From assembly GCF_900111015.1 (NCBI RefSeq), contig NZ_FOFS01000010.1, positions 62,001 through 126,000 of the forward strand: a stretch of 64,000 bases of DNA. Reading direction: 5' to 3'. Below, in pieces: positions 1 to 64,000 of this stretch. The DNA comes from Solimonas aquatica. Lineage in GTDB: Bacteria; Pseudomonadota; Gammaproteobacteria; Nevskiales; Nevskiaceae. The notes below the pieces were generated by a model. The model searched no databases, was not told where the DNA came from, and saw only the letters and a list, made by a program, of their open reading frames with translations. A program made the position numbers and the translations under genes. Numbering within the stretch: the first letter of the stretch is position 1; each line of letters opens with the position of its first letter.

Positions 1-501
1 CGTGGAATAGCCCTTGGTGACCATCAGCATCACCTGCGTCTCGCGCTGCGAGAGCTGGTCGAAGGGCGAGGCGCCGCCCGGTCCCTTGACCAGGCTGGCG
101 GCGAGATTGCCGGCGACATCGGCCGCCACGTAGTGACCGCCGCCCTGCACGCGACGGATCGCCGCCACCACTTCATCGGCCGCCGAATCCTTGCTGATGT
201 AACCCGCCGCGCCGGCGGCGAGCATGCGGCTGGGATAGGGTTCTTCCAGATGCATGGAAACCACGATCACCTTGATCGCGGGATTGCGCTGGATCATGCG
301 GCGCGTGGCTTCCAGGCCGCCGATGCCGGGCATGTTGATGTCCATCAGCACCACGTCCGGCGTCTGCGTGCGCACCAGATCCAGCGCTTCCTCGCCGCTG
401 CTGGCCTCGGCGATCACTTCCATGTCGCTGGCCTCCTGCAGCACGCGACGCAGGCCGGCGCGAACCAGGCGGTGATCATCCACGAGCATGATGCGAATCA
501 T
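1..501 (-). CDS. uvrY: Response regulator, GacA/UvrY-like (LuxR/FixJ family), 3' end cut by window
   Basis: Translation starts MIRIMLVDDHRLVRAGLRRV and gives a complete receiver domain (acidic pair in VDDH, phospho-acceptor Asp in VVLMDINMPG, conserved Lys in GYISKD). A linker follows, then the beginning of a LuxR-type helix-turn-helix (SPFDQLSQRETQVMLMV) before the sequence runs off the window. The receiver and the SPFDxLSxRE junction closely follow GacA/UvrY, the regulator partnered by the BarA/GacS kinase that drives csrB-type small RNAs. That role is inferred from similarity alone, and other NarL-family regulators share this layout. 167 codons are visible; about 45-50 C-terminal residues are missing. 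Confidence 0.85.
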   Translation of the reverse strand, partial: MIRIMLVDDHRLVRAGLRRVLQEASDMEVIAEASSGEEALDLVRTQTPDVVLMDINMPGIGGLEATRRMIQRNPAIKVIVVSMHLEEPYPSRMLAAGAAGYISKDSAADEVVAAIRRVQGGGHYVAADVAGNLAASLVKGPGGASPFDQLSQRETQVMLMVTKGYST

Positions 502-547
502 TTCTTGTCCTTATCGAAATCTTTTTGTCCGTGAGTCCGGTTCTGGC

Positions 548-1312
548 TCAACGCACCGGCAGATACAGGCGCATCACGCCGTCCGGGCCCAGCTCGCTCC
601 AGTCCGCGCCATTATGCTGCAGACCCGCCACATTCTTGTATGCCTGCAGCAGGGCCAGCGCCGCGCCCTCGCCCTCGTCGCGCGCCAGACCGATACGCAG
701 CGCGTAGCCCTGATAGCCGGCGCTGTTGTCAGCCGGCGCCTGCACCAGCGCGACGCGCTCGCCGAATTCGTTTTTCGGCAGTCCCGCGACAAAGGTCTGC
801 AGGGCTTTCAGGCCCTTCTCGTAATCCGGACCCACCCAGTCTTCCAGCTTCAGGCCGAAGTAGCGACCGAGCAGATTGCCATGGAACTGCGACTCGTAAA
901 TCCAGGTGACGCGGGTATGCGCGCCTTCGGCGGCGAGCTGCAGCGTGGAATAGTTTTCGCTGTCGAAACCGGAGAACACCAGGCGCATGCGCACCTTCTC
1001 GTTGATGGCGTCCTCGACGATCTCCTGACTGCCGCTGCCGACGTTCTTCTGCGCGCTGTGCCAGGACAGTCTGGCGCCCACGCCCATCGGCGGACCTTCG
1101 TACTGGTACTCGGTCTTGGGGTCCAGGCCCGCCCAGGGCGACCAGCGGTTGAACTGACGGAAGCCATCGAGCACCGCATAGACGGTGGCCGGCGGCGCCT
1201 CGACCACGATGCTGCGCTCCAGGCGGCGGCTGTCCGGCAGCAGCAGCCCGACCGCCAGCAGCAGCACCGCAACAGCGAGAAACACCAGCAGCAGAATCTT
1301 CAGCGCTCTCAC
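548..1312 (-). CDS. SRPBCC (START/polyketide cyclase-like) family protein, membrane-anchored
   Basis: This 254-residue protein starts with a hydrophobic N-terminal segment (residues ~5-27) that acts as signal anchor or uncleaved signal. It is followed by SIVVEAPPATVYAVLDGFRQFNRWSPW, the typical opening of the SRPBCC/polyketide-cyclase fold, a hydrophobic ligand-binding cup. No catalytic residue can be assigned and the ligand is unknown. The C-terminal ~90 residues extend beyond the fold and resemble the GyrI-like second half seen in some family members. It lies on the same strand as isocitrate lyase, separated from it by a terminator, so it probably has its own promoter. Confidence 0.75.
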   Translation of the reverse strand: MRALKILLLVFLAVAVLLLAVGLLLPDSRRLERSIVVEAPPATVYAVLDGFRQFNRWSPWAGLDPKTEYQYEGPPMGVGARLSWHSAQKNVGSGSQEIVEDAINEKVRMRLVFSGFDSENYSTLQLAAEGAHTRVTWIYESQFHGNLLGRYFGLKLEDWVGPDYEKGLKALQTFVAGLPKNEFGERVALVQAPADNSAGYQGYALRIGLARDEGEGAALALLQAYKNVAGLQHNGADWSELGPDGVMRLYLPVR

Positions 1313-1394
1313 CGCTTCCTCCGTGTTTTTTTCCTGATCCGCGATGCTACACCGCAGGCGCGGCCCTGTGCGGACTGTACGGCCCGAGGCAAAG

Positions 1395-1421
1395 AAAAAG
1401 GGCCGCGAAGCGGCCCTTTTT
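1395..1421 (-). terminator. Rho-independent terminator of aceA
   Basis: On the minus strand GGGCCGC-TTC-GCGGCCC is followed by TTTTT. It lies 20 bases past the aceA stop codon. A matching A-run on the other side makes it potentially bidirectional. Confidence 0.85.
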
Positions 1422-1440
1422 CACAGCATCACAGCAGTTC

Positions 1441-2748
1441 TTAGTGGAACTGCTCTTCTTCCGTCGAGCCGGTGAGGGCCTTGACCGAGGAGCTGCCACC
1501 CTGAATCACGGTGGTGACGTCGTCGAAGTAACCGGCGCCCACTTCCTGCTGGTGGCTGACGAAGGTGTAGCCCTTCTCGCGCGCCGCGAATTCCGGCTCC
1601 TGCACCTGGTTGACGTAGTGCTTCATGCCTTCGCCGCGCGCATAGGCATGCGCGAACTGGAAGGTGTTGTACCAGTTGATGTGGATGCCGGCCAGAGTGA
1701 TGAACTGGTACTTGTAGCCCAGCGCCGAGAGATCGTCCTGGAACTTGGCGATCTGCGCGTCGTTGAGGTTCTTCTTCCAGTTGAAGGACGGCGAGCAGTT
1801 GTACGAGAGCAGCTTGCCCGGGCAGGCCTTGAGCACGGCCTGCGCGAACTCGCGGGCGAAGCCGATGTCCGGCACGCCGGTCTCGCACCACACCAGATCG
1901 GCGTAGGGCGCGTAGGCGACGCCGCGGCTGATGGCCTGCTCCAGACCGTTCTTGACGCGGTAGAAGCCTTCCTGGGTGCGCTCACCGGTGAGGAAGGGCT
2001 TGTCGTTGGCGTCGTGATCCGAGGTCAGCAGGTTGGCGGCTTCGGCGTCGGTACGGGCCAGCACGATGGTCGGCACGCCCATGACGTCGGCGGCGAAACG
2101 CGCGGCGACCAGCTTCTCGATCGCTTCCTGGGTCGGCACCAGCACCTTGCCGCCCATGTGGCCGCACTTCTTCACGGCAGCCAGCTGGTCTTCGAAGTGC
2201 ACGCCGGCGGCGCCCGCCTGGATCATGTTCTTCATCAGCTCGAAGGCGTTGAGCACGCCGCCGAAACCGGCTTCGGCGTCCGCCACGATCGGCAGGAAGT
2301 AGTCCACGAATTCCTTGCTGCCCGGCTCGATGCCGCGCGACCACTGGATCTCGTCGGCGCGCTTGAAGGTGTTGTTGATGCGACGGACCATGGTCGGCAC
2401 GGAGTCGTACGCATACAGCGACTGGTCCGGGTACATGGTTTCGGAGGTGTTGCCGTCGGCGGCGACCTGCCAGCCCGACAGATACACGGCTTCGAGGCCA
2501 GCCTTGGCCTGCTGCATGGCCTGACCGGCGGTGATGGCGCCGAAGGCGTTCACATAGCCCTTCTTGGCCTCGCCGTTGACCAGCTTCCAGAGCTTCTCGG
2601 CGCCGCGCTTGGCGAGCGTGTGCTCAACCTGCAGGCTGCCGCGCAGGCGGACGACGTCGGCGGCGGAGTACGCGCGCTTGACGTTCTTCCAGCGGGGGTT
2701 GGTGGCCCAATCCTGTTCCAGGGCCTTGATCTGCTCTTCGCGCGTCAT
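1441..2748 (-). CDS. aceA: Isocitrate lyase
   Basis: Cleaves isocitrate to glyoxylate and succinate, the first committed step of the glyoxylate shunt, in the cytoplasm. The catalytic-loop signature KKCGHMGGK with the active-site Cys is intact, as are the substrate/Mg-binding blocks [10 protein letters not shown] and [10 protein letters not shown]. At 435 residues it matches the short bacterial AceA class (E. coli type). I place the start at the ATG at 2748 because GAGGA lies 9 bases upstream. An in-frame TTG at 2754 would leave only 3 bases of spacing. No malate synthase is adjacent. With fumarase and PEP carboxykinase in the same window it supports growth on C2 or fatty-acid carbon. Confidence 0.97.
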
Positions 2749-2862
2749 CTGCAACTATCCTCACGGAGGTGAAAGAAACGGCCGCCAGACTCGACACAAC
2801 CGAGTCTGCGGCGGAGTTTCCGTCGCAGCATCAGGAGCCAAGGCGGACCTTAAGGGCGCGCG

Positions 2863-2868
2863 ATTATA
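2863..2868 (-). promoter_or_regulatory. aceA: Possible -10 box upstream of aceA
   Basis: A perfect TATAAT on the minus strand lies 115 bases upstream of the aceA start codon. No good TTGACA-like -35 is visible at the expected spacing, so this is a suggestion only. Confidence 0.35.
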
Positions 2869-2953
2869 GCGGCACTGTTCGCCCCCCGCAGCGCCGCATC
2901 GTCAATGTCCCACTGGCGGCACAGCCAGTGTCAGGAGCGCTGCTTTATGCGCC

Positions 2954-4045
2954 TCAGCCGCCACCGGCAAGGCGCAGCAGATCGAAGCCCTGCAGCGTGG
3001 CGTCGAAATTGGCGGTGTGCAGGCCGAACAGGGACAGCGAGGGCAGATCCGCCTCGTTGACATTGCCGCCCGGCCAGACGTGGCCGCCGTTGTCCACCTT
3101 CACCAGGAAATCGCGGCGGCCCTGGTCGCAGGACGCGGTGTAATAGATGGTGACCTGCAGGGCATCGGAAGTCAGCGGCAGCGCCACGCTGCTGTCCTCA
3201 CCGCTGCAGTTGTTGTTGGTCTTGAACTTGGCGTGCACATCGGGAATCGCGGGCTTGATGCCGGTGATGCCGCCGTAGGGGTTTTCGGCATCGGCGGTGC
3301 CGTGCACGATCACGGTTCCCAGCGGTCGCGACAGCTGGCATTCGTCGATGGAGCTTTCGCCCAGGTCGCCGGCCACCGCCTGCACCGCGCGCACCGGCTG
3401 CGAAGCCAGGCAGCCGTAGAGATAGGCCATGGAGGCGCCGTTGGAAAGACCGGAGACATAGAGCTTGGCACCGCTGGCGCCGTAGCGGCTGCGGCCATCA
3501 GCCACCACGCCATCGAGGAAGCCCACGTAGGACGGCAGCAGGGCGGCATTGAGCGCGGTGGTGGGCCAGACCGAGGTCAGGTTGGAACCGTCCGCACTCG
3601 GCGCCTGCGGCAGCAGCACCAGAACCCCGCGCGCCTTGGCCAGTTCGCTGAGCCGGGCGATATTGGCAAAGGCCACGACATTGCCGATCAGGTAATGCAG
3701 TCCGAGATAGATGGTGTCGAAACTGCTGCGTCCGCTCGGGCGAATCGCCAGATAGTGCGAGCTCATATTGCCGACGGTGATCTCGACATCGTCGATCTGC
3801 ACGCCATCGCAGGCGCGCACCTGCGGGTCGAGCAGGCTGCCGGCGCTACCGTCGTTGCTGCAATAGGTTTCCGCCACAGGGGTGCAGTTTTCGCCGGCGG
3901 CGACGCGCTCGGGGCTGAAGGACTGCTGACAGGCACTGAGCGTGCCGACGCTGCTGCCACCGCCCGCCGCCGGCTGCGAACTCGCTGAACAGGCTGCGAG
4001 CAAGGCTGCGCCCAGTACGCACACGACTCTGCTGATGCCGAACAT
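2954..4045 (-). CDS. Secreted esterase lipoprotein, LpqC / polyhydroxybutyrate-depolymerase-like alpha/beta hydrolase
   Basis: The N-terminus has a signal peptide ending in the lipobox LLAACS, so the protein is probably a lipid-anchored lipoprotein. The hydrolase core shows a nucleophile elbow GLSNGAS, an acidic residue in VIVHGTADAENPYGG, and the catalytic His in NGGHVWPGG. The last motif is characteristic of LpqC/feruloyl-esterase/PHB-depolymerase-type enzymes. The extra N-terminal region (residues ~35-90) contains several Cys (CQQS, NCTP, YCSND, ACDG) that could form disulfides, fitting an extracytoplasmic location. Substrate is not determinable from sequence; short-chain polyester or aryl ester are the family options. 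It is monocistronic, with no obvious partner. Confidence 0.8.
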   Translation of the reverse strand: MFGISRVVCVLGAALLAACSASSQPAAGGGSSVGTLSACQQSFSPERVAAGENCTPVAETYCSNDGSAGSLLDPQVRACDGVQIDDVEITVGNMSSHYLAIRPSGRSSFDTIYLGLHYLIGNVVAFANIARLSELAKARGVLVLLPQAPSADGSNLTSVWPTTALNAALLPSYVGFLDGVVADGRSRYGASGAKLYVSGLSNGASMAYLYGCLASQPVRAVQAVAGDLGESSIDECQLSRPLGTVIVHGTADAENPYGGITGIKPAIPDVHAKFKTNNNCSGEDSSVALPLTSDALQVTIYYTASCDQGRRDFLVKVDNGGHVWPGGNVNEADLPSLSLFGLHTANFDATLQGFDLLRLAGGG

Positions 4046-4125
4046 GAACTGCCTCTCCCCCGCTGGTTCTTACCCGGCTCCGCCGCCCCCGCAGCGCAAG
4101 CCCACTCTGGCGCGCGGCCTCACGC

Positions 4126-4614
4126 TTACTTCTTTTCGTGTATCGGTCCGTCAGCCACGACGATGCCGTCGGCGTCGGCATACAGCCACTGGCCGGGCTT
4201 GAACTGCACGCCGGCGAAGCTGAAGCTGCGATTGCGATGACCCTTGTGCAGGCCCTTCTCGGACTTGCGCGGATGCGTGCCCAGGGCTTTGACGCCGATG
4301 TCCTTCTCGCTGATTTCCTCGCTGTCACGGATGAAGCCGTTGACCACGATGCCGGCCCAGCCATTGTCCACGCCCAGCTGCGCGAGATTGCCGCCGACCA
4401 GCGCGCAGCGCGTGGAGCCGCCGCCGTCCACCACCAGCACCTGGCCGTTGCCGCGCTCTTCCAGCAGCGCACGCACCATCTCGTTGTCCTCGAACACCTT
4501 GACCGTGACCACCGGGCCGTAGAAGGCGCTCAGGCCGCCGAAATCACCGAACAGCGGCTCGGCGACCTGGGCTTCGGGATGGGCATCGGAAAGATCGGTG
4601 GTGGCAAAGCTCAT
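4126..4614 (-). CDS. rraA: RraA-family protein (ribonuclease E activity regulator / HMG-aldolase fold)
   Basis: This 162-residue protein has the RraA signatures VVDGGGSTRCALVGGNLA and GWAGIVVNGFIRD. In E. coli RraA binds RNase E and restrains mRNA decay. Related proteins of the same fold are 4-hydroxy-4-methyl-2-oxoglutarate aldolases, and the G-G-x17-R-D type metal/pyruvate site is partly visible here, so catalytic activity cannot be excluded. The ATG overlaps the dsbB stop codon (ATGA at 4611-4614), so translation of the two genes is coupled. The start follows the overlap and typical family length. Confidence 0.88.
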   Translation of the reverse strand: MSFATTDLSDAHPEAQVAEPLFGDFGGLSAFYGPVVTVKVFEDNEMVRALLEERGNGQVLVVDGGGSTRCALVGGNLAQLGVDNGWAGIVVNGFIRDSEEISEKDIGVKALGTHPRKSEKGLHKGHRNRSFSFAGVQFKPGQWLYADADGIVVADGPIHEKK

Positions 4615-5123
4615 GACAAAACGCTCCTTGTCTTGCGGCTCAGAATCGGGATGGCGACAGCGTACAGGGCGAAAGCAATGAAGGCGACCAGGGTCCAGGC
4701 CGGCAGGCTCAGGCCCAGCCACTGGGCATCGATCTTGGCGCAGTTGCCGTCACCCTTGAGAATCATGGTGACCACTTCGGTGATCGGCAGAAAGCTCAGC
4801 AGATAGTCCAGCGTCGGCCCGCAGGCCGGCACCTGATCCGCCGGCAGGGACTGCAGCCAGACGTGACGGCCGGCGATACCGGCGCCGATAGCGGCGGCCA
4901 GCAGCGCCAGCAGCGCATAGACCCAGCGGCCCGCGCCCCTGGGGTTGTGCAGCGCCCCGAGCAGGAAGGCCAGGCCGGCAGCCGCCATCGCCACACGCTG
5001 GAAGATGCACATCGGACAGGGCTCGAAGCCGAGCGTGCGCTGCAGATAGACGATGGCGAAAGCCAGACCGCCGAAGCAGGCGACAAAGCCCAGAAAACTC
5101 AGGCCGCGAAAGCTGCGCAGCAT
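4611..5123 (-). CDS. dsbB: Disulfide bond formation protein B
   Basis: An inner-membrane quinone reductase that reoxidises DsbA. The 170-residue protein has four predicted transmembrane helices, the first periplasmic redox pair in EPCPMC and the second pair in PACGPT and GNCAKI. These are the four essential cysteines of the family. It is directly upstream of and overlaps rraA. No dsbA is in the window. Confidence 0.93.
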   Translation of the reverse strand: MLRSFRGLSFLGFVACFGGLAFAIVYLQRTLGFEPCPMCIFQRVAMAAAGLAFLLGALHNPRGAGRWVYALLALLAAAIGAGIAGRHVWLQSLPADQVPACGPTLDYLLSFLPITEVVTMILKGDGNCAKIDAQWLGLSLPAWTLVAFIAFALYAVAIPILSRKTRSVLS

Positions 5124-5163
5124 TTCATGCCCTCCGTTTGCGTATGCGGGGAACCGCTACGGC

Positions 5164-6696
5164 TCAGGCCAGCGTCACCGGCACCTTGCCGATCTTGCCC
5201 GCGATTTTCTGCTGCCAGAGTTTCGGGCCGGTGTCATGCACCGACTCGCCGCTGGCGTCCACCGCCACGGTCACCGGCATGTCCTGCACATCGAACTCGT
5301 AGATCGCTTCCATGCCCAGGTCTTCGAAGCCGACCACCTTGGCCGCCTTGATCGCCTTGGCCACCAGATAGGCCGCGCCGCCGACCGCCATCAGATAGGC
5401 GCTCTTGTGCTTCTTGATCGCCTCGATGGCGGTGGGGCCGCGCTCGGACTTGCCGACCATGGCGATCAGGCCGGTCTGCGCCAGCATCATCTCGGTGAAC
5501 TTGTCCATGCGCGTGGCGGTGGTGGGACCGGCCGGGCCGACCACCTCGTCACGCACCGGATCGACCGGGCCGACGTAGTAGATCACGCGGTTCTTGAACG
5601 ACACCGGCAGCTGCTCGCCCTTGGCCAGCATGTCGGCGATGCGCTTGTGCGCGGCGTCGCGGCCGGTGAGCATCTTGCCGTTGAGCAGCAGGATCTGGCC
5701 GGGCTTGAAGCTCGCCACCTGTTCCGGGGTGAGCGTGTTGAGATCCACGCGCGTGGCGGTCTTGGTATCCGGCTGCCAAGTGACCTTGGGCCAGTCTTCC
5801 AGCTTCGGCACGTCCAGCTGCGCCGGACCCGAGCCGTCCAGCTCGAAGTGCACGTGGCGGGTGGCCGCGCAATTGGGAATCAGCGCCACCGGCAGGTTCG
5901 CGGCGTGCGTGGGGTAGTCGAGAATCTTGATGTCCAGCACCGTGGTCAGGCCGCCCAGGCCCTGCGCGCCGATACCCAGGGCATTGACCTTTTCGTACAG
6001 CTCCAGACGCAGGGCTTCCAGCTTGTTGGCCGGACCGCGCGCGATCAGCTCCTGGATGTCCACCGGCGCCATGATCGCTTCCTTGGCCAGCAGCATCGCC
6101 TTCTCCGGCGTGCCGCCGATGCCTAAGCCCAGGATGCCCGGCGGGCACCAGCCGGCGCCCATGGTCGGCACGGTCTTGAGCACCCAGTCGACGATGGAGT
6201 CGGAAGGGTTGAGCATCGCAAACTTGCTCTTGGCCTCCGAGCCGCCGCCCTTGGCGGCGCAGATCACTTCCACGTGATCGCCGGCGACGATCTCGTAGTG
6301 CACCACGGCGGGGGTGTTGTCCTTGGTGTTCCTGCGGCTGCCGGCGGGATCGGCCAGCACCGAGGCGCGCAGCGGATTGTCCGGGTCCATGTAGGCGCGG
6401 CGCACGCCCTCGTTGACCATTTCCTGCACCGACAGCGTCGCGTCCCAGCGCACGTTCATGCCCACCTTCAGGAATACCAGGGCGATGCCGGTGTCCTGAC
6501 AGATCGGGCGATGGCCCTCGGCGCTCATCCGCGAGTTGGTGAGAATCTGCGCGATGGCGTCCTTGGCCGCCGGATTTTCCTCGCGCTCATAGGCCTGGCC
6601 CAGGGCGCGGATGTAATCGAGGGGATGGTAGTAGCTGATGTACTGGAAGGCGTCGGCGATGGAACGGATGAAGTCTTCCTGACGGATCGTGGTCAT
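5164..6696 (-). CDS. fumA: Class I fumarate hydratase ([4Fe-4S], FumA/FumB type)
   Basis: Hydrates fumarate to malate using an oxygen-sensitive [4Fe-4S] cluster. The 510-residue single-chain protein has alpha- and beta-domain signatures: ICQDTG carrying the first cluster Cys, GAGWCPPGILGLGIGGTPEK, and LIPNCAATRHVHF. The C-terminal beta domain carries VGPAGPTTATRMDKF. The ATG at 6696 opens the conserved N-terminus MTTIRQEDF. Upstream in-frame codons are rejected because they would run antisense into the next gene. Class I enzymes are favoured at low oxygen, which suits a diazotroph. A class II fumC may exist elsewhere. Confidence 0.95.
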   Translation of the reverse strand: MTTIRQEDFIRSIADAFQYISYYHPLDYIRALGQAYEREENPAAKDAIAQILTNSRMSAEGHRPICQDTGIALVFLKVGMNVRWDATLSVQEMVNEGVRRAYMDPDNPLRASVLADPAGSRRNTKDNTPAVVHYEIVAGDHVEVICAAKGGGSEAKSKFAMLNPSDSIVDWVLKTVPTMGAGWCPPGILGLGIGGTPEKAMLLAKEAIMAPVDIQELIARGPANKLEALRLELYEKVNALGIGAQGLGGLTTVLDIKILDYPTHAANLPVALIPNCAATRHVHFELDGSGPAQLDVPKLEDWPKVTWQPDTKTATRVDLNTLTPEQVASFKPGQILLLNGKMLTGRDAAHKRIADMLAKGEQLPVSFKNRVIYYVGPVDPVRDEVVGPAGPTTATRMDKFTEMMLAQTGLIAMVGKSERGPTAIEAIKKHKSAYLMAVGGAAYLVAKAIKAAKVVGFEDLGMEAIYEFDVQDMPVTVAVDASGESVHDTGPKLWQQKIAGKIGKVPVTLA

Positions 6697-6809
6697 GGCT
6701 GGCTGGCGGGCGCGTGCGGGCAGAAGGGCGGCGAAAAAAAGCGGCCCGCATGCTACCGCAAAACCCGCCGCGCCGAGTGCGCCGGACTGCTCCGTGACGG
6801 CAAAGAAAC

Positions 6810-8129
6810 TCAGGCCACCGAGTAGATTTTGTGGCTGTGATGCTCGGACGGCTCCCAGAGCTGGATGCCGGCCATGATGTCGGGAACCTGCAAAAGACTG
6901 TCGCTGCCCCGCACGCCGTAGTCCACGAAGGCCGATTCCAGCACGCGCACCATGGCGCGGATGTTGCCGTGCCAGCGGCACTGCCGGACCAGCTGCCAGG
7001 CTTCCTCGCTCAGACCCTTGGGCGGGTGCCAGCTGGTGCAGCGGCTGGCCAGGCGCGCCAGCGTGGTGGCCGCCACCGCGATCATGTCCTCCTCGCGCTT
7101 GTACAACTCCGGCACCGACAGCGTGGCGGCGCCGATGCGCGTGAACTCGTCGATGTTGACCGAGTTGATCAGCGTCTCCCAGCTGCGGTTGGTGGCGAAC
7201 ACGATGGCGCATTCCAGCGGCTGCTTGGCGGAGGCGCCGAAGGGCAGGTACTGGCCGTTGTCGAAAGCTTCCATGAGCACTTCCATCACCGGCCCGGTGA
7301 TGCCATGGCTTTCGTCGATGAAGCACACGCCCTCGCGGGCGTGGGTGAAGGCGCCGGTACGCGCCCCGGCACCGGGAAAGGCGCCGGAGACGTGACCGCA
7401 GAGCAGCGATTTGACCGCCGCCTTGTCACCGGTGTTTTCCGCCGCGAGATTGACCGAAACAAAGCGGCCGCGGTTGCGCACCAGATAGTAGTAGTAGGCC
7501 AGCGAGGTCTTGCCCGAGCCGGGACCGCCGAGCAGATAGCTGCGGTGGATGCCGTTGGCGGCGTAGGCGCGGATGCGCGCCACCAGGGCCTGCAGCTCCG
7601 GGCTGAACACGTAGAAATTGCGGTACTGCGTGGTCTCCACCTCGGTGGAGACCGGCATGCGGATGATGTTGTCCTCGCTGACCTTGTGCAGGCGCTGCGG
7701 CAGCTGGCGCAGCACCTGATCGACATTCTGCGCCAGCATCAGGCGCACACCGCCCAGGCGGTTCTCGTTGCCGCGACGGGTCAGCCAGTTGCCCAGCGCG
7801 GTCAGCTGCTGGCTGTTCACCGCGATGATCAGCACCGTGCTGCCGCCGGCGCGACGCGCCGCCAGCACCGCGTCGGCCAGCTCATCCAGACGCGCCGGAT
7901 CGACGAACAGGCTCAGCAGGTACTCGGCCTCCACCGGACGCAGCGGCGCGCCGGGGGTGGGAAGCTCGGCCCAGTCGTGACGGCGCCCGGCCGGCAGCAG
8001 TTCCCGGAGGCCCGACTCGAACACCGGGTCGCGCAGGTACAGCTCCGAGGCGTGGACACGCAGGAAAGCCGGGCCCTGCGCCCCGATCATCGGTTCGATC
8101 TTGTCCTTGCGCCCACTCATTCCGAACAT
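6810..8129 (-). CDS. AAA+ ATPase related to sigma-54 activators, degenerate GAFTGA loop and no DNA-binding domain
   Basis: This 439-residue protein has an N-terminal region (1-165) of no recognised family, then an AAA+ domain. It shows Walker A GGPGSGKTS (201-209), a sigma-54-activator-like stretch GHVSGAFPGAGARTGAF (245-261), Walker B VCFIDESHG (268-276), and sensor/arginine-finger-like segments (FATNRSWE, EFTRIG). In true bacterial enhancer-binding proteins the loop that contacts sigma-54 reads GAFTGA. Here it reads GAFPGA. The C-terminus ends IQLWEPSEHHSHKIYSVA with no Fis-type helix-turn-helix. It may be a regulator working without DNA binding or a repurposed ATPase. It is divergent from nrdB. 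Confidence 0.75.
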   Translation of the reverse strand: MFGMSGRKDKIEPMIGAQGPAFLRVHASELYLRDPVFESGLRELLPAGRRHDWAELPTPGAPLRPVEAEYLLSLFVDPARLDELADAVLAARRAGGSTVLIIAVNSQQLTALGNWLTRRGNENRLGGVRLMLAQNVDQVLRQLPQRLHKVSEDNIIRMPVSTEVETTQYRNFYVFSPELQALVARIRAYAANGIHRSYLLGGPGSGKTSLAYYYYLVRNRGRFVSVNLAAENTGDKAAVKSLLCGHVSGAFPGAGARTGAFTHAREGVCFIDESHGITGPVMEVLMEAFDNGQYLPFGASAKQPLECAIVFATNRSWETLINSVNIDEFTRIGAATLSVPELYKREEDMIAVAATTLARLASRCTSWHPPKGLSEEAWQLVRQCRWHGNIRAMVRVLESAFVDYGVRGSDSLLQVPDIMAGIQLWEPSEHHSHKIYSVA

Positions 8130-8251
8130 GCCGCCACCCCACTTGCGATTGCCTGCAGCCTAAGGCGCCACGGCGGGTGACAGCCCCGCCCCGCCGATGA
8201 AGCGGGGCCGGCTGCCGACCGGCGGCGGCGCGCGCCGATTCCGCCGCCGCA

Positions 8252-8265
8252 TTGACCCTCATCAA
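8252..8265. promoter_or_regulatory. FNR/Anr/Dnr-like box between the AAA+ gene and nrdB
   Basis: TTGAC-CCTC-ATCAA matches the FNR-family palindrome TTGAT-N4-ATCAA at 9 of 10 positions. It lies 89 bases before the nrdB start and 122 bases from the divergent gene, so it could act on either promoter. The match is by eye only. Confidence 0.45.
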
Positions 8266-8354
8266 TCGGCAGATCCCGGCTGCTGCCTAGGCTTGCGCGA
8301 TTCGCGCAGCACTGCTGCCCGCCCCCTTTTCCGCAGAGTCCGCCGAGCCCCCGC

Positions 8355-9388
<1,034 letters not shown>

Positions 9389-9392
<4 letters not shown>

Positions 9393-10564
9393 GCAGCAGC
9401 AGCGAGGTCCTGATCGTCGGTGCCGGCCCCGCCGGTCTGGCGCTGGCGCTGTCGCTGGCCCGGGCCGGCCTGCGCGTCGCCGTGCTCGAACAGCAGAGCG
9501 AGGCGATGCTGGCCGAGGCGGCCGACGACGGTCGCGAGATCGCCCTGCATCACGCCTCCATGCAGATGCTGGAAACCCTCGGCGTGCTGGCCGAACTCCA
9601 GGCCGAACAGATCGCGCCGATCACCGCCGCGCGCGTGGCCAACGGCCGCTCCTCGCGCTTCCTCGACTTCAAGCCGAAGAGTGCGCAGGCACCGGCCATC
9701 GGCTATCTGATTTCCAATCACCTGATCCGTCGCGCGCTGTACCGGCAGCTGCAGAACGAGCCCAGCATCCGCCTGCTCTGCGAGCAGCGCATGCGCAGCG
9801 TGCAGCGCAGCGAGGCGCAGGCCGGTGTGCTCACCGATCAGGGCGAGCATCAGGCGCAGCTGCTGGTGGCCGCCGACAGCCGGCACTCGGCCACGCGCCA
9901 GGCGCTGGGCATCGCCGCGCACATGCATGACTTCGGCAAGACCATGCTGGTCTGCCGCGCCGAACATGCGCTGGATCACGAGGGCATCGCCTGGGAGTGG
10001 TTCGATCTGCCGCGCACCATCGCCGCCCTGCCCCTGCACGGACGCTGCGTGTCACTGGCCATCACCCTGCCGCATGCCGAGGCCGAGCAGCTGGCGACGA
10101 TGCCGGAGGCGCGCTTCAACGAGACCATCTGCCAGTGGCTGGAGCATCGTCTCGGGCCGATGCGTCTGGTCTCGCCGCGCTGGCGTTACCCGCTGATCGC
10201 CACTTACGCGCAGCGCTTCATCGCGCCGCGCGCGGCGCTGGTGGGTGATGCGGCGGTGGGCATGCATCCGGTGACCGCGCATGGCTACAACTTCGGCCTG
10301 CACAGCCAGCAGCTGCTCACGCAGGTGCTGCTGCAGTCGCAGCGGCGTGGCCTGGATCTGGCCGATGCCAGCGCCCTGCGTCGCTACGAGCGCCGCCACC
10401 GCGCGTACACCCTGCCGCTGTTCCTGGCCACCAATGCGATTGTCGACCTCTACACCAGCCGCGAACCGGTGGCGCGCTTCGCCCGCGATCTGGGCATCGC
10501 GCTCAGTTCGCGCCTGCCGCCGTTCAAGCAAGCGGTGCTGCGTCAGCTGACGCGCGGCGCCTGA
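9389..10564 (+). CDS. FAD-dependent hydroxylase of the UbiH/UbiF/COQ6 family (UbiM-like)
   Basis: A class A flavin monooxygenase with the N-terminal FAD-binding fingerprint [18 protein letters not shown], a DG-type middle segment and the GD motif [22 protein letters not shown]. The family hydroxylates the ubiquinone ring. The MHPVTAHG variant of the GD-motif tail resembles UbiM-type 5-demethoxyubiquinol hydroxylases as I recall them, but exact position specificity cannot be read from sequence. The ATG at 9389 overlaps the nrdB stop (ATGA), indicating coupling. An ATG six bases upstream (9383) is also possible. Length 391 residues fits the family. Confidence 0.8.
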
Positions 10565-10578
10565 GGCGCGCGCAAGAC

Positions 10579-11547
10579 TCAGGCCGCCTGCTGGTCCAGC
10601 CAGATGCCCAGGCCCTGGGCATTGAGTTCCATGTCCATGGCCAGCAGCGCGCGCTGGGTTTCACGCGGCAGCTTGCAGCCGTGCGCGTCCAGCTCGGCAT
10701 AGGTGTAGGCATACATCGCGTCCAGCAGGCGCTCATGGCGCTGCGGCGCGCCGGCCAGCTCGCGCGCGATGCGTTCGTAGTCACCGATGCCACGGCGCAG
10801 CCACTGCGCCAGCGGCGCGACATTGCACACGGCGTTGTAGTGCGTCAGATACATGAGCTGCGGCGCGAAGCTCAGGTAACGATCCAGGGTCTTTCGCCAG
10901 GCATCGGGCTCGAACTGCACCGGCGAGCTGGTGGGCATCAGAAACGGTCCGGCGGCGGTGTCGAACTCGCGATACGACAAGCCAAAGGTATCGCCGGTGA
11001 AGAAACCCTGGCTCACTTCATCCCAGACGCTGAAGTGATGCCGCGCATGGCCCGGCGTGTCGATGAACTGCAGCGCCGCGCCGCCCAGATCCAGCTTCAG
11101 ATCATCCTGCGCGACGATCACCCGCGCCTCCGGCACCGGCGCAATCTCGCCGTACATGCGCGCCAGTTCCGCCTCGCCGTACACGGCCTGCGCGCCGGCG
11201 ATCAGCTTGGAAGGATCGATCAGATGCCGCGCGCCGCGCGGATGCGCCACCAGCTGCGCGTTCGGCAGCTCGCGCATCAGCGTGCCCACGCCGCCGGCAT
11301 GATCCAGGTGCACATGGGTGGGAATCACGTAGCGCACCCGCTCGCGTGAAAGGCCCAGGTTTTCAAGCAGCGCCAGCAGGCGCGGCACGCCATGCGAGGT
11401 GCCGGCCTCGATGAAGGCCAGTTCGCCGTTCCGCTGCAGCAGATAGCAGCAGGCCATCTGCGGACGGTCCTGCAGGGTGTCGATGCACCAGATGCCGTGT
11501 TCCAGCTTCTGGGCCGGCGCGATGCGGGGAAGGTCTTGCGGGTTCAT
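10579..11547 (-). CDS. MBL-fold metallo-hydrolase
   Basis: The metallo-beta-lactamase-fold signature is intact: THVHLDHAGG (metal ligands HxHxDH), a further ligand His in TPGHARHHFS, the bridging Asp in FFTGDTFG, and a late His in LTHYN. The 322 residues include a C-terminal helical extension of ~80 residues beyond the MBL core. The family covers glyoxalase II, lactonases and many uncharacterised thioesterases, so the substrate is unknown. It lies 8 bases downstream of the CDF exporter stop on the same strand, probably one operon. It converges on the hydroxylase gene with only 14 bases between stop codons. Confidence 0.82.
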   Translation of the reverse strand: MNPQDLPRIAPAQKLEHGIWCIDTLQDRPQMACCYLLQRNGELAFIEAGTSHGVPRLLALLENLGLSRERVRYVIPTHVHLDHAGGVGTLMRELPNAQLVAHPRGARHLIDPSKLIAGAQAVYGEAELARMYGEIAPVPEARVIVAQDDLKLDLGGAALQFIDTPGHARHHFSVWDEVSQGFFTGDTFGLSYREFDTAAGPFLMPTSSPVQFEPDAWRKTLDRYLSFAPQLMYLTHYNAVCNVAPLAQWLRRGIGDYERIARELAGAPQRHERLLDAMYAYTYAELDAHGCKLPRETQRALLAMDMELNAQGLGIWLDQQAA

Positions 11548-11555
11548 GTCCGGAT

Positions 11556-12500
11556 TCAGCTCTGTTCAGGCGCCGGCGGATTCTTTTCCAGCAGATGCTG
11601 ATCGTAGGCGCGCGGGTCTTCAAGGGGTTCCAGATGACTGACGATGGCCATCGCGCCGAGCTGCGCTACGATGGCATGTTCCACCTGTTCGACGAAATCG
11701 TGCCCGCGTTGCACGCTCCAGGCGCCGGGCACCAGCACGTGCAGGGTGAGAAAGCGTTGCGCGCCGCTGGTGCGGGTGCGCACGGCATGAAAGTCCGCCG
11801 CGCCGCCGGCCTGTTCGCGCAGCTGCTGCAGCAGGCCATCCAGCACCTTGCGCTCGGCGCTCGACCAGGCGCGATCCATCAGGCCATCGGTGGCATCGCC
11901 CAGCAGCTTCCAGCCGACCCAGAGCACGAACAGCGCGACCAGCAGGGCGATGGCCGGGTCGAGCAGCTGCCAGCCGGTGAAATGCACGACCACCACCGAC
12001 ACCAGGATGCCGGCCGAGGTCCAGACATCGCTCATCAGATGATGCGCATCGGCTTTCAGCGCCGGCGAGCGATGCCGCTTGCCGACGGCGAACAGCACGC
12101 GCGCCACCAGCAGATTGATCAGGGTCGCGGCCATCGACACCGCCACACCCAGCCCCGCCTGCTCGATCGGCCGCGGGTGCAGCAGGCGCGGCGCGGCCTC
12201 CACGATGATCATGCCGGCGGCCACGAAGATCAGCGCACCTTCAAAACCGCTGGACAGATACTCGGCCTTGCCGTGGCCATGCGCGTGTTCGGCGTCCGGC
12301 GGCTGCGCGGCCCAGCGCAGCACCATCAGCGCCACCAGACTGGCGCCGAGATTGACCAGGGACTCCAGCGCATCGGAGAGCATGGCCACCGAGCCGGTCA
12401 GCGACCAGGCCAGCAGCTTCAGACCCAGGGTGGTGACCGCCGCCGCCACCGACAGCCAGGCGTACCGCGCCGGCGCACCGGCATCGCGCAGGGCGTTCAT
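11556..12500 (-). CDS. Cation diffusion facilitator (FieF/CzcD-type) metal exporter
   Basis: A proton-coupled exporter of Zn2+, Fe2+ or similar divalent metals in the inner membrane. The metal-site motifs of transmembrane helices 2 and 5 are present: SDALES and DAHHLMSD (two Asp plus His/Asp). A His-rich loop HAHGHGKAEY follows helix 3, and a C-terminal cytoplasmic regulatory domain ends around VSHLEP. I use the ATG at 12500 (MNALRDAG, 314 residues), which fits family length. Longer in-frame extensions upstream have no family counterpart. Metal specificity is not determinable by eye. It is followed closely by the MBL hydrolase. Confidence 0.88.
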   Translation of the reverse strand: MNALRDAGAPARYAWLSVAAAVTTLGLKLLAWSLTGSVAMLSDALESLVNLGASLVALMVLRWAAQPPDAEHAHGHGKAEYLSSGFEGALIFVAAGMIIVEAAPRLLHPRPIEQAGLGVAVSMAATLINLLVARVLFAVGKRHRSPALKADAHHLMSDVWTSAGILVSVVVVHFTGWQLLDPAIALLVALFVLWVGWKLLGDATDGLMDRAWSSAERKVLDGLLQQLREQAGGAADFHAVRTRTSGAQRFLTLHVLVPGAWSVQRGHDFVEQVEHAIVAQLGAMAIVSHLEPLEDPRAYDQHLLEKNPPAPEQS

Positions 12501-12686
12501 GAACGCACACCAGCGGGGATCATCGGGCGCAGCAAAGACATGACTCTCTCGTGACGGGGGGAGGGGTCGAAACGGGCGTGCAGGATAGTGGCGAGATGCG
12601 CAGCGGACAAATCCGCGCGGCATCTTGCAAACCCCCGGGGCAACCCCATAAGGCGCAGGATATATTCATTACGCTAACATCGGGAC

Positions 12687-14015
12687 ATGACCATGCCGAC
12701 ATCCTCCTCGCCGGTGCCTCGCCTGCTCACCGCGCAGACCGGGCCCTTGCTGCAACTGGAGGCCAGCCTGCTCGGCAAAGCCGCCGAGATCGAAGCCTGG
12801 TTCCGCACGCAGTGGCAGAAGAATGCGCCGCCGTTCTACAGCTCGGTGGATCTGCGCAATGCCGGCTTCAAGCTGGCCCCGGTGGACACCAATCTCTTTC
12901 CCGGCGGCTTCAACAATCTCAATCCCGCCTTCGAGCCGCTGTGCGTGCAGGCGCTGCAGATGGCCATGCAAAGAGTCTGCCCGAGCGCCTGCGATGTGCT
13001 GCTGGTGCCGGAGAACCACACCCGCAACAAGTTCTATCTGGAAAACGTCGCCACCCTGGCGGCGCTGATTCAAAAGGCCGGCTATCGTCTGCGCATCGGC
13101 TCGTTGATTCCCGATCTGCACGAACCCCTGGAGCTCACGCTGGAAATCTCCGGCCGCAAGCTGCTGCTGGAGCCGCTGCGTCGCACGGCGGATCGCGTGC
13201 ATGTCGGCGACTTCTATCCCTGTACGGTGCTGCTCAACAACGATCTTTCGGCCGGCGTGCCGGAGATTCTCAAGAACATCCGGCAGGACGTGGTGCCGCC
13301 GCCGGATCTGGGCTGGCATCTGCGCCAGAAGTCCAATCACTTCGGCTTCTACCGCGAAGTGGCGCGCGAGTTCGGCGCGGTGGCCGGTCTGGACCCCTGG
13401 CTGGTGGACCCGCTGTTCCGCAACTGCGGGCAGATCAACTTCCTGAAGCGCGAAGGCCAGGAATGCCTGGAGGCCAATGTCGAGCTGCTGCTGGCCGATA
13501 TCGGCGCCAAGTACGCCGAGTACGGCATCCAGCAGGAGCCCTTCGTGATCATCAAGTCCGAGGCCGGCACCTACGGCATGGGCGTGATGACCGCCAAGAG
13601 CGTGGAAGACGTGCGCAACATGAATCGCAAGTCGCGCACGCACATGGCCTCCGCCAAGGAAGGCCGCGAAGTCACCGGCGCCATCATCCAGGAAGGCGTC
13701 TACACCTTCGAGAAGATGGGTGAGGACGGCGCCACCGCCGAGCCGGTGGTGTACATGATCGACCGCAATGTGGTGGGCGGCTTCTACCGCCTCAACTCGC
13801 AGCGCGGCAATCAGGAAAACCTCAACGCGCCCGGCATGCGCTTCGAACCGCTGGCCTTCGAGGAAGCCTGCAGCTCACCAGACCACAGCTGCGGCCCGGA
13901 CGAGCGTCCCAACCGCTTCTACGCCTACGGCGTGGTGGCGCGTCTGGCGGCGCTGGCGGCGGCGCGCGAGATCGCTGCCGTCAGCGAAATCCGCGCGCAG
14001 ACCGCAGCGGCCTGA
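12687..14015 (+). CDS. gshA: Glutamate-cysteine ligase, ATP-grasp (GshA, PF08886-type)
   Basis: Catalyses the first step of glutathione synthesis. This 442-residue protein belongs to the proteobacterial GshA type unrelated to E. coli gshA. Recognisable blocks are PFYSSVDLRNAGFKLAPVDT, FPGGFNNLN, KSNHFGFYREVA, the ATP-binding VIIKSEAGTYGMGVM and GGFYRLN. It is followed 74 bases later by gshB, so the pathway is encoded together. An ATG two codons downstream (12693) has better ribosome-binding spacing to GGGA and may be the true start. Confidence 0.92.
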   Translation: MTMPTSSSPVPRLLTAQTGPLLQLEASLLGKAAEIEAWFRTQWQKNAPPFYSSVDLRNAGFKLAPVDTNLFPGGFNNLNPAFEPLCVQALQMAMQRVCPSACDVLLVPENHTRNKFYLENVATLAALIQKAGYRLRIGSLIPDLHEPLELTLEISGRKLLLEPLRRTADRVHVGDFYPCTVLLNNDLSAGVPEILKNIRQDVVPPPDLGWHLRQKSNHFGFYREVAREFGAVAGLDPWLVDPLFRNCGQINFLKREGQECLEANVELLLADIGAKYAEYGIQQEPFVIIKSEAGTYGMGVMTAKSVEDVRNMNRKSRTHMASAKEGREVTGAIIQEGVYTFEKMGEDGATAEPVVYMIDRNVVGGFYRLNSQRGNQENLNAPGMRFEPLAFEEACSSPDHSCGPDERPNRFYAYGVVARLAALAAAREIAAVSEIRAQTAAA

Positions 14016-14089
14016 GGGCGCGTGCCCATGAGCCGGATGATCGGGTTGGCGCAGCCGTGGTGCAATCAGGCGCATCCGTCGCGCCAGGG

Positions 14090-15049
14090 ATGGCAGCTGT
14101 GAGTCGCACGATCGGCGTCGTGATGGATCCCATCGTGTCCATCAAGCCCTACAAGGACACCACCCTGGCCCTGATGCTCGCCGCGCAGAAGCGCGGCTGG
14201 CAGCTGCGCTATTTCGAGATGCAGGACCTGTGGCTGCGCGATGGCATCGCCATGGGCAATGCCCGCGCGCTGAGGGTGTTCGACGACAAGAAGCACTGGT
14301 TCGAATTCGGCGAAACCCAGGAAGTGGCGCTGGGCAGTCTCGACGCAATCCTGATGCGCAAGGACCCGCCGTTTGATCTGGAATTCGTGGCGTCCACCTA
14401 CATTCTCGAACGCGCCGAGGCGCAGGGCGCGCTGGTGGTCAACAAGCCGTCCTCGCTGCGCGACTGCAACGAGAAGATGTTCACCGCCTGGTTCTCCGCG
14501 CTGACGCCGCCGACACTGTTCTCGCGCAATGCCCAGGTGCTGCGCGCCTTTCATGCCGAGCACGGCGATGTGATCTACAAGCCGGTGGATGGCATGGGCG
14601 GCAGCGGCATCTTTCGCGTCGGCGCCGATGGCCTGAACCTGGGCGCGGTGATCGAGCAGCTCTCCGACTACGGCCGTCGCACCATCGTTGCGCAGAAGTA
14701 TCTGCCCGCCATCGTCGATGGCGACAAGCGCGTGCTGGTGGTGGACGGCGAGCCGGTGCCTTACTGCCTGGCGCGCATTCCGCAGTCCGGCGAAACCCGT
14801 GGCAACCTCGCCGCCGGTGGTCGCGGCGAACCGCGTCCGCTGACCGCACGCGACCGCGACATCGCCGCCGCCGTGGGGCCGGAGCTGAAACGCCGCGGCC
14901 TGCTGTTCGTGGGCCTGGACGTGATCGGCGAGCATCTCACCGAAATCAACGTCACCAGCCCCACCTGCGCCCGCGAGATCGATGCCGCCTACGGCACCGA
15001 CATCGGCGGCCTGCTGATGGCGGCCATCGAACGGCGCCTGGATGGCTGA
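14090..15049 (+). CDS. gshB: Glutathione synthetase
   Basis: Joins glycine to gamma-glutamylcysteine using ATP. The ATP-grasp signatures are present: VVMDPIVSIKPYKDTTLALM at the N-terminus, VIYKPVDGMGGSGIFRV for nucleotide binding, and EINVTSPTCAREI with the Mg ligand and the end of the active site. I choose the ATG at 14090 (319 residues), which matches the usual 315-320 residues. A GTG nine bases downstream is an alternative. It sits between gshA and the yqgE-yqgF-pyr genes. Confidence 0.95.
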   Translation: MAAVSRTIGVVMDPIVSIKPYKDTTLALMLAAQKRGWQLRYFEMQDLWLRDGIAMGNARALRVFDDKKHWFEFGETQEVALGSLDAILMRKDPPFDLEFVASTYILERAEAQGALVVNKPSSLRDCNEKMFTAWFSALTPPTLFSRNAQVLRAFHAEHGDVIYKPVDGMGGSGIFRVGADGLNLGAVIEQLSDYGRRTIVAQKYLPAIVDGDKRVLVVDGEPVPYCLARIPQSGETRGNLAAGGRGEPRPLTARDRDIAAAVGPELKRRGLLFVGLDVIGEHLTEINVTSPTCAREIDAAYGTDIGGLLMAAIERRLDG

Positions 15050-15086
15050 ACTTGTCGGGGACGCGGGCCCGTCGGATACTGGCGGC

Positions 15087-15656
15087 ATGCGCGAAGAGGC
15101 CTCCCTGAAGCATCAGTTCCTGATCGCCATGCCCAGTCTTCAGGACGAGCATTTCCGGCAGTCGGTCTCGCTGATGTGCGAGCACGGTGATGAGGGGGCC
15201 ATCGGCCTGGTCATCAACAAGCCCACCGAACTCAAGCTCAGCGAGATGCTGGAGCAGCTCGGCCTGGAGCACGAGGCCCTGGATGCGCAGGCCGCCGAGG
15301 CCAGCGTGTTCTGGGGCGGCCCGGTGCAGCCGGAGCGCGGCTTCGTGGTGCATCGCGGTCCGGGCGGCTGGGAATCGACGCTGGCCCTGAGCGATGACCT
15401 CTACATCACCACCTCCAACGACGTGCTGCGCGCCATCGGCCGCGGCGAGGGTCCGCGCGAATTCATGGTGATGCTGGGTTACGCCGGCTGGGACGCCGGC
15501 CAGCTGGAAAGCGAAATCCTGCACAACGCCTGGCTCAACGCGCAGATCAGCGAGCAGATCCTGTTCGAGCTGCCGGCCCGCGACCGCTGGCAGGCCGCCA
15601 CTCGCCTGCTGGGCGTGGACGTCACGCAGCTGGCCGGCGACGCCGGCCACGCCTGA
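15087..15656 (+). CDS. yqgE: YqgE/AlgH family protein (UPF0301)
   Basis: A conserved cytoplasmic protein known as AlgH in Pseudomonas, with undefined biochemical role. Family motifs are LKHQFLIAMPSLQDEHFRQSV at the N-terminus, GAIGLVINKPTE, VFWGGPVQPERGFV and GYAGWDAGQLESEI. I place the start at the ATG at 15087, so that the conserved HQFLIAMP block is near the N-terminus as in other members. An upstream in-frame ATG at 15042 would overlap gshB by 8 bases and add 15 residues. The order gshB-yqgE-yqgF is conserved in gammaproteobacteria. Confidence 0.9.
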   Translation: MREEASLKHQFLIAMPSLQDEHFRQSVSLMCEHGDEGAIGLVINKPTELKLSEMLEQLGLEHEALDAQAAEASVFWGGPVQPERGFVVHRGPGGWESTLALSDDLYITTSNDVLRAIGRGEGPREFMVMLGYAGWDAGQLESEILHNAWLNAQISEQILFELPARDRWQAATRLLGVDVTQLAGDAGHA

Positions 15657-15776
15657 GGGCGGTGCCTCTGCCATTTTTCGCTTCTTGCGCCTTGGCCTTG
15701 TTCGCGCCTTTGCGTGATTCTTGAATCTGCCAATAAAAACCGCAGCGCACACGCCCTGCCCTTCAGAGCCTTCCCC

Positions 15777-16193
15777 ATGCCCGTCTATCTCGGCTTCGAC
15801 TATGGCGAAAAGCGCATCGGCGTGGCCCTGGGCGATGATCTGACGCGCTCGGCGCGTTCGCTGTCGGCGGTGCCCGGCGGCGACTGGAGCGCCATTGACC
15901 GGCTGATCCGCGAGTGGCGCCCGGCGGCTCTGATCGTCGGCCTGCCGCTCACCGAGGATGGCGGCGAGCAGGCCACCAGCCAGGCGGCGCGCCGCTTCGC
16001 CGAGCAGCTGGGCCAGCGCAGCCGGCTGCCGGTGCACGGCAGCGACGAGCGTTATTCCTCGCGCGTGGCCGACGAGCGCCTGCGCGAGGCGCGCGCCAGC
16101 GGCCGGCTCGGGCGGCGCGTGCGCAAGGGCGACCGCGACGGCCAGGCCGCCTGCGTGATTCTGGAGCAGTGGCTGGCGATGCTGCCCGGCTGA
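15777..16193 (+). CDS. yqgF: YqgF/RuvX family RNase H-fold protein
   Basis: A putative Holliday-junction-resolvase-like nuclease, shown in E. coli to act in 16S rRNA 5'-end maturation. It has [16 protein letters not shown] with the first catalytic Asp, the [11 protein letters not shown] block, DERYSS with the second acidic residue, and a C-terminal [16 protein letters not shown] with the third. 138 residues is normal length. It follows yqgE and precedes pyrB by 62 bases. Confidence 0.93.
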
Positions 16194-16255
16194 GCCAGGC
16201 GCCGGCGCGGGCGGCTTTCCTCCACGCCGCCAAACAAGGACAATACGCGACCAGC

Positions 16256-17248
16256 ATGAAAAGCAATCTCCAACTGGATGCGCGCGGCCGACTGCGCCAC
16301 CTGCTCAGCCTGGACGGCCTGTCCAGCGATCTGATCATCGACATCCTCGATACCGCCGAACAGCACGACAAGCTGCTCGCCGGTCCCGAGAAGAAGCTCG
16401 GCACTCTCTCCGGCCGTACCGTCATCAATCTGTTCTTCGAGCCCAGCACCCGCACCCGCACGACCTTCGAGCTGGCCGCCAAGCGCCTCTCGGCCGACGT
16501 GCTGAACCTGCAGGTCGCCGCCTCGTCCACCTCCAAGGGCGAGACGCTGTTCGACACGCTCAAGACGCTGGAAGCGATGCAGGCCGATATGTTCGTGATC
16601 CGTCACGAATCCTCCGGCGCGGCGCACTTCTTCGCCGAGCACGCGGCGCCGGGCGTGGCGATTCTCAACGCCGGCGACGGCCGCCATGCGCATCCCACGC
16701 AGGGCCTGCTCGATCTGTTCACCATCCGCCGCTACAAGAGCCTGCCCGGCGAGGCCACGCGCGACTGCTTCTCGCGGCTGTCGGTGGCCATCGTCGGCGA
16801 CGTGCTGCACTCGCGCGTGGCGCGCTCCGGCATCCACGGCCTGCGCATCCTCGGCTGCCAGGACATCCGCGTGGTGGCGCCGCCCACCCTGGTGCCGGTC
16901 GGCATCAAGGAGATGGGCGTGAGCGTGCACCATGATCTGGAAGCCGGCCTGGACGGCGTGGACGTGGTGATGCTGCTGCGCCTGCAGAAGGAACGCATGC
17001 TCGGCGCCTTCCTGCCCTCGCTGGGCGAATTCCACCGTGACTACGGCCTGACCCGCGCGCGTCTGGCCAAGCTCAAGCCCGAGGCCATCGTCATGCACCC
17101 CGGCCCCATCAACCGCGGCGTGGAGATCGAGGGCGATGTCGCCTACGGTCCGCGCTCGCTGATTCTGCAGCAGGTCAGTCATGGCATCGCGATCCGCATG
17201 GCGGTGATGTCCTTGATTCTCGGCCGCGACAACGGAGAGCGCCGATGA
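16256..17248 (+). CDS. pyrB: Aspartate carbamoyltransferase catalytic subunit
   Basis: Condenses carbamoyl phosphate with aspartate, the committed step of pyrimidine synthesis. Active-site motifs are complete: [13 protein letters not shown] for carbamoyl phosphate, ASSTSKGE with the 80s-loop Lys, HPTQGLLDL, and [10 protein letters not shown]. The 330-residue protein overlaps pyrC' by 4 bases (ATGA). This is the Pseudomonas-type arrangement in which PyrB needs an inactive dihydroorotase-like partner for assembly. No pyrR lies between yqgF and pyrB, where many relatives have one, and no obvious attenuator hairpin is seen in the 62-base gap. Confidence 0.97.
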
Positions 17249-18582
17249 GCGCGCGTCGCGACTGGTCGCCGCAGCAGGACACGCCGCCGCCCGCGCCGCC
17301 GCGTTCCCTGCTGATCCGCAATGCCCGCGTGCTGGACCCGGCCAGCGGCTTCGACGGCATCGCCCATCTGGGCATCCGCGACGGCCGCATCGCCGAACTC
17401 TCCCAGGCCGAACCGCGCGGCGAATACGAGCAGACGCTGGATGCGCGCAATCTCTGGCTGCTGCCGGGCCTGGTGGATCTGGCCGCGCGCCTGCGCGAAC
17501 CCGGCCACACCCACAAGGCGCGCTTTGCCAGCGAAATTCCGGCGGCGCAGGCCGGCGGCATCACCAGCCTGGTGCTGCCGCCCGACACCCAGCCGGTGAT
17601 CGACTCGCCGGCCAATCTGCTGCGCGTGCTGCGCCTGGCCGGGCAGACCGGGGGCCTGAAACTGCGCGTGCTCGGCGCGCTCACCCAGGGCCTGAACGGC
17701 GAGGCCCTGGCCGAACTCTCCGCGCTCAAGGCGGCCGGTGCCATCGGCTTCGCCCAGGGTCTGAAGCCCCTGCGCGATCTGCTGGTGGCGCGCCGCGCAC
17801 TGGAATACGCACGCGGCCTGAGCCTGCCGGTGCATGTATTCGCCCAGGATGCGGCCCTGGCCGCCGGCGGCTGCGCGCACGAAGGCCCGGTGGCCACGCG
17901 CCTGGGTCTGCCGCCGATTCCGGTGGCAGCCGAGGTTGCCGCGATCCGCGCCTGGATCTCGCTGGTGGAAGACACCGGCGCGCCGGTGCACTTCTGCCGC
18001 CTGTCCACCGCACGCGGCGTCGAACTGGTGCAGAGCGCACAGCGCCGCCAGCTGCCGGTGACGGCCGATGTCGCCGCCCACCAGCTCTGGCTCTGCGACC
18101 GCGATATCGACGGCTTCAACGCGCTCTGTCATGTGATCCCGCCGCTGCGCAGCGCCGAGGACCGGCAGGCCCTGCGCCAGGCCGTGGCCAGCGGCGTGAT
18201 CGGCGCGATCTGCTCGGACCATCAGCCGCACGAGGCCGATGCCAAGATCAACCCCTTCCCGCTCACGGAAGCCGGCATCAGCGGTCTGGAAACCCTGTTG
18301 CCCTTGACCCTGGGCCTGGTTCAGGAAGGCCAGCTCACGCCGCTGGCGGCGGCGGCACGCCTGAGCCTGGGTCCGGCGCGGATCGCCGGCATCGAAGCGG
18401 GCAGCCTGACGCCGGGCGCGCCGGCCGATCTCTGCCTGCTGGACCCGGCGCCGTCCTGGGTGCTGCGTCCCGAGCATCTGCTCAGCGCCGGGCGCAACAC
18501 CCCCTTCGCCGGCTGGACCCTGCAGGGCCGGGTCCGGCGCACGCTGCTGGACGGCTACCCGGTGTATGCCAATGCAGACTAG
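17245..18582 (+). CDS. pyrC': Dihydroorotase-like protein lacking catalytic histidines (PyrC'/PyrX)
   Basis: It has the amidohydrolase fold of dihydroorotase, but the metal-binding motif usually DLHVHLREPG reads [10 protein letters not shown] (Asp78, Ala80, Arg82). Both metal-binding histidines are lost, so it should be enzymatically inactive. In Pseudomonas such PyrC' proteins form the dodecameric PyrB-PyrC' complex and are needed for transcarbamoylase activity. The overlap with pyrB fits that structural role. The C-terminal metal-site region [11 protein letters not shown] is better preserved. A functional pyrC must be elsewhere in the genome. Confidence 0.93.
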
Positions 18583-18759
18583 GCGGTCCTGACGCCAGGG
18601 ACACTGTCACGCCCCTGGTGCTGTGCTATTACGGCATCCGCCTTGCAGGGGGTACCCGGGCTACTTACCATTTGCCACCTTTTGGCGGTGGCTTTACCGC
18701 TGTTGCACGTCTGACTTGAAGGGAGCGGACGCGCAGCTTTTTTCATTTGAGGATATTGC

Positions 18760-20412
18760 ATGAGCTTTCAGGCCGATCTCGAGAAACTTCTGGGACTTTC
18801 CTCCGTCAATTACAAATACGAACTGAGCAAGACGGAGCTGTTCAAGGAAGCCGTCGCCAATGACCGCGGCCGCGTCCGCCGCGACGGCCCCAGCGATGAG
18901 CAGAAGGCCTACCCCACGGTGCTGGGCGTCAATGGTCCGCTGGTGTTCTACACCGACCCCGACTGCACGGGCCGCCGCACCAAGGACACCTACGCCGTGA
19001 AGTGGCCGGAAGTGGCCGACGAGATCTGGTTCAAGGCCGACCTCAACCCCTACGATCCGGAGAAGTTCGCAGGCCTGCTCAAGCGCGTGATCGCGCATCT
19101 GAACGCTAAGAACGCCACCCTGTACGTCAAGGACGTGTACATGGGTTCGGACCCCGACTTCGCCGTGCCCTACCGCTTCGTCGGCGAGTACGCCACGCAC
19201 GCGATGTTCGTGCACAACATGTTCCCCAAGAACCTACCCGGCGTGAAGGATGTGGACGCGCGCCGCTGGACCATGCTCAACGCGCCCAGCTTCGTCTGCG
19301 AACCCGAGCGTGACGGTTGCCGCGCCGAAGCGGCGGTGGTGATCGACACCCGCAACCGCATCTGCCTGGTGGCCGGCCGCGCCGACTACTGCGGCGTGAA
19401 CAAGAAGACCATCTTCACCGTCGGCAACTACCTGCTGCCCAAGGACGGCCGCCTGTCCATGCATTGCTCGGCCAATGTCGGCAAGAACAATGACGCGGCG
19501 ATCCTGTTCGGCCTCTCCGGCACCGGCAAGACCACGCTCTCGGCCGATGCCTCGCGCCGACTGATCGGTGACGACGAGACCATCTGGTCCGACAACGGCC
19601 TGTGCAACCTGGAAGACGGCTGCTACGCCAAGCTGATCAACCTCGACAAGGAAGCCGAGCCGGTCATCGCCCAGGCCCTGTCCAAGCCCGGCACCATCAT
19701 CGAGAACGTGCCGCCGCTGCCGGGCAAGAAGATGGAAGAGTGCCATCCGGACGTGCTCGACCTGTTCGACGATTCCATCGCCGAGAACACCCGCTTCAGC
19801 TATCCGCTGGAAGCCAATCCCAACGTCATGCCCAACGGTCGCGGCCCGCATCCGCAGACCATCGTGCTGCTCACCGCCGATGCCTTCGGCGTGCTGCCGC
19901 CGATCTCCATCCTGGAGCCCAAGGACGTGATGTATCACTTCGTCTCCGGCTTCACCGCGCGCGTGGCCGGCACCGAAGTGGGCGTCACCGAACCCACGCC
20001 CACCTTCTCGGCCTGCTTCGGCGGCCCGTTCATGGCGCAGAAGCCGAACGTCTACGCCAAGCTGCTGGCCGACAAGATGGAGCACCACAAGGCGCGCTGC
20101 ATCCTGCTCAACACCGGCTGGAGCGGCGGCTCCTACGGCGTGGGCAAGCGCATGTCGCTGAAGATCACCCGCGCCCTGCTCAATGCCGCGCTCAACGGCG
20201 AACTCGACAACGTCGAGACCGAGGTGCATCCGATCCTCAAGCTCAAGATGCCCAAGAGCTGCCCGGGCGTGGACAGCAGCATCCTCAACCCGCGCAACAC
20301 CTGGGCCAACAAGGACGCTTACGACGCCACCGCCATCAAGCTGCGTGACATGTTCCGCGACAACTTCGAGAAGAAGGGCTTTGCCGCCTTCGGCATCGAG
20401 CCGCGCATCTGA
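18760..20412 (+). CDS. pckA: Phosphoenolpyruvate carboxykinase (ATP)
   Basis: Converts oxaloacetate to PEP in gluconeogenesis. The kinase-1a P-loop FGLSGTGKTTLSAD, the metal/oxaloacetate block IGDDETIWSDNG and the adenine-binding C-terminal region (GGSYGVGKRM) identify the ATP-dependent family. 550 residues is slightly longer than E. coli Pck (540). GAGG lies 7 bases before the ATG. It is a single gene with its own terminator at 20430-20460. A 177-base leader separates it from pyrC'. Confidence 0.97.
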   Translation: MSFQADLEKLLGLSSVNYKYELSKTELFKEAVANDRGRVRRDGPSDEQKAYPTVLGVNGPLVFYTDPDCTGRRTKDTYAVKWPEVADEIWFKADLNPYDPEKFAGLLKRVIAHLNAKNATLYVKDVYMGSDPDFAVPYRFVGEYATHAMFVHNMFPKNLPGVKDVDARRWTMLNAPSFVCEPERDGCRAEAAVVIDTRNRICLVAGRADYCGVNKKTIFTVGNYLLPKDGRLSMHCSANVGKNNDAAILFGLSGTGKTTLSADASRRLIGDDETIWSDNGLCNLEDGCYAKLINLDKEAEPVIAQALSKPGTIIENVPPLPGKKMEECHPDVLDLFDDSIAENTRFSYPLEANPNVMPNGRGPHPQTIVLLTADAFGVLPPISILEPKDVMYHFVSGFTARVAGTEVGVTEPTPTFSACFGGPFMAQKPNVYAKLLADKMEHHKARCILLNTGWSGGSYGVGKRMSLKITRALLNAALNGELDNVETEVHPILKLKMPKSCPGVDSSILNPRNTWANKDAYDATAIKLRDMFRDNFEKKGFAAFGIEPRI

Positions 20413-20429
20413 AACGCCAGCGCCGCAAC

Positions 20430-20460
20430 AAAAAAAGCCCCCGCACTGCGGGGGCTTTTT
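20430..20460. terminator. Bidirectional Rho-independent terminator between pckA and the outer-membrane protein gene
   Basis: The stem GCCCCCG-CACTG-CGGGGGC is flanked by an A-run on the left and TTTTT on the right, so it can serve pckA on the plus strand and the converging minus-strand gene. Confidence 0.92.
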
Positions 20461-20481
20461 CATTCACGCACGAGCGCTGCT

Positions 20482-21186
20482 TCAGAAGCGGAAGCCGACC
20501 TTGCCGACCAGGGTCATGTAATCCGAACCCTTGTTGGCGATCTCGTTCCAGCGCGCATCCACGCCCAGCAGGATCTTGTCGAAGAAGATGAAGTCGGTGC
20601 CCACACCGTACATCACACCGATCATCACGTTGCCCTGACCGGCCGGGAAGCCACGCGCTTCCAGTTCCGGCGAGATCGGCGCGATGCCGCCCACGCGGTC
20701 GCTGCCATTGCCATTGGTGTAAGCCAGGAACACATGGAAGGCCGCGCCGGCCGACAGATAAGGCTGCACCTGCACGAAGCCGAGATACGGCAGCGTCACC
20801 AGCTTGTACTTCAGGCCCGCGCCGACCTGGAAGGTGGTGACGTTGAGCTTGGTGTCTGCGCCCGGTTCGGCAGGCAGGCCCAGGCCCGTCACGTTCGGTG
20901 CCGTGAAGGTGCCGGTGTCCTCGGTGCGCGCATAGCCCAGGATGATCTCGCCCATCAGTTCCTGCTTGAACAGCGGATCGGCATTGAGGATCGGCACGCT
21001 CAAGGTGCCGCCGACATTCGTGCCGCGGTCGGTGCCATAAGCGCCGGAGTTCTCGCCCACGGTGAAGGCGTATTCAAAACCTTCCGCAAACGAAGTCGGT
21101 GAGGCACACAGCCCCGCCGCCAGCAACACTGCGCCCAGCAGCATGCGACCTGACGCAACTGCGCCCTGCTTGATTGTCCTGCTCAT
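20482..21186 (-). CDS. Outer-membrane beta-barrel protein, paralogue 1
   Basis: The 234-residue precursor has a signal peptide with likely cleavage after SFA (before EGFEYAF). The mature part alternates hydrophobic and polar residues and ends GKVGFRF with the C-terminal Phe recognised by the BAM machinery. It is nearly identical to the adjacent downstream-numbered paralogue (21634-22338) over most of its mature length. Differences cluster in the signal peptide and in one external-loop-like stretch (PAEPGADTKLNVT here). No named family is certain; size and pattern suggest an OmpW/porin-like small barrel. The start at 21186 puts the signal peptide in frame at normal length. Confidence 0.75.
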   Translation of the reverse strand: MSRTIKQGAVASGRMLLGAVLLAAGLCASPTSFAEGFEYAFTVGENSGAYGTDRGTNVGGTLSVPILNADPLFKQELMGEIILGYARTEDTGTFTAPNVTGLGLPAEPGADTKLNVTTFQVGAGLKYKLVTLPYLGFVQVQPYLSAGAAFHVFLAYTNGNGSDRVGGIAPISPELEARGFPAGQGNVMIGVMYGVGTDFIFFDKILLGVDARWNEIANKGSDYMTLVGKVGFRF

Positions 21187-21584
21187 CTTTTCGTATCCCC
21201 TCTTGAGGTTGCTGTTCGCTCGACCGAAGGTCGAACACTTTTTTCCGAGTGCAGCACGCTGCCGCCGCTTGTTGCGGCTTGCGGTTCTTTCGCGACAACG
21301 AAGAACTGCCGACGCGGACGCAACTACCGGACCATGGAAACAGCAGCACAAGAGAAGAGTCTGATTTGTCGCAACTTAAATCATTCTCTTCGGTGTTCAA
21401 TTCGCATTTTTCATTTCTCTTGCGAATACCTTCTGATCTTCTTCGTTAACAATCCGGAAACGCAGATGCCATCAAGGCTTCGATGGTGAGCACCATCCGC
21501 CGGACACCTCTTCGCGTTTTGATACTTATCGCGTTACAACTTTTGCCATTTCTTGAAATGGCGAGAATCAGCCCTCTGAAAACG
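21187..21584. other. Intergenic region between the two barrel paralogues, presumed promoter region
   Basis: This AT-richer stretch of about 400 bases has no supported gene. It should hold the promoter of the 20482-21186 gene. Small inverted repeats are visible (ATTCGCA/TGCGAAT near 21399-21426; CCATC/GATGG near 21468-21486), but no recognisable operator. Confidence 0.4.
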
Positions 21585-21612
21585 ACAAGGCCTCCGCAAG
21601 CGGAGGCCTTGT
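21585..21612 (-). terminator. Rho-independent-like terminator downstream of barrel paralogue 2
   Basis: A perfect 12-bp stem ACAAGGCCTCCG / CGGAGGCCTTGT with a 4-base loop lies 21 bases after the stop codon at 21634. The T-tract is weak. Confidence 0.7.
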
Positions 21613-21633
21613 CCACGCAGCAGACCGCTGCTT

Positions 21634-22338
21634 TCAGAAGCGGAAGCCGACCTTGCCGACCAGGGTCATGTAATCCGAGCCCTTGTTGGCGATCTCGTTC
21701 CAGCGCGCATCCACGCCCAGCAGGATCTTGTCGAAGAAGATGAAGTCGGTGCCCACGCCGTACATCACACCGATCATCACATTGCCTTCACCTGCGGGGA
21801 AGCCGCGCGCTTCCAGCTCCGGCGAGATCGGCGCGATGCCGCCCACGCGGTCGCTGCCATTGCCATTGGTGTAAGCCAGGAACACATGGAAGGCCGCGCC
21901 GGCCGACAGATAAGGCTGCACCTGCACGAAGCCGAAATACGGCAGCGTCACCAGCTTGTACTTCAGGCCCGCGCCGACCTGGAAGGTGCTCAGATGCATC
22001 ATCGTGTCCGGCGTCGGTTCCGCGGCCAGGCCCAGGCCCGTGACGTTCGGCGCCGTGAAGGTGCCGTTGTCGTCCGTGCGCGCATAGCCCAGGATGATCT
22101 CGCCCATCAGCTCCTGCTTGAACAGTGGATCGGCGTTGAGAATCGGCACGCTGAGCGTACCGCCGACATTCAGACCGCTGCCGGTGTCATAGGCACCGGA
22201 ATTCTGGCCCACGGTGAAGGCGTACTCGAAGCCTTCGGCGAAAGAAGCCTGCGGCACCATCCACGCGCCCAGCAACACTGCAGCACCCAGCACGCGACGG
22301 CCCCAAGCCAACAGCTGCAACTTCCCTGCTTTGCTCAT
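21634..22338 (-). CDS. Outer-membrane beta-barrel protein, paralogue 2
   Basis: This is a 234-residue tandem copy of the neighbouring barrel gene, in the same orientation. The signal peptide ends in SFA before EGFEYAF. The C-terminus is identical to its neighbour over the last long stretch, ending GKVGFRF. The main difference in the mature protein lies around residues 110-120 (AAEPTPDTMMHLS here). Its own terminator and a separate upstream region indicate two independent transcription units rather than an operon, so the pair may be expressed under different conditions. Function of the pore is unknown. Confidence 0.75.
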   Translation of the reverse strand: MSKAGKLQLLAWGRRVLGAAVLLGAWMVPQASFAEGFEYAFTVGQNSGAYDTGSGLNVGGTLSVPILNADPLFKQELMGEIILGYARTDDNGTFTAPNVTGLGLAAEPTPDTMMHLSTFQVGAGLKYKLVTLPYFGFVQVQPYLSAGAAFHVFLAYTNGNGSDRVGGIAPISPELEARGFPAGEGNVMIGVMYGVGTDFIFFDKILLGVDARWNEIANKGSDYMTLVGKVGFRF

Positions 22339-22595
22339 TACATGAATCCCCTAGATCATTGGCATTCCCGGGGCAAGCAGTCGTGCCGCCACCCGAGCCC
22401 TGGCGATTGCGTGCGCGCGTATTCCCGGTCCGCATGCAAAAACGGACAAAGACTTCCGGCATCCGGGAATGCGATCACTTCCAATCGCGGGGCTTAATGT
22501 CGATCCGCATCGCTTGAACAACATTGATGCGGGTCATGGCTGCGAGGTGAGTCCTCGGTTGCCGGGCAGGCACTGAGACGAAAGCAGTAACGGCC
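22339..22595. other. Intergenic region upstream of barrel paralogue 2
   Basis: About 260 bases without a supported gene. It should contain the promoter of the 21634-22338 gene. I see no recognisable operator. Confidence 0.35.
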
Positions 22596-22633
22596 AAAAA
22601 AATGCCGCGCGCCACGAGCTCGTGGCGCGCGGC
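22596..22633 (-). terminator. Strong terminator of the TonB-dependent receptor gene
   Basis: A perfect 30-base palindrome (15-bp arms GCCGCGCGCCACGAG and its complement) is preceded on the plus strand by AAAAAAA, giving a U-run on the minus-strand transcript. It lies just after the receptor stop codon at 22649. Confidence 0.9.
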
Positions 22634-22648
22634 GGATTGAGGCGCGAA

Positions 22649-25099
22649 TCAGAAGCGGAAGGAAAGCATGGCGTAAAGCTGGCGTCCCGCGGCCTGCTGC
22701 GCGAAGTAGCTGCCAGGAAAGAAGGTGGCGTCGATCACCTGATTGAGCACGCGCTTGTCGCTCAGATTGTTGCCGCCCAGGGTCAGCGTCCAGGCCTGCT
22801 GCGGACTGGAGACGATCAGGCGCGCGGCGTACTCGAAGTAGGCCGCGACATGCGTGGCCGGATCCAGATCCGTGTCGGTGTACTGATCGCCCTGATAGAT
22901 CACATCGCCGGAGACCCTGGCATCGAGTTCGAACAAGGAGAAGCTCAAGGTGGGCGTCAGTGTCGCCGTGGCGCGCGGCGCAAAGGCGATGCGCTGGCCG
23001 CCCAGGTCCTGTGTTGCGCCGATCTGCAGCGCGCCGGTCTGCGGATTGCGCACCGGCGCCGGCGCGCCGCTGTAGTGATCGTACTTGGCATCCAGCCAGC
23101 CGAAGGAGCCCATCAGCTGCAGCGGATTCCAGGGGGTCATCCAGAGAAGATCGCCTTCCACGCCTCGCGAGGTGGCGGCACCGGCATTGCTCACGTCAAA
23201 GAACACGCCGTTGAAAGCCAGCACCTGCAGATTCCTGAACTTGGTTTCATAAAGCGTGGCATTGAAGCGCAGGGTGTTGTCCAGCAGCGTGGACTTCAGA
23301 CCCAGCTCGTAGGTCTGCGCCTTCTCCGGCTCGAAGCCGAGATTGTCGCCGGTGTAGGACAGCGAGTTGAAGCCACCGCTCTTGAAGCCGCGCGCATAGG
23401 AGGCATAGAGATTCACGCCGCTGTCGCCAAAGTACTGCAGCACGAACTTCGGCGACAGATCCGCCTCGCTGCGCGACAGACCCGAGGCCTCGTAGTTCTG
23501 CGCGCTGAGCATGGTGGCGATCACACACACCGGCACGCCCAGGGAATCCAGCGTGCAATTGCGCGTGCCGCTGCTGTCCACTTTCTTGCGTTCGCGATTG
23601 AGGCGCAGGCCCGGCGTGATCGCCCAGTGCTCCGTCAGATACCAGGTCATCTGTCCGAAGCCGGCCAGCGACAGCGTGTCCTGCGTGTAATCGAATGCGA
23701 AGTTGTCGCCGCGCGTCAGCGGCGACGTCAGCGTCCCCAGGATCGCCAGACCCGGCAGGCTCACGGTGTTGCCGTCGCCGCAGAGCGTGGGCGAGACCCC
23801 GGCCAGTTCGCAGAAGTCGCGGGTGAGCAGATACGAACCCAGATCGGCCCCGGCATTGATGCTGGCGCGCAGCTGATAGCGCGAATCGTAGAAAAAGCCG
23901 CCGGCCACGAAATCCACTTTCTGGCCGAGACCGAACAGGCTGTCCGCCTCGGCCGAGAAGCGGGCTTCGGCGGAAAGCTGCTTGTGATGCTCGTGACTGT
24001 CGAGCCAGGCGATGTCGGCGGGCGACACGTCCAGCTCATTGAACTGATCGATGTGGAAGCGCGAGCCCGCCAGTATCAGCACGCCGCTGGCGTCGTGCAG
24101 GCCAGCCAGATCGCCGATCTCCCATTTGTTGTTGAGCGCCGCCGTGCTCGAACCCTTCTGGATGCGGCCGGCGGTATTGAACTCGGTGCGGAAGTCGTAA
24201 GGATTGTCCTCGACCCTGGCATCGAAGCTTTGCAGATAATTGCGCGTATCGCTGTCGAGCCTGTAGAGCTGGTAAGGCCAGAACGGCGCCGAGGTCTTCG
24301 AGGACTGCACGATCAGATCGCTGCGCAGCGACTCGCCGGGCGTCAGACGCAGCTTGATGCGACCGGCCTTCTGGTAGAACGCCTCCTCGTCACGATCCAG
24401 ATAGCTGTTGTAGAGCTGGCCGTCCTGATGCCGGTACAGCCCGGAGACGCGCAGACCCGCCCAGTCGTTGAGCATGCCGCCGACGCCGGCCTCCACGGTC
24501 TGCTGCTCATCGCTGCCGTAGCTGGCATGCGCCTCGCCCTCCCAGAGCGGGCCGGGATTCTTGGTGCTGACGTTGTACACGCCGGCGATGGTGTTCTTGC
24601 CGAACAGCGTGCCCTGCGGACCGCGCAGCACTTCCACGCGATCGACATCGAACAGGGATTCGGTGAAGTAACCGGGCCGCCCGTAGTAGATCTCGTCCTG
24701 CACCAGACCCACCGAGCTTTCGAAGCTGGGATTGAAGGCATTGGTGCCGAAGCCACGGATGAAGACCTGCGGCGAACCGATATCGTGCGAATCGACACGG
24801 ACATTGGGCACATAGACCGAAACCTTGGCCAGATCCGCGGCACCGGTGTCCTTCATGAAGCTGCCATCGATGGCGGTGACCGAGATCGGCACGTCCTGCA
24901 GCGACTGCTCGCGCTTCTGCGCGGTCACGATCACCTCTTGTATCTGGCCCTGCGCGGGTTCCGTGGCTGCGGCGGGCGCCGCCGCCGGCGGCTCCGGCAC
25001 GGCGATCACCGCCGGCGCCTCGCTTGCGGCCTCCTGGGCCTGGGCCACAACACAGGCCGGCGCGGCGAGCAGTGCCGCCGCGCAAAAACGCCAATTCAT
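22649..25099 (-). CDS. TonB-dependent outer-membrane receptor
   Basis: An energised outer-membrane importer, 816 residues. It has a signal peptide (MNWRFCAAALLAAPACVVAQAQ), then a TonB-box-like segment (QEVIVTAQKREQSLQDVPIS), the plug domain with LRGPQGTLFGKNTIAGV, and a C-terminal 22-strand barrel ending YAMLSFRF. The VTAQKRE...VPISVTAI opening is typical of the large receptor class found with xenobiotic, sterol or aromatic use, not of classical siderophore receptors. Substrate is unknown. The start at 25099 places the signal peptide at the N-terminus. A two-component system lies immediately upstream on the same strand and may control it. Confidence 0.92.
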   Translation of the reverse strand: MNWRFCAAALLAAPACVVAQAQEAASEAPAVIAVPEPPAAAPAAATEPAQGQIQEVIVTAQKREQSLQDVPISVTAIDGSFMKDTGAADLAKVSVYVPNVRVDSHDIGSPQVFIRGFGTNAFNPSFESSVGLVQDEIYYGRPGYFTESLFDVDRVEVLRGPQGTLFGKNTIAGVYNVSTKNPGPLWEGEAHASYGSDEQQTVEAGVGGMLNDWAGLRVSGLYRHQDGQLYNSYLDRDEEAFYQKAGRIKLRLTPGESLRSDLIVQSSKTSAPFWPYQLYRLDSDTRNYLQSFDARVEDNPYDFRTEFNTAGRIQKGSSTAALNNKWEIGDLAGLHDASGVLILAGSRFHIDQFNELDVSPADIAWLDSHEHHKQLSAEARFSAEADSLFGLGQKVDFVAGGFFYDSRYQLRASINAGADLGSYLLTRDFCELAGVSPTLCGDGNTVSLPGLAILGTLTSPLTRGDNFAFDYTQDTLSLAGFGQMTWYLTEHWAITPGLRLNRERKKVDSSGTRNCTLDSLGVPVCVIATMLSAQNYEASGLSRSEADLSPKFVLQYFGDSGVNLYASYARGFKSGGFNSLSYTGDNLGFEPEKAQTYELGLKSTLLDNTLRFNATLYETKFRNLQVLAFNGVFFDVSNAGAATSRGVEGDLLWMTPWNPLQLMGSFGWLDAKYDHYSGAPAPVRNPQTGALQIGATQDLGGQRIAFAPRATATLTPTLSFSLFELDARVSGDVIYQGDQYTDTDLDPATHVAAYFEYAARLIVSSPQQAWTLTLGGNNLSDKRVLNQVIDATFFPGSYFAQQAAGRQLYAMLSFRF

Positions 25100-25216
25100 G
25101 GTCTGCTTCTCCCTCATGTCCCGAAAATATCGGCCGCTGCGCCCATCCCTGTGGCACAGCCGTCCATGCCGGAAGATTTGCATGTTCCGCGCCGCAATGG
25201 CGCGTCGATAAAGGGA

Positions 25217-26563
25217 TTAGGTTGCTTTTGCTGCTGGGCGCGTGCCGGACAGTGGCAGCCGCAGCGAGAAGCCGGCGCCGCGTCCGTCGATGCCCTCGCC
25301 GAGGCTGACGCTGCCGCCGAAACGCTCGACACTGCGGCGCACGATATACAGGCCCAGCCCCGAACCGCTGCCGCTCTCGTCCAGACGCGTGAAGCGCTGG
25401 AAGACCGTTTCGCGCAGCGCCGGCGCCACGCCCGGGCCGTCATCGCCCAGCCACAGTTCCAGCTCGCTGTCGCTGAGCCAGGCGCGGATCAGAATCCGCG
25501 TGGCGCCGCCGGCATGATTCAGGGTGTTGCCGATCAGATTGCGCAGAATCAGATGCAGCACCTGCGGCAGCGGCACTTCCAGGGTTTCGTCGAAATCACG
25601 CTGCAGGTGCAAGCCGGAGCGCTCCAGGCGCTCGGCGAATTCCTGGCTGAGCAGATCGAGCAGCAGCGACAGGCGCATCGGCGTGAGTTCGCTGCCCTGC
25701 GCGTGCTCGGGCAGACGGGCGATGGTCAGCAGCTCTTCGAGCAGCTGCGAGCCCTTGATGCTGGCCGCCTCGATGCGCCGCGTCGCGGCGCGCTGCTCTT
25801 CGCCCTCGCGCAGAAAGGGCAGCAGCTGCGCATCGAGACGGATCGAGGCCAGCGGGGTGCGCAGCTCATGCGCGGCTGCGTCATTGAAGCGGCGTTCGGA
25901 GTCCAGCGATTCCGCCAGACGCTGCAACAGACGGTTGAAGGCGGTGACCAGCGGCTGCACCTCCTGCGGCAGGCTGCTCGCGTCCAGCGGCTGGAAATCG
26001 TCGCTACGACGCTGCGCCACCTGATCGGCGGTCCGGCGCATGGCCTCGCTGGAGCGCGCAACGATGCGCCCGATCGAAATGCCCAGCAGCGGAAACACGA
26101 ACATCGCCGGCAGCAGCATCAGCGCCACCAGCTCGCCGGTGCGGTGCGTGAGGTGATGCCAGAACGAGGAGGCCACCACGATCCAGCCGCCGCTGACCGG
26201 CAGCACATAACCGCGCATCAGCCGTCCCTGCTGATGGAACACCGAGAAGCCCGGGCGCAGCGGCGTCAGCGGCACATTGCCCACGTCCTGCGAGCGCTCG
26301 CTGAGTTCACGCTGCGCATCCCAGATCTGATAGCTCAGCACCATCGGCATGGTGGGCAGGCCGCGCATGCCGGCCTGCGTCCGCAGGCGCAGCAACTCGG
26401 CGGACATGATCAGGTCTTCGTCGAGATCCTCGCGGCTCTCCAGCACCACCACCAGCGAAACCAGCAGGGCGTTGAGAACCAGCGCGCTGGCGATCAGCAG
26501 CAGCACATTGCGCCGCAGATGCTGGCGCAGCGACTCAGTTTTCGGGATCGATGCCATAGCCAT
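25217..26563 (-). CDS. Sensor histidine kinase (QseC/TctE-like)
   Basis: An inner-membrane two-component sensor of about 448 residues. It has a first transmembrane helix (RRNVLLLIASALVLNALLVS), a short periplasmic domain, a second helix (LVALMLLPAMFVFPLLGI) and a HAMP-like linker. The H-box is AAHELRTPLASIRLD (phospho-accepting His), the N-box RNLIGNTLNHAGG, and G-boxes LGDDGPGVAP and GSGLGLYIV complete the core. It overlaps the end of the response regulator gene by ~29 bases, so the two are co-translated. ATG at 26563 or 26557 are both plausible starts. The signal is unknown. Confidence 0.92.
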   Translation of the reverse strand: MAMASIPKTESLRQHLRRNVLLLIASALVLNALLVSLVVVLESREDLDEDLIMSAELLRLRTQAGMRGLPTMPMVLSYQIWDAQRELSERSQDVGNVPLTPLRPGFSVFHQQGRLMRGYVLPVSGGWIVVASSFWHHLTHRTGELVALMLLPAMFVFPLLGISIGRIVARSSEAMRRTADQVAQRRSDDFQPLDASSLPQEVQPLVTAFNRLLQRLAESLDSERRFNDAAAHELRTPLASIRLDAQLLPFLREGEEQRAATRRIEAASIKGSQLLEELLTIARLPEHAQGSELTPMRLSLLLDLLSQEFAERLERSGLHLQRDFDETLEVPLPQVLHLILRNLIGNTLNHAGGATRILIRAWLSDSELELWLGDDGPGVAPALRETVFQRFTRLDESGSGSGLGLYIVRRSVERFGGSVSLGEGIDGRGAGFSLRLPLSGTRPAAKAT

Positions 26564-27200
26564 GTCCACGAACGGTCCGGATCAGCGCCGCACCGAGCTT
26601 GCGGCGCAGATGATGCACGTGCACTTCGATGGCATTGCTCTCCACTTCCTCGCCATCGCCGTACAGCGCATCCTCCAGATGCCGGCGTGTCAGCACGCGG
26701 CCCTGATGGCTGAGCATTTCCACCAGCAGCATGTACTCGCGCGTCGGCAGCTCCACCGGCACGCCGCCACGGCTCACCTGACGGCGGGCCAGATCCACCT
26801 CGACATCACCGCGACGCAGCTGCCGGCCGGCGGCGGGCATCGACAGGCGCCGCACCGCCACGCGCATGCGCGCGCGCAGTTCTTCCAGATCGAAGGGCTT
26901 GACCAGATAGTCGTCGGCGCCGCTGTCCAGGCCGCGCACGCGCTGCCCCACTTCGTCCAGGGCGGTGATCACCAGAATGGCGGTGGCGGCGCTGCGTTCG
27001 CGCAGCAGCTTGATCAGCTCCAGGCCTTCGCCGTCCGGCAGCTGCCGATCCAGCAGCACCACGCCGTAGGCCGTGGTCTGCAGCAGGGTGCGCGCCTGCT
27101 CCAGGGTGCGCGCCCAGTCCACCACGTACTGATCCAGCCGCAACACCGACTGCAGCGATGCACCCAGCAGCGGATCATCTTCGACGAGTAGGACGCGCAC
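26535..27200 (-). CDS. OmpR/PhoB-family response regulator (QseB/TctD-like)
   Basis: The 221-residue DNA-binding partner of the adjacent kinase. The receiver domain has VRVLLVEDD, the phospho-Asp in VLLDRQLPDG and Lys in YLVKPFD. The C-terminal winged helix has the usual HHLRRKLG recognition region and RTVRGHGYGID wing. The coding frame opens at a GTG at 27200 right before RVLLVEDD. Further upstream codons would overlap the divergent cytochrome gene. It is divergent from the cytochrome b561 operon with an 87-base gap, so it may control either that operon or the TonB receptor downstream. Confidence 0.92.
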   Translation of the reverse strand: MRVLLVEDDPLLGASLQSVLRLDQYVVDWARTLEQARTLLQTTAYGVVLLDRQLPDGEGLELIKLLRERSAATAILVITALDEVGQRVRGLDSGADDYLVKPFDLEELRARMRVAVRRLSMPAAGRQLRRGDVEVDLARRQVSRGGVPVELPTREYMLLVEMLSHQGRVLTRRHLEDALYGDGEEVESNAIEVHVHHLRRKLGAALIRTVRGHGYGIDPEN

Positions 27201-27287
27201 GTTCTTTAAGAATTCCGAAAGTTGAGGATAAGCAAGCCCTAAGGCCGGCAGTCTAGCGTAGCAGCCTCCCCCTGATCTGCTGCGACC

Positions 27288-27824
27288 ATGCAAAGACATC
27301 AACCCTGGGTCATCCGCCTGCACTGGCTCAGCGTGCTGCTGCTCATCGCGGCGCTGACGCTGGCCCTGCTGCGTGAAGACATCGAATCGCGCGACACCCG
27401 TACCCTGCTGCTGTTCTGGCATAGCCAGGTCGGTGCTGCGCTGCTGCTGATCAGCGCCCTGCGCCTGCTGGTACGCCGCCGTGGCGCGCCGCAGCCGCTG
27501 GAAACCGGCCTGCTGCGCTGGGTGGCGCATATCAGTCACGGCGGCATGTATCTGCTGCTGTTGAGCCTGCCGCTGGTCGGCATCGCCGCCCTGCAGGCGC
27601 ACGGCAGGAATTTCTCGCTGGCCGGGCTCGTCGAGCTGCCGGTGTTGCTGGAACGCAACCGCGAGCTGTCCGAGACCCTGGTTGAAATCCATGAATATCT
27701 GGCCTGGACGCTGGTGAGCCTGATCGGCCTGCACATCGCGGCGGCGCTCTGGCATCAGCTGCTGCGCCGCGACGGCCTGATGCTGCGCATGTGGCCGGCG
27801 CGCGGCGCCGGTGCTTCAGAGTAA
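27288..27824 (+). CDS. Cytochrome b561 family protein
   Basis: A 178-residue integral membrane dihaem cytochrome b with four predicted helices. Haem-ligand His candidates are in VIRLHWLSVL, LLFWHSQVGA, WVAHISHGGMY and the paired LVEIHEYLAW / LIGLHIAAALWH. The family moves electrons between the quinone pool and periplasmic carriers. It is the first gene of a three-gene unit with a cytochrome-porin and a small cytochrome c, which gives an inner-membrane, periplasm and outer-membrane set. It could be the quinol-linked member of that route (inference). Confidence 0.88.
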   Translation: MQRHQPWVIRLHWLSVLLLIAALTLALLREDIESRDTRTLLLFWHSQVGAALLLISALRLLVRRRGAPQPLETGLLRWVAHISHGGMYLLLLSLPLVGIAALQAHGRNFSLAGLVELPVLLERNRELSETLVEIHEYLAWTLVSLIGLHIAAALWHQLLRRDGLMLRMWPARGAGASE

Positions 27825-27866
27825 ACCCTTTTGATCCGTTTTCATTACCCGAAGAGGAGCTTCTCC

Positions 27867-29204
27867 ATGTCTTTACTGCAGCCCGTCGCGCTGCGCGGCA
27901 TTCTGCGCGCCAGCCTCGTCCTGCTCCTGCTCGGCAGCTCGCTGCGCGCCTACGCGCTGCCGTCCTACGCGCGCCAGACCGGCGATGACTGCGCCACCTG
28001 CCACGTCGGCGGCTTCGGCCCGCAGCTCACGCCGCATGGTCAGCGCTTCAAGCTCACCGGCTATACCGACGGCCAGAACAGCGTGATTCCGCTGTCCGGC
28101 ATGCTGGTGACCAACTTCACGCACGTGGCCAAGGACCTCGAAGAGGCGCCGGCCGAACACTTCAGCAAGAACGACAACTTCGCCGCGCAGGAAGTCTCCG
28201 GTTTCGTCGCCGGCCGGCTCACCGATCACATCGGCAGTTTTGCCCAGGTCACCTACTCCGGCGTGGACCGCAAATGGGCCTGGGACAATCTCGACGTGCG
28301 CTATGCGCGCGAGCTGAGCCTGAACGGCAAGGATCTGATCGCGGGCGTTTCGCTCAACAACAATCCCTCGCTGCAGGATCCCTTCAACACCCTGCCGGCC
28401 TGGGGCTATCCCTACACCGCCTCGGACCTGGCGCCCGGCGCGCCGGTGGGTCCGCTGCTGGCCGGCGGCCTGGAGATGCAGGTGATGGGCGCCAATGCCT
28501 ATGCCCTGTATGACAAGCACTGGTATGTGGAAGCCGGCGGCTATCGCTCGCTGAGCGCCTCCATGCTCGACAAGTTCGGCATCCCCAAGGACGACGTGGT
28601 GCGGGCCGCCAGCGTCTCGCCCTACGCGCGTCTGGCCTACACCGTGGATGCGCGCAAGACCGCGTATTCGGTGGGCCTGGTGGCGATGCAGTCGCGCATG
28701 AAAGCCGATGACACCACCGATCGTGACCGCTACACCGACTACGGCATCGACGCCTCCTACCAGTTCCTCGGCAACCGTCACAACATCGTCAGCTTCAACG
28801 GCCTGCTGCTGCACGAGGACCAGAACCTCGCCGCCACGTTCGCCGGCGGCGGTGCGGATCGCGCCTCGCAGAGCCTGAACAGCTACAACCTCAACGTCTC
28901 CTACTACCGCGACCAGACCTACGGCGCCACCCTCGGCCTGTTCGGCGTCAACACCGGCCACGATGCGACGCTGTATGCCGACAGCACCCGCGCCCGCGCC
29001 AGCACCCGGGGCGAGACGCTGCAGCTGGATTACACGCCCTGGGGCAAGGAAGACTCCTGGCTCGCGCCCAATCTGAACCTGCGTCTGGGTCTGCAGTACA
29101 CGCACTACGACCGTTTCGACGGCGGCTCCAGCAACTACGATGGCAGCGGCCGCAGCGCCTCCGACAACGACACCCTGCTGGCCTTCGCCTGGTTCGCATT
29201 CTGA
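27867..29204 (+). CDS. Outer-membrane cytochrome c-porin fusion, Cyc2-like
   Basis: The 445-residue precursor has signal cleavage after AYA, then mature LPSYARQTGDDCATCHVGGF: one CxxCH haem site (Cys42, Cys45, His46) close to the mature N-terminus. It is followed by QLTPHGQRFKLTGY and ~370 residues of alternating beta-strand pattern ending FAWFAF with a terminal Phe. A single N-terminal haem fused to an outer-membrane barrel is the architecture of Cyc2, the proposed Fe(II) oxidase of iron oxidisers, and the LPSxARQTGxxCxxCH...LTPxGxxFKLxGY motif is the shared signature. Many Cyc2-like proteins have no known donor. GAGGAG upstream supports the ATG at 27867. Confidence 0.78.
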   Translation: MSLLQPVALRGILRASLVLLLLGSSLRAYALPSYARQTGDDCATCHVGGFGPQLTPHGQRFKLTGYTDGQNSVIPLSGMLVTNFTHVAKDLEEAPAEHFSKNDNFAAQEVSGFVAGRLTDHIGSFAQVTYSGVDRKWAWDNLDVRYARELSLNGKDLIAGVSLNNNPSLQDPFNTLPAWGYPYTASDLAPGAPVGPLLAGGLEMQVMGANAYALYDKHWYVEAGGYRSLSASMLDKFGIPKDDVVRAASVSPYARLAYTVDARKTAYSVGLVAMQSRMKADDTTDRDRYTDYGIDASYQFLGNRHNIVSFNGLLLHEDQNLAATFAGGGADRASQSLNSYNLNVSYYRDQTYGATLGLFGVNTGHDATLYADSTRARASTRGETLQLDYTPWGKEDSWLAPNLNLRLGLQYTHYDRFDGGSSNYDGSGRSASDNDTLLAFAWFAF

Positions 29205-29206
29205 TC

Positions 29207-29596
29207 ATGAGCAAGACTTCTCACCCCCTGCGCGCCGTGCTGCTCGGCGGCGCGCTGTTGCTTCCGGTCCTGGCTCACGCCGACGCCGACCGCGGCGCCG
29301 ATGTCTTCGACGAGGCCTGTGGCGAATGCCACAGCGTCTCGCCGAGCCTGAAGAACAAGAAGGGTCCGAGCCTCTACGGCATCGTCGGCCGCGCCGCAGG
29401 ACAGGTGCAGGGCTTCAGTTACTCGGATGCCCTGCTCGCCTCCGGCATCCACTGGACGCCGGACAAGATCGACGCCTACATCAACGCGCCGAAGACCGTC
29501 ATCCCCGGCGGCAAGATGAAGTTCGACGGCATGCCCAAGGCCAGCGAACGCGCCGATGTGATCGACTTCCTGACGCAGGCCGGCAAGGGCAAGTAA
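29207..29596 (+). CDS. Periplasmic class I cytochrome c
   Basis: The 129-residue precursor has a signal peptide cleaved around AHA. It carries one haem motif CGECH (Cys38, Cys41, His42) and the axial Met in IPGGKMKFDGMP. The GPSLYGIVGR block is typical of mitochondrial-type cytochrome c (c2/c550). It starts 2 bases after the cytochrome-porin stop codon, so it is translationally coupled. It is a natural periplasmic shuttle between the outer-membrane cytochrome-porin and the inner-membrane b561 or oxidases (inference). Confidence 0.92.
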   Translation: MSKTSHPLRAVLLGGALLLPVLAHADADRGADVFDEACGECHSVSPSLKNKKGPSLYGIVGRAAGQVQGFSYSDALLASGIHWTPDKIDAYINAPKTVIPGGKMKFDGMPKASERADVIDFLTQAGKGK

Positions 29597-29620
29597 GCCC
29601 TTGCCGCTGCGCAGGCCCCG

Positions 29621-31108
29621 CTACGAGGAGCAGCTGACGCTGATCTGCTGCGCCTCGGGCGGCGGCTCGGCCGCATAGGCTTCAAAGCCGGGGCGTTCCT
29701 CGCAGGGTTTGCGCAGCAGCTCCAGCAGGCGCTCGATTTCGCCGGACTCGCCGCGCTCGGCAGCCTCGATGGCACGCTGCGCCAGATGATTGCGCAGCAC
29801 ATAGCAGGGATTCACCGCGTTCATGCGCAGGGCGCGGGCGGCATCGTCCGAGTCTTCGCTGCGCAGCCGTGCCTGATAGCCGGCGAGCCAGGCGTCGAAA
29901 CGCGCCAGATCACGCATCTCCTCACGCAGCGGCCCGGCCTCGCCCTCGCCCGCACAGCGCACGCCCGCCAGCAGACGGAAGCTGCGCGTGAAGTCGGCGC
30001 GGCCGGCATGCAGCATCAGCAGGAAGCCGTCGATCAGCTCGGCATCCTGCTCGCGCGCCTCGGCCAGTCCCAGCTTGGCGCGCCAGATCGCATTCATGCG
30101 CTGCTCGTAGACGGCGGCGTAGTGCTGCAGGAGTTCCTGCGCGATCTCCACGGCCCGCTCGGGCTGCGCATCGAGCAGCGGCAGCGTGGCCTGCAGCAGG
30201 CGCGAGCAGTTCCAGTAACCGATCTCCGGCTGGCGGCTGAAGGCATAGCGGCCGTGATCGTCGGAGTGATTGCAGATGTGGTGGGCGTCGAAGGCGTCGA
30301 TGAAGCCGTAAGGCCCGTAGTCCAGGGTCAGGCCCAGAATCGACATATTGTCGGTGTTCATCACGCCATGGCAGAAACCCACGCCCTGCCACTGCGCGAT
30401 CAGCGCCGCGGTGCGGCCGATCACCTCGCGCAGCCAGTCGCGATGGCGCGCGTCCCGCTCCCACAGTTCCGGATAGTGCTGCGCGATGATGTAGTCGGCC
30501 AGCGGCGCCAGCTGCTCGTGCTGGCGGCGGTAGTAGAACACCTCGAAATGCCCGAAGCGCAGATGCGTGGGTGCGACGCGGCAGATCACCGCCGCATGCT
30601 CGATGCTTTCGCGGCGCACCGGATCGCGCGCGCTGATCAGGCTCAGGCTGCGCGTGCTGGGGATGCCCAGGTGATGCAGGGCCTCGCCGGCCAGGTACTC
30701 GCGCACGCTGGAGCGGATCACCGCGCGGCCGTCGGCGAAGCGCGAATACGGCGTCGGCCCGGCGCCCTTGAGCTGCAGATCCCAGAGCTGGCCCGCCGCA
30801 TCGCGCAGCTGCCCGAGCAGAATCGCGCGGCCGTCGCCCAGCTGCGGCACGAAGTTGCCGAACTGGTGCCCGGCATAGAGCGTGGCGATGGGTTCACCGC
30901 CGGGCAGCGCCTGGTTGCCGGCAAAGATTTCCAGGAACTCGGGCGTGTGCAGCAGCGCCGGGTCCAGGCCCAGCTGCGCGGCCAGCTCGGCATTGGCGTG
31001 CAGCAGGCGCGGCTCGCGCAGCGGCGTGGGCGCCACGCGTGAATAATAGGCCTCGCCCAGCGTCAGCAGGCGGTTGTCGAGCGGCAGTTGCTGCAGGGAG
31101 CTGATCAC
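29621..31108 (-). CDS. selO: SelO/YdiU protein adenylyltransferase
   Basis: A pseudokinase-fold enzyme that transfers AMP to protein Ser/Thr/Tyr residues, linked to redox stress. Family blocks are ATLYAGHQFGNFVPQLGDGRA, LKGAGPTPYSR(F/A)DGRAVIRSS, GFCHGVMNTDNMSILGLTLDYGP and a C-terminal ISVSCSS that carries the Cys corresponding to selenocysteine in eukaryotic SelO. 495 residues is normal. The start is a GTG at 31108, with no strong ribosome-binding site. Upstream lies the structured repeat at 31139-31306. Confidence 0.95.
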   Translation of the reverse strand: MISSLQQLPLDNRLLTLGEAYYSRVAPTPLREPRLLHANAELAAQLGLDPALLHTPEFLEIFAGNQALPGGEPIATLYAGHQFGNFVPQLGDGRAILLGQLRDAAGQLWDLQLKGAGPTPYSRFADGRAVIRSSVREYLAGEALHHLGIPSTRSLSLISARDPVRRESIEHAAVICRVAPTHLRFGHFEVFYYRRQHEQLAPLADYIIAQHYPELWERDARHRDWLREVIGRTAALIAQWQGVGFCHGVMNTDNMSILGLTLDYGPYGFIDAFDAHHICNHSDDHGRYAFSRQPEIGYWNCSRLLQATLPLLDAQPERAVEIAQELLQHYAAVYEQRMNAIWRAKLGLAEAREQDAELIDGFLLMLHAGRADFTRSFRLLAGVRCAGEGEAGPLREEMRDLARFDAWLAGYQARLRSEDSDDAARALRMNAVNPCYVLRNHLAQRAIEAAERGESGEIERLLELLRKPCEERPGFEAYAAEPPPEAQQISVSCSS

Positions 31109-31138
31109 GGAATCAGGACGGTGATGGACCCCGGCACT

Positions 31139-31306
31139 CTAGCAGCTTGCTGAAAAACGCCATCCCTGGCGTTTTTCAGGTCGCTACGGAAAAGCGTGGT
31201 TTTCCTACGCTCCCGGCAATCAAGCGCTTGCGCGCTTGACTGCCGTTGGCACCTCCATGTGCCAAGCACAGCGTGCCGAACCCTTCGTTTTTCAGCACGC
31301 TGCTAG
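31139..31306. repeat. 168-bp multi-hairpin structured element, copy A
   Basis: The ends form a 20-bp inverted repeat with one mismatch (CTAGCAGC.TGCTGAAAAAC and its complement). Inside are hairpins TGAAAAACGCC/GGCGTTTTTCA, GGAAAA/TTTTCC, GGCA(A/G)TCAAGCG/CGCTTGACTGCC and TTGGCAC/GTGCCAA. The same layout with a different primary sequence but conserved pairing occurs at 62658-62825. No open reading frame is present. It lies between selO and the PLDc_N-domain gene. The family is not one I recognise. Confidence 0.75.
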
Positions 31307-31381
31307 CAGTTTGATGCGAAAGCTCATCATTTTCGTCGCAGGCTTCTACAATGCCGGCGTCACCAACTTGGGATCGCGACC

Positions 31382-31573
31382 ATGGAACTGCATCTCACGC
31401 ATTACTCGGGCTTCTGGGGCCTGCTGCTGCTGGCCGCCGACATCTGGGCGGTGATCAACGTCGTGCAGAGCGGCACCACCACCGGCCGCAAGGTGCTGTG
31501 GATTCTGCTGATCCTGTTCCTGCCGCTGTTCGGCTTCGTGCTCTGGCTGCTGCTGGGCCCGCGCGGCCGCTGA
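31382..31573 (+). CDS. Small PLDc_N-domain membrane protein
   Basis: A 63-residue protein with two transmembrane helices: GFWGLLLLAADIWAVINVVQ and VLWILLILFLPLFGFVLWLLLGPR. This is the phospholipase-D-nuclease N-terminal (PF13396) pattern, found alone in many small membrane proteins and at the start of cardiolipin synthases. No catalytic HKD domain follows. Function is unknown. It converges on the TauE gene (11 bases between stops). Confidence 0.75.
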   Translation: MELHLTHYSGFWGLLLLAADIWAVINVVQSGTTTGRKVLWILLILFLPLFGFVLWLLLGPRGR

Positions 31574-31583
31574 AAAGCCCGCT

Positions 31584-32357
31584 TCAGGCGCTGCGCAGGA
31601 TGTCCCAGGCGTAGCGGGCAATCAGCAGGCTCACCACCAGCAGGAACAGCGCGCGCACGAAACCGCTGCCGCGCTTCAGCGCCAGGTGCGAACCCAGATA
31701 GCCGCCGGCGAGATTGCACAGCGCCATAGGCGCGGCGATCTCGTAGCGCACCTGGCCGTGGCTGATGAAAAAGCTCAGGGCGGCGAGATTGGTGGCCAGG
31801 TTCACCAGCTTGGCGGAAGCCGAGGCCGCCAGGAAGCTGAAGCCGAACAGGCCCACGAAGGCAAAGATCAGGAACGAACCGGTGCCGGGTCCGAAAAAGC
31901 CGTCGTAGAAGCCGATCACGGCACCGGTGGCCAGCGCCAGCCAGAAGCTCGCGCCCCGACCCAGGCGCGGCGCGTGGAGGCTGCCCAGGTTCTTGCGCGC
32001 CAGGGTATAGGCCAGCACCGCCAGCAGCAGCGCCAGCACCAGGGGACGGAACCAGTCGCGGGGAATCAGCGCGGCGGTGCGCGCGCCGAGAAAGCCGAAC
32101 AGCAAGGCCGTGAGGATGGTGGGCAGGGTACTGGCCCATTCGATGGGCAGGCGCCGCGTGTACTGCCAGCTGGCCATCGCCGTGCCCCAGACGCTGGCAA
32201 ACTTGTTGCTGCCCAGCAGCGTCACCGGCTCCATCTGCGGCAGCAGCACCAGCAGTGCCGGAATCTGGATCAGGCCGCCGCCGCCCACCACCGCGTCGAC
32301 AAAGCCGGCCAGCAGCGCGAAGCCGCACAGCGCCAGCAGCGTGGCGCTCAGCTCCAC
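31584..32357 (-). CDS. TauE/SafE (TSUP) family permease
   Basis: A 257-residue inner-membrane protein with about 8 hydrophobic helices. The family signatures GGGGLIQIPALLVLLP and GFYDGFFGPGTGSFLIFAFV (the two duplicated DGxxGxGxG halves) identify the sulfite/organosulfonate exporter family, whose members move sulfur-containing anions or other small organics. The start is GTG at 32357, 7 bases after the upstream gene's stop, so it is probably co-transcribed with phoH and the small gene between. Substrate is unknown. Confidence 0.88.
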   Translation of the reverse strand: MELSATLLALCGFALLAGFVDAVVGGGGLIQIPALLVLLPQMEPVTLLGSNKFASVWGTAMASWQYTRRLPIEWASTLPTILTALLFGFLGARTAALIPRDWFRPLVLALLLAVLAYTLARKNLGSLHAPRLGRGASFWLALATGAVIGFYDGFFGPGTGSFLIFAFVGLFGFSFLAASASAKLVNLATNLAALSFFISHGQVRYEIAAPMALCNLAGGYLGSHLALKRGSGFVRALFLLVVSLLIARYAWDILRSA

Positions 32358-32364
32358 GCGCGAC

Positions 32365-32715
32365 TCAGAGCAGACCCGCGACCTTGGACGGAATCTTGAA
32401 GCGGCGGCCGATCAGCAGCTTGTTGAGCAGCAACGTCACCCATTCGCGCGAGGTCTCGACCGCCTTGATGGAGAAGTACACCTCGCCGTCCTCGCGCTCC
32501 AGCTCGTAGCGCTTGATGGTGGCGCTGACCGGCTGCGGATCGCCGCGCAGCTGCGCGCGCAGGCTCAAGGTGTTCTTGCTGGTGTCGATCTGGCAGTCCA
32601 GCACCTCGCCATACTCCTTGAGCTTGTCGTTGACGTAAGCGCGCAAACCCACCGCCAGCGCCCCGTCCTTCACCGATTTCGCCATCCGACCCAGCATGCC
32701 GCGCTCCTCAGCCAT
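32365..32715 (-). CDS. Conserved hypothetical protein downstream of phoH
   Basis: A 116-residue soluble protein (MAEERGMLGRMAKSVKDGALAVG...) with no signal peptide. The middle part DCQIDTSKNTLSLRAQLRGDPQPVSATIKRYEL reads like a small beta-sandwich or SRPBCC-type lipid-binding module. I do not recognise a characterised family. It starts 10 bases after phoH on the same strand and is followed 7 bases later by the TSUP permease. The start at 32715 excludes an in-frame extension that would overlap phoH in another frame. Confidence 0.7.
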   Translation of the reverse strand: MAEERGMLGRMAKSVKDGALAVGLRAYVNDKLKEYGEVLDCQIDTSKNTLSLRAQLRGDPQPVSATIKRYELEREDGEVYFSIKAVETSREWVTLLLNKLLIGRRFKIPSKVAGLL

Positions 32716-32725
32716 CTTTGTGGCC

Positions 32726-34156
32726 TCACAGGATATCCGAAGCGTAGGCCGCCAGTCGTGAACGCTCGCCGCGCGCCAGGGTGACGTGGCCGCCATGCGG
32801 CCAGCCCTGGAAGCGGTCCACCACATAGGTGAGACCGGAGGTGGTTTCGGACAGGTAAGGCGTGTCGATCTGGCCGAGATTGCCCAGGCAGATCATCTTG
32901 GAGCCCGGGCCCACGCGCGTGATCAGGGTCTTCATCTGCTTGGCGGTGAGGTTCTGCGCCTCGTCGATGATGATGTAGCGGTTCAAAAAGGTGCGGCCGC
33001 GCATGAAGTTCAGCGAACGGATCTTGATGCGCTTGGCGAGCAGATCGTTGGTGGCCTGCCGCTCCCAGTCGCCGGAGGCGCCGTTCTGCGTGAGCACTTC
33101 CAGATTGTCCATCAGCGCGCCCATCCAGGGCGCCATCTTTTCCTCTTCGGTGCCGGGCAGAAAACCGATGTCCTCGCCCACCGGCACGGTGACGCGGGTC
33201 ATGATGATTTCGCGATAGCGCTGCTCGTCCATGGTCTGGGCCAGACCTGCCGCCAGCGTGAGCAGGGTCTTGCCGGTGCCGGCCGTACCCAGCAGGGTGA
33301 CGAAGTCGATGTCCGGGTCCAGCAGCAGATTGAGCGCGAAGTTCTGCTCGCGGTTCTTGGCGTGGATGCCCCAGACGCTGGTCTTGCTGGCGCGGTAATC
33401 GCGGATCACGCGCAGCTCGGCCATCGAGCCTTCGATGCGGCTGACCATCAGCTCCAGGCCCTTGTCCTTGTCATCGTCCGGGATGTACAGGAACTGGTTG
33501 ACGTGCCACTCGCGCACCAGCGGACCCTTGATGCGGTAGCAGGCGCGGCCGCGATTGTCCTGCCAGCTTTCCATGCGCTCGCCATGGGTCTGCCAGAAGG
33601 TGTGCGGCAGCTCCTTGTAGCCGGAGTACAGCAGGTCCAGATCGTCCAGCACCTGGTCGTTGTGGTAATCCTCGGTATGCACCCCGACGATCGCCGCCTT
33701 GATCCGCAGATTGATGTCCTTGCTGACCAGCGCGACGTGCCGGCCGGGATGCTTGGCCTGCTGGTCGAGGGCGTTGATCAGGATGCTGTTGTCGGGCTTG
33801 TTGCCCGGCATCAGTCCCGGCAGCGAGGCATCGTTGGGCCGGGTCTGGAAGAACAGCCGGCCGGTGGCGGGCTCGCCTTTCTTGCCGCGCCCGTGGCCGT
33901 TGAGCGGCCCGCGTGTGCCCGGCAGCGGCAGACCTTTTTCGATCTGCGCGTGATTCTTGTCCTGCATCAGCTCATCGAGAAAGCGGCTGACCTGACGCGC
34001 GTTGCGGGCGATTTCGCTGGTGCCCTTCTTGGCGGCGTCGAGTTCTTCGAGCACCACCATGGGAATGTACAGATCGTGTTCTTCGAAGCGGAACAGCGAG
34101 GAAGGGTCGTGGAGGAGGACGTTGGTATCGAGGACGAAGATCTTGCGCTTGCTCAT
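32726..34156 (-). CDS. PhoH-family protein with N-terminal PIN domain (PhoH2/YlaK type)
   Basis: The 476-residue protein is a fusion of a PIN ribonuclease domain (residues 1-~180; KIFVLDTNVLLHDP, VLEELDAAKKG, LVSKDINLRIKA with the acidic metal ligands) with a PhoH ATPase domain. The latter shows Walker A LLGTAGTGKTLLT, Walker B YIIIDEAQN and KMICLGNLGQIDTP. PIN-PhoH proteins unwind and cleave RNA in other bacteria; the exact target here is unknown. A 395-base region without a recognised gene lies upstream, followed by a large inverted repeat. Confidence 0.93.
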   Translation of the reverse strand: MSKRKIFVLDTNVLLHDPSSLFRFEEHDLYIPMVVLEELDAAKKGTSEIARNARQVSRFLDELMQDKNHAQIEKGLPLPGTRGPLNGHGRGKKGEPATGRLFFQTRPNDASLPGLMPGNKPDNSILINALDQQAKHPGRHVALVSKDINLRIKAAIVGVHTEDYHNDQVLDDLDLLYSGYKELPHTFWQTHGERMESWQDNRGRACYRIKGPLVREWHVNQFLYIPDDDKDKGLELMVSRIEGSMAELRVIRDYRASKTSVWGIHAKNREQNFALNLLLDPDIDFVTLLGTAGTGKTLLTLAAGLAQTMDEQRYREIIMTRVTVPVGEDIGFLPGTEEEKMAPWMGALMDNLEVLTQNGASGDWERQATNDLLAKRIKIRSLNFMRGRTFLNRYIIIDEAQNLTAKQMKTLITRVGPGSKMICLGNLGQIDTPYLSETTSGLTYVVDRFQGWPHGGHVTLARGERSRLAAYASDIL

Positions 34157-34551
34157 CGTGATGAGAAGTCCGGTAGCGCCCGGCGGCGCCGCGGTAGAGG
34201 GAGGAAGGCAGAAGCGGCGCAGCCCGCCGCCGAGGGGCTCGGTGCGGGCTGCGGGACGCTGACGGATGAGGTGCTAATTGTGAGGACGGTTTCGTGAAAC
34301 CGGCTGGCCGAGTGTGGTGACCAGCGCCGGTGTGATCTGAATCTAGCCCATGCGCCCGGCGGATAAAAGTGCTTTCGCAAAACCGCCGATGGGGTTAAGG
34401 TTGAAGACCCGGCCGAGCCTGCCTGTCTGTCATTTCCGACGGTCGGGGTTCACCCGACAACACCCGCCATGGCCCCGGCCAGATGCCCGCCATCCCGCGT
34501 TCCGCAGCGCCGCGATGCGTTCACGACTCGGACGCAACAAGGCCGCAACTC
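34157..34551. other. Intergenic region between phoH and large repeat copy 1
   Basis: About 395 bases with no coding region I can support. It should contain the phoH promoter. A hairpin GGTTTCGTGAAACC lies near 34288, otherwise nothing recognisable. Confidence 0.4.
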
Positions 34552-35287
34552 CGTAGGGCGGCTTGGGCGCGATAGCGCCAAAAGCCGCGATGGCTTTTCT
34601 GTTTGTTGCTTGGTTTGTTTCTTGATCCAGCCTTGGTTTCGTGCGCCTGTCGGCGCCCGAGGTACTTCTCTTTGCTTGTGCAAAGAGAAGTACCCAAGAG
34701 AAAGCACACCCTACGCCTCGCATCCGTCGCCGCTGTCGCGGCGGCGGAAGCCTGCGCTGCTCGCGTGCTCGGGGCCGTTGCAGACGCGCCATCCCTGGCG
34801 CGGCTGCAACTGAATCGAACTTCCTGTTCGATTCTCCCACTGCGCTCGCTGCGCTGCTCGGTGCGAGGCAAAGGGGGGGCAAGTCAAAAGCAACAGCGCA
34901 GCAACGCTCATCGCGCGAACCTGCTTTGCTGTGGCTTTTGACTTTGGGGTCCCCGTCTCTGGCGCTGAGCTGTGCGGCGAGCGCAGGGGAGAGCCGGACA
35001 TGGAAGTCCGGCTCAGTTGCAGCCACGCCAGGATGGCGTGTCTGCAACGGCCCCGAGCACGTTGCACAGCGAAGGCACCGGCGAAGCCGGCGCCAGAGCC
35101 GGGGTGTGCTTTCTCTTGCTTACTTCTCTTTGCACAAGCAAAGAGAGCAGAAGCGACCTACGGGGGAGCTTCTGCGGCCGCCGCCGAAGGGCGGTGGAAG
35201 AAGGCAATAGATCGAGAGACCAAGCTGGCCAAAAAACAGCCAAGCCCTGGCGGGTTACGGCGCTCTCGCGCCCAACCCGCCCTACGG
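34552..35287. repeat. ~736-bp compound inverted-repeat element, copy 1
   Basis: The ends are 29-bp inverted repeats with two mismatches (starting CCGTAGGGCGG and ending CCGCCCTACGG), themselves folding into hairpins. Sub-terminal hairpins CTTCTCTTTGC/GCAAAGAGAAG, a CGCCATCCCTGGCG-type hairpin, and a 9-bp hairpin recur in mirrored order on both halves. The left 9-bp stem is GAATCGAAC/GTTCGATTC and the right is GAGCCGGAC/GTCCGGCTC. It lies 26 bases beyond the stop of the RND pump gene. Reading frames across it on both strands look like composition artefacts. Orientation matches copy 4 and is opposite to copies 2 and 3. Confidence 0.9.
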
Positions 35288-35313
35288 TTTGGCTGCTCGC
35301 TGCGGCTGAAGCT

Positions 35314-38300
35314 TCAGCTGCGTGCGTCGCGTCGGTGGGCCAGCGCAAACAGCACCGGCATCACCAGCAGGCTCAGGATCGTCGCCGAGATGATGCCGCC
35401 GATCACCACCGTCGCCAGCGGCCGCTGCACCTCCGCACCGGTGCCGGTGTTGAGTGCCATCGGCAGAAAGCCCAGCGAGGCTACCAGGCCGATCATCAGG
35501 ATCGGACGCAGGCGCGTCATCGCGCCCTCGATGATCGCCTCCTGCAACGGACGGTTCTGCGCGAGCAGTTCACGGAACATCGACACCATCACCACACCCG
35601 TGAGCACCGCCACGCCCGAAAGCGTGATGAAACCCACGCCGGCACTGATCGACAGCGGAATGCCACGCAGCCACAGCGCCAGGATGCCGCCGGTGAGCGC
35701 CAGCGGCACGCCGGAGAACACCAGCAATGCGTCCTTGACGCTGGAGAAGCTCAAGTACAGCAGGCCGAAAATCATCAGCAGCGAAATCGGCACCACCACA
35801 CTCAGGCGTTGTGCCGCCGAGGCCAGCTGCTCGAAGGTGCCGCCCCAGCTCAGGTAGTAACCCGCCGGCAGATGCACGCCCGCATCCACCGCCGCCTGCG
35901 CCTCCTGCACGAAGCCGGCGAGATCGCGGCCGCGGACATTGGCAGTGACCACCACGCGGCGCTTGCCGTTTTCACGCGAGATCTGGTTCGGCCCCAGGCG
36001 CCGCTGAATGTCCGCGACCTGTGCAAGCGGCACGTAGGCATCCGGCGTGAGCAGCGGCAGACGCGCCAGCGCAGAAGGATCGTCACGCAAATCTTCCGGC
36101 AGCCGCACCACCACGTCGTAGCGCGCATCGCCTTCAAAGATCTGCCCGGCATGGCTGCCGCCGATGGCCGTGGAAACCAGCTGCTGCACATCGGCCACGC
36201 GCAGACCGTAACGCGCCAGCTGCTCGCGCCGCGGTTCCACCGACAGCATCGGCAGACCGCTGACCTGCTCGACCTTGACGTCGGCGGCACCGGGAATCTT
36301 CTCGATGCGCCGGGCGATGCGGTTCGCCGTGCGCTCCAGGGTTTCCAGATCGTCGCCAAAGACCTTGATCGCCAGGTCCGAACGCACGCCCGAGATCAGC
36401 TCGTTGAAGCGCATCTGGATCGGCTGCGTGAAGCTGTAGGCGGCGCCGGGCACGGCCTCGACCACCGCCGAGAGCTCTTCGATCAGCTGCGCCTTGGGCT
36501 TGTGCGGATCGGGCCAGTCGCTGCGCTCCTTGAGCATCACGAAGGTATCGGTCTCGCCCGGTGACATCGGGTCGGTGGCGGCTTCATTGGTGCCGGTGCG
36601 CGCGAACACGGTCTTCACCTCCGGCACTTTCAGCAGCTCGGTATTGACCAGCTTCTGCGTGCGCAAGGCCTGCTCGATGCCGATGCCGGCGGCCCGCGTG
36701 GGCTGGATGATCACATCGCCTTCGTCGAGATTGGGAATGAACTCCGCACCCAGGCGCGTGATCAGCCAGCCACAGAGCAGCACCAGCAGCACGGCGCCGG
36801 TCAGCACCGTCCTGCTCTGGCGCAGCGCGCCATCGAGCAGCGGCGCGTAGACACGCTTGGCCTGACGCACGATGAAGTTGTCCTCGTGCGAGATCGGACC
36901 GCGCAGCAGGACCGCCACCAGCGCCGGCACCATGGTCACCGACAGCAGCAGCGCCGCGAGCAGGGCCATCACCACGGTGATGGCCATGGGATGGAACATC
37001 TTTCCTTCCACACCGCTCAGGGCGAAGATCGGCAGGTTCACCAGCACCACCACCAGCACCGACACCAGGCTGGGCATGAACACTTCCGAGGACGCCTCGT
37101 GCACCACCGCCAGACGATGCGTGAGCGACAGCGGCCCGCCGTGCTCATGCTGGGCCTGGCCCAGGCGCAGGATGCAGTTCTCGACGATGATCACCGAGCC
37201 ATCGACGATGAGACCGAAGTCCAGCGCGCCCAGGCTCATCAGATTGCCGCTGACATTGCCGGCCACCATGCCGGTGAAGGTCATCAGCAGCGACAAGGGA
37301 ATCACCAGCGCAGTGAGCAGGGCCGCGCGCAGGTTGCCCAGCATCAGGAACAGCACCACGATCACCAGCAGCGCGCCTTCGATCAGGTTCTTCTGCACGG
37401 TGGCCACGGTCTTGGCCACCAGCTCGCTGCGGTTGTAGACGGTGATCGCTTCCACACCGGCCGGCAGACGCTTGCGGATTTCCTCCAGGCGCTGCGCCAC
37501 CGCCTCCGAGACCCGGCGGCTGTTCTCGCCGATCAGCATGAAGGTGGTGGACAGCACGGTTTCCTCGGTGCCCAGCTGCGCGGCACCGGTGCGCAGCGGC
37601 GCGCCGATGCGCACCTCGGCGACATCGGCCACCGTCACCGGCACGCCGTCGCGACTGGCCACCACCAGACGGCGGATGTCCTCCACGCCGCGCAGCTCGC
37701 CGGGCGTGCGCACCAGAAGCTGCTCGCCGTTGCGCTCGATGTAGCCGGCACCGCGGCTGCCGTTGCCGGCGACCAGGGCATCGGCCAGATCGGCCAGGCC
37801 CAGGCGCTGCGCAAGCAGGCGCGCCGGGTCCGGCAGCACATGGAACTGCTTGACGCGGCCGCCGATGGTGTCCACCTCGGTGACGCCCGGGGTCTGGCGC
37901 AGCTGCGGGCGGATGATCCAGTCCTGGATCGAACGCAGCGCGGTGGCATCGTAGGGCGAGCCGTCAGGCTGCCGGGCTTTGGCATCGGCGCGCAGCGCGT
38001 ACATGAAGATCTCGCCCAGGCCGGTGGCCACCGGCCCGAGATTGATCTCCACATCCGGCGGCAGATTGCCGCGCACTTCCAGCAGGCGCTCATTGACCAG
38101 CTGGCGCGCGCGATACAGATCGGTGCCGTCCTCGAACACGGCGGTGATCTGCGCCAGACCATACTTGGAGATCGAGCGCGTGCGGCTGAGGTTCTGCATG
38201 CCGCCCAGCGCGGTTTCGATGGGAAAGGTCACGCGCCGCTCGGTTTCCAGCGGCGAATAACCCGGCGCGCGCGCCGCGATCATCACCTGCACATTGGTGA

Positions 38301-38424
38301 TGTCGGGCACCGCATCGACGGTGAGTCGCTGATAGGCAAAGACGCCGACGACGGCCAGACCCAGGGAGAATGTCAGCATCAGCCAGCGCCGCGTGACGGC
38401 GAGGTGCAGCAGGGAGCGGATCAT
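35314..38424 (-). CDS. Heavy-metal efflux RND transporter (CzcA/CusA family)
   Basis: The inner-membrane proton-driven pump of a tripartite efflux complex. At 1036 residues it has the HME-RND N-terminus (MIRSLLHLAVTRRWLMLTFS), 12 helices in two halves, and the transmembrane-4 motif SLGALDFGLIVDGSVIIVEN containing the conserved acidic residues of the metal-RND class. GGAGGAG 6 bases before the ATG is a strong ribosome-binding site. Whether the metal is Cu/Ag or Zn/Co/Cd cannot be decided without alignment. Gene order is C-B-A on the minus strand with short gaps. Confidence 0.93.
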   Translation of the reverse strand: MIRSLLHLAVTRRWLMLTFSLGLAVVGVFAYQRLTVDAVPDITNVQVMIAARAPGYSPLETERRVTFPIETALGGMQNLSRTRSISKYGLAQITAVFEDGTDLYRARQLVNERLLEVRGNLPPDVEINLGPVATGLGEIFMYALRADAKARQPDGSPYDATALRSIQDWIIRPQLRQTPGVTEVDTIGGRVKQFHVLPDPARLLAQRLGLADLADALVAGNGSRGAGYIERNGEQLLVRTPGELRGVEDIRRLVVASRDGVPVTVADVAEVRIGAPLRTGAAQLGTEETVLSTTFMLIGENSRRVSEAVAQRLEEIRKRLPAGVEAITVYNRSELVAKTVATVQKNLIEGALLVIVVLFLMLGNLRAALLTALVIPLSLLMTFTGMVAGNVSGNLMSLGALDFGLIVDGSVIIVENCILRLGQAQHEHGGPLSLTHRLAVVHEASSEVFMPSLVSVLVVVLVNLPIFALSGVEGKMFHPMAITVVMALLAALLLSVTMVPALVAVLLRGPISHEDNFIVRQAKRVYAPLLDGALRQSRTVLTGAVLLVLLCGWLITRLGAEFIPNLDEGDVIIQPTRAAGIGIEQALRTQKLVNTELLKVPEVKTVFARTGTNEAATDPMSPGETDTFVMLKERSDWPDPHKPKAQLIEELSAVVEAVPGAAYSFTQPIQMRFNELISGVRSDLAIKVFGDDLETLERTANRIARRIEKIPGAADVKVEQVSGLPMLSVEPRREQLARYGLRVADVQQLVSTAIGGSHAGQIFEGDARYDVVVRLPEDLRDDPSALARLPLLTPDAYVPLAQVADIQRRLGPNQISRENGKRRVVVTANVRGRDLAGFVQEAQAAVDAGVHLPAGYYLSWGGTFEQLASAAQRLSVVVPISLLMIFGLLYLSFSSVKDALLVFSGVPLALTGGILALWLRGIPLSISAGVGFITLSGVAVLTGVVMVSMFRELLAQNRPLQEAIIEGAMTRLRPILMIGLVASLGFLPMALNTGTGAEVQRPLATVVIGGIISATILSLLVMPVLFALAHRRDARS

Positions 38425-38427
38425 GGT

Positions 38428-39330
38428 TCACTCCTCCCGGCTCAGCCATTCGCTCTTGAGCAGATAGCTGTTGGCCACCACCACGTTCTCGCCGGCCTTC
38501 AAGCCTTCCAGCACCTCGGCATTGCGCCGGTCCTGACGGCCCAGACGCAGGGCGCGCGCGGCAAAGCCCTTGTCACTGCGCACGAAGACATGCGGCTGGC
38601 CGTCGATGTCCTGCAGCGCGCTCTGCGGCACGCTCACCGCCGCGCTGTGCTGCGCCACCACGATATCGGCGGCGACGAACTGTCCCGGTCGCCAGCGGCC
38701 ATCGGCATTGTCCAGCGTGGCGCGCACCCGCACGCGACGCGCGGCGCTGTCGGCATCCGGCGCCACGTATTCGATGCTCGCGCTCTGCGCCTCCGCCTCA
38801 CGCTCGGCACGCACCTCCACGCGCTGGTTCGGGCTCACGCGCGCCGCGTCGGCGGGAAACACCGAGAGCTGCGCCCAGACCCGCGACAGATCGGCGATCA
38901 CGAACAGGTTCTGCTCGCTCATCGCCTCGCCGGGATTGACGTGCCGTTCGAGCACGCGGCCGGCAATCGGCGCGCTGATGCGGTACGGCACCAGGCTGTC
39001 ATTGGATTCCACCACCACCAGGGTATCGCCGGCGCGCACGCTGTCGCCGACTTTCTTCAGCACCTCGCGGGCAATGCCCGGATAGCGGGCGCTGATGCGG
39101 CGCAGGCGATCATCGGTGGCGCTGATCTCGCCGTAGACGGTGAGCGTCTCGGCGATCTCGGCGGGTGCGGCGGCGGCGAGGCGCACGCCGGCTTCGCGCT
39201 GCTGGGTGTCGCTGAGCTGCAATAGCGAAGCCGCGGGCGCAGCTGCGGCGGGCGCGGCGGCAGGTTTCGGGGCATCGCCGCAGGCGGCGAGGCTCAGGGT
39301 GCACAGCAAGAGGAAAAATTGACGGTTCAT
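38428..39330 (-). CDS. RND efflux periplasmic adaptor (CzcB/CusB family), lipoprotein
   Basis: A membrane-fusion protein that bridges pump and outer-membrane channel. It has a lipoprotein signal (LCTLSLAACGD), a Pro/Ala-rich spacer, and a lipoyl/barrel-sandwich region (GDSVRAGDTLVVVESNDS, ISAPIAGRVLERHVNPGEAM). Beta-barrel and membrane-proximal domains end with DGQPHVFVRSDKGFAARALRLG. At 300 residues it is on the short side for the family (often 370-450), with a shortened helical hairpin. Three bases separate it from the pump gene. Confidence 0.9.
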   Translation of the reverse strand: MNRQFFLLLCTLSLAACGDAPKPAAAPAAAAPAASLLQLSDTQQREAGVRLAAAAPAEIAETLTVYGEISATDDRLRRISARYPGIAREVLKKVGDSVRAGDTLVVVESNDSLVPYRISAPIAGRVLERHVNPGEAMSEQNLFVIADLSRVWAQLSVFPADAARVSPNQRVEVRAEREAEAQSASIEYVAPDADSAARRVRVRATLDNADGRWRPGQFVAADIVVAQHSAAVSVPQSALQDIDGQPHVFVRSDKGFAARALRLGRQDRRNAEVLEGLKAGENVVVANSYLLKSEWLSREE

Positions 39331-39340
39331 GGCAGGGCCT

Positions 39341-40609
39341 TTACGGGGCTGCGGCGGCCGGGGCCAGCGCGGTCATGCGCTCCACGGCAGCGAGATAACG
39401 GTGATAGTCGGCGGCGTTGGCAATCAGCTCGCGTTCCAGTTCCAGGCGCGTGCGCTGGGCATCGATCAGGTCCAGCTGCGAGTAGCGGCCATTGGCATAG
39501 CCGCGCCGCGTCAGCGTCAGGGCCTCCTCGGCCTGCGGCAGCAGCGTGGTCTGCAGACTCTCGACCACGGTGCGCGCGTGCCTGAGCTCCTGCAGCATGT
39601 CGTAGAGCACCACCTCGCTCCTGACCTGCGCGGCCTGCTGCTCGGTGTCGACGCGCTCGCGCAGGGCGCGCGCTTCGGCAATCGCGCCCTGGTTGCGGTT
39701 GGCGAAGGGCAGCGGCATCAGCAGCGAGGCCACCATCGCCACATCGCCGGCGCTGTCGGTGCGGCGCAGGCCGGCGCTGAGCACCGGATCGCCGTGCGCC
39801 TTGGCCTGCGCCAGCCGCAGGTCCGCCTCGCGCAGACGCCGCTCCAGATCGAAGCGCGCGAAATCCGGACTGCGCCGCAGCCGTGCCAGCAGCTCGCTGT
39901 AGTCCGGCACCTCGGGCAGTTCCAGCAGCTGCGCCTGCGCGGCTTCGAACTGCGCCTCGCTGCGGCCCCATTGTTCGGACAGCTTGCGGCGCAGCGTGCT
40001 GAGCAGATGCTCCTGGTGCTCGCGTTCCAGCAGCGCGCGTTCCTGGGCGATCTGCGCGCGGTTGATCTCCAGGCTGGAGGCCGCACCCACCGCCACGCGG
40101 CGGCGGGCGGCGGCCAGGCTCTGCTGGGCATAGTCCACGCCGCGCTCGGCCAGACGCAGCTGCTGCTGGGTTTCCACCACATCGATGAAGCGCCGCGTGG
40201 TCTCGGCCAGCACCTCGAGCTGGGCGAGGCTTTGCTCGGCATCGAGCCGGTCCAGCAGGCGCTGGCTCTGGTTCAGACGCGCATCGCGCTTGCCGCCGAT
40301 CTCGATGGCCTGGCTCAGGCGCAGGGTGATCTCGCGCGCGGCGCCGCTGCCGGCGAAGTTGTCGAACTCCAGGCCCAGTTCCGGATTGGGCCGCAGTCCG
40401 GCCTGGGTCTGGCGGCCCTGCAGGGCCTGACGGTCATAGCCGAACTTGGCGAGTTCGGGATTGAAACGCAGCGCCAGCTGCGCGGCAGCCGGCAGCGAGA
40501 GCTGCGCGGGTTCCGGCGGCGCCTCGGCCGGCGGCTGGGCGTACAACAAGGTTTGGCAGGCCAGCGCCAGCAGCGCCAGGCTGCGACCTGCCTTCGAGAG
40601 GGACGACAT
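39341..40609 (-). CDS. TolC-family outer-membrane efflux protein (CzcC type)
   Basis: The outer-membrane channel of the metal efflux complex. After a signal peptide (ending around LLYAQ) the 422-residue protein shows two TolC repeats with long helical stretches. The family motifs are NPELAKFGYDRQALQGRQTQAGLRPNPELGLEFDNF and the mirrored second half (VLYDMLQELRHARTVVESLQ). The ATG at 40609 puts the signal peptide at the N-terminus. An upstream in-frame codon at 40645 would add 12 residues. Confidence 0.9.
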   Translation of the reverse strand: MSSLSKAGRSLALLALACQTLLYAQPPAEAPPEPAQLSLPAAAQLALRFNPELAKFGYDRQALQGRQTQAGLRPNPELGLEFDNFAGSGAAREITLRLSQAIEIGGKRDARLNQSQRLLDRLDAEQSLAQLEVLAETTRRFIDVVETQQQLRLAERGVDYAQQSLAAARRRVAVGAASSLEINRAQIAQERALLEREHQEHLLSTLRRKLSEQWGRSEAQFEAAQAQLLELPEVPDYSELLARLRRSPDFARFDLERRLREADLRLAQAKAHGDPVLSAGLRRTDSAGDVAMVASLLMPLPFANRNQGAIAEARALRERVDTEQQAAQVRSEVVLYDMLQELRHARTVVESLQTTLLPQAEEALTLTRRGYANGRYSQLDLIDAQRTRLELERELIANAADYHRYLAAVERMTALAPAAAAP

Positions 40610-40672
40610 GAACGACGCTCCACTGATAAAAGCGTGACCGGACACCGGCCTTCAGCGGCCGGCACGGGCGTG

Positions 40673-41068
40673 TTAACGCATTATCAGGGCAGGCGGACCG
40701 CAGCCGGGCGGCAGCCGGGTACAGCTGCGGCGCGCGGGCGGCGCGCGCAGCTCGCGCGGCATCGGCACGCCCCGCAGGGGCAGGCCGAGCAGCAGCAGCA
40801 ACACCAGGCCGCAGGCCAGCGCCGGCAGAATCGGCAGCTGCAGGGCAAAACCGTCGTCGCCGGTGAGGCTGACATCGGCAAAGTGCTGCGCCTCGTCCTG
40901 CGGCGCGGCGGCGTCGGCCAGGTGGGCGGTGTGCAGGTCCCGCTGCTGGGCCTGCGGCGGACACACCGGCTGGTGCCAGTGCAGATCGACCAGGCGCACG
41001 AACAGCAAGCTGCCGATCAGGAAGATCAGCAGGCTGTGGTGGTAGAACCGGATCGAGGCCGATGACAT
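40673..41068 (-). CDS. Small membrane protein at the head of the metal-efflux operon (CzcI-like position)
   Basis: A 131-residue protein with an N-terminal transmembrane helix (SLLIFLIGSLLFVRLVDL). It is followed by a loop with several His and one Cys (HWHQPVCPPQ...HTAH...QH), a second helix (LPALACGLVLLLLLGLPL) and a basic, Pro-rich tail containing two more Cys. I do not recognise a family. Its position first in a czcCBA-type operon, and potential metal ligands in an extracytoplasmic loop, recall CzcI-type accessory proteins, but there is no sequence proof. Only 37 bases separate its start from the divergent DUF885 gene. Confidence 0.6.
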   Translation of the reverse strand: MSSASIRFYHHSLLIFLIGSLLFVRLVDLHWHQPVCPPQAQQRDLHTAHLADAAAPQDEAQHFADVSLTGDDGFALQLPILPALACGLVLLLLLGLPLRGVPMPRELRAPPARRSCTRLPPGCGPPALIMR

Positions 41069-41105
41069 ACCCGACTAGTATAGGAGTTCAGCTTAGGGAG
41101 AGCTT

Positions 41106-42875
41106 ATGGGCCGCTTGGGGAAATGTATCGGAATGTTGCTGGCCGGCGCCATGCTGCTGCCGACCCTGCCGGCCCGCAGCCAGGACGGCGCGGCGGCGCG
41201 CTTTGCCGAACAGTTCGGCGAGGCGTTCCTGGATCACTACTGGGCGCTGCATGGCGAGGCCGCGGTCGCCGCCGGCTACTACCGCTATGCCACGCAGCTG
41301 CCGGCGCCCGATGCCGACTACCGTCGCCGCCTGGATGCGTTCCTGCGCGAGAACCTCGCGGCCCTGGACGCGATTCCCGCGGCGGAGCTGGGTCCGGCGC
41401 TGCGCAGCGATCAGGCGGTGCTGCGCAATCAGCTGCGCCTGGAGCTGTGGCAGCTGCACGAGCTGCGCGACTGGCAGTGGCAGCCTTCGCAGTACAACAT
41501 CGCCGACGCCTTCGCCCTGCTGCTCGACACGCCGTATGCGGATGAGGACATCCGCCTGCGCGAGGTGTCGCTGCGTCTGGCGCAGGTGCCGGCTTACTAC
41601 GCGGCCGCGCAGCAGGCCCTGCAGAACCCCAGCCGCGTGCATACCGAGCTGGCCATCCAGCAAAACCAGGGCAGCCTGGATGTGTTCGGCGACGGCCTGC
41701 TGGCTCGCGTGGCCCAGTCCGGGCTGGACGCCCACGAGCAGCAGCTTTTCGCGCAGCGTCTGCGCGCCGCGCGCGGCGCCATCGAAGCCTATGTCCGCTT
41801 TCTGCGCGCACTGCAGCCGAAACTGAAAACCGGCGGCGCGGCGCATGACTTCCGCATCGGCGCCGCGCTCTACGAGCAAGGCTTTGCCTATCAGGTGCAG
41901 ACCGGCATGAGCCCGGCGGCCCTGCACGCGCGCGCCGAGCAGGAATGGCAACAGGTGCACGCGCGCATGCAGCAGCTCAGCGCTCAGCTGTGGCCGAAAT
42001 ACTTTCCCGGCGAGGCGATGCCGCAGGGCCTCAAGGCGGTGGCGCGCATGATCGCGCGGCTCTCCGAGCAGCACGCCGCGCCCGCCGAGTTCTATCCGCA
42101 GATCCAGGCGCTGATTCCGCGTCTGGAAGCCTGGGTCACGCAACAGGACCTGCTGACGCTGGACCCCAGCCGTCCCTTGCAGATCCGCGTGATGCCCGCC
42201 TATCAGCGTGGCTATTCCATGGCCTCGCTGGCCGCGCCGGGGCCTTACGACCCCACCGCCAGAACCTGGTACAACGTCGCCGCCCTGGACGATTACAGCC
42301 CGGCGCAGGCCGAGAGTTTCCTGCGCGAATACAACCGCTGGCTGATGCAGATTCTCAGCATCCACGAGGCGGTGCCCGGCCACTATGTGCAGCTGATCTA
42401 CGCCAACAAATCGCCCAGCCTGATCAAATCGCTGTTCAGCAACAACGCCATGGTCGAAGGCTGGGCGGTGTACGCCGAGCGCATGATGCTGGAGAGCGGC
42501 TGGGGCGGCGGCGAGCCGGAGATGGAACTGATGTATGACAAATGGCGCCTGCGCGTGATCGGCAACACGCTGCTGGACTATGGCGTGCATGTGCAGAACA
42601 TGAGCGAAACGCAGGCCCTGCGCCTGCTGCGTGACGAAGCGTTTCAGGATGAAACCGAAGCACGCGGCAAGTGGCGGCGCGCGCAGATACTGGGGGTGCA
42701 GCTGAGTTTCTACTACGCCGGCTTCTCCGCGATCTACGATTATCGCGAGCACCTCAAGCAGGAGCTGGGCGAACGCTTCGACCTCAAGCGTTTCCACGAA
42801 AGCTTTCTCTCCTATGGCAGCGCGCCGGTGGCGCTGATCACCCAGCTCATGCAGCCGCAGGACGCCGCGCGCTGA
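41106..42875 (+). CDS. DUF885 family secreted metallopeptidase-like protein
   Basis: The 589-residue precursor has a signal peptide (MLLAGAMLLPTLPARSQ). The zinc-binding motif HEAVPGH and the downstream Glu in MVEGWAVYAERMM are the gluzincin-like signature of DUF885, whose members are carboxypeptidase-like peptidases. Substrate is unknown. GGGAG upstream supports the ATG at 41106. It is divergent from the efflux operon with a very short shared promoter region in which TATACT-like boxes are visible. Confidence 0.88.
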   Translation: MGRLGKCIGMLLAGAMLLPTLPARSQDGAAARFAEQFGEAFLDHYWALHGEAAVAAGYYRYATQLPAPDADYRRRLDAFLRENLAALDAIPAAELGPALRSDQAVLRNQLRLELWQLHELRDWQWQPSQYNIADAFALLLDTPYADEDIRLREVSLRLAQVPAYYAAAQQALQNPSRVHTELAIQQNQGSLDVFGDGLLARVAQSGLDAHEQQLFAQRLRAARGAIEAYVRFLRALQPKLKTGGAAHDFRIGAALYEQGFAYQVQTGMSPAALHARAEQEWQQVHARMQQLSAQLWPKYFPGEAMPQGLKAVARMIARLSEQHAAPAEFYPQIQALIPRLEAWVTQQDLLTLDPSRPLQIRVMPAYQRGYSMASLAAPGPYDPTARTWYNVAALDDYSPAQAESFLREYNRWLMQILSIHEAVPGHYVQLIYANKSPSLIKSLFSNNAMVEGWAVYAERMMLESGWGGGEPEMELMYDKWRLRVIGNTLLDYGVHVQNMSETQALRLLRDEAFQDETEARGKWRRAQILGVQLSFYYAGFSAIYDYREHLKQELGERFDLKRFHESFLSYGSAPVALITQLMQPQDAAR

Positions 42876-42946
42876 GCGCGCCCGCGCCTCGAACCGCCGC
42901 GCGGCACCGGGGCGCCCCGCCCTGACGGGCGCCTGCCGGGTGGCGC

Positions 42947-43690
42947 TCAGTTCCTGGCGCCCTGCAAGGCGTCATACGCCTGTGCCAGCTCCGCTTCCGG
43001 CAGCTCCGGCAGCTTCGCCGCGAGCAGCACCTCCTCGCCCGCCAGCCAGGCGCAAAGCGCGTCTTCATGCTCCAGGGCGATGCGCAGGGCCTGATGAAAC
43101 TCGTACAGGCCCCAGGCCAGACCGGCTTCGCGCAGCGCCGCCTGCAGCGCGTTCTGCACCAGGCTGCGCAGCCGCTGATGACCGACGCTGTACGGCACCT
43201 GCTCCACGCGTCCGGCGGCGGCCTGGGCGCAGGCGCGTGCATCGTGCGAGGCATGGCCACGGCAGGCCAGCGGGCGCACCGCGTAGATCACGCACACGCC
43301 CTGCACGACGAAGGCGCAGCCCTGCCGCAGCGCCACGCGCTGCGGCTCCGACAAGCCGCGCACCTTCGCCTCCACCTCGCGCAAGCGGCCGAGCAGATCG
43401 ATGCCGCGCTGCCGCAGCCCCGGCTGCACCGCGCGCAGGAATTGCGCGGCCAGCAGCACTTCCGGCGCACTGGCGGCGACCCGCAGGCTGCAGCAGGCCG
43501 CACAGCCGCGATCACAGGCCAGCGGCGGCTCGTCCTCACACTGCGCCTCGACGTTGCGCGTGAAACTCTCGAAGCCCAGATTCAGCAAGGCCCCGGGCAA
43601 GGCCGGTCCGCGCGGGCCGCGCAGCTGGCGCGCGAACGCCTGCTGCAGCATCTGATAGAAACCGCGCGCATCCAGCGCCGTGTCCGTCAT
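42947..43690 (-). CDS. YkgJ-family cysteine cluster protein
   Basis: A 247-residue protein with the cysteine pattern LACDRGCAACCSLRVAAS, GCAFVVQGVCVIYAVRPLACRGH and a further Cys in ARACAQ. This is the CxxxCxxCC...C...RPxxCR signature of the YkgJ (UPF0153) family, proposed to bind Zn or an Fe-S cluster. Function is unknown. The start at 43690 (MTDTALDARGF) is preferred. Positions upstream run into the nifK terminator. It lies immediately downstream of nifK on the same strand but beyond the terminator, so it is probably not part of the nif operon. Confidence 0.82.
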   Translation of the reverse strand: MTDTALDARGFYQMLQQAFARQLRGPRGPALPGALLNLGFESFTRNVEAQCEDEPPLACDRGCAACCSLRVAASAPEVLLAAQFLRAVQPGLRQRGIDLLGRLREVEAKVRGLSEPQRVALRQGCAFVVQGVCVIYAVRPLACRGHASHDARACAQAAAGRVEQVPYSVGHQRLRSLVQNALQAALREAGLAWGLYEFHQALRIALEHEDALCAWLAGEEVLLAAKLPELPEAELAQAYDALQGARN

Positions 43691-43716
43691 ACCTGTTCCC
43701 CAGCAGCCCCTTCCAT

Positions 43717-43754
43717 AAAAAAAGCGCCCCACCGACACCAGGCCGGCAGGGCGC
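43717..43754 (-). terminator. Rho-independent terminator of the nifHDK operon
   Basis: Minus-strand GCGCCC-TG-CCG ... CGG-TG-GGGCGC followed by TTTTTTT, 27 bases after the nifK stop. Confidence 0.9.
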
Positions 43755-43780
43755 ACTCGGGAGCTAGACCGTCAGACTCT

Positions 43781-45340
43781 TCAGCGGATGATGTCGAAGG
43801 AGTAATCGGTCTTGGACGGCACGTTGGTGTTGGCGTCCAGGGTTTCGAAGAACTCATCGAGCAGAGTCACCAGCACGCGCATGCCGCCTTCGTAACCCCA
43901 GGTGGGGAAGCGGTGGTAGTGGTGGCGGTCGAAGATCGGGAACACCAGGCGCACCAGCGGTGTGCCGGTGTCGCGTTCCAGATACTTGCCGTAGGTGTTG
44001 CCGATCACGAAATCCACCGGATCGGTGAACAGCAGCGAGCGCAGGTGCCAGAGATCGCGCTTCGGATACACCTTGCCGTTCTGGCCGTAGGGCGAGGCCG
44101 CGAGCAGGGCCTTGACCTTGTCCGCCCAGTCCTCGCCGCCATTGGTGGCCAGCACATGCACCGGCTCGGCGCCCAGCTCCAGCAGGAACTGCGTGTAGCC
44201 GATCAGCTGATCGGGATCGCCGTAGAGCGCGAAGCGCTTGCCGTGCAGATGCGCCTGGCTGTCGGCCATGGCATCGACCAGCAGGCCGCGCTCCAGCTCC
44301 AGCTGCGCGGGCACCGGCTTGCCGCTCAGACGCGACAGCGCCATCACCAGCTGGTCGGTGCCGGCCACGCCCACCGGGGCGTTGAGCACCACCACCTCGT
44401 GACCTTTTTCATGCAGGTACTTGGTGGTCTTCTCGCAGCAGTATTCCTGGAAGACGATGGTGGCCTTGGCGTGCAGCGCGCGCTCGACCTCGGCCTTGGT
44501 GGTGCCGCCCTGATACATGCGGAACTCGCCGTCGGTGGGCGTGCTCCAGGCGCCGGAAGGATCGCAGAGCACCGTGTAATCGATCTCGAAGAGATCGAAG
44601 ATGCGCTTGATCTCCTTCATGTTGCCGACCACGAAGCCGTCGAAGCCGCCGATGAAGTTGATCGAGTCATTGGGCACGCGCACCAGCGGCTCGGCGGTCT
44701 TGGACTTGCCGTCCCAGAAGTGCTTGAGCACGCCCAGGATCGCGTTGTCGTAGCCAGTGATGTGGCTGCCGACGAAGGCCGGGGTGTGCGCGAAGGGCAC
44801 GTCGAAATCGGCCGGCACGCTGCCCTTCTGCTTGGCGTTCTTGATGAACGCGTCGAGGTCGTCGCCGATCACTTCCGCCATGCAGGTGGTGGAGACCGCG
44901 ATCATCTCCGGCTTGTACAGGTTGTAGCTGTTGGCCAGGCCGTCGATCATGTTGTTGAGGCCGCCGAACACCGCCGCGTCCTCGGTCATCGAGGAGCTGA
45001 CGCAGGAGGTCGGTTCCTTGAAGTGGCGCGAGAAGTGGCTGCGGTAGTAGGCCACGCAACCCTGCGAGCCGTGCACGAAGCTCAAGGTCTTGTGGAAGCC
45101 GTTGGCGACGTACACCGCGCCCAGCGGCTGGCAGGCCTTGGCCGGATTCACGGTCAGCGCCTCGCGGGCGAAGTTCTTTTCCTGATACTCCTTGGTCTTG
45201 GTCCAGTCGCGGACTTCATCGACCTTGGCATCGCTATGCTTGTTCTCGAACTGCGCGCGCTTGCTCGCGAAGATCTGCTGGTATTCCGGTTCGCGGAACA
45301 GCAGCTCGTGGTCGAGAACCTTTTCTGCACTCTGTGGCAT
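43781..45340 (-). CDS. nifK: Nitrogenase molybdenum-iron protein beta chain
   Basis: Forms the MoFe protein with NifD and holds half of the P-cluster. At 519 residues it has [63 protein letters not shown]. That stretch supplies the three P-cluster Cys (in ACQPLG, QGCVAY, SCVSSS) and the conserved Ser. The C-terminus ends in the family-typical DYSFDIIR. The ATG at 45340 fits NifK length (~520). An 89-base spacer with a strong hairpin separates it from nifD. It is the last gene of nifHDK, ending at a terminator. Confidence 0.98.
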
Positions 45341-45381
45341 TGCTTTTACTCCGTGAGATTTGAGACCTGGGGCGTGAGCGC

Positions 45382-45418
45382 TGAGGCGTGAGGCGCGAAA
45401 CGAGCGCCGCACGCCTCA
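45382..45418 (-). promoter_or_regulatory. Stem-loop in the nifD-nifK spacer
   Basis: TGAGGCGTG/CACGCCTCA and an inner GGCGC/GCGCC stem separated by one mismatch, with a 7-base loop. It has no T-run, so it is more likely an mRNA-stabilising or processing structure than a terminator. Confidence 0.6.
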
Positions 45419-45429
45419 CGTTCAGCACC

Positions 45430-46890
45430 TCATGCAGCGGCCTTCCAGGGCGCCTTGGTCAGGGACCAGATCGGCGAGCTGATCGCCATGTCCATGTCGC
45501 GGGCGAAGATGGCGAAGCCGTCGTAACCGTGATACGGGCCGGAATAGTCCCAGCTGTGCATCTGACGGAAGGGCACGCCCATCTTCTGGAACACGTACTT
45601 TTCCTTGATGCCGGAGCCGACCAGATCCGGCTTGACCTTTTCCACGAACTGCTCGAACTCGTAGCCGGTCACGTCGTCATAGATCAGCGTGCCGTCCTTG
45701 ATGTAATGCGTGGTGCGCTGGTAGTCGTCGTTGTGGGCGAACTCGTAACCGGTGCCCACCACTTCCATGCCCAGGTCCTCGTAGGCGCCGATCACGTGGC
45801 GCGGACGCAGGCCGCCGACGAACAGCATCACCTTCTTGCCGGCCAGGCGCGGCTTGTACTTGGCGATCACCGCCTCCATCAGCGGCTTGTACTTGGCGAT
45901 CACCGCCTCGGTCTTGGCCTTGATGCTGTCATCGAAATGCGCCGCGATCTCGCGCAGGCTCTTCTCGATCTGCGTGGGGCCGAAGAAGTTGTATTCCACC
46001 CAGGGAATTCCGTACTTCTCCTCCATGTGGCGGCTGATGTAGTTCATCGAGCGGTAGCAGTGCAGCAGATTCAGCTTGGCCTTGGGCGTGTTCTCCAGCT
46101 CGGCGATGGTGCCGTCGCCCGACCACTGCGCGATGACGCGCAGGCCCATCTCTTCCAGCAGGATGCGCGAGGACCAGGCATCGCCGCCGATGTTGTAGTC
46201 GCCGATGATGGCCACGTCATAAGGCGTGGCTTCGAATTCCGGTGCCTTCTGGGTCTTGCCTTCGAACACCCAGTCGCGGATCGCGTCATTGGCCAGATGG
46301 TGGCCCAGGGACTGCGAGACCCCGCGGAAGCCTTCGCAGCGCACCGGCACGATGGTGTGGCCGCCCAGCTCCTTGCTCTTGCGCTTGGACACCGCCTCGA
46401 TGTCATCGCCGATCAGGCCGATGGGGCATTCGCTCTGGATCGAGATGCCCTTGTTGAGCGGGAACAGCGCCTGGATCTCGTCGATGATCTTGTCCAGCTT
46501 CTTGTCGCCACCGAAGACGATGTCCTTCTCCTGGAAGTCGGAGGTGAACTGCATCGTCACGAAGGTGTCGATGCCGGTGGTGCCGATGTAGTAGTTGCGG
46601 CGCGAGGACCAGCTGTACTGGCCGCAGCCCACCGGACCATGGCTGATGTGCACCATATCCTTGATCGGGCCCCAGACCACGCCCTTGGAACCGGCGTAGG
46701 CACAGCCACGGATCGTCATCACGCCCGGCAGCGACTTGATGTTGGACTTCACCCCGCAATCCGGCTTGCCGGACTCGTAGGTGCCCAGGTGCTTGACGCG
46801 CTTCTTGGCCATCTTTTCCGGATAGGCCTTCAGCACTTCCTCGATCAGTGCCTTGTTGGCAGCTTTCTGTTCTTCAACGGTGACGCTCAT
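45430..46890 (-). CDS. nifD: Nitrogenase molybdenum-iron protein alpha chain
   Basis: Carries the FeMo-cofactor. The 486-residue protein has the cofactor ligands Cys ([17 protein letters not shown]) and His ([13 protein letters not shown]). The P-cluster Cys are in [24 protein letters not shown] and [11 protein letters not shown], and [29 protein letters not shown] lies at the cofactor. The [12 protein letters not shown] and NYISRHM details identify a Mo nitrogenase, not a V or Fe-only one. The start at 46890 (MSVTVEEQK) is chosen by family length. Confidence 0.98.
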
Positions 46891-46916
46891 TGCGCTCTCC
46901 AAATTTCACTGCGGTT

Positions 46917-46997
46917 CGTAGGGTGGGTTAGGCCATGTCCCTAACCCGCTTGCTGCGTTGGGGATGGTGGGCTGCGCCAGGCACAACCCACCCTACG
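46917..46997. repeat. 81-bp inverted-repeat element in the nifH-nifD spacer
   Basis: A perfect 13-bp terminal inverted repeat (CGTAGGGTGGGTT / AACCCACCCTACG) encloses a left hairpin GGGTTAG/CTAACCC and a right hairpin GTGGG..TG.GCC/GGC.CA..CCCAC. The ends resemble those of the ~720-bp repeats (CCGTAGGGCGGGTT...). It looks like the two ends of that element joined without the interior. It lies 8 bases after the nifH stop and 26 bases before the nifD start codon. Confidence 0.75.
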
Positions 46998-47005
46998 ATT
47001 CACAC

Positions 47006-47959
<954 letters not shown>

Positions 47960-48061
47960 TCACCGCAACAGCGCCACCGGCATGCAGCCTGATCGCTTCA
48001 TTTGTAGGTCTTCGTCTTCGAGCTACGCATCAGCAAGACATCTCGGTGCAAGACCGAAAGA

Positions 48062-48076
48062 GCAACGCCCGTGCCA
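48062..48076 (-). promoter_or_regulatory. nifH: Sigma-54 promoter of nifHDK
   Basis: TGGCAC-GGGCG-TTGC on the minus strand is a perfect -24/-12 consensus with correct spacing, 169 bases upstream of the nifH start codon. A NifA-type UAS lies ~88 bases further upstream, and an AT-rich tract (TTTCATTTTGTTT at 48106-48118), possibly an IHF bend site, lies between them. Confidence 0.92.
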
Positions 48077-48156
48077 TCTGTGCGTGACACTCACATCACG
48101 CTGTTTTTCATTTTGTTTTTCCATTTTTACGGTGCTGTCGCGCACGCCGCCGGCAT

Positions 48157-48172
48157 TGTTGTAAACCCGACA
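48157..48172. promoter_or_regulatory. NifA upstream activating sequence shared by nifH and the globin gene
   Basis: TGT-TGTAAACCCG-ACA is an exact TGT-N10-ACA. It sits 80 bases from the minus-strand sigma-54 promoter and 85 bases from the plus-strand one, nearly midway, and is palindromic, so it can serve both. Confidence 0.85.
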
Positions 48173-48257
48173 AAGCCCGCGTTTTCGGGTAGGCCTCGCG
48201 TCATGTCCTTTCGCCTGCGCCACTGCAGAACGCTGCTGCTGCTTGGGTTTTCATGCA

Positions 48258-48272
48258 TGGCATAGCGCTTGC
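48258..48272 (+). promoter_or_regulatory. Sigma-54 promoter of the globin-orf196 unit
   Basis: TGGCAT-AGCGC-TTGC matches the -24/-12 consensus, ending 36 bases before the globin ATG. With the UAS at 48157-48172 it predicts NifA control of the divergent globin gene. Confidence 0.8.
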
Positions 48273-48308
48273 CCGCGAATCGGCAAAGCCTGATGGATGT
48301 TCACGCTC

Positions 48309-48791
48309 ATGTCTGAAGCCGTACAAGCCAAGCCCACGCTCAGTTCCGCTGACGGTGGCAGCGCCAATCCGCATTACCAGCGCATCGGCGGTGAAGCGGC
48401 GGTGCGCGCGCTGGTCGAGGCTTTTTATGAAGAGATGGATGGTCGTGAGCAGGCGCGTGGCATTCGCAACATGCACCCCGCCGACCTGAGCGCCATCAAG
48501 ACCACTCTCGTGCGTTATCTGAGCGAATGGCTGGGCGGTCCGGCCCTGTATTCCACCGAGCGCGGCCATCCTCGCCTGCGCAAGCGCCATCTGCCATTTG
48601 CCATCGGCCAGGCCGAGGTCGATGCCTGGATGGCCTGCATGCGCGCCGCCCTGACGCGCTGTGTCACCGATCCCGAGCTGCAGCAGACGCTGGCGCTGGC
48701 GTTCCAGCGCACCGCCGATTTCATCCGCAATGACTTCGGCTCCACACACTTACCCCACCCACACGGAAAACCGCATGACCCTCATCACTGA
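48309..48791 (+). CDS. Group II-like truncated haemoglobin, nif-associated
   Basis: A 160-residue protein with the truncated-globin pattern: YQRIGGEAAVRALVEAFYEEMD at the N-terminus, YLSEWLGGPALYSTERGHPRLRKRHLPFAIG with the proximal His in RHLPFAIG, and WMACMRAAL afterwards. Group II globins bind O2 and NO with high affinity. A His-rich C-terminal tail (HLPHPHGKPHDPHH) is unusual. Its sigma-54 promoter and shared UAS suggest expression with nitrogenase, possibly for O2 delivery or scavenging (inference). The ATG at 48309 is used; one four codons upstream is possible. It overlaps orf196 by 17 bases. Confidence 0.88.
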   Translation: MSEAVQAKPTLSSADGGSANPHYQRIGGEAAVRALVEAFYEEMDGREQARGIRNMHPADLSAIKTTLVRYLSEWLGGPALYSTERGHPRLRKRHLPFAIGQAEVDAWMACMRAALTRCVTDPELQQTLALAFQRTADFIRNDFGSTHLPHPHGKPHDPHH

Positions 48792-49365
48792 AACCGCCCT
48801 GGCCCGACTGGAAAGCGAAGGCCGCCTCTTCAATCCGGTCTTCAAGGGCGCGATGCCCGGCGCCGGCCTGTTCGGCTTTCGCGGCGAGCTGGCGCTGAAG
48901 TTCGCGCCGCGCCTGGCCGACGAAGCGCGTCCGCCGGAGGTCCTGGCCGAGCAGCTGATGATGGTGGCCAAGGCCGGCGACACCAAGATCCCTTTTCTCT
49001 GCTGTTATCTGTTGTCCTTCGAGTACGCCAAGGCGCTGGCCGAGGTGCTGGGCGATGCGCTGGCCGCTGACGGGCATTACTTCCTGTTCTGCAACAACAT
49101 CGATCTGAGCAAGCGTTATCAGATGGAGTTGAACGGCGCGACGTTCACGGTGCTGCCGATCGACGAGGCCACGGCCTGGAACGAGCTCTTGGAGCTGCTG
49201 TATCTGGAGCGCAACGAACTCAAGCGTCTGGACACCGGCGCCAAGCTCGAAGCGGTGTATCGCACGGCGCTGCGCTGGAAGGAGAGCTTCCCGAAGATCA
49301 CCTACGAGGAAGGCCTGAAGCTGATGGGCCCGGTACGCAACCCCAACGAGAACCGCCCGGTCTGA
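48775..49365 (+). CDS. Uncharacterised nif-cluster protein co-transcribed with the globin
   Basis: A 196-residue soluble protein (MTLITETALARLESEGRLFNPVFKG...) with no signal peptide or membrane segment. Notable features are PGAGLFGFRGELALKFAP, FLCCYLLSFEYAKALAEVLG with paired Cys, and YFLFCNNIDLSKRYQME. I do not recognise a characterised family. Its start lies inside the end of the globin gene (17-base overlap), so the two are co-translated under the predicted NifA-dependent promoter. That placement suggests a role in nitrogen fixation. It ends 44 bases before repeat copy 2. Confidence 0.8.
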   Translation: MTLITETALARLESEGRLFNPVFKGAMPGAGLFGFRGELALKFAPRLADEARPPEVLAEQLMMVAKAGDTKIPFLCCYLLSFEYAKALAEVLGDALAADGHYFLFCNNIDLSKRYQMELNGATFTVLPIDEATAWNELLELLYLERNELKRLDTGAKLEAVYRTALRWKESFPKITYEEGLKLMGPVRNPNENRPV

Positions 49366-49409
49366 AGCAACCGGGCCACAGGCCTAGGCCATAAGCACTC
49401 CATAGCCCA

Positions 49410-50125
49410 CCGTAGGGCGGCTTAGGCGCGAAAGCGCCGTAAGCCGCCGGGCTTTGCTGTTGCTTGCTTCGCGTGATGCTCAATCTATTGCCTTCTTCCA
49501 CCGCCCTTCGGCGGCGGACTTACTTCTCTTTGCTTGTGCAAAGAGAAGTAAGCAAGAGAAAGCACACCCCGGCTCTGGCGCCCGCTGCGCGGGTACCTTC
49601 GCTGTGCAACGTGCTCGGGGCCGTTGCGGACACGCCATCCCTGGCGTGGCCGCAACTGAGCCGCCCTTCCTGGGCGGCTCTCCCCTGCGCGCGCCGCACA
49701 GCTCAGCGCCAGAGACGGGGACCCCAACGTCAAAAGCCACAGCAGCTTCACGCGCGAAGCTCTGCTTTGCCGTTGCCTTTGAACCCCCTTTGCCTCGCAC
49801 CGAGCAGCGCAGCGAGCGCAGTGGGAGAGCCGGACACGAAGTCCGGCTCAGTTGCAGCCGCGCCAGGGATGGCGCGTCTGCAACGGCCCCGAGCACGTGA
49901 GCAGCGCAGGCTTCCGGCGCCGCGACAGCGGCGACGGATGCGAGGCGTAGGGCGTGTTTTCTCTTGGGTACTTCTCTTTGCACGAGCAAAGAGAAGTACC
50001 TCGGGCGCCGAAGGGCGCACGAAACCAAGGCTAGATCGAGAGAAAGGCCCGGCAGAGAACAGACCAGCAAAGAACAGCAAAGCCACGGCGGGTTACGGCG
50101 CTATCGCGCCTAACCCGCCCTACGG
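49410..50125. repeat. ~716-bp compound inverted-repeat element, copy 2
   Basis: It has the same architecture as copy 1 but in opposite orientation. Terminal inverted repeats start CCGTAGGGCGGCTTAGGCGC and end with the near complement. Hairpin modules CTTCTCTTTGC/GCAAAGAGAAG occur near both ends. The 9-bp covarying hairpins are GAGCCGCCC/GGGCGGCTC (left) and GAGCCGGAC/GTCCGGCTC (right). It fills the space between two converging nif transcription units (orf196 and modD), 44 and 20 bases from their stop codons. Confidence 0.9.
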
Positions 50126-50145
50126 TTGGGCGCCTGCGGTTTGGT

Positions 50146-50988
50146 TCAGGCCGGTTGCAGAAGCACCGCCACTTCACGCGGCGGTGCGGCGTATGGCGCG
50201 GAGCTGACCAGGAGGCTGGCGCCCGCCGCTGCATACGAAGCGATGTTGTGCAACGTCACACCACCTGCCGCCGCCAGCCGCGGCCCCTTGCCTCCCAGCA
50301 CCGCGCTCAGTCGCGACACCGCCTCGACACTGAACTTCTCCAGCTGCAACACATCCGCGCCCGCCTGCGCCGCACGCAAGGCCTCATCATGATTCGTCAC
50401 CTCGATCACGATGCAGCGCTCCGGCGCCTTCGCGCGCACAGTCCGCACCAGCGCCGGCAGATCCAGCGCATCACCGGTGAAGCGGCGATGTTCCGGAAAC
50501 AGCAGAATGGTTTCCGACAGACTCAGGCGATGCAGACTGCCGCCGCCGGCGCGCACCGCCTCGGCGGCCAGGCGCCGCGTCAGCGGCATGGTCTTGCGGG
50601 TGCAGGCCAGCACCGCGCCAGGCTGCACTGCGCGTGCGGCGCTCAGCATCTGCCGTGTGCAGTGTGCGATTCCCGACAGCCATTCGATCAGGTTCTGCGC
50701 CAGCTTCCAGCCGGCAAAGGCCGCATCGGCGCGACCGCTGGCCTGCAGAATCAACTGACCATCGCGCAAGCACTCACCGCTGCATACCTGCGCTGCCACG
50801 CTCAGGCCCAGATGCTGCAACAGCTCGACGGCCGCCTCCACTCCTGCCACGCAGTACGCACCACGCGCCGCGAATTGCATCTGCGCCGCTTGCGCGCCGA
50901 TGCCCAGCAGCTCCGTGCTCAGATCGCCATGCGGCAGATCCTCATCGAGCAGACGCTCCAGTTCGGCGGCGCGCAGCGCCGGGGGCAT
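50146..50988 (-). CDS. modD: ModD, NadC-like phosphoribosyltransferase-fold protein
   Basis: The 280-residue protein has the quinolinate-phosphoribosyltransferase fold: LLDEDLPHGDLSTELLGIG, WLSGIAHCTRQML, VLACTRKTMPLTRRLAAEAVRAGGGSLHRLSLSETIL, VIEVTNHDEALRAAQAGADVLQLEKF and AAGGVTLHNI. The DLPHGDLST opening and TRKTMPL variant are those of ModD, found in molybdate and nif loci, and not NadC of NAD synthesis. Its reaction is unproven. It is the last gene of nifU-nifS-orf93-modD, 2 bases after orf93, fitting a Mo-related role. Confidence 0.85.
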   Translation of the reverse strand: MPPALRAAELERLLDEDLPHGDLSTELLGIGAQAAQMQFAARGAYCVAGVEAAVELLQHLGLSVAAQVCSGECLRDGQLILQASGRADAAFAGWKLAQNLIEWLSGIAHCTRQMLSAARAVQPGAVLACTRKTMPLTRRLAAEAVRAGGGSLHRLSLSETILLFPEHRRFTGDALDLPALVRTVRAKAPERCIVIEVTNHDEALRAAQAGADVLQLEKFSVEAVSRLSAVLGGKGPRLAAAGGVTLHNIASYAAAGASLLVSSAPYAAPPREVAVLLQPA

Positions 50989-50990
50989 GC

Positions 50991-51272
50991 TCAGTCCCCG
51001 TCCAGCGGCGTCCAGGCGGTGAACTGGCCCATCAGATGGCGGATGTGCGAGCGGCACAGCTCGCGCGCCGCATCTGTTGAATAGGCCGCGCAATCACAGT
51101 TGGCGGCACAGCCGCGCAGCTTGCGGCTGATGTAGCCGAACATCAGGGTCTGCAGCTGCGCGGGCAGCTGCGGACCGTAGCGCCAGAACAAGTCGGCCTT
51201 CAGCTCGTTTTCGGCGAAGCTGCAGCCGCTGACAGGCAAGGAGATGGACAGGTTCTGGGCGCTCATGTTCAT
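50991..51272 (-). CDS. Small Cys-rich protein between nifS and modD
   Basis: The 93-residue soluble protein MNMSAQNLSISLPVSGCSFAE... has five Cys, with a cluster in LRGCAANCDCAAYSTDAARELCRSH (C-x3-C-x-C-x11-C) that could bind a metal or Fe-S cluster. I do not recognise the family. Its ATG overlaps the nifS stop (ATGA) and modD follows after 2 bases, so it is clearly part of the nifUS operon. A second ATG at 51266 is possible. Confidence 0.78.
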   Translation of the reverse strand: MNMSAQNLSISLPVSGCSFAENELKADLFWRYGPQLPAQLQTLMFGYISRKLRGCAANCDCAAYSTDAARELCRSHIRHLMGQFTAWTPLDGD

Positions 51273-52477
51273 GCGTAGCTCGGCTTGAATTCGGCGGACG
51301 CCGGCGCGTCGTCCTGCCAGAACGGGGACAGTTCGCGCAGCCGCGCGATGATGCCGGGCATCACCGCCAGCACGCGATCCACTTCCTCCTGCGTGTTCTC
51401 GCGCGACAGCGAGAAGCGCGTGGAGCCATGCGCCGCTGTGTACGGAATGTTCATGGCCCGCAACACATGCGAGGGCTCCAGCGAGCCCGAGGTGCAGGCC
51501 GAACCCGAGGACGCGGCGATGCCGTGCTGGTTCATCAGCAGCAGGATCGCCTCGCCCTCGATGAACTCGAAAGCGATGTTGCTGGTATTGGGCAGGCGCT
51601 GGCTGATGTCGCCATTGACCAGGCAGCGCGGGATGCGCGCGACGATGCCCTGCTCCAGGCGGTCGCGCAGCTCGCGCACGCGTCCCAGTTCCTCGGGCAT
51701 GTATTGCAGGGCCAGCTCGGCGGCCTTGCCCAGGCCGACGATGGCCGGCGCATTCTCGGTGCCGGCGCGACGGCCGCGCTCCTGATGACCGCCCCGGATC
51801 AGCGGCCGCAGGCGCACGCCACGGCGCACGTACAGCGCGCCGATGCCCTTGGGACCGTGCAGCTTGTGCGCGGAGAGCGAGAGAAAATCGATCTCGCTGT
51901 TCTTCAGGTCCAGCGGGATCTTGCCCACCGCCTGCACCGCGTCGGTGTGGAACAGCACGCCGGCCTCATGGGCGAGTTCGGCCAGCTGCTCCACGGGGAA
52001 GAGGGTGCCGGTCTCGTTGTTCGCCCACATGATCGAGGCGATGGCGGTCTTCGGCCCCAGGGCCTTGCGATAGGCATCGAGATCGAGCCGGCCCTTGGCA
52101 TCCACGCCGATGCGATGCACCTTCACGCCGCGCGTCTTCTGCAGCCAGTCGCAGAGCGCCAGCACCGCCGGATGCTCGACCGCCGAGGTGATGATCTCGT
52201 TGCGGCCGGTCTGGGTTTCCAGAGCCGAGAGAATCGCGGTGTTGTCGGATTCGGTGCCACCCCCGGTGAACACGATCTCGTGATCGAACTCGGCACCGAG
52301 CAGTTCCTGCACCTGCTCGCGCGCGCGCTTGAGCGCGCCGCCCACCTGCGCGCCGAAGGCGTGCATGGACGAGGCATTGCCGAACTGCTCGCTGAAGAAG
52401 GGAAGCATCGCCTCCAGCACGCGTGGATCGACGCGGGTGGTGGCGTTGTTGTCGAAGTAAATCGGCGCGGCGGACAT
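51269..52477 (-). CDS. nifS: Cysteine desulfurase NifS
   Basis: A PLP enzyme that supplies sulfur for nitrogenase Fe-S clusters on the NifU scaffold. It has the PLP Lys in LSLSAHKLHGPKGIGALYV, the active-site Cys in the mobile loop SSGSACTSGSLEPSHVL, and the cofactor-binding TGGGTESDNTAIL and MWANNETGT. 402 residues is normal for NifS. It starts 11 bases after the nifU stop. A second desulfurase gene of different subtype is in the nifB operon (56910-58049). Confidence 0.97.
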   Translation of the reverse strand: MSAAPIYFDNNATTRVDPRVLEAMLPFFSEQFGNASSMHAFGAQVGGALKRAREQVQELLGAEFDHEIVFTGGGTESDNTAILSALETQTGRNEIITSAVEHPAVLALCDWLQKTRGVKVHRIGVDAKGRLDLDAYRKALGPKTAIASIMWANNETGTLFPVEQLAELAHEAGVLFHTDAVQAVGKIPLDLKNSEIDFLSLSAHKLHGPKGIGALYVRRGVRLRPLIRGGHQERGRRAGTENAPAIVGLGKAAELALQYMPEELGRVRELRDRLEQGIVARIPRCLVNGDISQRLPNTSNIAFEFIEGEAILLLMNQHGIAASSGSACTSGSLEPSHVLRAMNIPYTAAHGSTRFSLSRENTQEEVDRVLAVMPGIIARLRELSPFWQDDAPASAEFKPSYA

Positions 52478-52488
52478 GGGCGGGAGCC

Positions 52489-53439
52489 TCAGGCGCAGGC
52501 CGTGGCGCCGGCGGGCACCGGAATCACGCGCAGCGGGAAGCCCAGCGCTTCGATCAGGCGCTCCTGCACGCCGCTGATGGTGACGCTGGACATCTGGCAG
52601 CTCACGCAGGCGCCGGAGAGCCGCACGTAGACCTTGTTGTCTTCCACATCCACCAGCTCGCAGTCGCCGCCATCCTGCTGCAGATACGGACGCAGATCGG
52701 CGATGGCTTTCTCGATCAGCCGGATCTTCTGCAAGGTGGTCAGCGGCGCCTTGGGTGCCGGCGCGCCCTGCGGCGCCAGCGGCGAGGTCTTGGTCTTGTT
52801 CTTGCGCACCGGGCGGATCGCGGTGGCGGGATCGAAGGCTTCATCGGCGCTGAGCAGGCCTTCGCTCACCATCGCGGCATTGACCTTGTGCAGCACTTCC
52901 TCGATGCCTTCGGTGCAGGTGCCGCAACTGCCGGCGGCCTTGGTGTAATGCGTGATCTGTTCGACGCTGGTGAGCTTGTTGGCGCGCACCGTGCGCTCGA
53001 TATAGCCCTCGTCGATGCCGAAGCATTTGCAGATCAGCGCGCCGTCCTCGTGATCATCCACCCAGGCCTCGCCCTTGTAATTGGCCACGGCCGCGCGCAA
53101 GGCCTCGTAACCCATCACCGAGCAGTGCATCTTCTCCGGCGGCAGGCCGCCGAGAAAATCGGCGATGTCCTGGTTGGTGATGCTCATCGCCTCGGCGATG
53201 GTCTTGCCGATGATCAGCTCGGTGAGCGCCGATGACGAGGCGATGGCCGAGCCGCAGCCGAAGGTCTGGAAGCGTGCATCGGTGATGACCTCAGTGGCCG
53301 GATCGACCTTGATCGCCAGGCGCAGTGCATCGCCGCAGGCGATGGCGCCCACATCCCCCACCCCGTCGGCGTTTTCCAACACACCGGCGTTCTTGGGGTT
53401 GAAGAAATAGTCCTTGACCTTCTCCGAGTACTCCCACAT
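52489..53439 (-). CDS. nifU: Fe-S cluster assembly scaffold NifU
   Basis: A modular scaffold of 316 residues. The N-terminal IscU-like domain has [27 protein letters not shown] and EKMHCSVMG. The central Fer2_BFD-type [2Fe-2S] domain has [16 protein letters not shown] and [12 protein letters not shown]. After a linker rich in Pro, Ala and Lys comes a C-terminal Nfu domain with [11 protein letters not shown]. All three Cys sets are present. The start [19 protein letters not shown] is the classic NifU N-terminus. It is first in the operon, from the sigma-54 promoter at 53487-53501. Confidence 0.98.
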
Positions 53440-53486
53440 GGCGCTGATCTCCTTGCCTGTCTGCTGTCCCGAATGAGAGAGCTCAC

Positions 53487-53501
53487 GCAACGCCTGTGCC
53501 A
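53487..53501 (-). promoter_or_regulatory. nifU: Sigma-54 promoter of nifUS-orf93-modD
   Basis: TGGCAC-AGGCG-TTGC on the minus strand is a perfect -24/-12 match, 48 bases upstream of the nifU ATG. Confidence 0.9.
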
Positions 53502-53560
53502 GCGCAGCAGGCGTTGATTGCAAAGAGATTTATTGACTCGCCATGTGCCTGCCGGACGAA

Positions 53561-53576
53561 TGTCGCGTTTCTTACA
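53561..53576. promoter_or_regulatory. NifA upstream activating sequence of nifU
   Basis: TGT-CGCGTTTCTT-ACA, exact TGT-N10-ACA, 60 bases upstream of the sigma-54 promoter and 10 bases from the stop codon of the SIR2-like gene. Confidence 0.8.
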
Positions 53577-53585
53577 GCGTATTTG

Positions 53586-54425
53586 TCAGGCCGCCGCCGC
53601 CGAGGGCGCGCTCAGTGCCATGAAGCGTTCGGCGAATTCGGCCAGCGGCATGGCGATGCGTTCGATGTTCTGCTCGGCCAGAAAGCGCGCTTCCATGCGC
53701 GTCGGTGCCTCTGGCAGTACCGCCCAGTGGCGCTGCGAGGAGCGCTTCATGATCTGCCGCGCGAAGGCGCGGTACAGCTGATCGTCGAAGCGGCAGCCGA
53801 GAAACAGGAAGCTGCGGCCGGCGCGCAGCTGCTGCACCGGCGCGGGAATCGGCGTCTGGATGTCGATCTCGGTGAGCACTTCCACGAAGTCGGTATCCGA
53901 GACCAGATAATTGCCGGCCGGCGCGTGGCCACCCAGGGGCTTGTAGAGCAGGCTCTGGCCCTGCGCCGGCATTGCGATGCCAGTGCCTCGTGCGTCATAA
54001 GCACCGCACCACTGTCCGAAGTGTTCGGACTGCGACAGTCCCTGAATCTGAATCCAGCTTTCGCCCGCGAGACGCGTAAACGCCGTGAGGCTGGCATCGT
54101 CGTACCAGGCATCGACGATCAAGGGCAGCTGCAGCTTCGCCAGGGCCTCATGCAGCGGCGAGCAGGCGGGTGCGGCGGCGAAGGCCTCGTTCATCAGCGC
54201 CACCAGCGTCTTGCGATGCTTGAAGTTCTCGATGAACTGCGCGCTGCGCGTGAGGTTGTTGCGGATCTTGCCCGGCACCGGACTTTTCGCCGTGAGCTTC
54301 TGCACCAGCGCCTGTGGCGTGGCGGGCACGGCGTAGTCGGGGCAGAGTTCGAGCAGGCCAGGGCCGAGGTAGGGGATGAGGCGCTTGGCGGCGAGTGCGG
54401 CAGCGAGCTCGGTGAAGGGGTTCAT
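53586..54425 (-). CDS. SIR2-like domain protein in the nif cluster
   Basis: A 279-residue protein beginning MNPFTELAAALAAKRLIPYLGPGLLELCP, an NAD-binding-like GPG opening of SIR2-type Rossmann folds. Near the C-terminus AGRSFLFLGCRFDDQLYRAFARQIM is the typical closing motif of the SIR2_2-like family. The catalytic His and Zn-Cys motifs of classical sirtuin deacylases are not evident, so deacylase activity is doubtful. NAD hydrolysis or ADP-ribosyl chemistry are possible. It lies between repeat copy 3 and the nifU control region. Codons upstream of 54425 run through the repeat and are rejected. Confidence 0.75.
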   Translation of the reverse strand: MNPFTELAAALAAKRLIPYLGPGLLELCPDYAVPATPQALVQKLTAKSPVPGKIRNNLTRSAQFIENFKHRKTLVALMNEAFAAAPACSPLHEALAKLQLPLIVDAWYDDASLTAFTRLAGESWIQIQGLSQSEHFGQWCGAYDARGTGIAMPAQGQSLLYKPLGGHAPAGNYLVSDTDFVEVLTEIDIQTPIPAPVQQLRAGRSFLFLGCRFDDQLYRAFARQIMKRSSQRHWAVLPEAPTRMEARFLAEQNIERIAMPLAEFAERFMALSAPSAAAA

Positions 54426-54471
54426 ATCGATGATCTCCGAAAGTGAAAGGTACGGCGCCAAGTCTGTTGAC

Positions 54472-55188
54472 CCGTAGGGCGGGTTAGGCGCGTGAGCGCC
54501 GTAACCCGCCGCTTTGCTTGTGCTGTTTGTTGCCGGATTTGTCTCTCGATTCATTGCCTCATTCGTCCGCCCTTCGGCGGACGACTCACTTCTCTTTGCT
54601 TGTGCAAAGAGAAGTAAGCAAGAGAAAGCACACCCCGGCTCTGGCGCCGGCTTCGCCGGTGCCTGAGCTGTGCAACGTGCTCGGGGCCGTTGCAGACACG
54701 CCATCCCTGGCGTGGCTGCAACTGAGCTGCCCATCCTGGGCAGCTCTCCCCTGCGCTCGCCGCACAGCTCAGCGCCAGAGACGGGGACCCCAACATCAAA
54801 AGCAACAGCAGCTTCGAGCACGAAGCGTCGCTGCGCTGTGCTTTGCTGTGGCTTGTGACCTACCCCCCTTTGCCTCGCACCGAGCAGCGCAGCGAGCGCA
54901 GTGGGAGAGCCGGACAGGAAGTCCGGCTCAGTTGCAGCCGCGCCAGGGATGGCGCGTCTGCAACGGCCCCGAGCACGCGAGCAGCGCAGGCTGCCGGTGC
55001 CGCGACAGCGGCGCCGGATGCGAGGCGTAGGGCGTGTTTTCTCTTGGGTACTTCTCTTTGCACGAGCAAAGAGAAGTACCTCGGGCGCCGAAGGGCGCAC
55101 GAAACCAAGGTCAGATCGAGAACAACACGAAGCAACCAACAGCAAAGCCCGGCGGGTTACGGCGCTCACGCGCCTGACCCGCCCTACG
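54472..55188. repeat. ~717-bp compound inverted-repeat element, copy 3
   Basis: Same family and orientation as copy 2. The left end CCGTAGGGCGGGTTAGGCGC folds with GCGCCGTAACCCGCC into a hairpin, and the right end is its near complement. Modules in order are CTTCTCTTTGC/GCAAAGAGAAG, a GGCGCCGGC-type hairpin, TTGCAGACACGCCA/TGGCGTGGCTGCAA, 9-bp GAGCTGCCC/GGGCAGCTC, a central part, then mirrored GAGCCGGAC/GTCCGGCTC and further hairpins. It is 39 bases from the stop of the DegT-family gene, the last gene of the nifB operon, and 46 bases before the SIR2-like start. Confidence 0.9.
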
Positions 55189-55227
55189 ATTGGGGCTGGG
55201 TGGTGGGCTGCCGTGCCGGCCGGCAGC

Positions 55228-56385
55228 TCAGAGATAAATGGCGGCACCGGCCCCGACATTGGTGCACGCATCCTTCAAGGACTTCACCACAAACTTCACC
55301 ACGTCCTCATCCATGCCGCCATGAAACGGCAAGGCCAGGGCGCGGTCTGCGATGCGGTCGGTGTTGATCAGCAGGCCGCGCTTGAAGCCCAGCTGCTGAT
55401 AATGAAACTCGGCGGTCAGCGGCTGCGAATAAGCCGCGCACTCGATGCCCGCCGCCTGCAGATCCTCGATGATCTGCGTGCGCGCGCTGGCGGTGAAACG
55501 CTTGCCCAGATGCACCACGTACAGCATCCAGTTCAAGGACTCCACCTCCGGCGCCCGATACGGCGGCTTCACGCCCTCGAAGCTCTGCATCTCCTGGTAA
55601 TACCAGAGCTCCACCTGCCGGCGCCGCGCCAGGATCGTGTCGATGCGCTCCAGCTGCGCCAGCCCCAGGGCCGCAGTGAGTTCGCTGATGCCGCACTGCT
55701 GCGGCACGCGGGAACCCACCGAGACCGACTGGCGCTCGGCCAGCCGCCGTGCACGACGATAGCGGACCTCGGTGGCCAGATGCGCATCGTCACAGACCAG
55801 CATCGCGCCCTCGCCACAGCACAGCGCACCTGGCTGCGAGAAATCGAAGATCGCAAAATCCCCGAAGCTGCCGACGGCGGCGCCATAAGCGCGCGAGCCC
55901 AGCGACTCGCTGCAGTCCTCGATCAGAATCAGCTGATGCGCATCGGCCAGCGCGCGCAGCGCCGGCCAGTCGGCCGGATGGCCGTTGACGTTGGTGACCA
56001 GCAGCGCACGGGTGCGCGGCGTGATGCGCTCGGCCACGCGCGCCGGCGCCAGACAGCCGCACCAGTAGTCGATATCGGCCGGCACCGGCGTGAGCCCGCA
56101 GAGCGTCACCGCGTGCGCGAGCTGATGCCAGGAGTAGGACGGCACGATCAGCTCATCGCCCGGCTGCAGCGGCAGCGCGCGCAGCGCCGCCAGCAGGGCC
56201 TGCGTGCCGCTGGACATCGCCACCGCCTGCTTGCGGCCGCACCAGGCGGCGAAGCGCGTCTCGAAAGCTTCCACCAGACCCGCCGAGGACAGCTCGCCCG
56301 ACTGCAGGGCCGCGCCCACCAGCGCCAGCTCGCGCTCGCTGATGTCCGGCTGCGACAGCGAGAGGAATTCCTGATCCATGCGCAA
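55228..56385 (-). CDS. DegT/DnrJ/EryC1/StrS-fold protein lacking the PLP lysine
   Basis: The 385-residue protein has the sugar-aminotransferase fold: PDISERELALVGAALQSG at the N-terminus, SSGTQALLAALRAL, VPSYSW, IEDCSESLGSRAYG and GSFGDFAIFDFSQPGALCCGEGAML. In active members the Schiff-base Lys lies six residues after the first Phe of the FxF motif (FSFxxxKN). Here that position is Gly186, with no nearby Lys. It is thus probably not a standard transaminase and may be a dehydratase-like or non-PLP member. It is the last gene of the nifB operon. Start 56385 or 56379. Confidence 0.78.
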   Translation of the reverse strand: MRMDQEFLSLSQPDISERELALVGAALQSGELSSAGLVEAFETRFAAWCGRKQAVAMSSGTQALLAALRALPLQPGDELIVPSYSWHQLAHAVTLCGLTPVPADIDYWCGCLAPARVAERITPRTRALLVTNVNGHPADWPALRALADAHQLILIEDCSESLGSRAYGAAVGSFGDFAIFDFSQPGALCCGEGAMLVCDDAHLATEVRYRRARRLAERQSVSVGSRVPQQCGISELTAALGLAQLERIDTILARRRQVELWYYQEMQSFEGVKPPYRAPEVESLNWMLYVVHLGKRFTASARTQIIEDLQAAGIECAAYSQPLTAEFHYQQLGFKRGLLINTDRIADRALALPFHGGMDEDVVKFVVKSLKDACTNVGAGAAIYL

Positions 56386-56391
56386 TCGTCC

Positions 56392-56652
56392 TCAGGCCTG
56401 TGCCAGCAGCACGCCGCCGGCGCGCTGCGGATCGCGCGTCAGCTGCCAGCAATGCCCATCACAGGCCACCAGGTACACGCGACGCGTGCCCACGGTGAAG
56501 GCCGGCTGCTCGTCGCGCACGTCCAGCGCGTCCACCACCTGGGCCCGTAGCTCGGGAAATTCGCCGCGCACCGCGGCGGCGGCGCCACGCAGATCGAGGG
56601 CCTCATCCACCAGCGCGGCGATGCGCTGCAACTTCGGCGCGCTGAGGCTCAT
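56392..56652 (-). CDS. Small uncharacterised nif-operon protein (orf86)
   Basis: An 86-residue soluble protein (MSLSAPKLQRIAALVDEALDLRGAAAAVRGEFPELRAQVVDALDVRDE...) with a helical N-terminal half and a Cys in VACDGHCWQL. I do not recognise a characterised family with certainty; similar small proteins occur beside nifT in other clusters as I recall. It overlaps nifT by 4 bases (ATGA) and is followed 6 bases later by the DegT-fold gene, so it is firmly in the operon. Confidence 0.72.
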   Translation of the reverse strand: MSLSAPKLQRIAALVDEALDLRGAAAAVRGEFPELRAQVVDALDVRDEQPAFTVGTRRVYLVACDGHCWQLTRDPQRAGGVLLAQA

Positions 56653-56861
56653 TCGCCGCTCAGCTTGCGTGCTTCCACCGTGATCGGCAGGCGCGTGTCG
56701 GCGGCCAGCGCCGGCAGCTCCAGCTGCCAGCCGTTGGCCAGGGTCACCGTGCCGCCCCAGATCCCGGGGTTCTGCATGGCGACAATGGGCTCCTCCAGAT
56801 CCTTCTTCGGGACATAGGCCGAGAGACTGCCGTCGGCGGATTTGCGGATCATCACTTTCAT
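56649..56861 (-). CDS. nifT: NifT/FixU protein
   Basis: A 70-residue protein MKVMIRKSADGSLSAYVPKKDLEE... with the family pattern KKDLEEPIV and WGGTVTLANGWQLELP. NifT accompanies nitrogenase genes in most diazotrophs, is not essential and has no known biochemical role. Usually it follows nifK; here it is within the nifB operon. Confidence 0.9.
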   Translation of the reverse strand: MKVMIRKSADGSLSAYVPKKDLEEPIVAMQNPGIWGGTVTLANGWQLELPALAADTRLPITVEARKLSGE

Positions 56862-56909
56862 GCGGGGCTTACCGGGGTTCGTGAAAAATCTGTAGGAGAG
56901 GCAGTCAAG

Positions 56910-58049
56910 TCAGGCGGCCTGCGCCAGCGGCGCCAGCGCCTCGCCCATGATCTGCAGCGCGGCGGCAATGTCCTCCGCGCTGGTGTCGCGCGACAGCGAA
57001 AAGCGCAGCGCGCCCTGTGCTTCGGCTTCCGCCACGTTCATCGCGCGCAGCACATGCGAGGCCTGCTGGCCGCCGCTGCTGCAGGCGGCGCCGCTGGCGG
57101 CGATCAGACCGCCGCGCTCCAGGCGGCCGAGCACGGCGTCGGCATGCAGCGCGCCGATGCGCAGACAGCTGGTATTGGGCAGGCGCGGCACGTCGGCGCC
57201 GAACACGCGCAGCGGCAGGCGCGCCGCCAGCTGCGCCTCGAAGGCATCACGCAGATGCGCCTGCCGCAGCGCCGCTTCGGACAGGTTCTGCCCGGCCAGC
57301 TGCGCGGCGACGCCGAAGCCGACGATGGCCGGCAGGTTCGCGGTGCCGCCGCGCCGGCCGCGTTCCTGCGCGCCCGGCAGCAGCGCCGGCCAGGCCAGGT
57401 TCTCGCGCAGCAGCAGCGCGCCGATGCCCTTGGGCCCATGCAGCTTGTGCGCCGACAGCGAGGCCAGATCGGCACCGCTGCCGGTGAAATCAAACGGCAG
57501 GCGGCCGACGATCTGCGTGGCATCCACATGCAGCAAGGCGCCGGCGGCGCGGCACAGCGCCGCGATCTCGGCGATGGGCTGCAGCACGCCGGTCTCATTG
57601 TTGGCCGCCATCACCGAGACCAGCTGCACGCCGGGCCGGATCAGCGCCTGCGCGGCGTCCAGCGAGACCCGACCTTGCGCATCGACCGGCAGCAGCTGCA
57701 GACGCAGCAGACCCTGCGCCTCGCGCAGCTGCGCGGCTTTCAAAAACGCCGCGTGTTCGATGCCGCTCATCAGCAGCAGCGGCGGCTCGCCCCCGGCGTC
57801 GCGCGGCGTCAGGCCGTGCAGGACCTGCACATTGGCCTCGGTGGCACCGCTGGTGAACACCACTTGCCGTGGTTTCCCATTCAGCAGCTGCGCGAGCTGC
57901 GCACGCGCCTGCTCCAGCAGCCGGCTCGCGGCCTGACCGGCGGCGTGCCTGGCGGCCGGGTTGGCCCAGTGGTTCTGTTGGCACTGCGTCATCGCCGCCA
58001 GCACTTCCGGTGCGGGTCGGGTGCTGGCGTTGTTGTCCAAATAGATCAT
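56910..58049 (-). CDS. Second NifS-type cysteine desulfurase
   Basis: A 379-residue PLP cysteine desulfurase with YLDNNASTRPAPEVLAAM, FTSGATEANVQVLHGL, MAANNETGVLQPI, LSAHKLHGPKGIGALLL (PLP Lys) and the active-site Cys in ASGAACSSGGQQASHVLRAM. It shares the NifS/IscS class I loop but is more divergent from nifS (51269-52477) than a recent duplicate would be. It starts at the ATG at 58049 (AGGTG six bases upstream). A GTG at 58058 is an alternative. Two desulfurases in one nif island suggest separate sulfur supply for NifU and for the NifB/IscA route (inference). Confidence 0.9.
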   Translation of the reverse strand: MIYLDNNASTRPAPEVLAAMTQCQQNHWANPAARHAAGQAASRLLEQARAQLAQLLNGKPRQVVFTSGATEANVQVLHGLTPRDAGGEPPLLLMSGIEHAAFLKAAQLREAQGLLRLQLLPVDAQGRVSLDAAQALIRPGVQLVSVMAANNETGVLQPIAEIAALCRAAGALLHVDATQIVGRLPFDFTGSGADLASLSAHKLHGPKGIGALLLRENLAWPALLPGAQERGRRGGTANLPAIVGFGVAAQLAGQNLSEAALRQAHLRDAFEAQLAARLPLRVFGADVPRLPNTSCLRIGALHADAVLGRLERGGLIAASGAACSSGGQQASHVLRAMNVAEAEAQGALRFSLSRDTSAEDIAAALQIMGEALAPLAQAA

Positions 58050-58058
58050 GGCCGGCAC

Positions 58059-58403
58059 CTAAATCCAGAACTCGTGCAGGGGATCGTTCACCAGATGCGC
58101 CAGCAGCTGATCGAGCGATCCCTCGGCCACCGCACGCCAGCGCGCCTGCTCATGCTCGCGGGCGTGCAGGCGCCAGCAGGCGGCGCTCAGCGGCAACAGC
58201 CAGGCGATATCAATCACCCCGCCCTGCGCATCCACGCGCCGCGAGCAGCAGGGACTGCGCACGCACCAGCCGCCGTCCAGAACCTGCACCTCGGGCTGCA
58301 CATAGCGATAGCGCTCGCGCTTGCGCAGCGCCCGCTCGATACGCCGCTGCGTGAGATCGACCGTTGGCGGTTCGAAGGGCACGCTGGCGGCGACGGCATT
58401 CAT
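58059..58403 (-). CDS. DUF3024-like nif-associated protein
   Basis: A 114-residue protein with VDLTQRRIERALRKRERYRYVQPEVQVLDGGWCVRSPCCSRRVDAQGGVIDIAWL. The YRYVxP...SPxCSRxVDxxGGxIDIAWL pattern is that of DUF3024 proteins found in nif regions. Three Cys (WCVRSPCCS) could bind metal. No function is known. Its ATG overlaps the stop of the upstream nifZ-like gene. Confidence 0.78.
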   Translation of the reverse strand: MNAVAASVPFEPPTVDLTQRRIERALRKRERYRYVQPEVQVLDGGWCVRSPCCSRRVDAQGGVIDIAWLLPLSAACWRLHAREHEQARWRAVAEGSLDQLLAHLVNDPLHEFWI

Positions 58404-58666
58404 CCGCGCGGCACCGCCGTCTCGCGCATCGCCAGCGGTGCGATCTCCTCTTCCAGGCAGCCGATCACGCCGGCGGCAAACTCGACCAGATAGATCGGCG
58501 TCTGGCTCTGCTCATGCTGGCCGATCTGCACGATCTCGCCGGCCTCGCCGATGCTGACCAGCAGCGCTTCGGGTTCACGCTCGGGAAAACCACCATCGTT
58601 GTACAGATCCACCAGCGCGGCGACACGCTGACCCCATTGATAACGCGGTTCACGCGGTCCAATCAT
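58400..58666 (-). CDS. NifZ-domain protein (short paralogue)
   Basis: An 88-residue protein with the NifZ core YQWGQRVAALVDLYNDGGFPEREPEALLVSIGEAGEIVQIG and VYLVEF-like IYLVEFAAGVIGCLEEE. It is a tandem relative of the adjacent nifZ, overlapping it by 4 bases (ATGA). NifZ acts in P-cluster maturation of the MoFe protein. Two consecutive NifZ-domain genes are seen in several diazotrophs; division of labour is unknown. Confidence 0.85.
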   Translation of the reverse strand: MIGPREPRYQWGQRVAALVDLYNDGGFPEREPEALLVSIGEAGEIVQIGQHEQSQTPIYLVEFAAGVIGCLEEEIAPLAMRETAVPRG

Positions 58667-59025
58667 GTCAGGCTCTCCACGCCACCACGGCCGATGCCGC
58701 GCAGCTGCGCACGCTGCTGTTCGCTGAGGGTCGCCAACACTTCCTCGGGCAGATCGTCCAGGCTCATCAGCTCCTTGGCGCGCATGCCCACGCGATGGCC
58801 GCTGGCGATGAATTCCACTTCGTAGATGTAGTACTGCTGCAGGAAGGTGCCGATGGAGCGCACATAGCCGATCTCGCCGCGACTCACCAGCAGGTCGCCG
58901 ACCTCGCGGCCGGGAAAAGTGCCATCGTTGCGGATGACATTGCGGCTGACCACGCGCTCGCCGTACTCGTAGCGCGGCGGCAGCGAGAGTTCCACCACAT
59001 CATCATCGCGACGGATATCAGCCAT
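58663..59025 (-). CDS. nifZ: NifZ
   Basis: A 120-residue protein with PPRYEYGERVVSRNVIRNDGTFPGREVGDLLVSRGEIGYVRSIGTFLQQYYIYEVEFIASGHRVGMRAKEL, the complete NifZ domain. It is required in other diazotrophs for formation of the second P-cluster. The ATG at 59025 gives MADIRRDD, overlapping the LRV gene end by 8 bases. Reading frames extending upstream of it are out-of-frame shadows of the LRV gene. Confidence 0.92.
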   Translation of the reverse strand: MADIRRDDDVVELSLPPRYEYGERVVSRNVIRNDGTFPGREVGDLLVSRGEIGYVRSIGTFLQQYYIYEVEFIASGHRVGMRAKELMSLDDLPEEVLATLSEQQRAQLRGIGRGGVESLT

Positions 59026-59809
59026 AGCAGCGCTCCGTCTGTTCGCGGCCCAGTTCCTGCAGCCGCTCGCGCGCAGCGGCCACCACCTCGGCCTCCTCGT
59101 CTTCGAGCAGACGGCCGGCCAGCGCCGCATCGGCACGCAGCGCCACCAGGCGCCGCACTTCCCAGGCGCCGTCTTGCGCCAGAGATTCCAGCAGCGCGGC
59201 GCCGGCGCGCTCGGCGACCCGCTGGCGCACCGCGATCTCGACATCGTCGGCGAGCAGATGCAGCTCGGCGGCATCGAGCCGGTCCGCCACCGCGCAGCGC
59301 ACCTCGCGATCCGGATCACGCAGCATGCGGATCAGCAGCGCCGGCGGCAGACGCCGCGCCACCAGCAGGCGCACGTAGTAATCCGGATCACTGCACATCA
59401 GCGGCAGCTCGGCGGGCGACAGACGCATCGCCACCCGAATGCGCACCTCGCGATGCGGATCGTTCATCAGCTTCCTCAGCTGCGCCTGCGGCAGGCGCAG
59501 CGCCACCGACAGACGCACGGTCTCGTCGGCATCGTGCATCAGCTCGCTCAGGCGAAAGACACTGGCATGGCGCGCGGCAATCGCGCGCACCTCGAAATAC
59601 GGATGCCGGAGCAGACGGTTGGCCTGCTCGGGATTGAACTGGAAGTAACGATCCACGCGCCGCGCATAGCGATCATGCACGCAGGCATGTCCCGCCTGGC
59701 AACGCAGGCCCTGCGCGACACCGTCGCGGCAGGCCGCGCAGTCCAGCACCCGCCCCTGCCAGTCCAGGGCCTCGGGCGCCTCGGGATCGCTGGGCGCTTG
59801 CGCCTTCAC
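59018..59809 (-). CDS. 4Fe-4S leucine-rich-repeat-variant (LRV) protein
   Basis: The 263-residue protein has an N-terminal Cys-rich cluster domain (LDCAACRDGVAQGLRCQAGHACVHDRYARR, C-x2-C...C-x5-C). It is followed by ~7 LRV repeats of ~24 residues (e.g. LLRHPYFEVRAIAARHAS, LMNDPHREVRIRVAMRLS, MLRDPDREVRCAVADRLD). This is the architecture of the Azotobacter vinelandii LRV protein from the nif region, which binds a [4Fe-4S] cluster; function is unknown. The start is a GTG overlapping the previous stop (GTGA). Confidence 0.92.
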   Translation of the reverse strand: MKAQAPSDPEAPEALDWQGRVLDCAACRDGVAQGLRCQAGHACVHDRYARRVDRYFQFNPEQANRLLRHPYFEVRAIAARHASVFRLSELMHDADETVRLSVALRLPQAQLRKLMNDPHREVRIRVAMRLSPAELPLMCSDPDYYVRLLVARRLPPALLIRMLRDPDREVRCAVADRLDAAELHLLADDVEIAVRQRVAERAGAALLESLAQDGAWEVRRLVALRADAALAGRLLEDEEAEVVAAARERLQELGREQTERCYG

Positions 59810-60333
59810 GCCGGCAGCTCCGCCGCCTCTTCATCCTGCTCGCTGCCGCGGCGCGCCAGCACCTGCCGCAGCAGACCCGCGCCGACGCCATCCTGCGGGT
59901 CCAGCGCCGCCAGCAGCTGCAGCGCCGGCTCGGCGGTCTCGATCTCATCCAGACGCAGACTCAGATAGGCATAGCCCTTGAGCGCGAACAGATAGAAGCG
60001 CGCCACCGGATCGAAGCGGGTGTCGGCAAAGGCGCGCGCCGGCACGTCCTGCCAGTATTCCGGCAGACCCAGCCACTGCGCGCCCAGACGCAGCGCATCC
60101 TCGGCCACGAAGCGCGCGCGCTCCAGCTGATGCCCGTAGAAGTAGAAGCGGTACAGGGCGATCAGCGGCGCGGGATGACGCGGTGCCATGCGCTGCGCCT
60201 TGAGCAGCAGACGATGCGCACGCTCCGGCTGCGCCGAGCGCAGGCGGCCGGCTTCTTCCAGACAGTCGCTGACCGCCGTCGGCAGTTCGCCGGCCAGCAG
60301 TGCGTCTTCGAAATCCATCGTAGCGGCGCTCAT
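59806..60333 (-). CDS. TPR-like nif-operon protein
   Basis: The 175-residue helical protein has tetratricopeptide-like segments: PERAHRLLLKAQRMAPRHPAPLIALYRFYFYGHQLERARFVAEDALRLG, then a second segment ending in LQLLAALDPQDG. It is probably a protein-interaction scaffold. Similar proteins occur between nifB-linked ferredoxin genes and LRV genes in other diazotrophs as I recall, with no known role. It sits 6 bases after the IscA-type gene stop. The C-terminus is acidic (SEQDEEAAELPA). Confidence 0.78.
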   Translation of the reverse strand: MSAATMDFEDALLAGELPTAVSDCLEEAGRLRSAQPERAHRLLLKAQRMAPRHPAPLIALYRFYFYGHQLERARFVAEDALRLGAQWLGLPEYWQDVPARAFADTRFDPVARFYLFALKGYAYLSLRLDEIETAEPALQLLAALDPQDGVGAGLLRQVLARRGSEQDEEAAELPA

Positions 60334-60339
60334 CGCTCT

Positions 60340-60702
60340 TCAGACCTGGATCTGCGTCAGACCCGAGTCTTCATGCTTGGCCGCACTGCTGGAGCAGCCA
60401 CAGCCGCTGGCCTTGGGATCGAAGAAGCTCAGGCCGCTGTGCGTGGCCGACTCGGAGAAGTCGATGGTCACGCCTTCCAGCAGCAGGCGGCTTTCCGCCG
60501 GCAGGAACAGGCGCACACCGGCCTGCTCGAAAGCCTGATCGCCGGGCCTGGGCGCGGCCTCGACGCTGAACTCGGAATTGAAGCCCGAGCAGCCGCCGGC
60601 CGAGACGCAGAGGCGGAAACCCGCCTGGGCGCCCTGGCCACCAAAGCGGATCATGCGAGCGATGAAGCGCGCCGCCGCCGGGGTCACGGTGAATTGCGTC
60701 AT
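60340..60702 (-). CDS. IscA/NifIscA-type Fe-S carrier
   Basis: A 120-residue A-type carrier with FRLCVSAGGCSGFNSEF and DPKASGCGCSSS, giving the three conserved Cys (one at the CSG position, two in GCGC). Helps assemble Fe-S clusters for nitrogenase. The C-terminal extension AAKHEDSGLTQIQV is longer than in housekeeping IscA. The ATG at 60702 is 7 bases downstream of the fdx stop, the usual order nifB-fdx-iscA. Confidence 0.93.
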   Translation of the reverse strand: MTQFTVTPAAARFIARMIRFGGQGAQAGFRLCVSAGGCSGFNSEFSVEAAPRPGDQAFEQAGVRLFLPAESRLLLEGVTIDFSESATHSGLSFFDPKASGCGCSSSAAKHEDSGLTQIQV

Positions 60703-60709
60703 GGCGCGC

Positions 60710-60904
60710 TCAGGCCTTCTTGATGCAGCCCGGCACCGGGCAGACCGCGATGCACTGCGGCGCGTCGAAATGACCTTCGCACTCGGTGCACTTCTTCGGA
60801 TCGATGATGTAGGTGCCGCCCTTCTCGCGGATCGCGACATTGGGGCACTCCGCCTCGCAGGCGGAGCAGGCGGTGCACATGGAAGAGACGATTTTCAGGG
60901 CCAT
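60710..60904 (-). CDS. fdxN: 2[4Fe-4S] ferredoxin (FdxN type)
   Basis: A 64-residue ferredoxin with two cluster motifs: [15 protein letters not shown] and [23 protein letters not shown]. The 7-8 residue insertion between the second and third Cys of the second motif is typical of the nif/Azotobacter-type dicluster ferredoxins. Donates electrons to NifB-dependent cofactor synthesis or nitrogenase. AGGAG upstream supports the start. It follows nifB by 38 bases. Confidence 0.94.
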
Positions 60905-60942
60905 GGGTTTCTCCTGGTGGCGTTATGGGGGTGAGGGAACAA

Positions 60943-62505
60943 TCAGGCGGCGGCGGTGTAAGCGCCCTGACGGATGCGGGCGTCGCCGCGCGGCTGATGG
61001 CTGATCTCGCCGCGCGCGATGCGCGCGCGGTAGTCGGCAAACCAGGACAGCGCGGCCTTCTCGATGAACTCATGCGCATAGGCATCCACCGGCTCGATGC
61101 CGGCGGCGAGCAGTTCGTCACGCGGGCAGGCGCCGATCTTGGCCACCAGCACCGCATGGCAGTCATTGATCGCGTTGACGATGGACGGCAGCTGCTCGTC
61201 CTCGCCGTAGCCGCCCTGGCAGTACAGATCCACGCGGCGATGGCCCACGAACACCGCCTCGCGGCCGCTGACTTCGTAGATCTGGAATTCCGTGGCATGC
61301 CCGAAGTGCTGGTTGACGCGGCCCTGGCCCTGCGTGGCCACGGCCAGCAGCAGCTTGATGTCCTCGTCGGCCGGCGCCGCAGCCACGGCTTCGAGCTTGG
61401 CGGCGTGCTGCGCCTGGCGCTCACGCTCCACGCTCTGCTGATACTCGCGACGCTTGTCCAGGTCGTAGACCACTTCCATCTGCTCGATCTTGTCGAGCGT
61501 GAACTCGTCGCTGCGATCCTCGCCGAGCAAACCCACGGCGTCGGCGCGGCACTGGCGGCAGTGGCGCATCAGATTGGCGCCGCCGGCGCAGGCGTCCTGC
61601 ACGGCCTTGAGCTCCTGCGCGCTGGGGCCGCGCTGACCGTTCAAACCAAAGTAGGTGCCGTGCTCGGCTTCCGAAATCAGCGGCATGATGTTGTGCAGGA
61701 AGGCGCCGCGCGCCTTCACCGCGCGATTGACTTCGAGCAGGTGCTCGTCGTTGACGCCGGGAATCAGCACCGAGTTGATCTTGGTGAGAATGCCCTTGGC
61801 ACTGAGCTTTTCCAGACCTTCGAGCTGCCGTTCGGTGAGAATCTTCGCCGCGTCACGGCCGGTCCAACGCTTGTGCTGATAGAAGATCCAGGGATAGATG
61901 CGCTCGCCCACTTCCGGATCGATCATGTTGATGGTGATGGTCACATGATCGACGTTGTACTTGGCGATCTCGTCCACCATCTCCGGCAGCGCCAGACCAT
62001 TGGTGGACAGGCAGAGCTTGATGTCCGGCGCCTGTTCCTGCAGCAACTGGAACGTCTTGAAGGTCTTGGCCGGATTGGCCAGCGCATCGCCAGGGCCGGC
62101 GATGCCCAGCACCGTCATCTGCGGAATCGCGCTGGCCACCGCCAACACCTTCTTCACCGCCTGCTCGGGCGTGAGCTTCTGCGAGACCACGCCGGGGCGC
62201 GACTCATTGCTGCAGTCGTACTTGCGATTGCAGTAATTGCACTGGATGTTGCAGGCCGGCGCCACCGCCACATGCATGCGCGCGTAATGGTGATGCGCTT
62301 CCTCGGAATAGCAGGGATGGTTCTTGACCTTCTCCCAGATATGCGCCGGCATATCGTCCGGACCCGCCGCCGAACCGCAACTGGATTTTCCGGAGCCACC
62401 GCTGCTGGAGCAGCCACTGCTGCTGGGCTCGCTCTGTGCACGGCCGCTCTTGAGCAGCGAGTCCAGCGAGATGTAGGTGGACGAACTCTTGGCACTGGCA
62501 GACAT
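60943..62505 (-). CDS. nifB: Nitrogenase cofactor biosynthesis protein NifB
   Basis: A radical-SAM enzyme that makes NifB-co, the core of FeMo-co. The 520-residue protein has a Ser/Gly-rich N-terminal tail ([19 protein letters not shown]), then [44 protein letters not shown] with the CxxxCxxC SAM cluster. Downstream come [12 protein letters not shown], the Cys pair [13 protein letters not shown] and a C-terminal NifX/NafY-like domain (~residues 385-500). The ATG at 62505 has AGGGGA 7 bases upstream, better than the GTG at 62511. First gene of a 12-gene operon. Confidence 0.98.
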
Positions 62506-62561
62506 CGGCACAATCCCCTGGCTTGATTCCGGCCGTCTCGCGGCCCTTCAGGGCTTGCTTT

Positions 62562-62576
62562 GCGAAGGCCGTGCCA
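62562..62576 (-). promoter_or_regulatory. nifB: Sigma-54 promoter of the nifB operon
   Basis: TGGCAC-GGCCT-TCGC on the minus strand; the -24 is perfect and the -12 has one mismatch (TCGC for TTGC). It lies 57 bases upstream of the nifB ATG. TTTCATTTTGTTT (62597-62609) lies between it and the UAS, the same 13 bases found at the nifH promoter. Confidence 0.75.
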
Positions 62577-62621
62577 GCGTCCTTGTTCTTGTTTTATTTC
62601 ATTTTGTTTCCATGGCACCTG

Positions 62622-62637
62622 TGTCGGCTTCCGGACA
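62622..62637. promoter_or_regulatory. NifA upstream activating sequence of nifB
   Basis: TGT-CGGCTTCCGG-ACA, exact TGT-N10-ACA, 45 bases from the sigma-54 element and 20 bases from structured repeat copy B. Confidence 0.78.
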
Positions 62638-62657
62638 ATCGCGACATCGCGAACGGA

Positions 62658-62825
62658 TTAGCAAGTTGATGCAAAAGTGCATTCCTGCACTTTTGCATGT
62701 CGCTTCGAAAAGGCGTGACTTTTCTCCGCTCCCGACAATCAATCGCTTGCAACGCCTGATTGTCGTTGGCACATCCCTGTGCCAAGTACAGGGCGATACA
62801 AAACGAGTTTTGCATCACCCTGTTA
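62658..62825. repeat. 168-bp multi-hairpin structured element, copy B
   Basis: Same layout as 31139-31306. The ends pair (TTAGCAAGTTGATGCAAAAG with GTTTTGCATCACCCTGTTAG, several mismatches). The first hairpin is ATGCAAAAGTGCA/TGCACTTTTGCAT, then GAAAAGG..CTTTTC and GACAATCAAT../ATTGTC. The TTGGCAC/GTGCCAA hairpin is conserved in sequence. Its right end overlaps the stop codon of the FmdB-type gene. It lies between the nifB UAS and that gene. Confidence 0.75.
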
Positions 62826-63053
62826 GATGCGCGAACGTTCCTTCTTCGAGTAATGACTGAAATGCCCTTCGCGCGCGGCCTGCTTGCGCGCACGCTGGAC
62901 GATGGCCTTGGCGCGTCCGGGCGCCGCCGGCGCAGAGAGCAGTTTCTGCAGCTTGCGGCCACCGCAATTCGGACACACCGGTTTGGCATCGCCGCTGATC
63001 AGGAGTTCGCAATTCTGCTCACAGCTCGGGCAGTGATAATCGTAAAGCGGCAT
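62823..63053 (-). CDS. FmdB-type zinc-ribbon protein
   Basis: A 76-residue protein: MPLYDYHCPSCEQNCELLIS and VCPNCGGRKLQKLLS give two CxxC pairs of a zinc ribbon, as in FmdB family regulatory proteins, followed by a basic tail (RAKAIVQRARKQAAREGHFS). FmdB was proposed as a regulator in a molybdenum enzyme operon, and here it sits beside the molbindin gene and nifB. The role is otherwise unknown. A sigma-54-like site lies 43 bases upstream of the start codon. Confidence 0.85.
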   Translation of the reverse strand: MPLYDYHCPSCEQNCELLISGDAKPVCPNCGGRKLQKLLSAPAAPGRAKAIVQRARKQAAREGHFSHYSKKERSRI

Positions 63054-63095
63054 TGGTGGATTTCCTTCCATTGACGAAGCACGGGAACGCCGGGT

Positions 63096-63110
63096 GCAAT
63101 AACAATGCCG
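63096..63110 (-). promoter_or_regulatory. Possible sigma-54 promoter of the FmdB-type gene
   Basis: CGGCAT-TGTTA-TTGC on the minus strand; the first base of the -24 differs from consensus TGGCAC/T, -12 is perfect and spacing is correct. No TGT-N10-ACA site was found nearby, which lowers confidence. Confidence 0.5.
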
Positions 63111-63202
63111 CCTTGGCTTCTTGATCCATATCATGGCTGCGCGGCGGATTTCGGCTTAGGGTTTTGCATTCCAGTCGTAACAACAACGGGAGCCTTTTCA
63201 CC

Positions 63203-63409
63203 ATGAAGCTCAGCGCGCGAAACGCCCTCAAGGGCAAAGTCGAAAAGCTCAACCGCGGCGCCGTGACCACCACAGTCCGCATCGACGTCGGCAACGGCAT
63301 TCACCTCACCTCCTCCATCACCAACGATGCCGCCGATGATCTGGCGCTGAAGGTGGGCGATGAGGTCACGGCGATCATCAAGTCTTCCGACGTCATCGTC
63401 GGCAAGTAA
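63203..63409 (+). CDS. mop: Molbindin (Mop, TOBE domain)
   Basis: The 68-residue protein is a single Mop/TOBE domain: MKLSARNALKGKVEKLNRGAVTTTVRIDVGNGIHLTSSITNDAADDLALKVGDEVTAIIKSSDVIV. SARNALKGKV and the final IKSSDVIV are the family's molybdate-contact segments. Molbindins bind molybdate as oligomers and may buffer Mo for the FeMo-cofactor. It is divergent from the FmdB-type gene. GGGAG upstream supports the ATG. Confidence 0.93.
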   Translation: MKLSARNALKGKVEKLNRGAVTTTVRIDVGNGIHLTSSITNDAADDLALKVGDEVTAIIKSSDVIVGK

Positions 63410-63497
63410 AGCAAGCGGCGCTTTTTATTCATGCTGTAGCTCGTCTGGCGGCTTGCGCGCACCAGTGCTGTAAGCTGTCTGGCCCTGCTGTTGTTGC

Positions 63498-64000
63498 TTA
63501 GGCGCGTGAGCGCCGTAAGCCGCCATGGTTTTGCTGTTGCTTCTGGGTTTTTTGCTCGATCTGGCCCTCGTTTCGTGCGCCTTCGGCGCCCGAGGTACTT
63601 CTCTTTGCTCGTGCAAAGAGAAGTACCCAAGAGAAAGCACGCCCTACGCCTCGCATCCGTCGCCGCTGACGCGGCGCCGGCAGCCTGCGCTGCTCGCGTG
63701 CTCGGGGCCGTTGCAGACGCGCCATCCCTGGCGCGACTGCAACTGAGCCGGACTTCGTGTCCGGCTCTCCCACTGCGCTCGCTGCGCTGCTCGGTGCGAG
63801 GCAAAGGGGGTTTAAAAGCAAAGCCAAAGCAACAGCAAAGCGACGCTCATCGCTCGAAGCTGCTGTGGCTTTTGACTTCGGGGTCCCCGTCTCTGGCGCT
63901 GAGCTGTGCGGCGAGCGCAGGGGAGAGCCGCCCAGGAAGGGCGGCTCAGTTGCGGCCACGCCATGGATGGCGTGTCCGCAACGGCCCCGAGCACGTTGCA
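63498..64000. repeat. Compound inverted-repeat element, copy 4 (cut by window end)
   Basis: Same orientation as copy 1. The left terminal hairpin CTTAGGCGCGTGAGCGCC is present but the outermost ~10 bases CCGTAGGGCGG are missing. The CTTCTCTTTGC/GCAAAGAGAAG hairpin, the CGCCATCCCTGGCG hairpin and 9-bp stems GAGCCGGAC/GTCCGGCTC (left) and GAGCCGCCC/GGGCGGCTC (right) are visible. It continues past the window edge. It lies 88 bases downstream of mop. Confidence 0.88.

Follow-up and report, generated by a model that had tools for sequence, protein, structure and literature searches.

The 64-kb stretch of the Solimonas aquatica draft genome that we analysed (the window, on contig C13; the draft comprises 4.43 Mb in 31 contigs) contains a 736-bp repeat, W1, that recurs within the window. 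W1 is flanked by a PhoH-like gene, on that gene's start side, and by an RND transporter gene, on its 3′ side, the two genes being arranged in tandem on the minus strand. Four copies had been predicted from the sequence, and a BLAST search of the window with W1 indeed retrieved three more, W2, W3 and W4, at 84–88% identity; in reverse complement, every window copy matched itself and the others at ~75–77% over most of its length. W4 extends beyond the window, its full extent being C13:125496–126150. As also anticipated, the complete copies lie shortly behind genes, with W1, W2 and W3 starting 26, 20 and 39 bp, respectively, past a stop codon, in gene calls from a codon-usage method for which two window genes served as the seed, where single distances may err by a start codon. 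The copies in the window and the parts of W1 are listed in Table 1.

Table 1. Element copies in the window and anatomy of copy W1 (window coordinates; a point marks features given no strand).
Feature	Position	Strand	Remarks
Element copy W1, 736 bp	34552..35287	+	Reference orientation
Left GTAG-tagged REP hairpin, outer cap	34552..34590	+	From sequence; also solo and in shorter elements
Left spacer, T-rich, nearly A-free	34591..34621	+	25 copies: A 2%, T 47%; 64.5% identity
Palindromic module ACTTCTCTTTGCTTGTGCAAAGAGAAGT, most widely shared part of the family	34664..34693	.	
TwoAYGGAY (RF01731) match, left half	34771..34838	-	55.5 bits, cut-off 43
Variable centre	34878..34934	.	Inverted or partly so in about five other copies
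TwoAYGGAY (RF01731) match, right half	34943..35091	+	58.7 bits
Right copy of palindromic module, TTCTCTTTGC...GCAAAGAGA	35115..35146	.	
Interchangeable module AGAAGCGACCTACGGGGGAGCTTCTGC	35147..35176	.	Elsewhere in left arm, both arms or neither
Right spacer, A-rich, nearly T-free, mirrors left spacer	35217..35249	+	
Right outer cap, GTAG-tagged REP hairpin in inverse orientation to left cap	35250..35287	-	
Element copy W2	49410..50125	-	Convergent gene pair; empty site in relative G005
Element copy W3	54472..55188	-	Tandem gene pair; empty site in relative G005
Element copy W4 (= L015)	63496..64000	+	Runs beyond window end to C13:126150

Each end of the element is a GTAG-tagged imperfect palindrome (CAAYCGTAGGGCGGGTTAGGCGCGNNAGCGCCGTAACCCGCC), the two being in inverted orientation, and this REP cap is followed inwards by a spacer of ~30 bases, an arm of small hairpins in fixed order and the variable centre. 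The inverted terminal hairpins of the original prediction are thus present, but they are ~38–43 bp rather than 29 bp long and of GTAG-tagged REP type; similarly, its near mirror image stood in that the same module series occupies both arms in mirror order, but not in detail, the arms not being exact copies of each other. The REP type of the terminal hairpins, the mosaic nature of the element and the internal Rfam motif TwoAYGGAY had been overlooked. With the covariance model of that motif (RF01731), every window copy and many relatives scored above the gathering threshold, and the folding energy was −531 versus −315 in shuffled sequences (z = −28). Among 25 copies, identity was 97% in the inner blocks, 86–93% in the arms, 84–87% in the REP caps, 71% in the centre and only 64.5% in the spacers. 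Since the caps are so much better conserved than the spacers adjoining them, they must be constrained, and these comparisons indicate that caps and core are under constraint, the spacers mainly in their composition. The spacers contain almost no A (on the other side, almost no T) despite wide sequence variation between copies.

The genome also contains the GTAG hairpin of the caps as a solo unit and at the ends of shorter elements of 245, 273, 293 and 393 bp. Deletion derivatives have their junction at the internal palindrome, the 245-bp form being the remnant expected from recombination between two internal ACTTCTCTTTGC...GCAAAGAGAAGT palindromes. In the 393-bp REP-capped element (L100, about 585–670), a different GTAG-type repeat, GTAGCCCGGATGCAGCGAAGCGGAATCCGGG, replaces the usual core.

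A search of the whole draft genome, the copy count that the original prediction had called for, found 25 near-complete copies (655–762 bp) and ~18 truncated ones, and we put the total at about 35 non-coding copies of ~700 bases each. The truncated copies mostly stop at contig ends, and the element is therefore a main cause of breaks in this assembly; such repeats explain many contig breaks, and also spurious ORFs, in genomes of this kind. Fifteen of the 25 full copies lie between convergent genes, 10 between tandem genes and none between divergent genes, against a window background of 5 convergent, 43 tandem and 6 divergent pairs (Fisher P = 4e-6), with stop-to-element distances mostly of 12–110 bp. 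Between tandem genes the two element orientations are equally frequent (5 vs 5). A tail-to-tail bias is known for repeats of this sort, where it was read as reflecting the least harmful place (PMC2718517), and has also been described for REPs (PMC3733652). Some intergenic gaps seem to gather unrelated repeats: the junction occupied by copy L022 also has C-rich repeats in S. aquatica and S. marina (L071 2828–2924, L120 2820–3530).

Long ORFs are present on both strands of the element. However, six of these that we tested had no Pfam match, substitutions across copies showed no codon-phase bias and 63 of the 67 indels in the core shift the frame, so that a protein-coding reading was rejected, in agreement with the earlier view that no believable protein or transposase lies inside. 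Two findings that might have overturned the original prediction, pieces of a known insertion sequence and gene-like codon constraint, were both looked for, and neither an insertion-sequence or protein domain nor such constraint was found in the element. Nor could a target-site duplication, previously described as not obvious, be detected by permutation test in 16 copies (0.75 bp vs 0.73 bp in permutations, P = 0.51). The copies are dispersed and inserted in 3′-end and intra-operon gaps, with target duplication undetectable. Terminal inverted repeats, dispersal and deletion derivatives would also be expected of a fragment or MITE of a classical insertion sequence, but we hold this origin to be very unlikely, given the lack of a target duplication and of any transposase or domain inside, the absence of element matches from the plasmid, phage and viral-contig collections searched, and a core that is common to lineages whose ends differ. 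Among the loci examined, no parent insertion sequence with matching ends was found.

The local hairpins of the element covary. We counted 23 pairs changed on both sides, and 112 double-change cells, a number that none of 500 shuffles attained (30 in shuffled data); the signal resides mainly in the core hairpins and is weak in the REP caps. Covariation alone is no proof of function, because template-guided correction within hairpins could also produce such changes. Wobble events in the strong hairpins comprised 12 G-T and 11 A-C, and this lack of strand preference argues for DNA hairpins or for use of both strands. It also bears on the structured RNA at transcript ends that had been offered as one option and that would here correspond to an extended TwoAYGGAY RNA transcribed from one strand. 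The strong covariation, the RF01731 scores in each window copy and many relatives and the strong 3′-end location agree with such an RNA. Yet we judge it unlikely, for the RF01731 matches lie on opposite strands of one element, the covariation is strand-neutral, both orientations occur relative to tandem genes, several copies sit inside operons and no sigma-70-like promoter was found in W1. Like the TwoAYGGAY RNA candidate, each element half has a match above the gathering score; unlike a lone RNA, the motif is here a module of a mirror-symmetric DNA repeat, on both strands. The data suggest that TwoAYGGAY is, in these bacteria, a mobile DNA repeat module rather than a free-standing RNA.

The mirror order of the modules and the extreme folding energy could likewise point to a chromosome-organising giant palindrome acting as a cruciform. 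Complementarity between the two arms of a copy was, however, not above that between arms of different copies (permutation P 0.10–0.91; the one exception, with P 0.011, concerned the REP loop part only), and variation in the left arm is independent of that in the right. Since pairing between the arms is not maintained, the element is not selected as a giant cruciform, an interpretation that we rejected. In the relative G013, eight of the nine copies on its 3.46-Mb contig C1 (L137–L145) are within about 340 kb of dnaA (1,297 kb), as might befit a chromosome-organising role, but no clustering near dnaA was seen in G024 or G036, and we regard this role as most improbable.

Variation among the copies proved to be mosaic. 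Across the 25 copies, linkage between variant sites drops to the shuffled level beyond ~40 bp, and 81–86% of distant site pairs fail the four-gamete test, all four combinations being present. Hairpin types are found in either arm, one 29-base hairpin module occurring in the left arm, the right arm, both or neither, depending on the copy, and the centre appears inverted in about five copies, two of which are clearly confirmed by alignment score. Draft misassembly is not the cause, since G013, nearly closed in two contigs, shows the same mosaicism, each of the four possible combinations of two cassettes being found in its copies. Hence, while the local hairpins are held paired by compensating changes, their variants are freely recombined between copies and between arms, which makes the element a plain case of rampant module shuffling between dispersed non-coding repeats.

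An element match was found in 52 of 100 relatives, and the signature module in 4 of 398 sampled Pseudomonadota, S. aquatica being counted among the four. Within Solimonas the distribution is all-or-none: four species (G002, G004, G005, G010) gave no element match at all and the others many. In an rpoB tree, the six element-bearing Solimonas species form one clade, four of the five members of its sister clade are without the element and outgroup genera have it. The existence of many-copy and zero-copy species makes gain, loss and function directly testable. Comparison of empty and filled sites, which the original prediction had proposed, identified clean empty sites in relatives. In G005 the site of L022 is empty, as are those of W2 and W3; there, the neighbours of W3 are ~27 bp apart and those of L022 (read as branched-chain amino-acid transport genes in a sequence-inferred annotation) overlap, so that these S. 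aquatica copies lie inside what are operons in other species. The gap between glgB- and glgX-like genes (names inferred from sequence) holds an element in S. aquatica and S. soli and is 7 bases long in S. marina. Such empty sites, tight operon gaps included, show gain or loss. At copy L021 (L071 17469–18185), synteny with G005 and S. marina breaks exactly at the element.

The other Solimonas species inspected have a core of ~500–560 bp without a GTAG cap, and the G013 copies end in a different inverted terminal repeat, so the caps do not define the family. It is the core, not the REP caps, that recurs in other Solimonas and in family members, sometimes behind the same gene. The gap between an rlmD-like and a CYTH-domain gene holds an element in S. 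aquatica, S. marina, S. terrae, S. flava and S. variicoloris; S. aquatica, S. flava and S. variicoloris also have one immediately upstream of flhB. Identity is nevertheless 84–88% among copies of the S. aquatica genome and at most 64% at the same site across species, in a comparison where orientation is ambiguous for a few symmetric copies. Sharing of sites combined with clustering by species has one of two explanations: concerted evolution of copies that stay in place, or insertion that recurs at favoured sites.

The first of these would suit an element that serves the host at transcript ends, kept at fixed sites by selection and homogenised within each genome by gene conversion, by analogy with rRNA genes, which undergo concerted evolution. 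It might act in two-way termination, in protecting 3′ ends, or as a site for a protein or for gyrase at the meeting point of convergent transcription. We consider this account, the main rival of the reading favoured below, possible though less than probable. The 3′-end bias, the rlmD-like/CYTH gap filled in five species (despite an identity that is greater within the genome than between species at that site) and the contrast between core blocks (92–98% identical) and the spacers of the same element speak for it, and A-free, T-rich spacers running inward from both ends after a G+C-rich hairpin resemble a two-way terminator. On the other hand, the T-rich tract does not directly adjoin the foot of the hairpin, the four Solimonas species named above do without any match, copies lie within operons (W3, L022, glgB–glgX), where a terminator would harm, and gene conversion alone does not explain the REP caps gained by all S. 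aquatica copies. A hairpin-cassette family both fixed and shuffled, with a transcript-end function retaining the sites and recombination swapping modules and flipping the centre, strikes us as rather doubtful; if true, it would represent concerted evolution of non-coding, non-rRNA DNA in bacteria.

On balance, we favour a giant, mosaic, non-coding REPIN/BIME-like element that is non-autonomous, has spread by insertion and has been reshuffled through recombination; it looks like an apparently unnamed and unusually large relative of REP/REPIN repeats. The large non-autonomous element was the best supported of the three options in the original prediction, the copies being dispersed and non-coding, with clean empty sites and inverted GTAG-REP ends. 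The original prediction knew of no named family with this build, and a text search of open-licence papers found no published description of the element or its signature module. REPINs have GTAG ends, hairpins and compensatory changes and measure ~70–110 bp (PMC3116915). With those of P. fluorescens our element shares the inverted pair of GTAG-tagged imperfect palindromes, variable spacers and an extragenic location (PMC3116915), mostly between convergent or unidirectional genes, as well as hairpins with compensatory changes, here mainly those of the core. It departs from them in its size (655–762 bp, with short forms of 245–393 bp), in its long conserved core of other hairpins and, REPINs being RAYT-mobilised, in that no RAYT was found in the S. 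aquatica genome. BIMEs similarly combine REP units with other motifs in mosaic arrangements at extragenic gene 3′ ends, but here a non-REP core is laid out in mirror order, REP is restricted to the outer ends and variants assort freely. The P. fluorescens repeats R0, R2, R6, R26 and R200 are also non-coding, some with inverted-repeat ends, and show a tail-repeat-tail bias (PMC2718517); with described lengths of up to ~350 bp, they are shorter than our element. Under the favoured reading, the REP/REPIN/BIME class would come to include units of ~0.7 kb whose core is conserved and not of REP type.

Some observations count against this REPIN/BIME-like reading. Caps that are absent or different in other Solimonas species do not define the family, conservation is highest in the core rather than at the ends, and the presence of a core behind one gene in five Solimonas species resembles retention more than random insertion. 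A Y1_Tnp (PF01797) search gave no match in S. aquatica, nor any in S. soli (G003), and a correlation between RAYT and element was rejected, both genomes having many copies. Near 20 RAYT loci of relatives no element REP was found, the exception being one GTAGGGCGG hairpin, of another type, at L051. Given the unit size and the negative RAYT results, we do not claim a REPIN proper. As a REPIN/BIME-like element, the unit would spread as non-autonomous DNA, a single strand of which folds into hairpins, and may have been mobilised in trans by a RAYT/IS200-like (Y1, HUH) enzyme recognising the GTAG caps or core hairpins, an enzyme presumably now lost from the S. aquatica strain or present in unrecognised form. 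Later recombination between copies would reshuffle modules, both as ectopic gene conversion and at the internal palindrome, where it could delete or flip the centre. Selection against gene- and promoter-breaking insertions would then account for the 3′-end bias, possibly with side effects on transcript ends.

Among further Gammaproteobacteria, G357, G452 and G380 show the mirror design again. In G452, the centre holds an inverted GTAG pair and other GTAG-type hairpins form the outer edge, a layout that suggests nesting of palindromes; we take it as a lead only, because chance alone yields many GTAG hairpins in GC-rich DNA, where our energy scan, with 24 background hits in 34.5 kb, is not discriminating.
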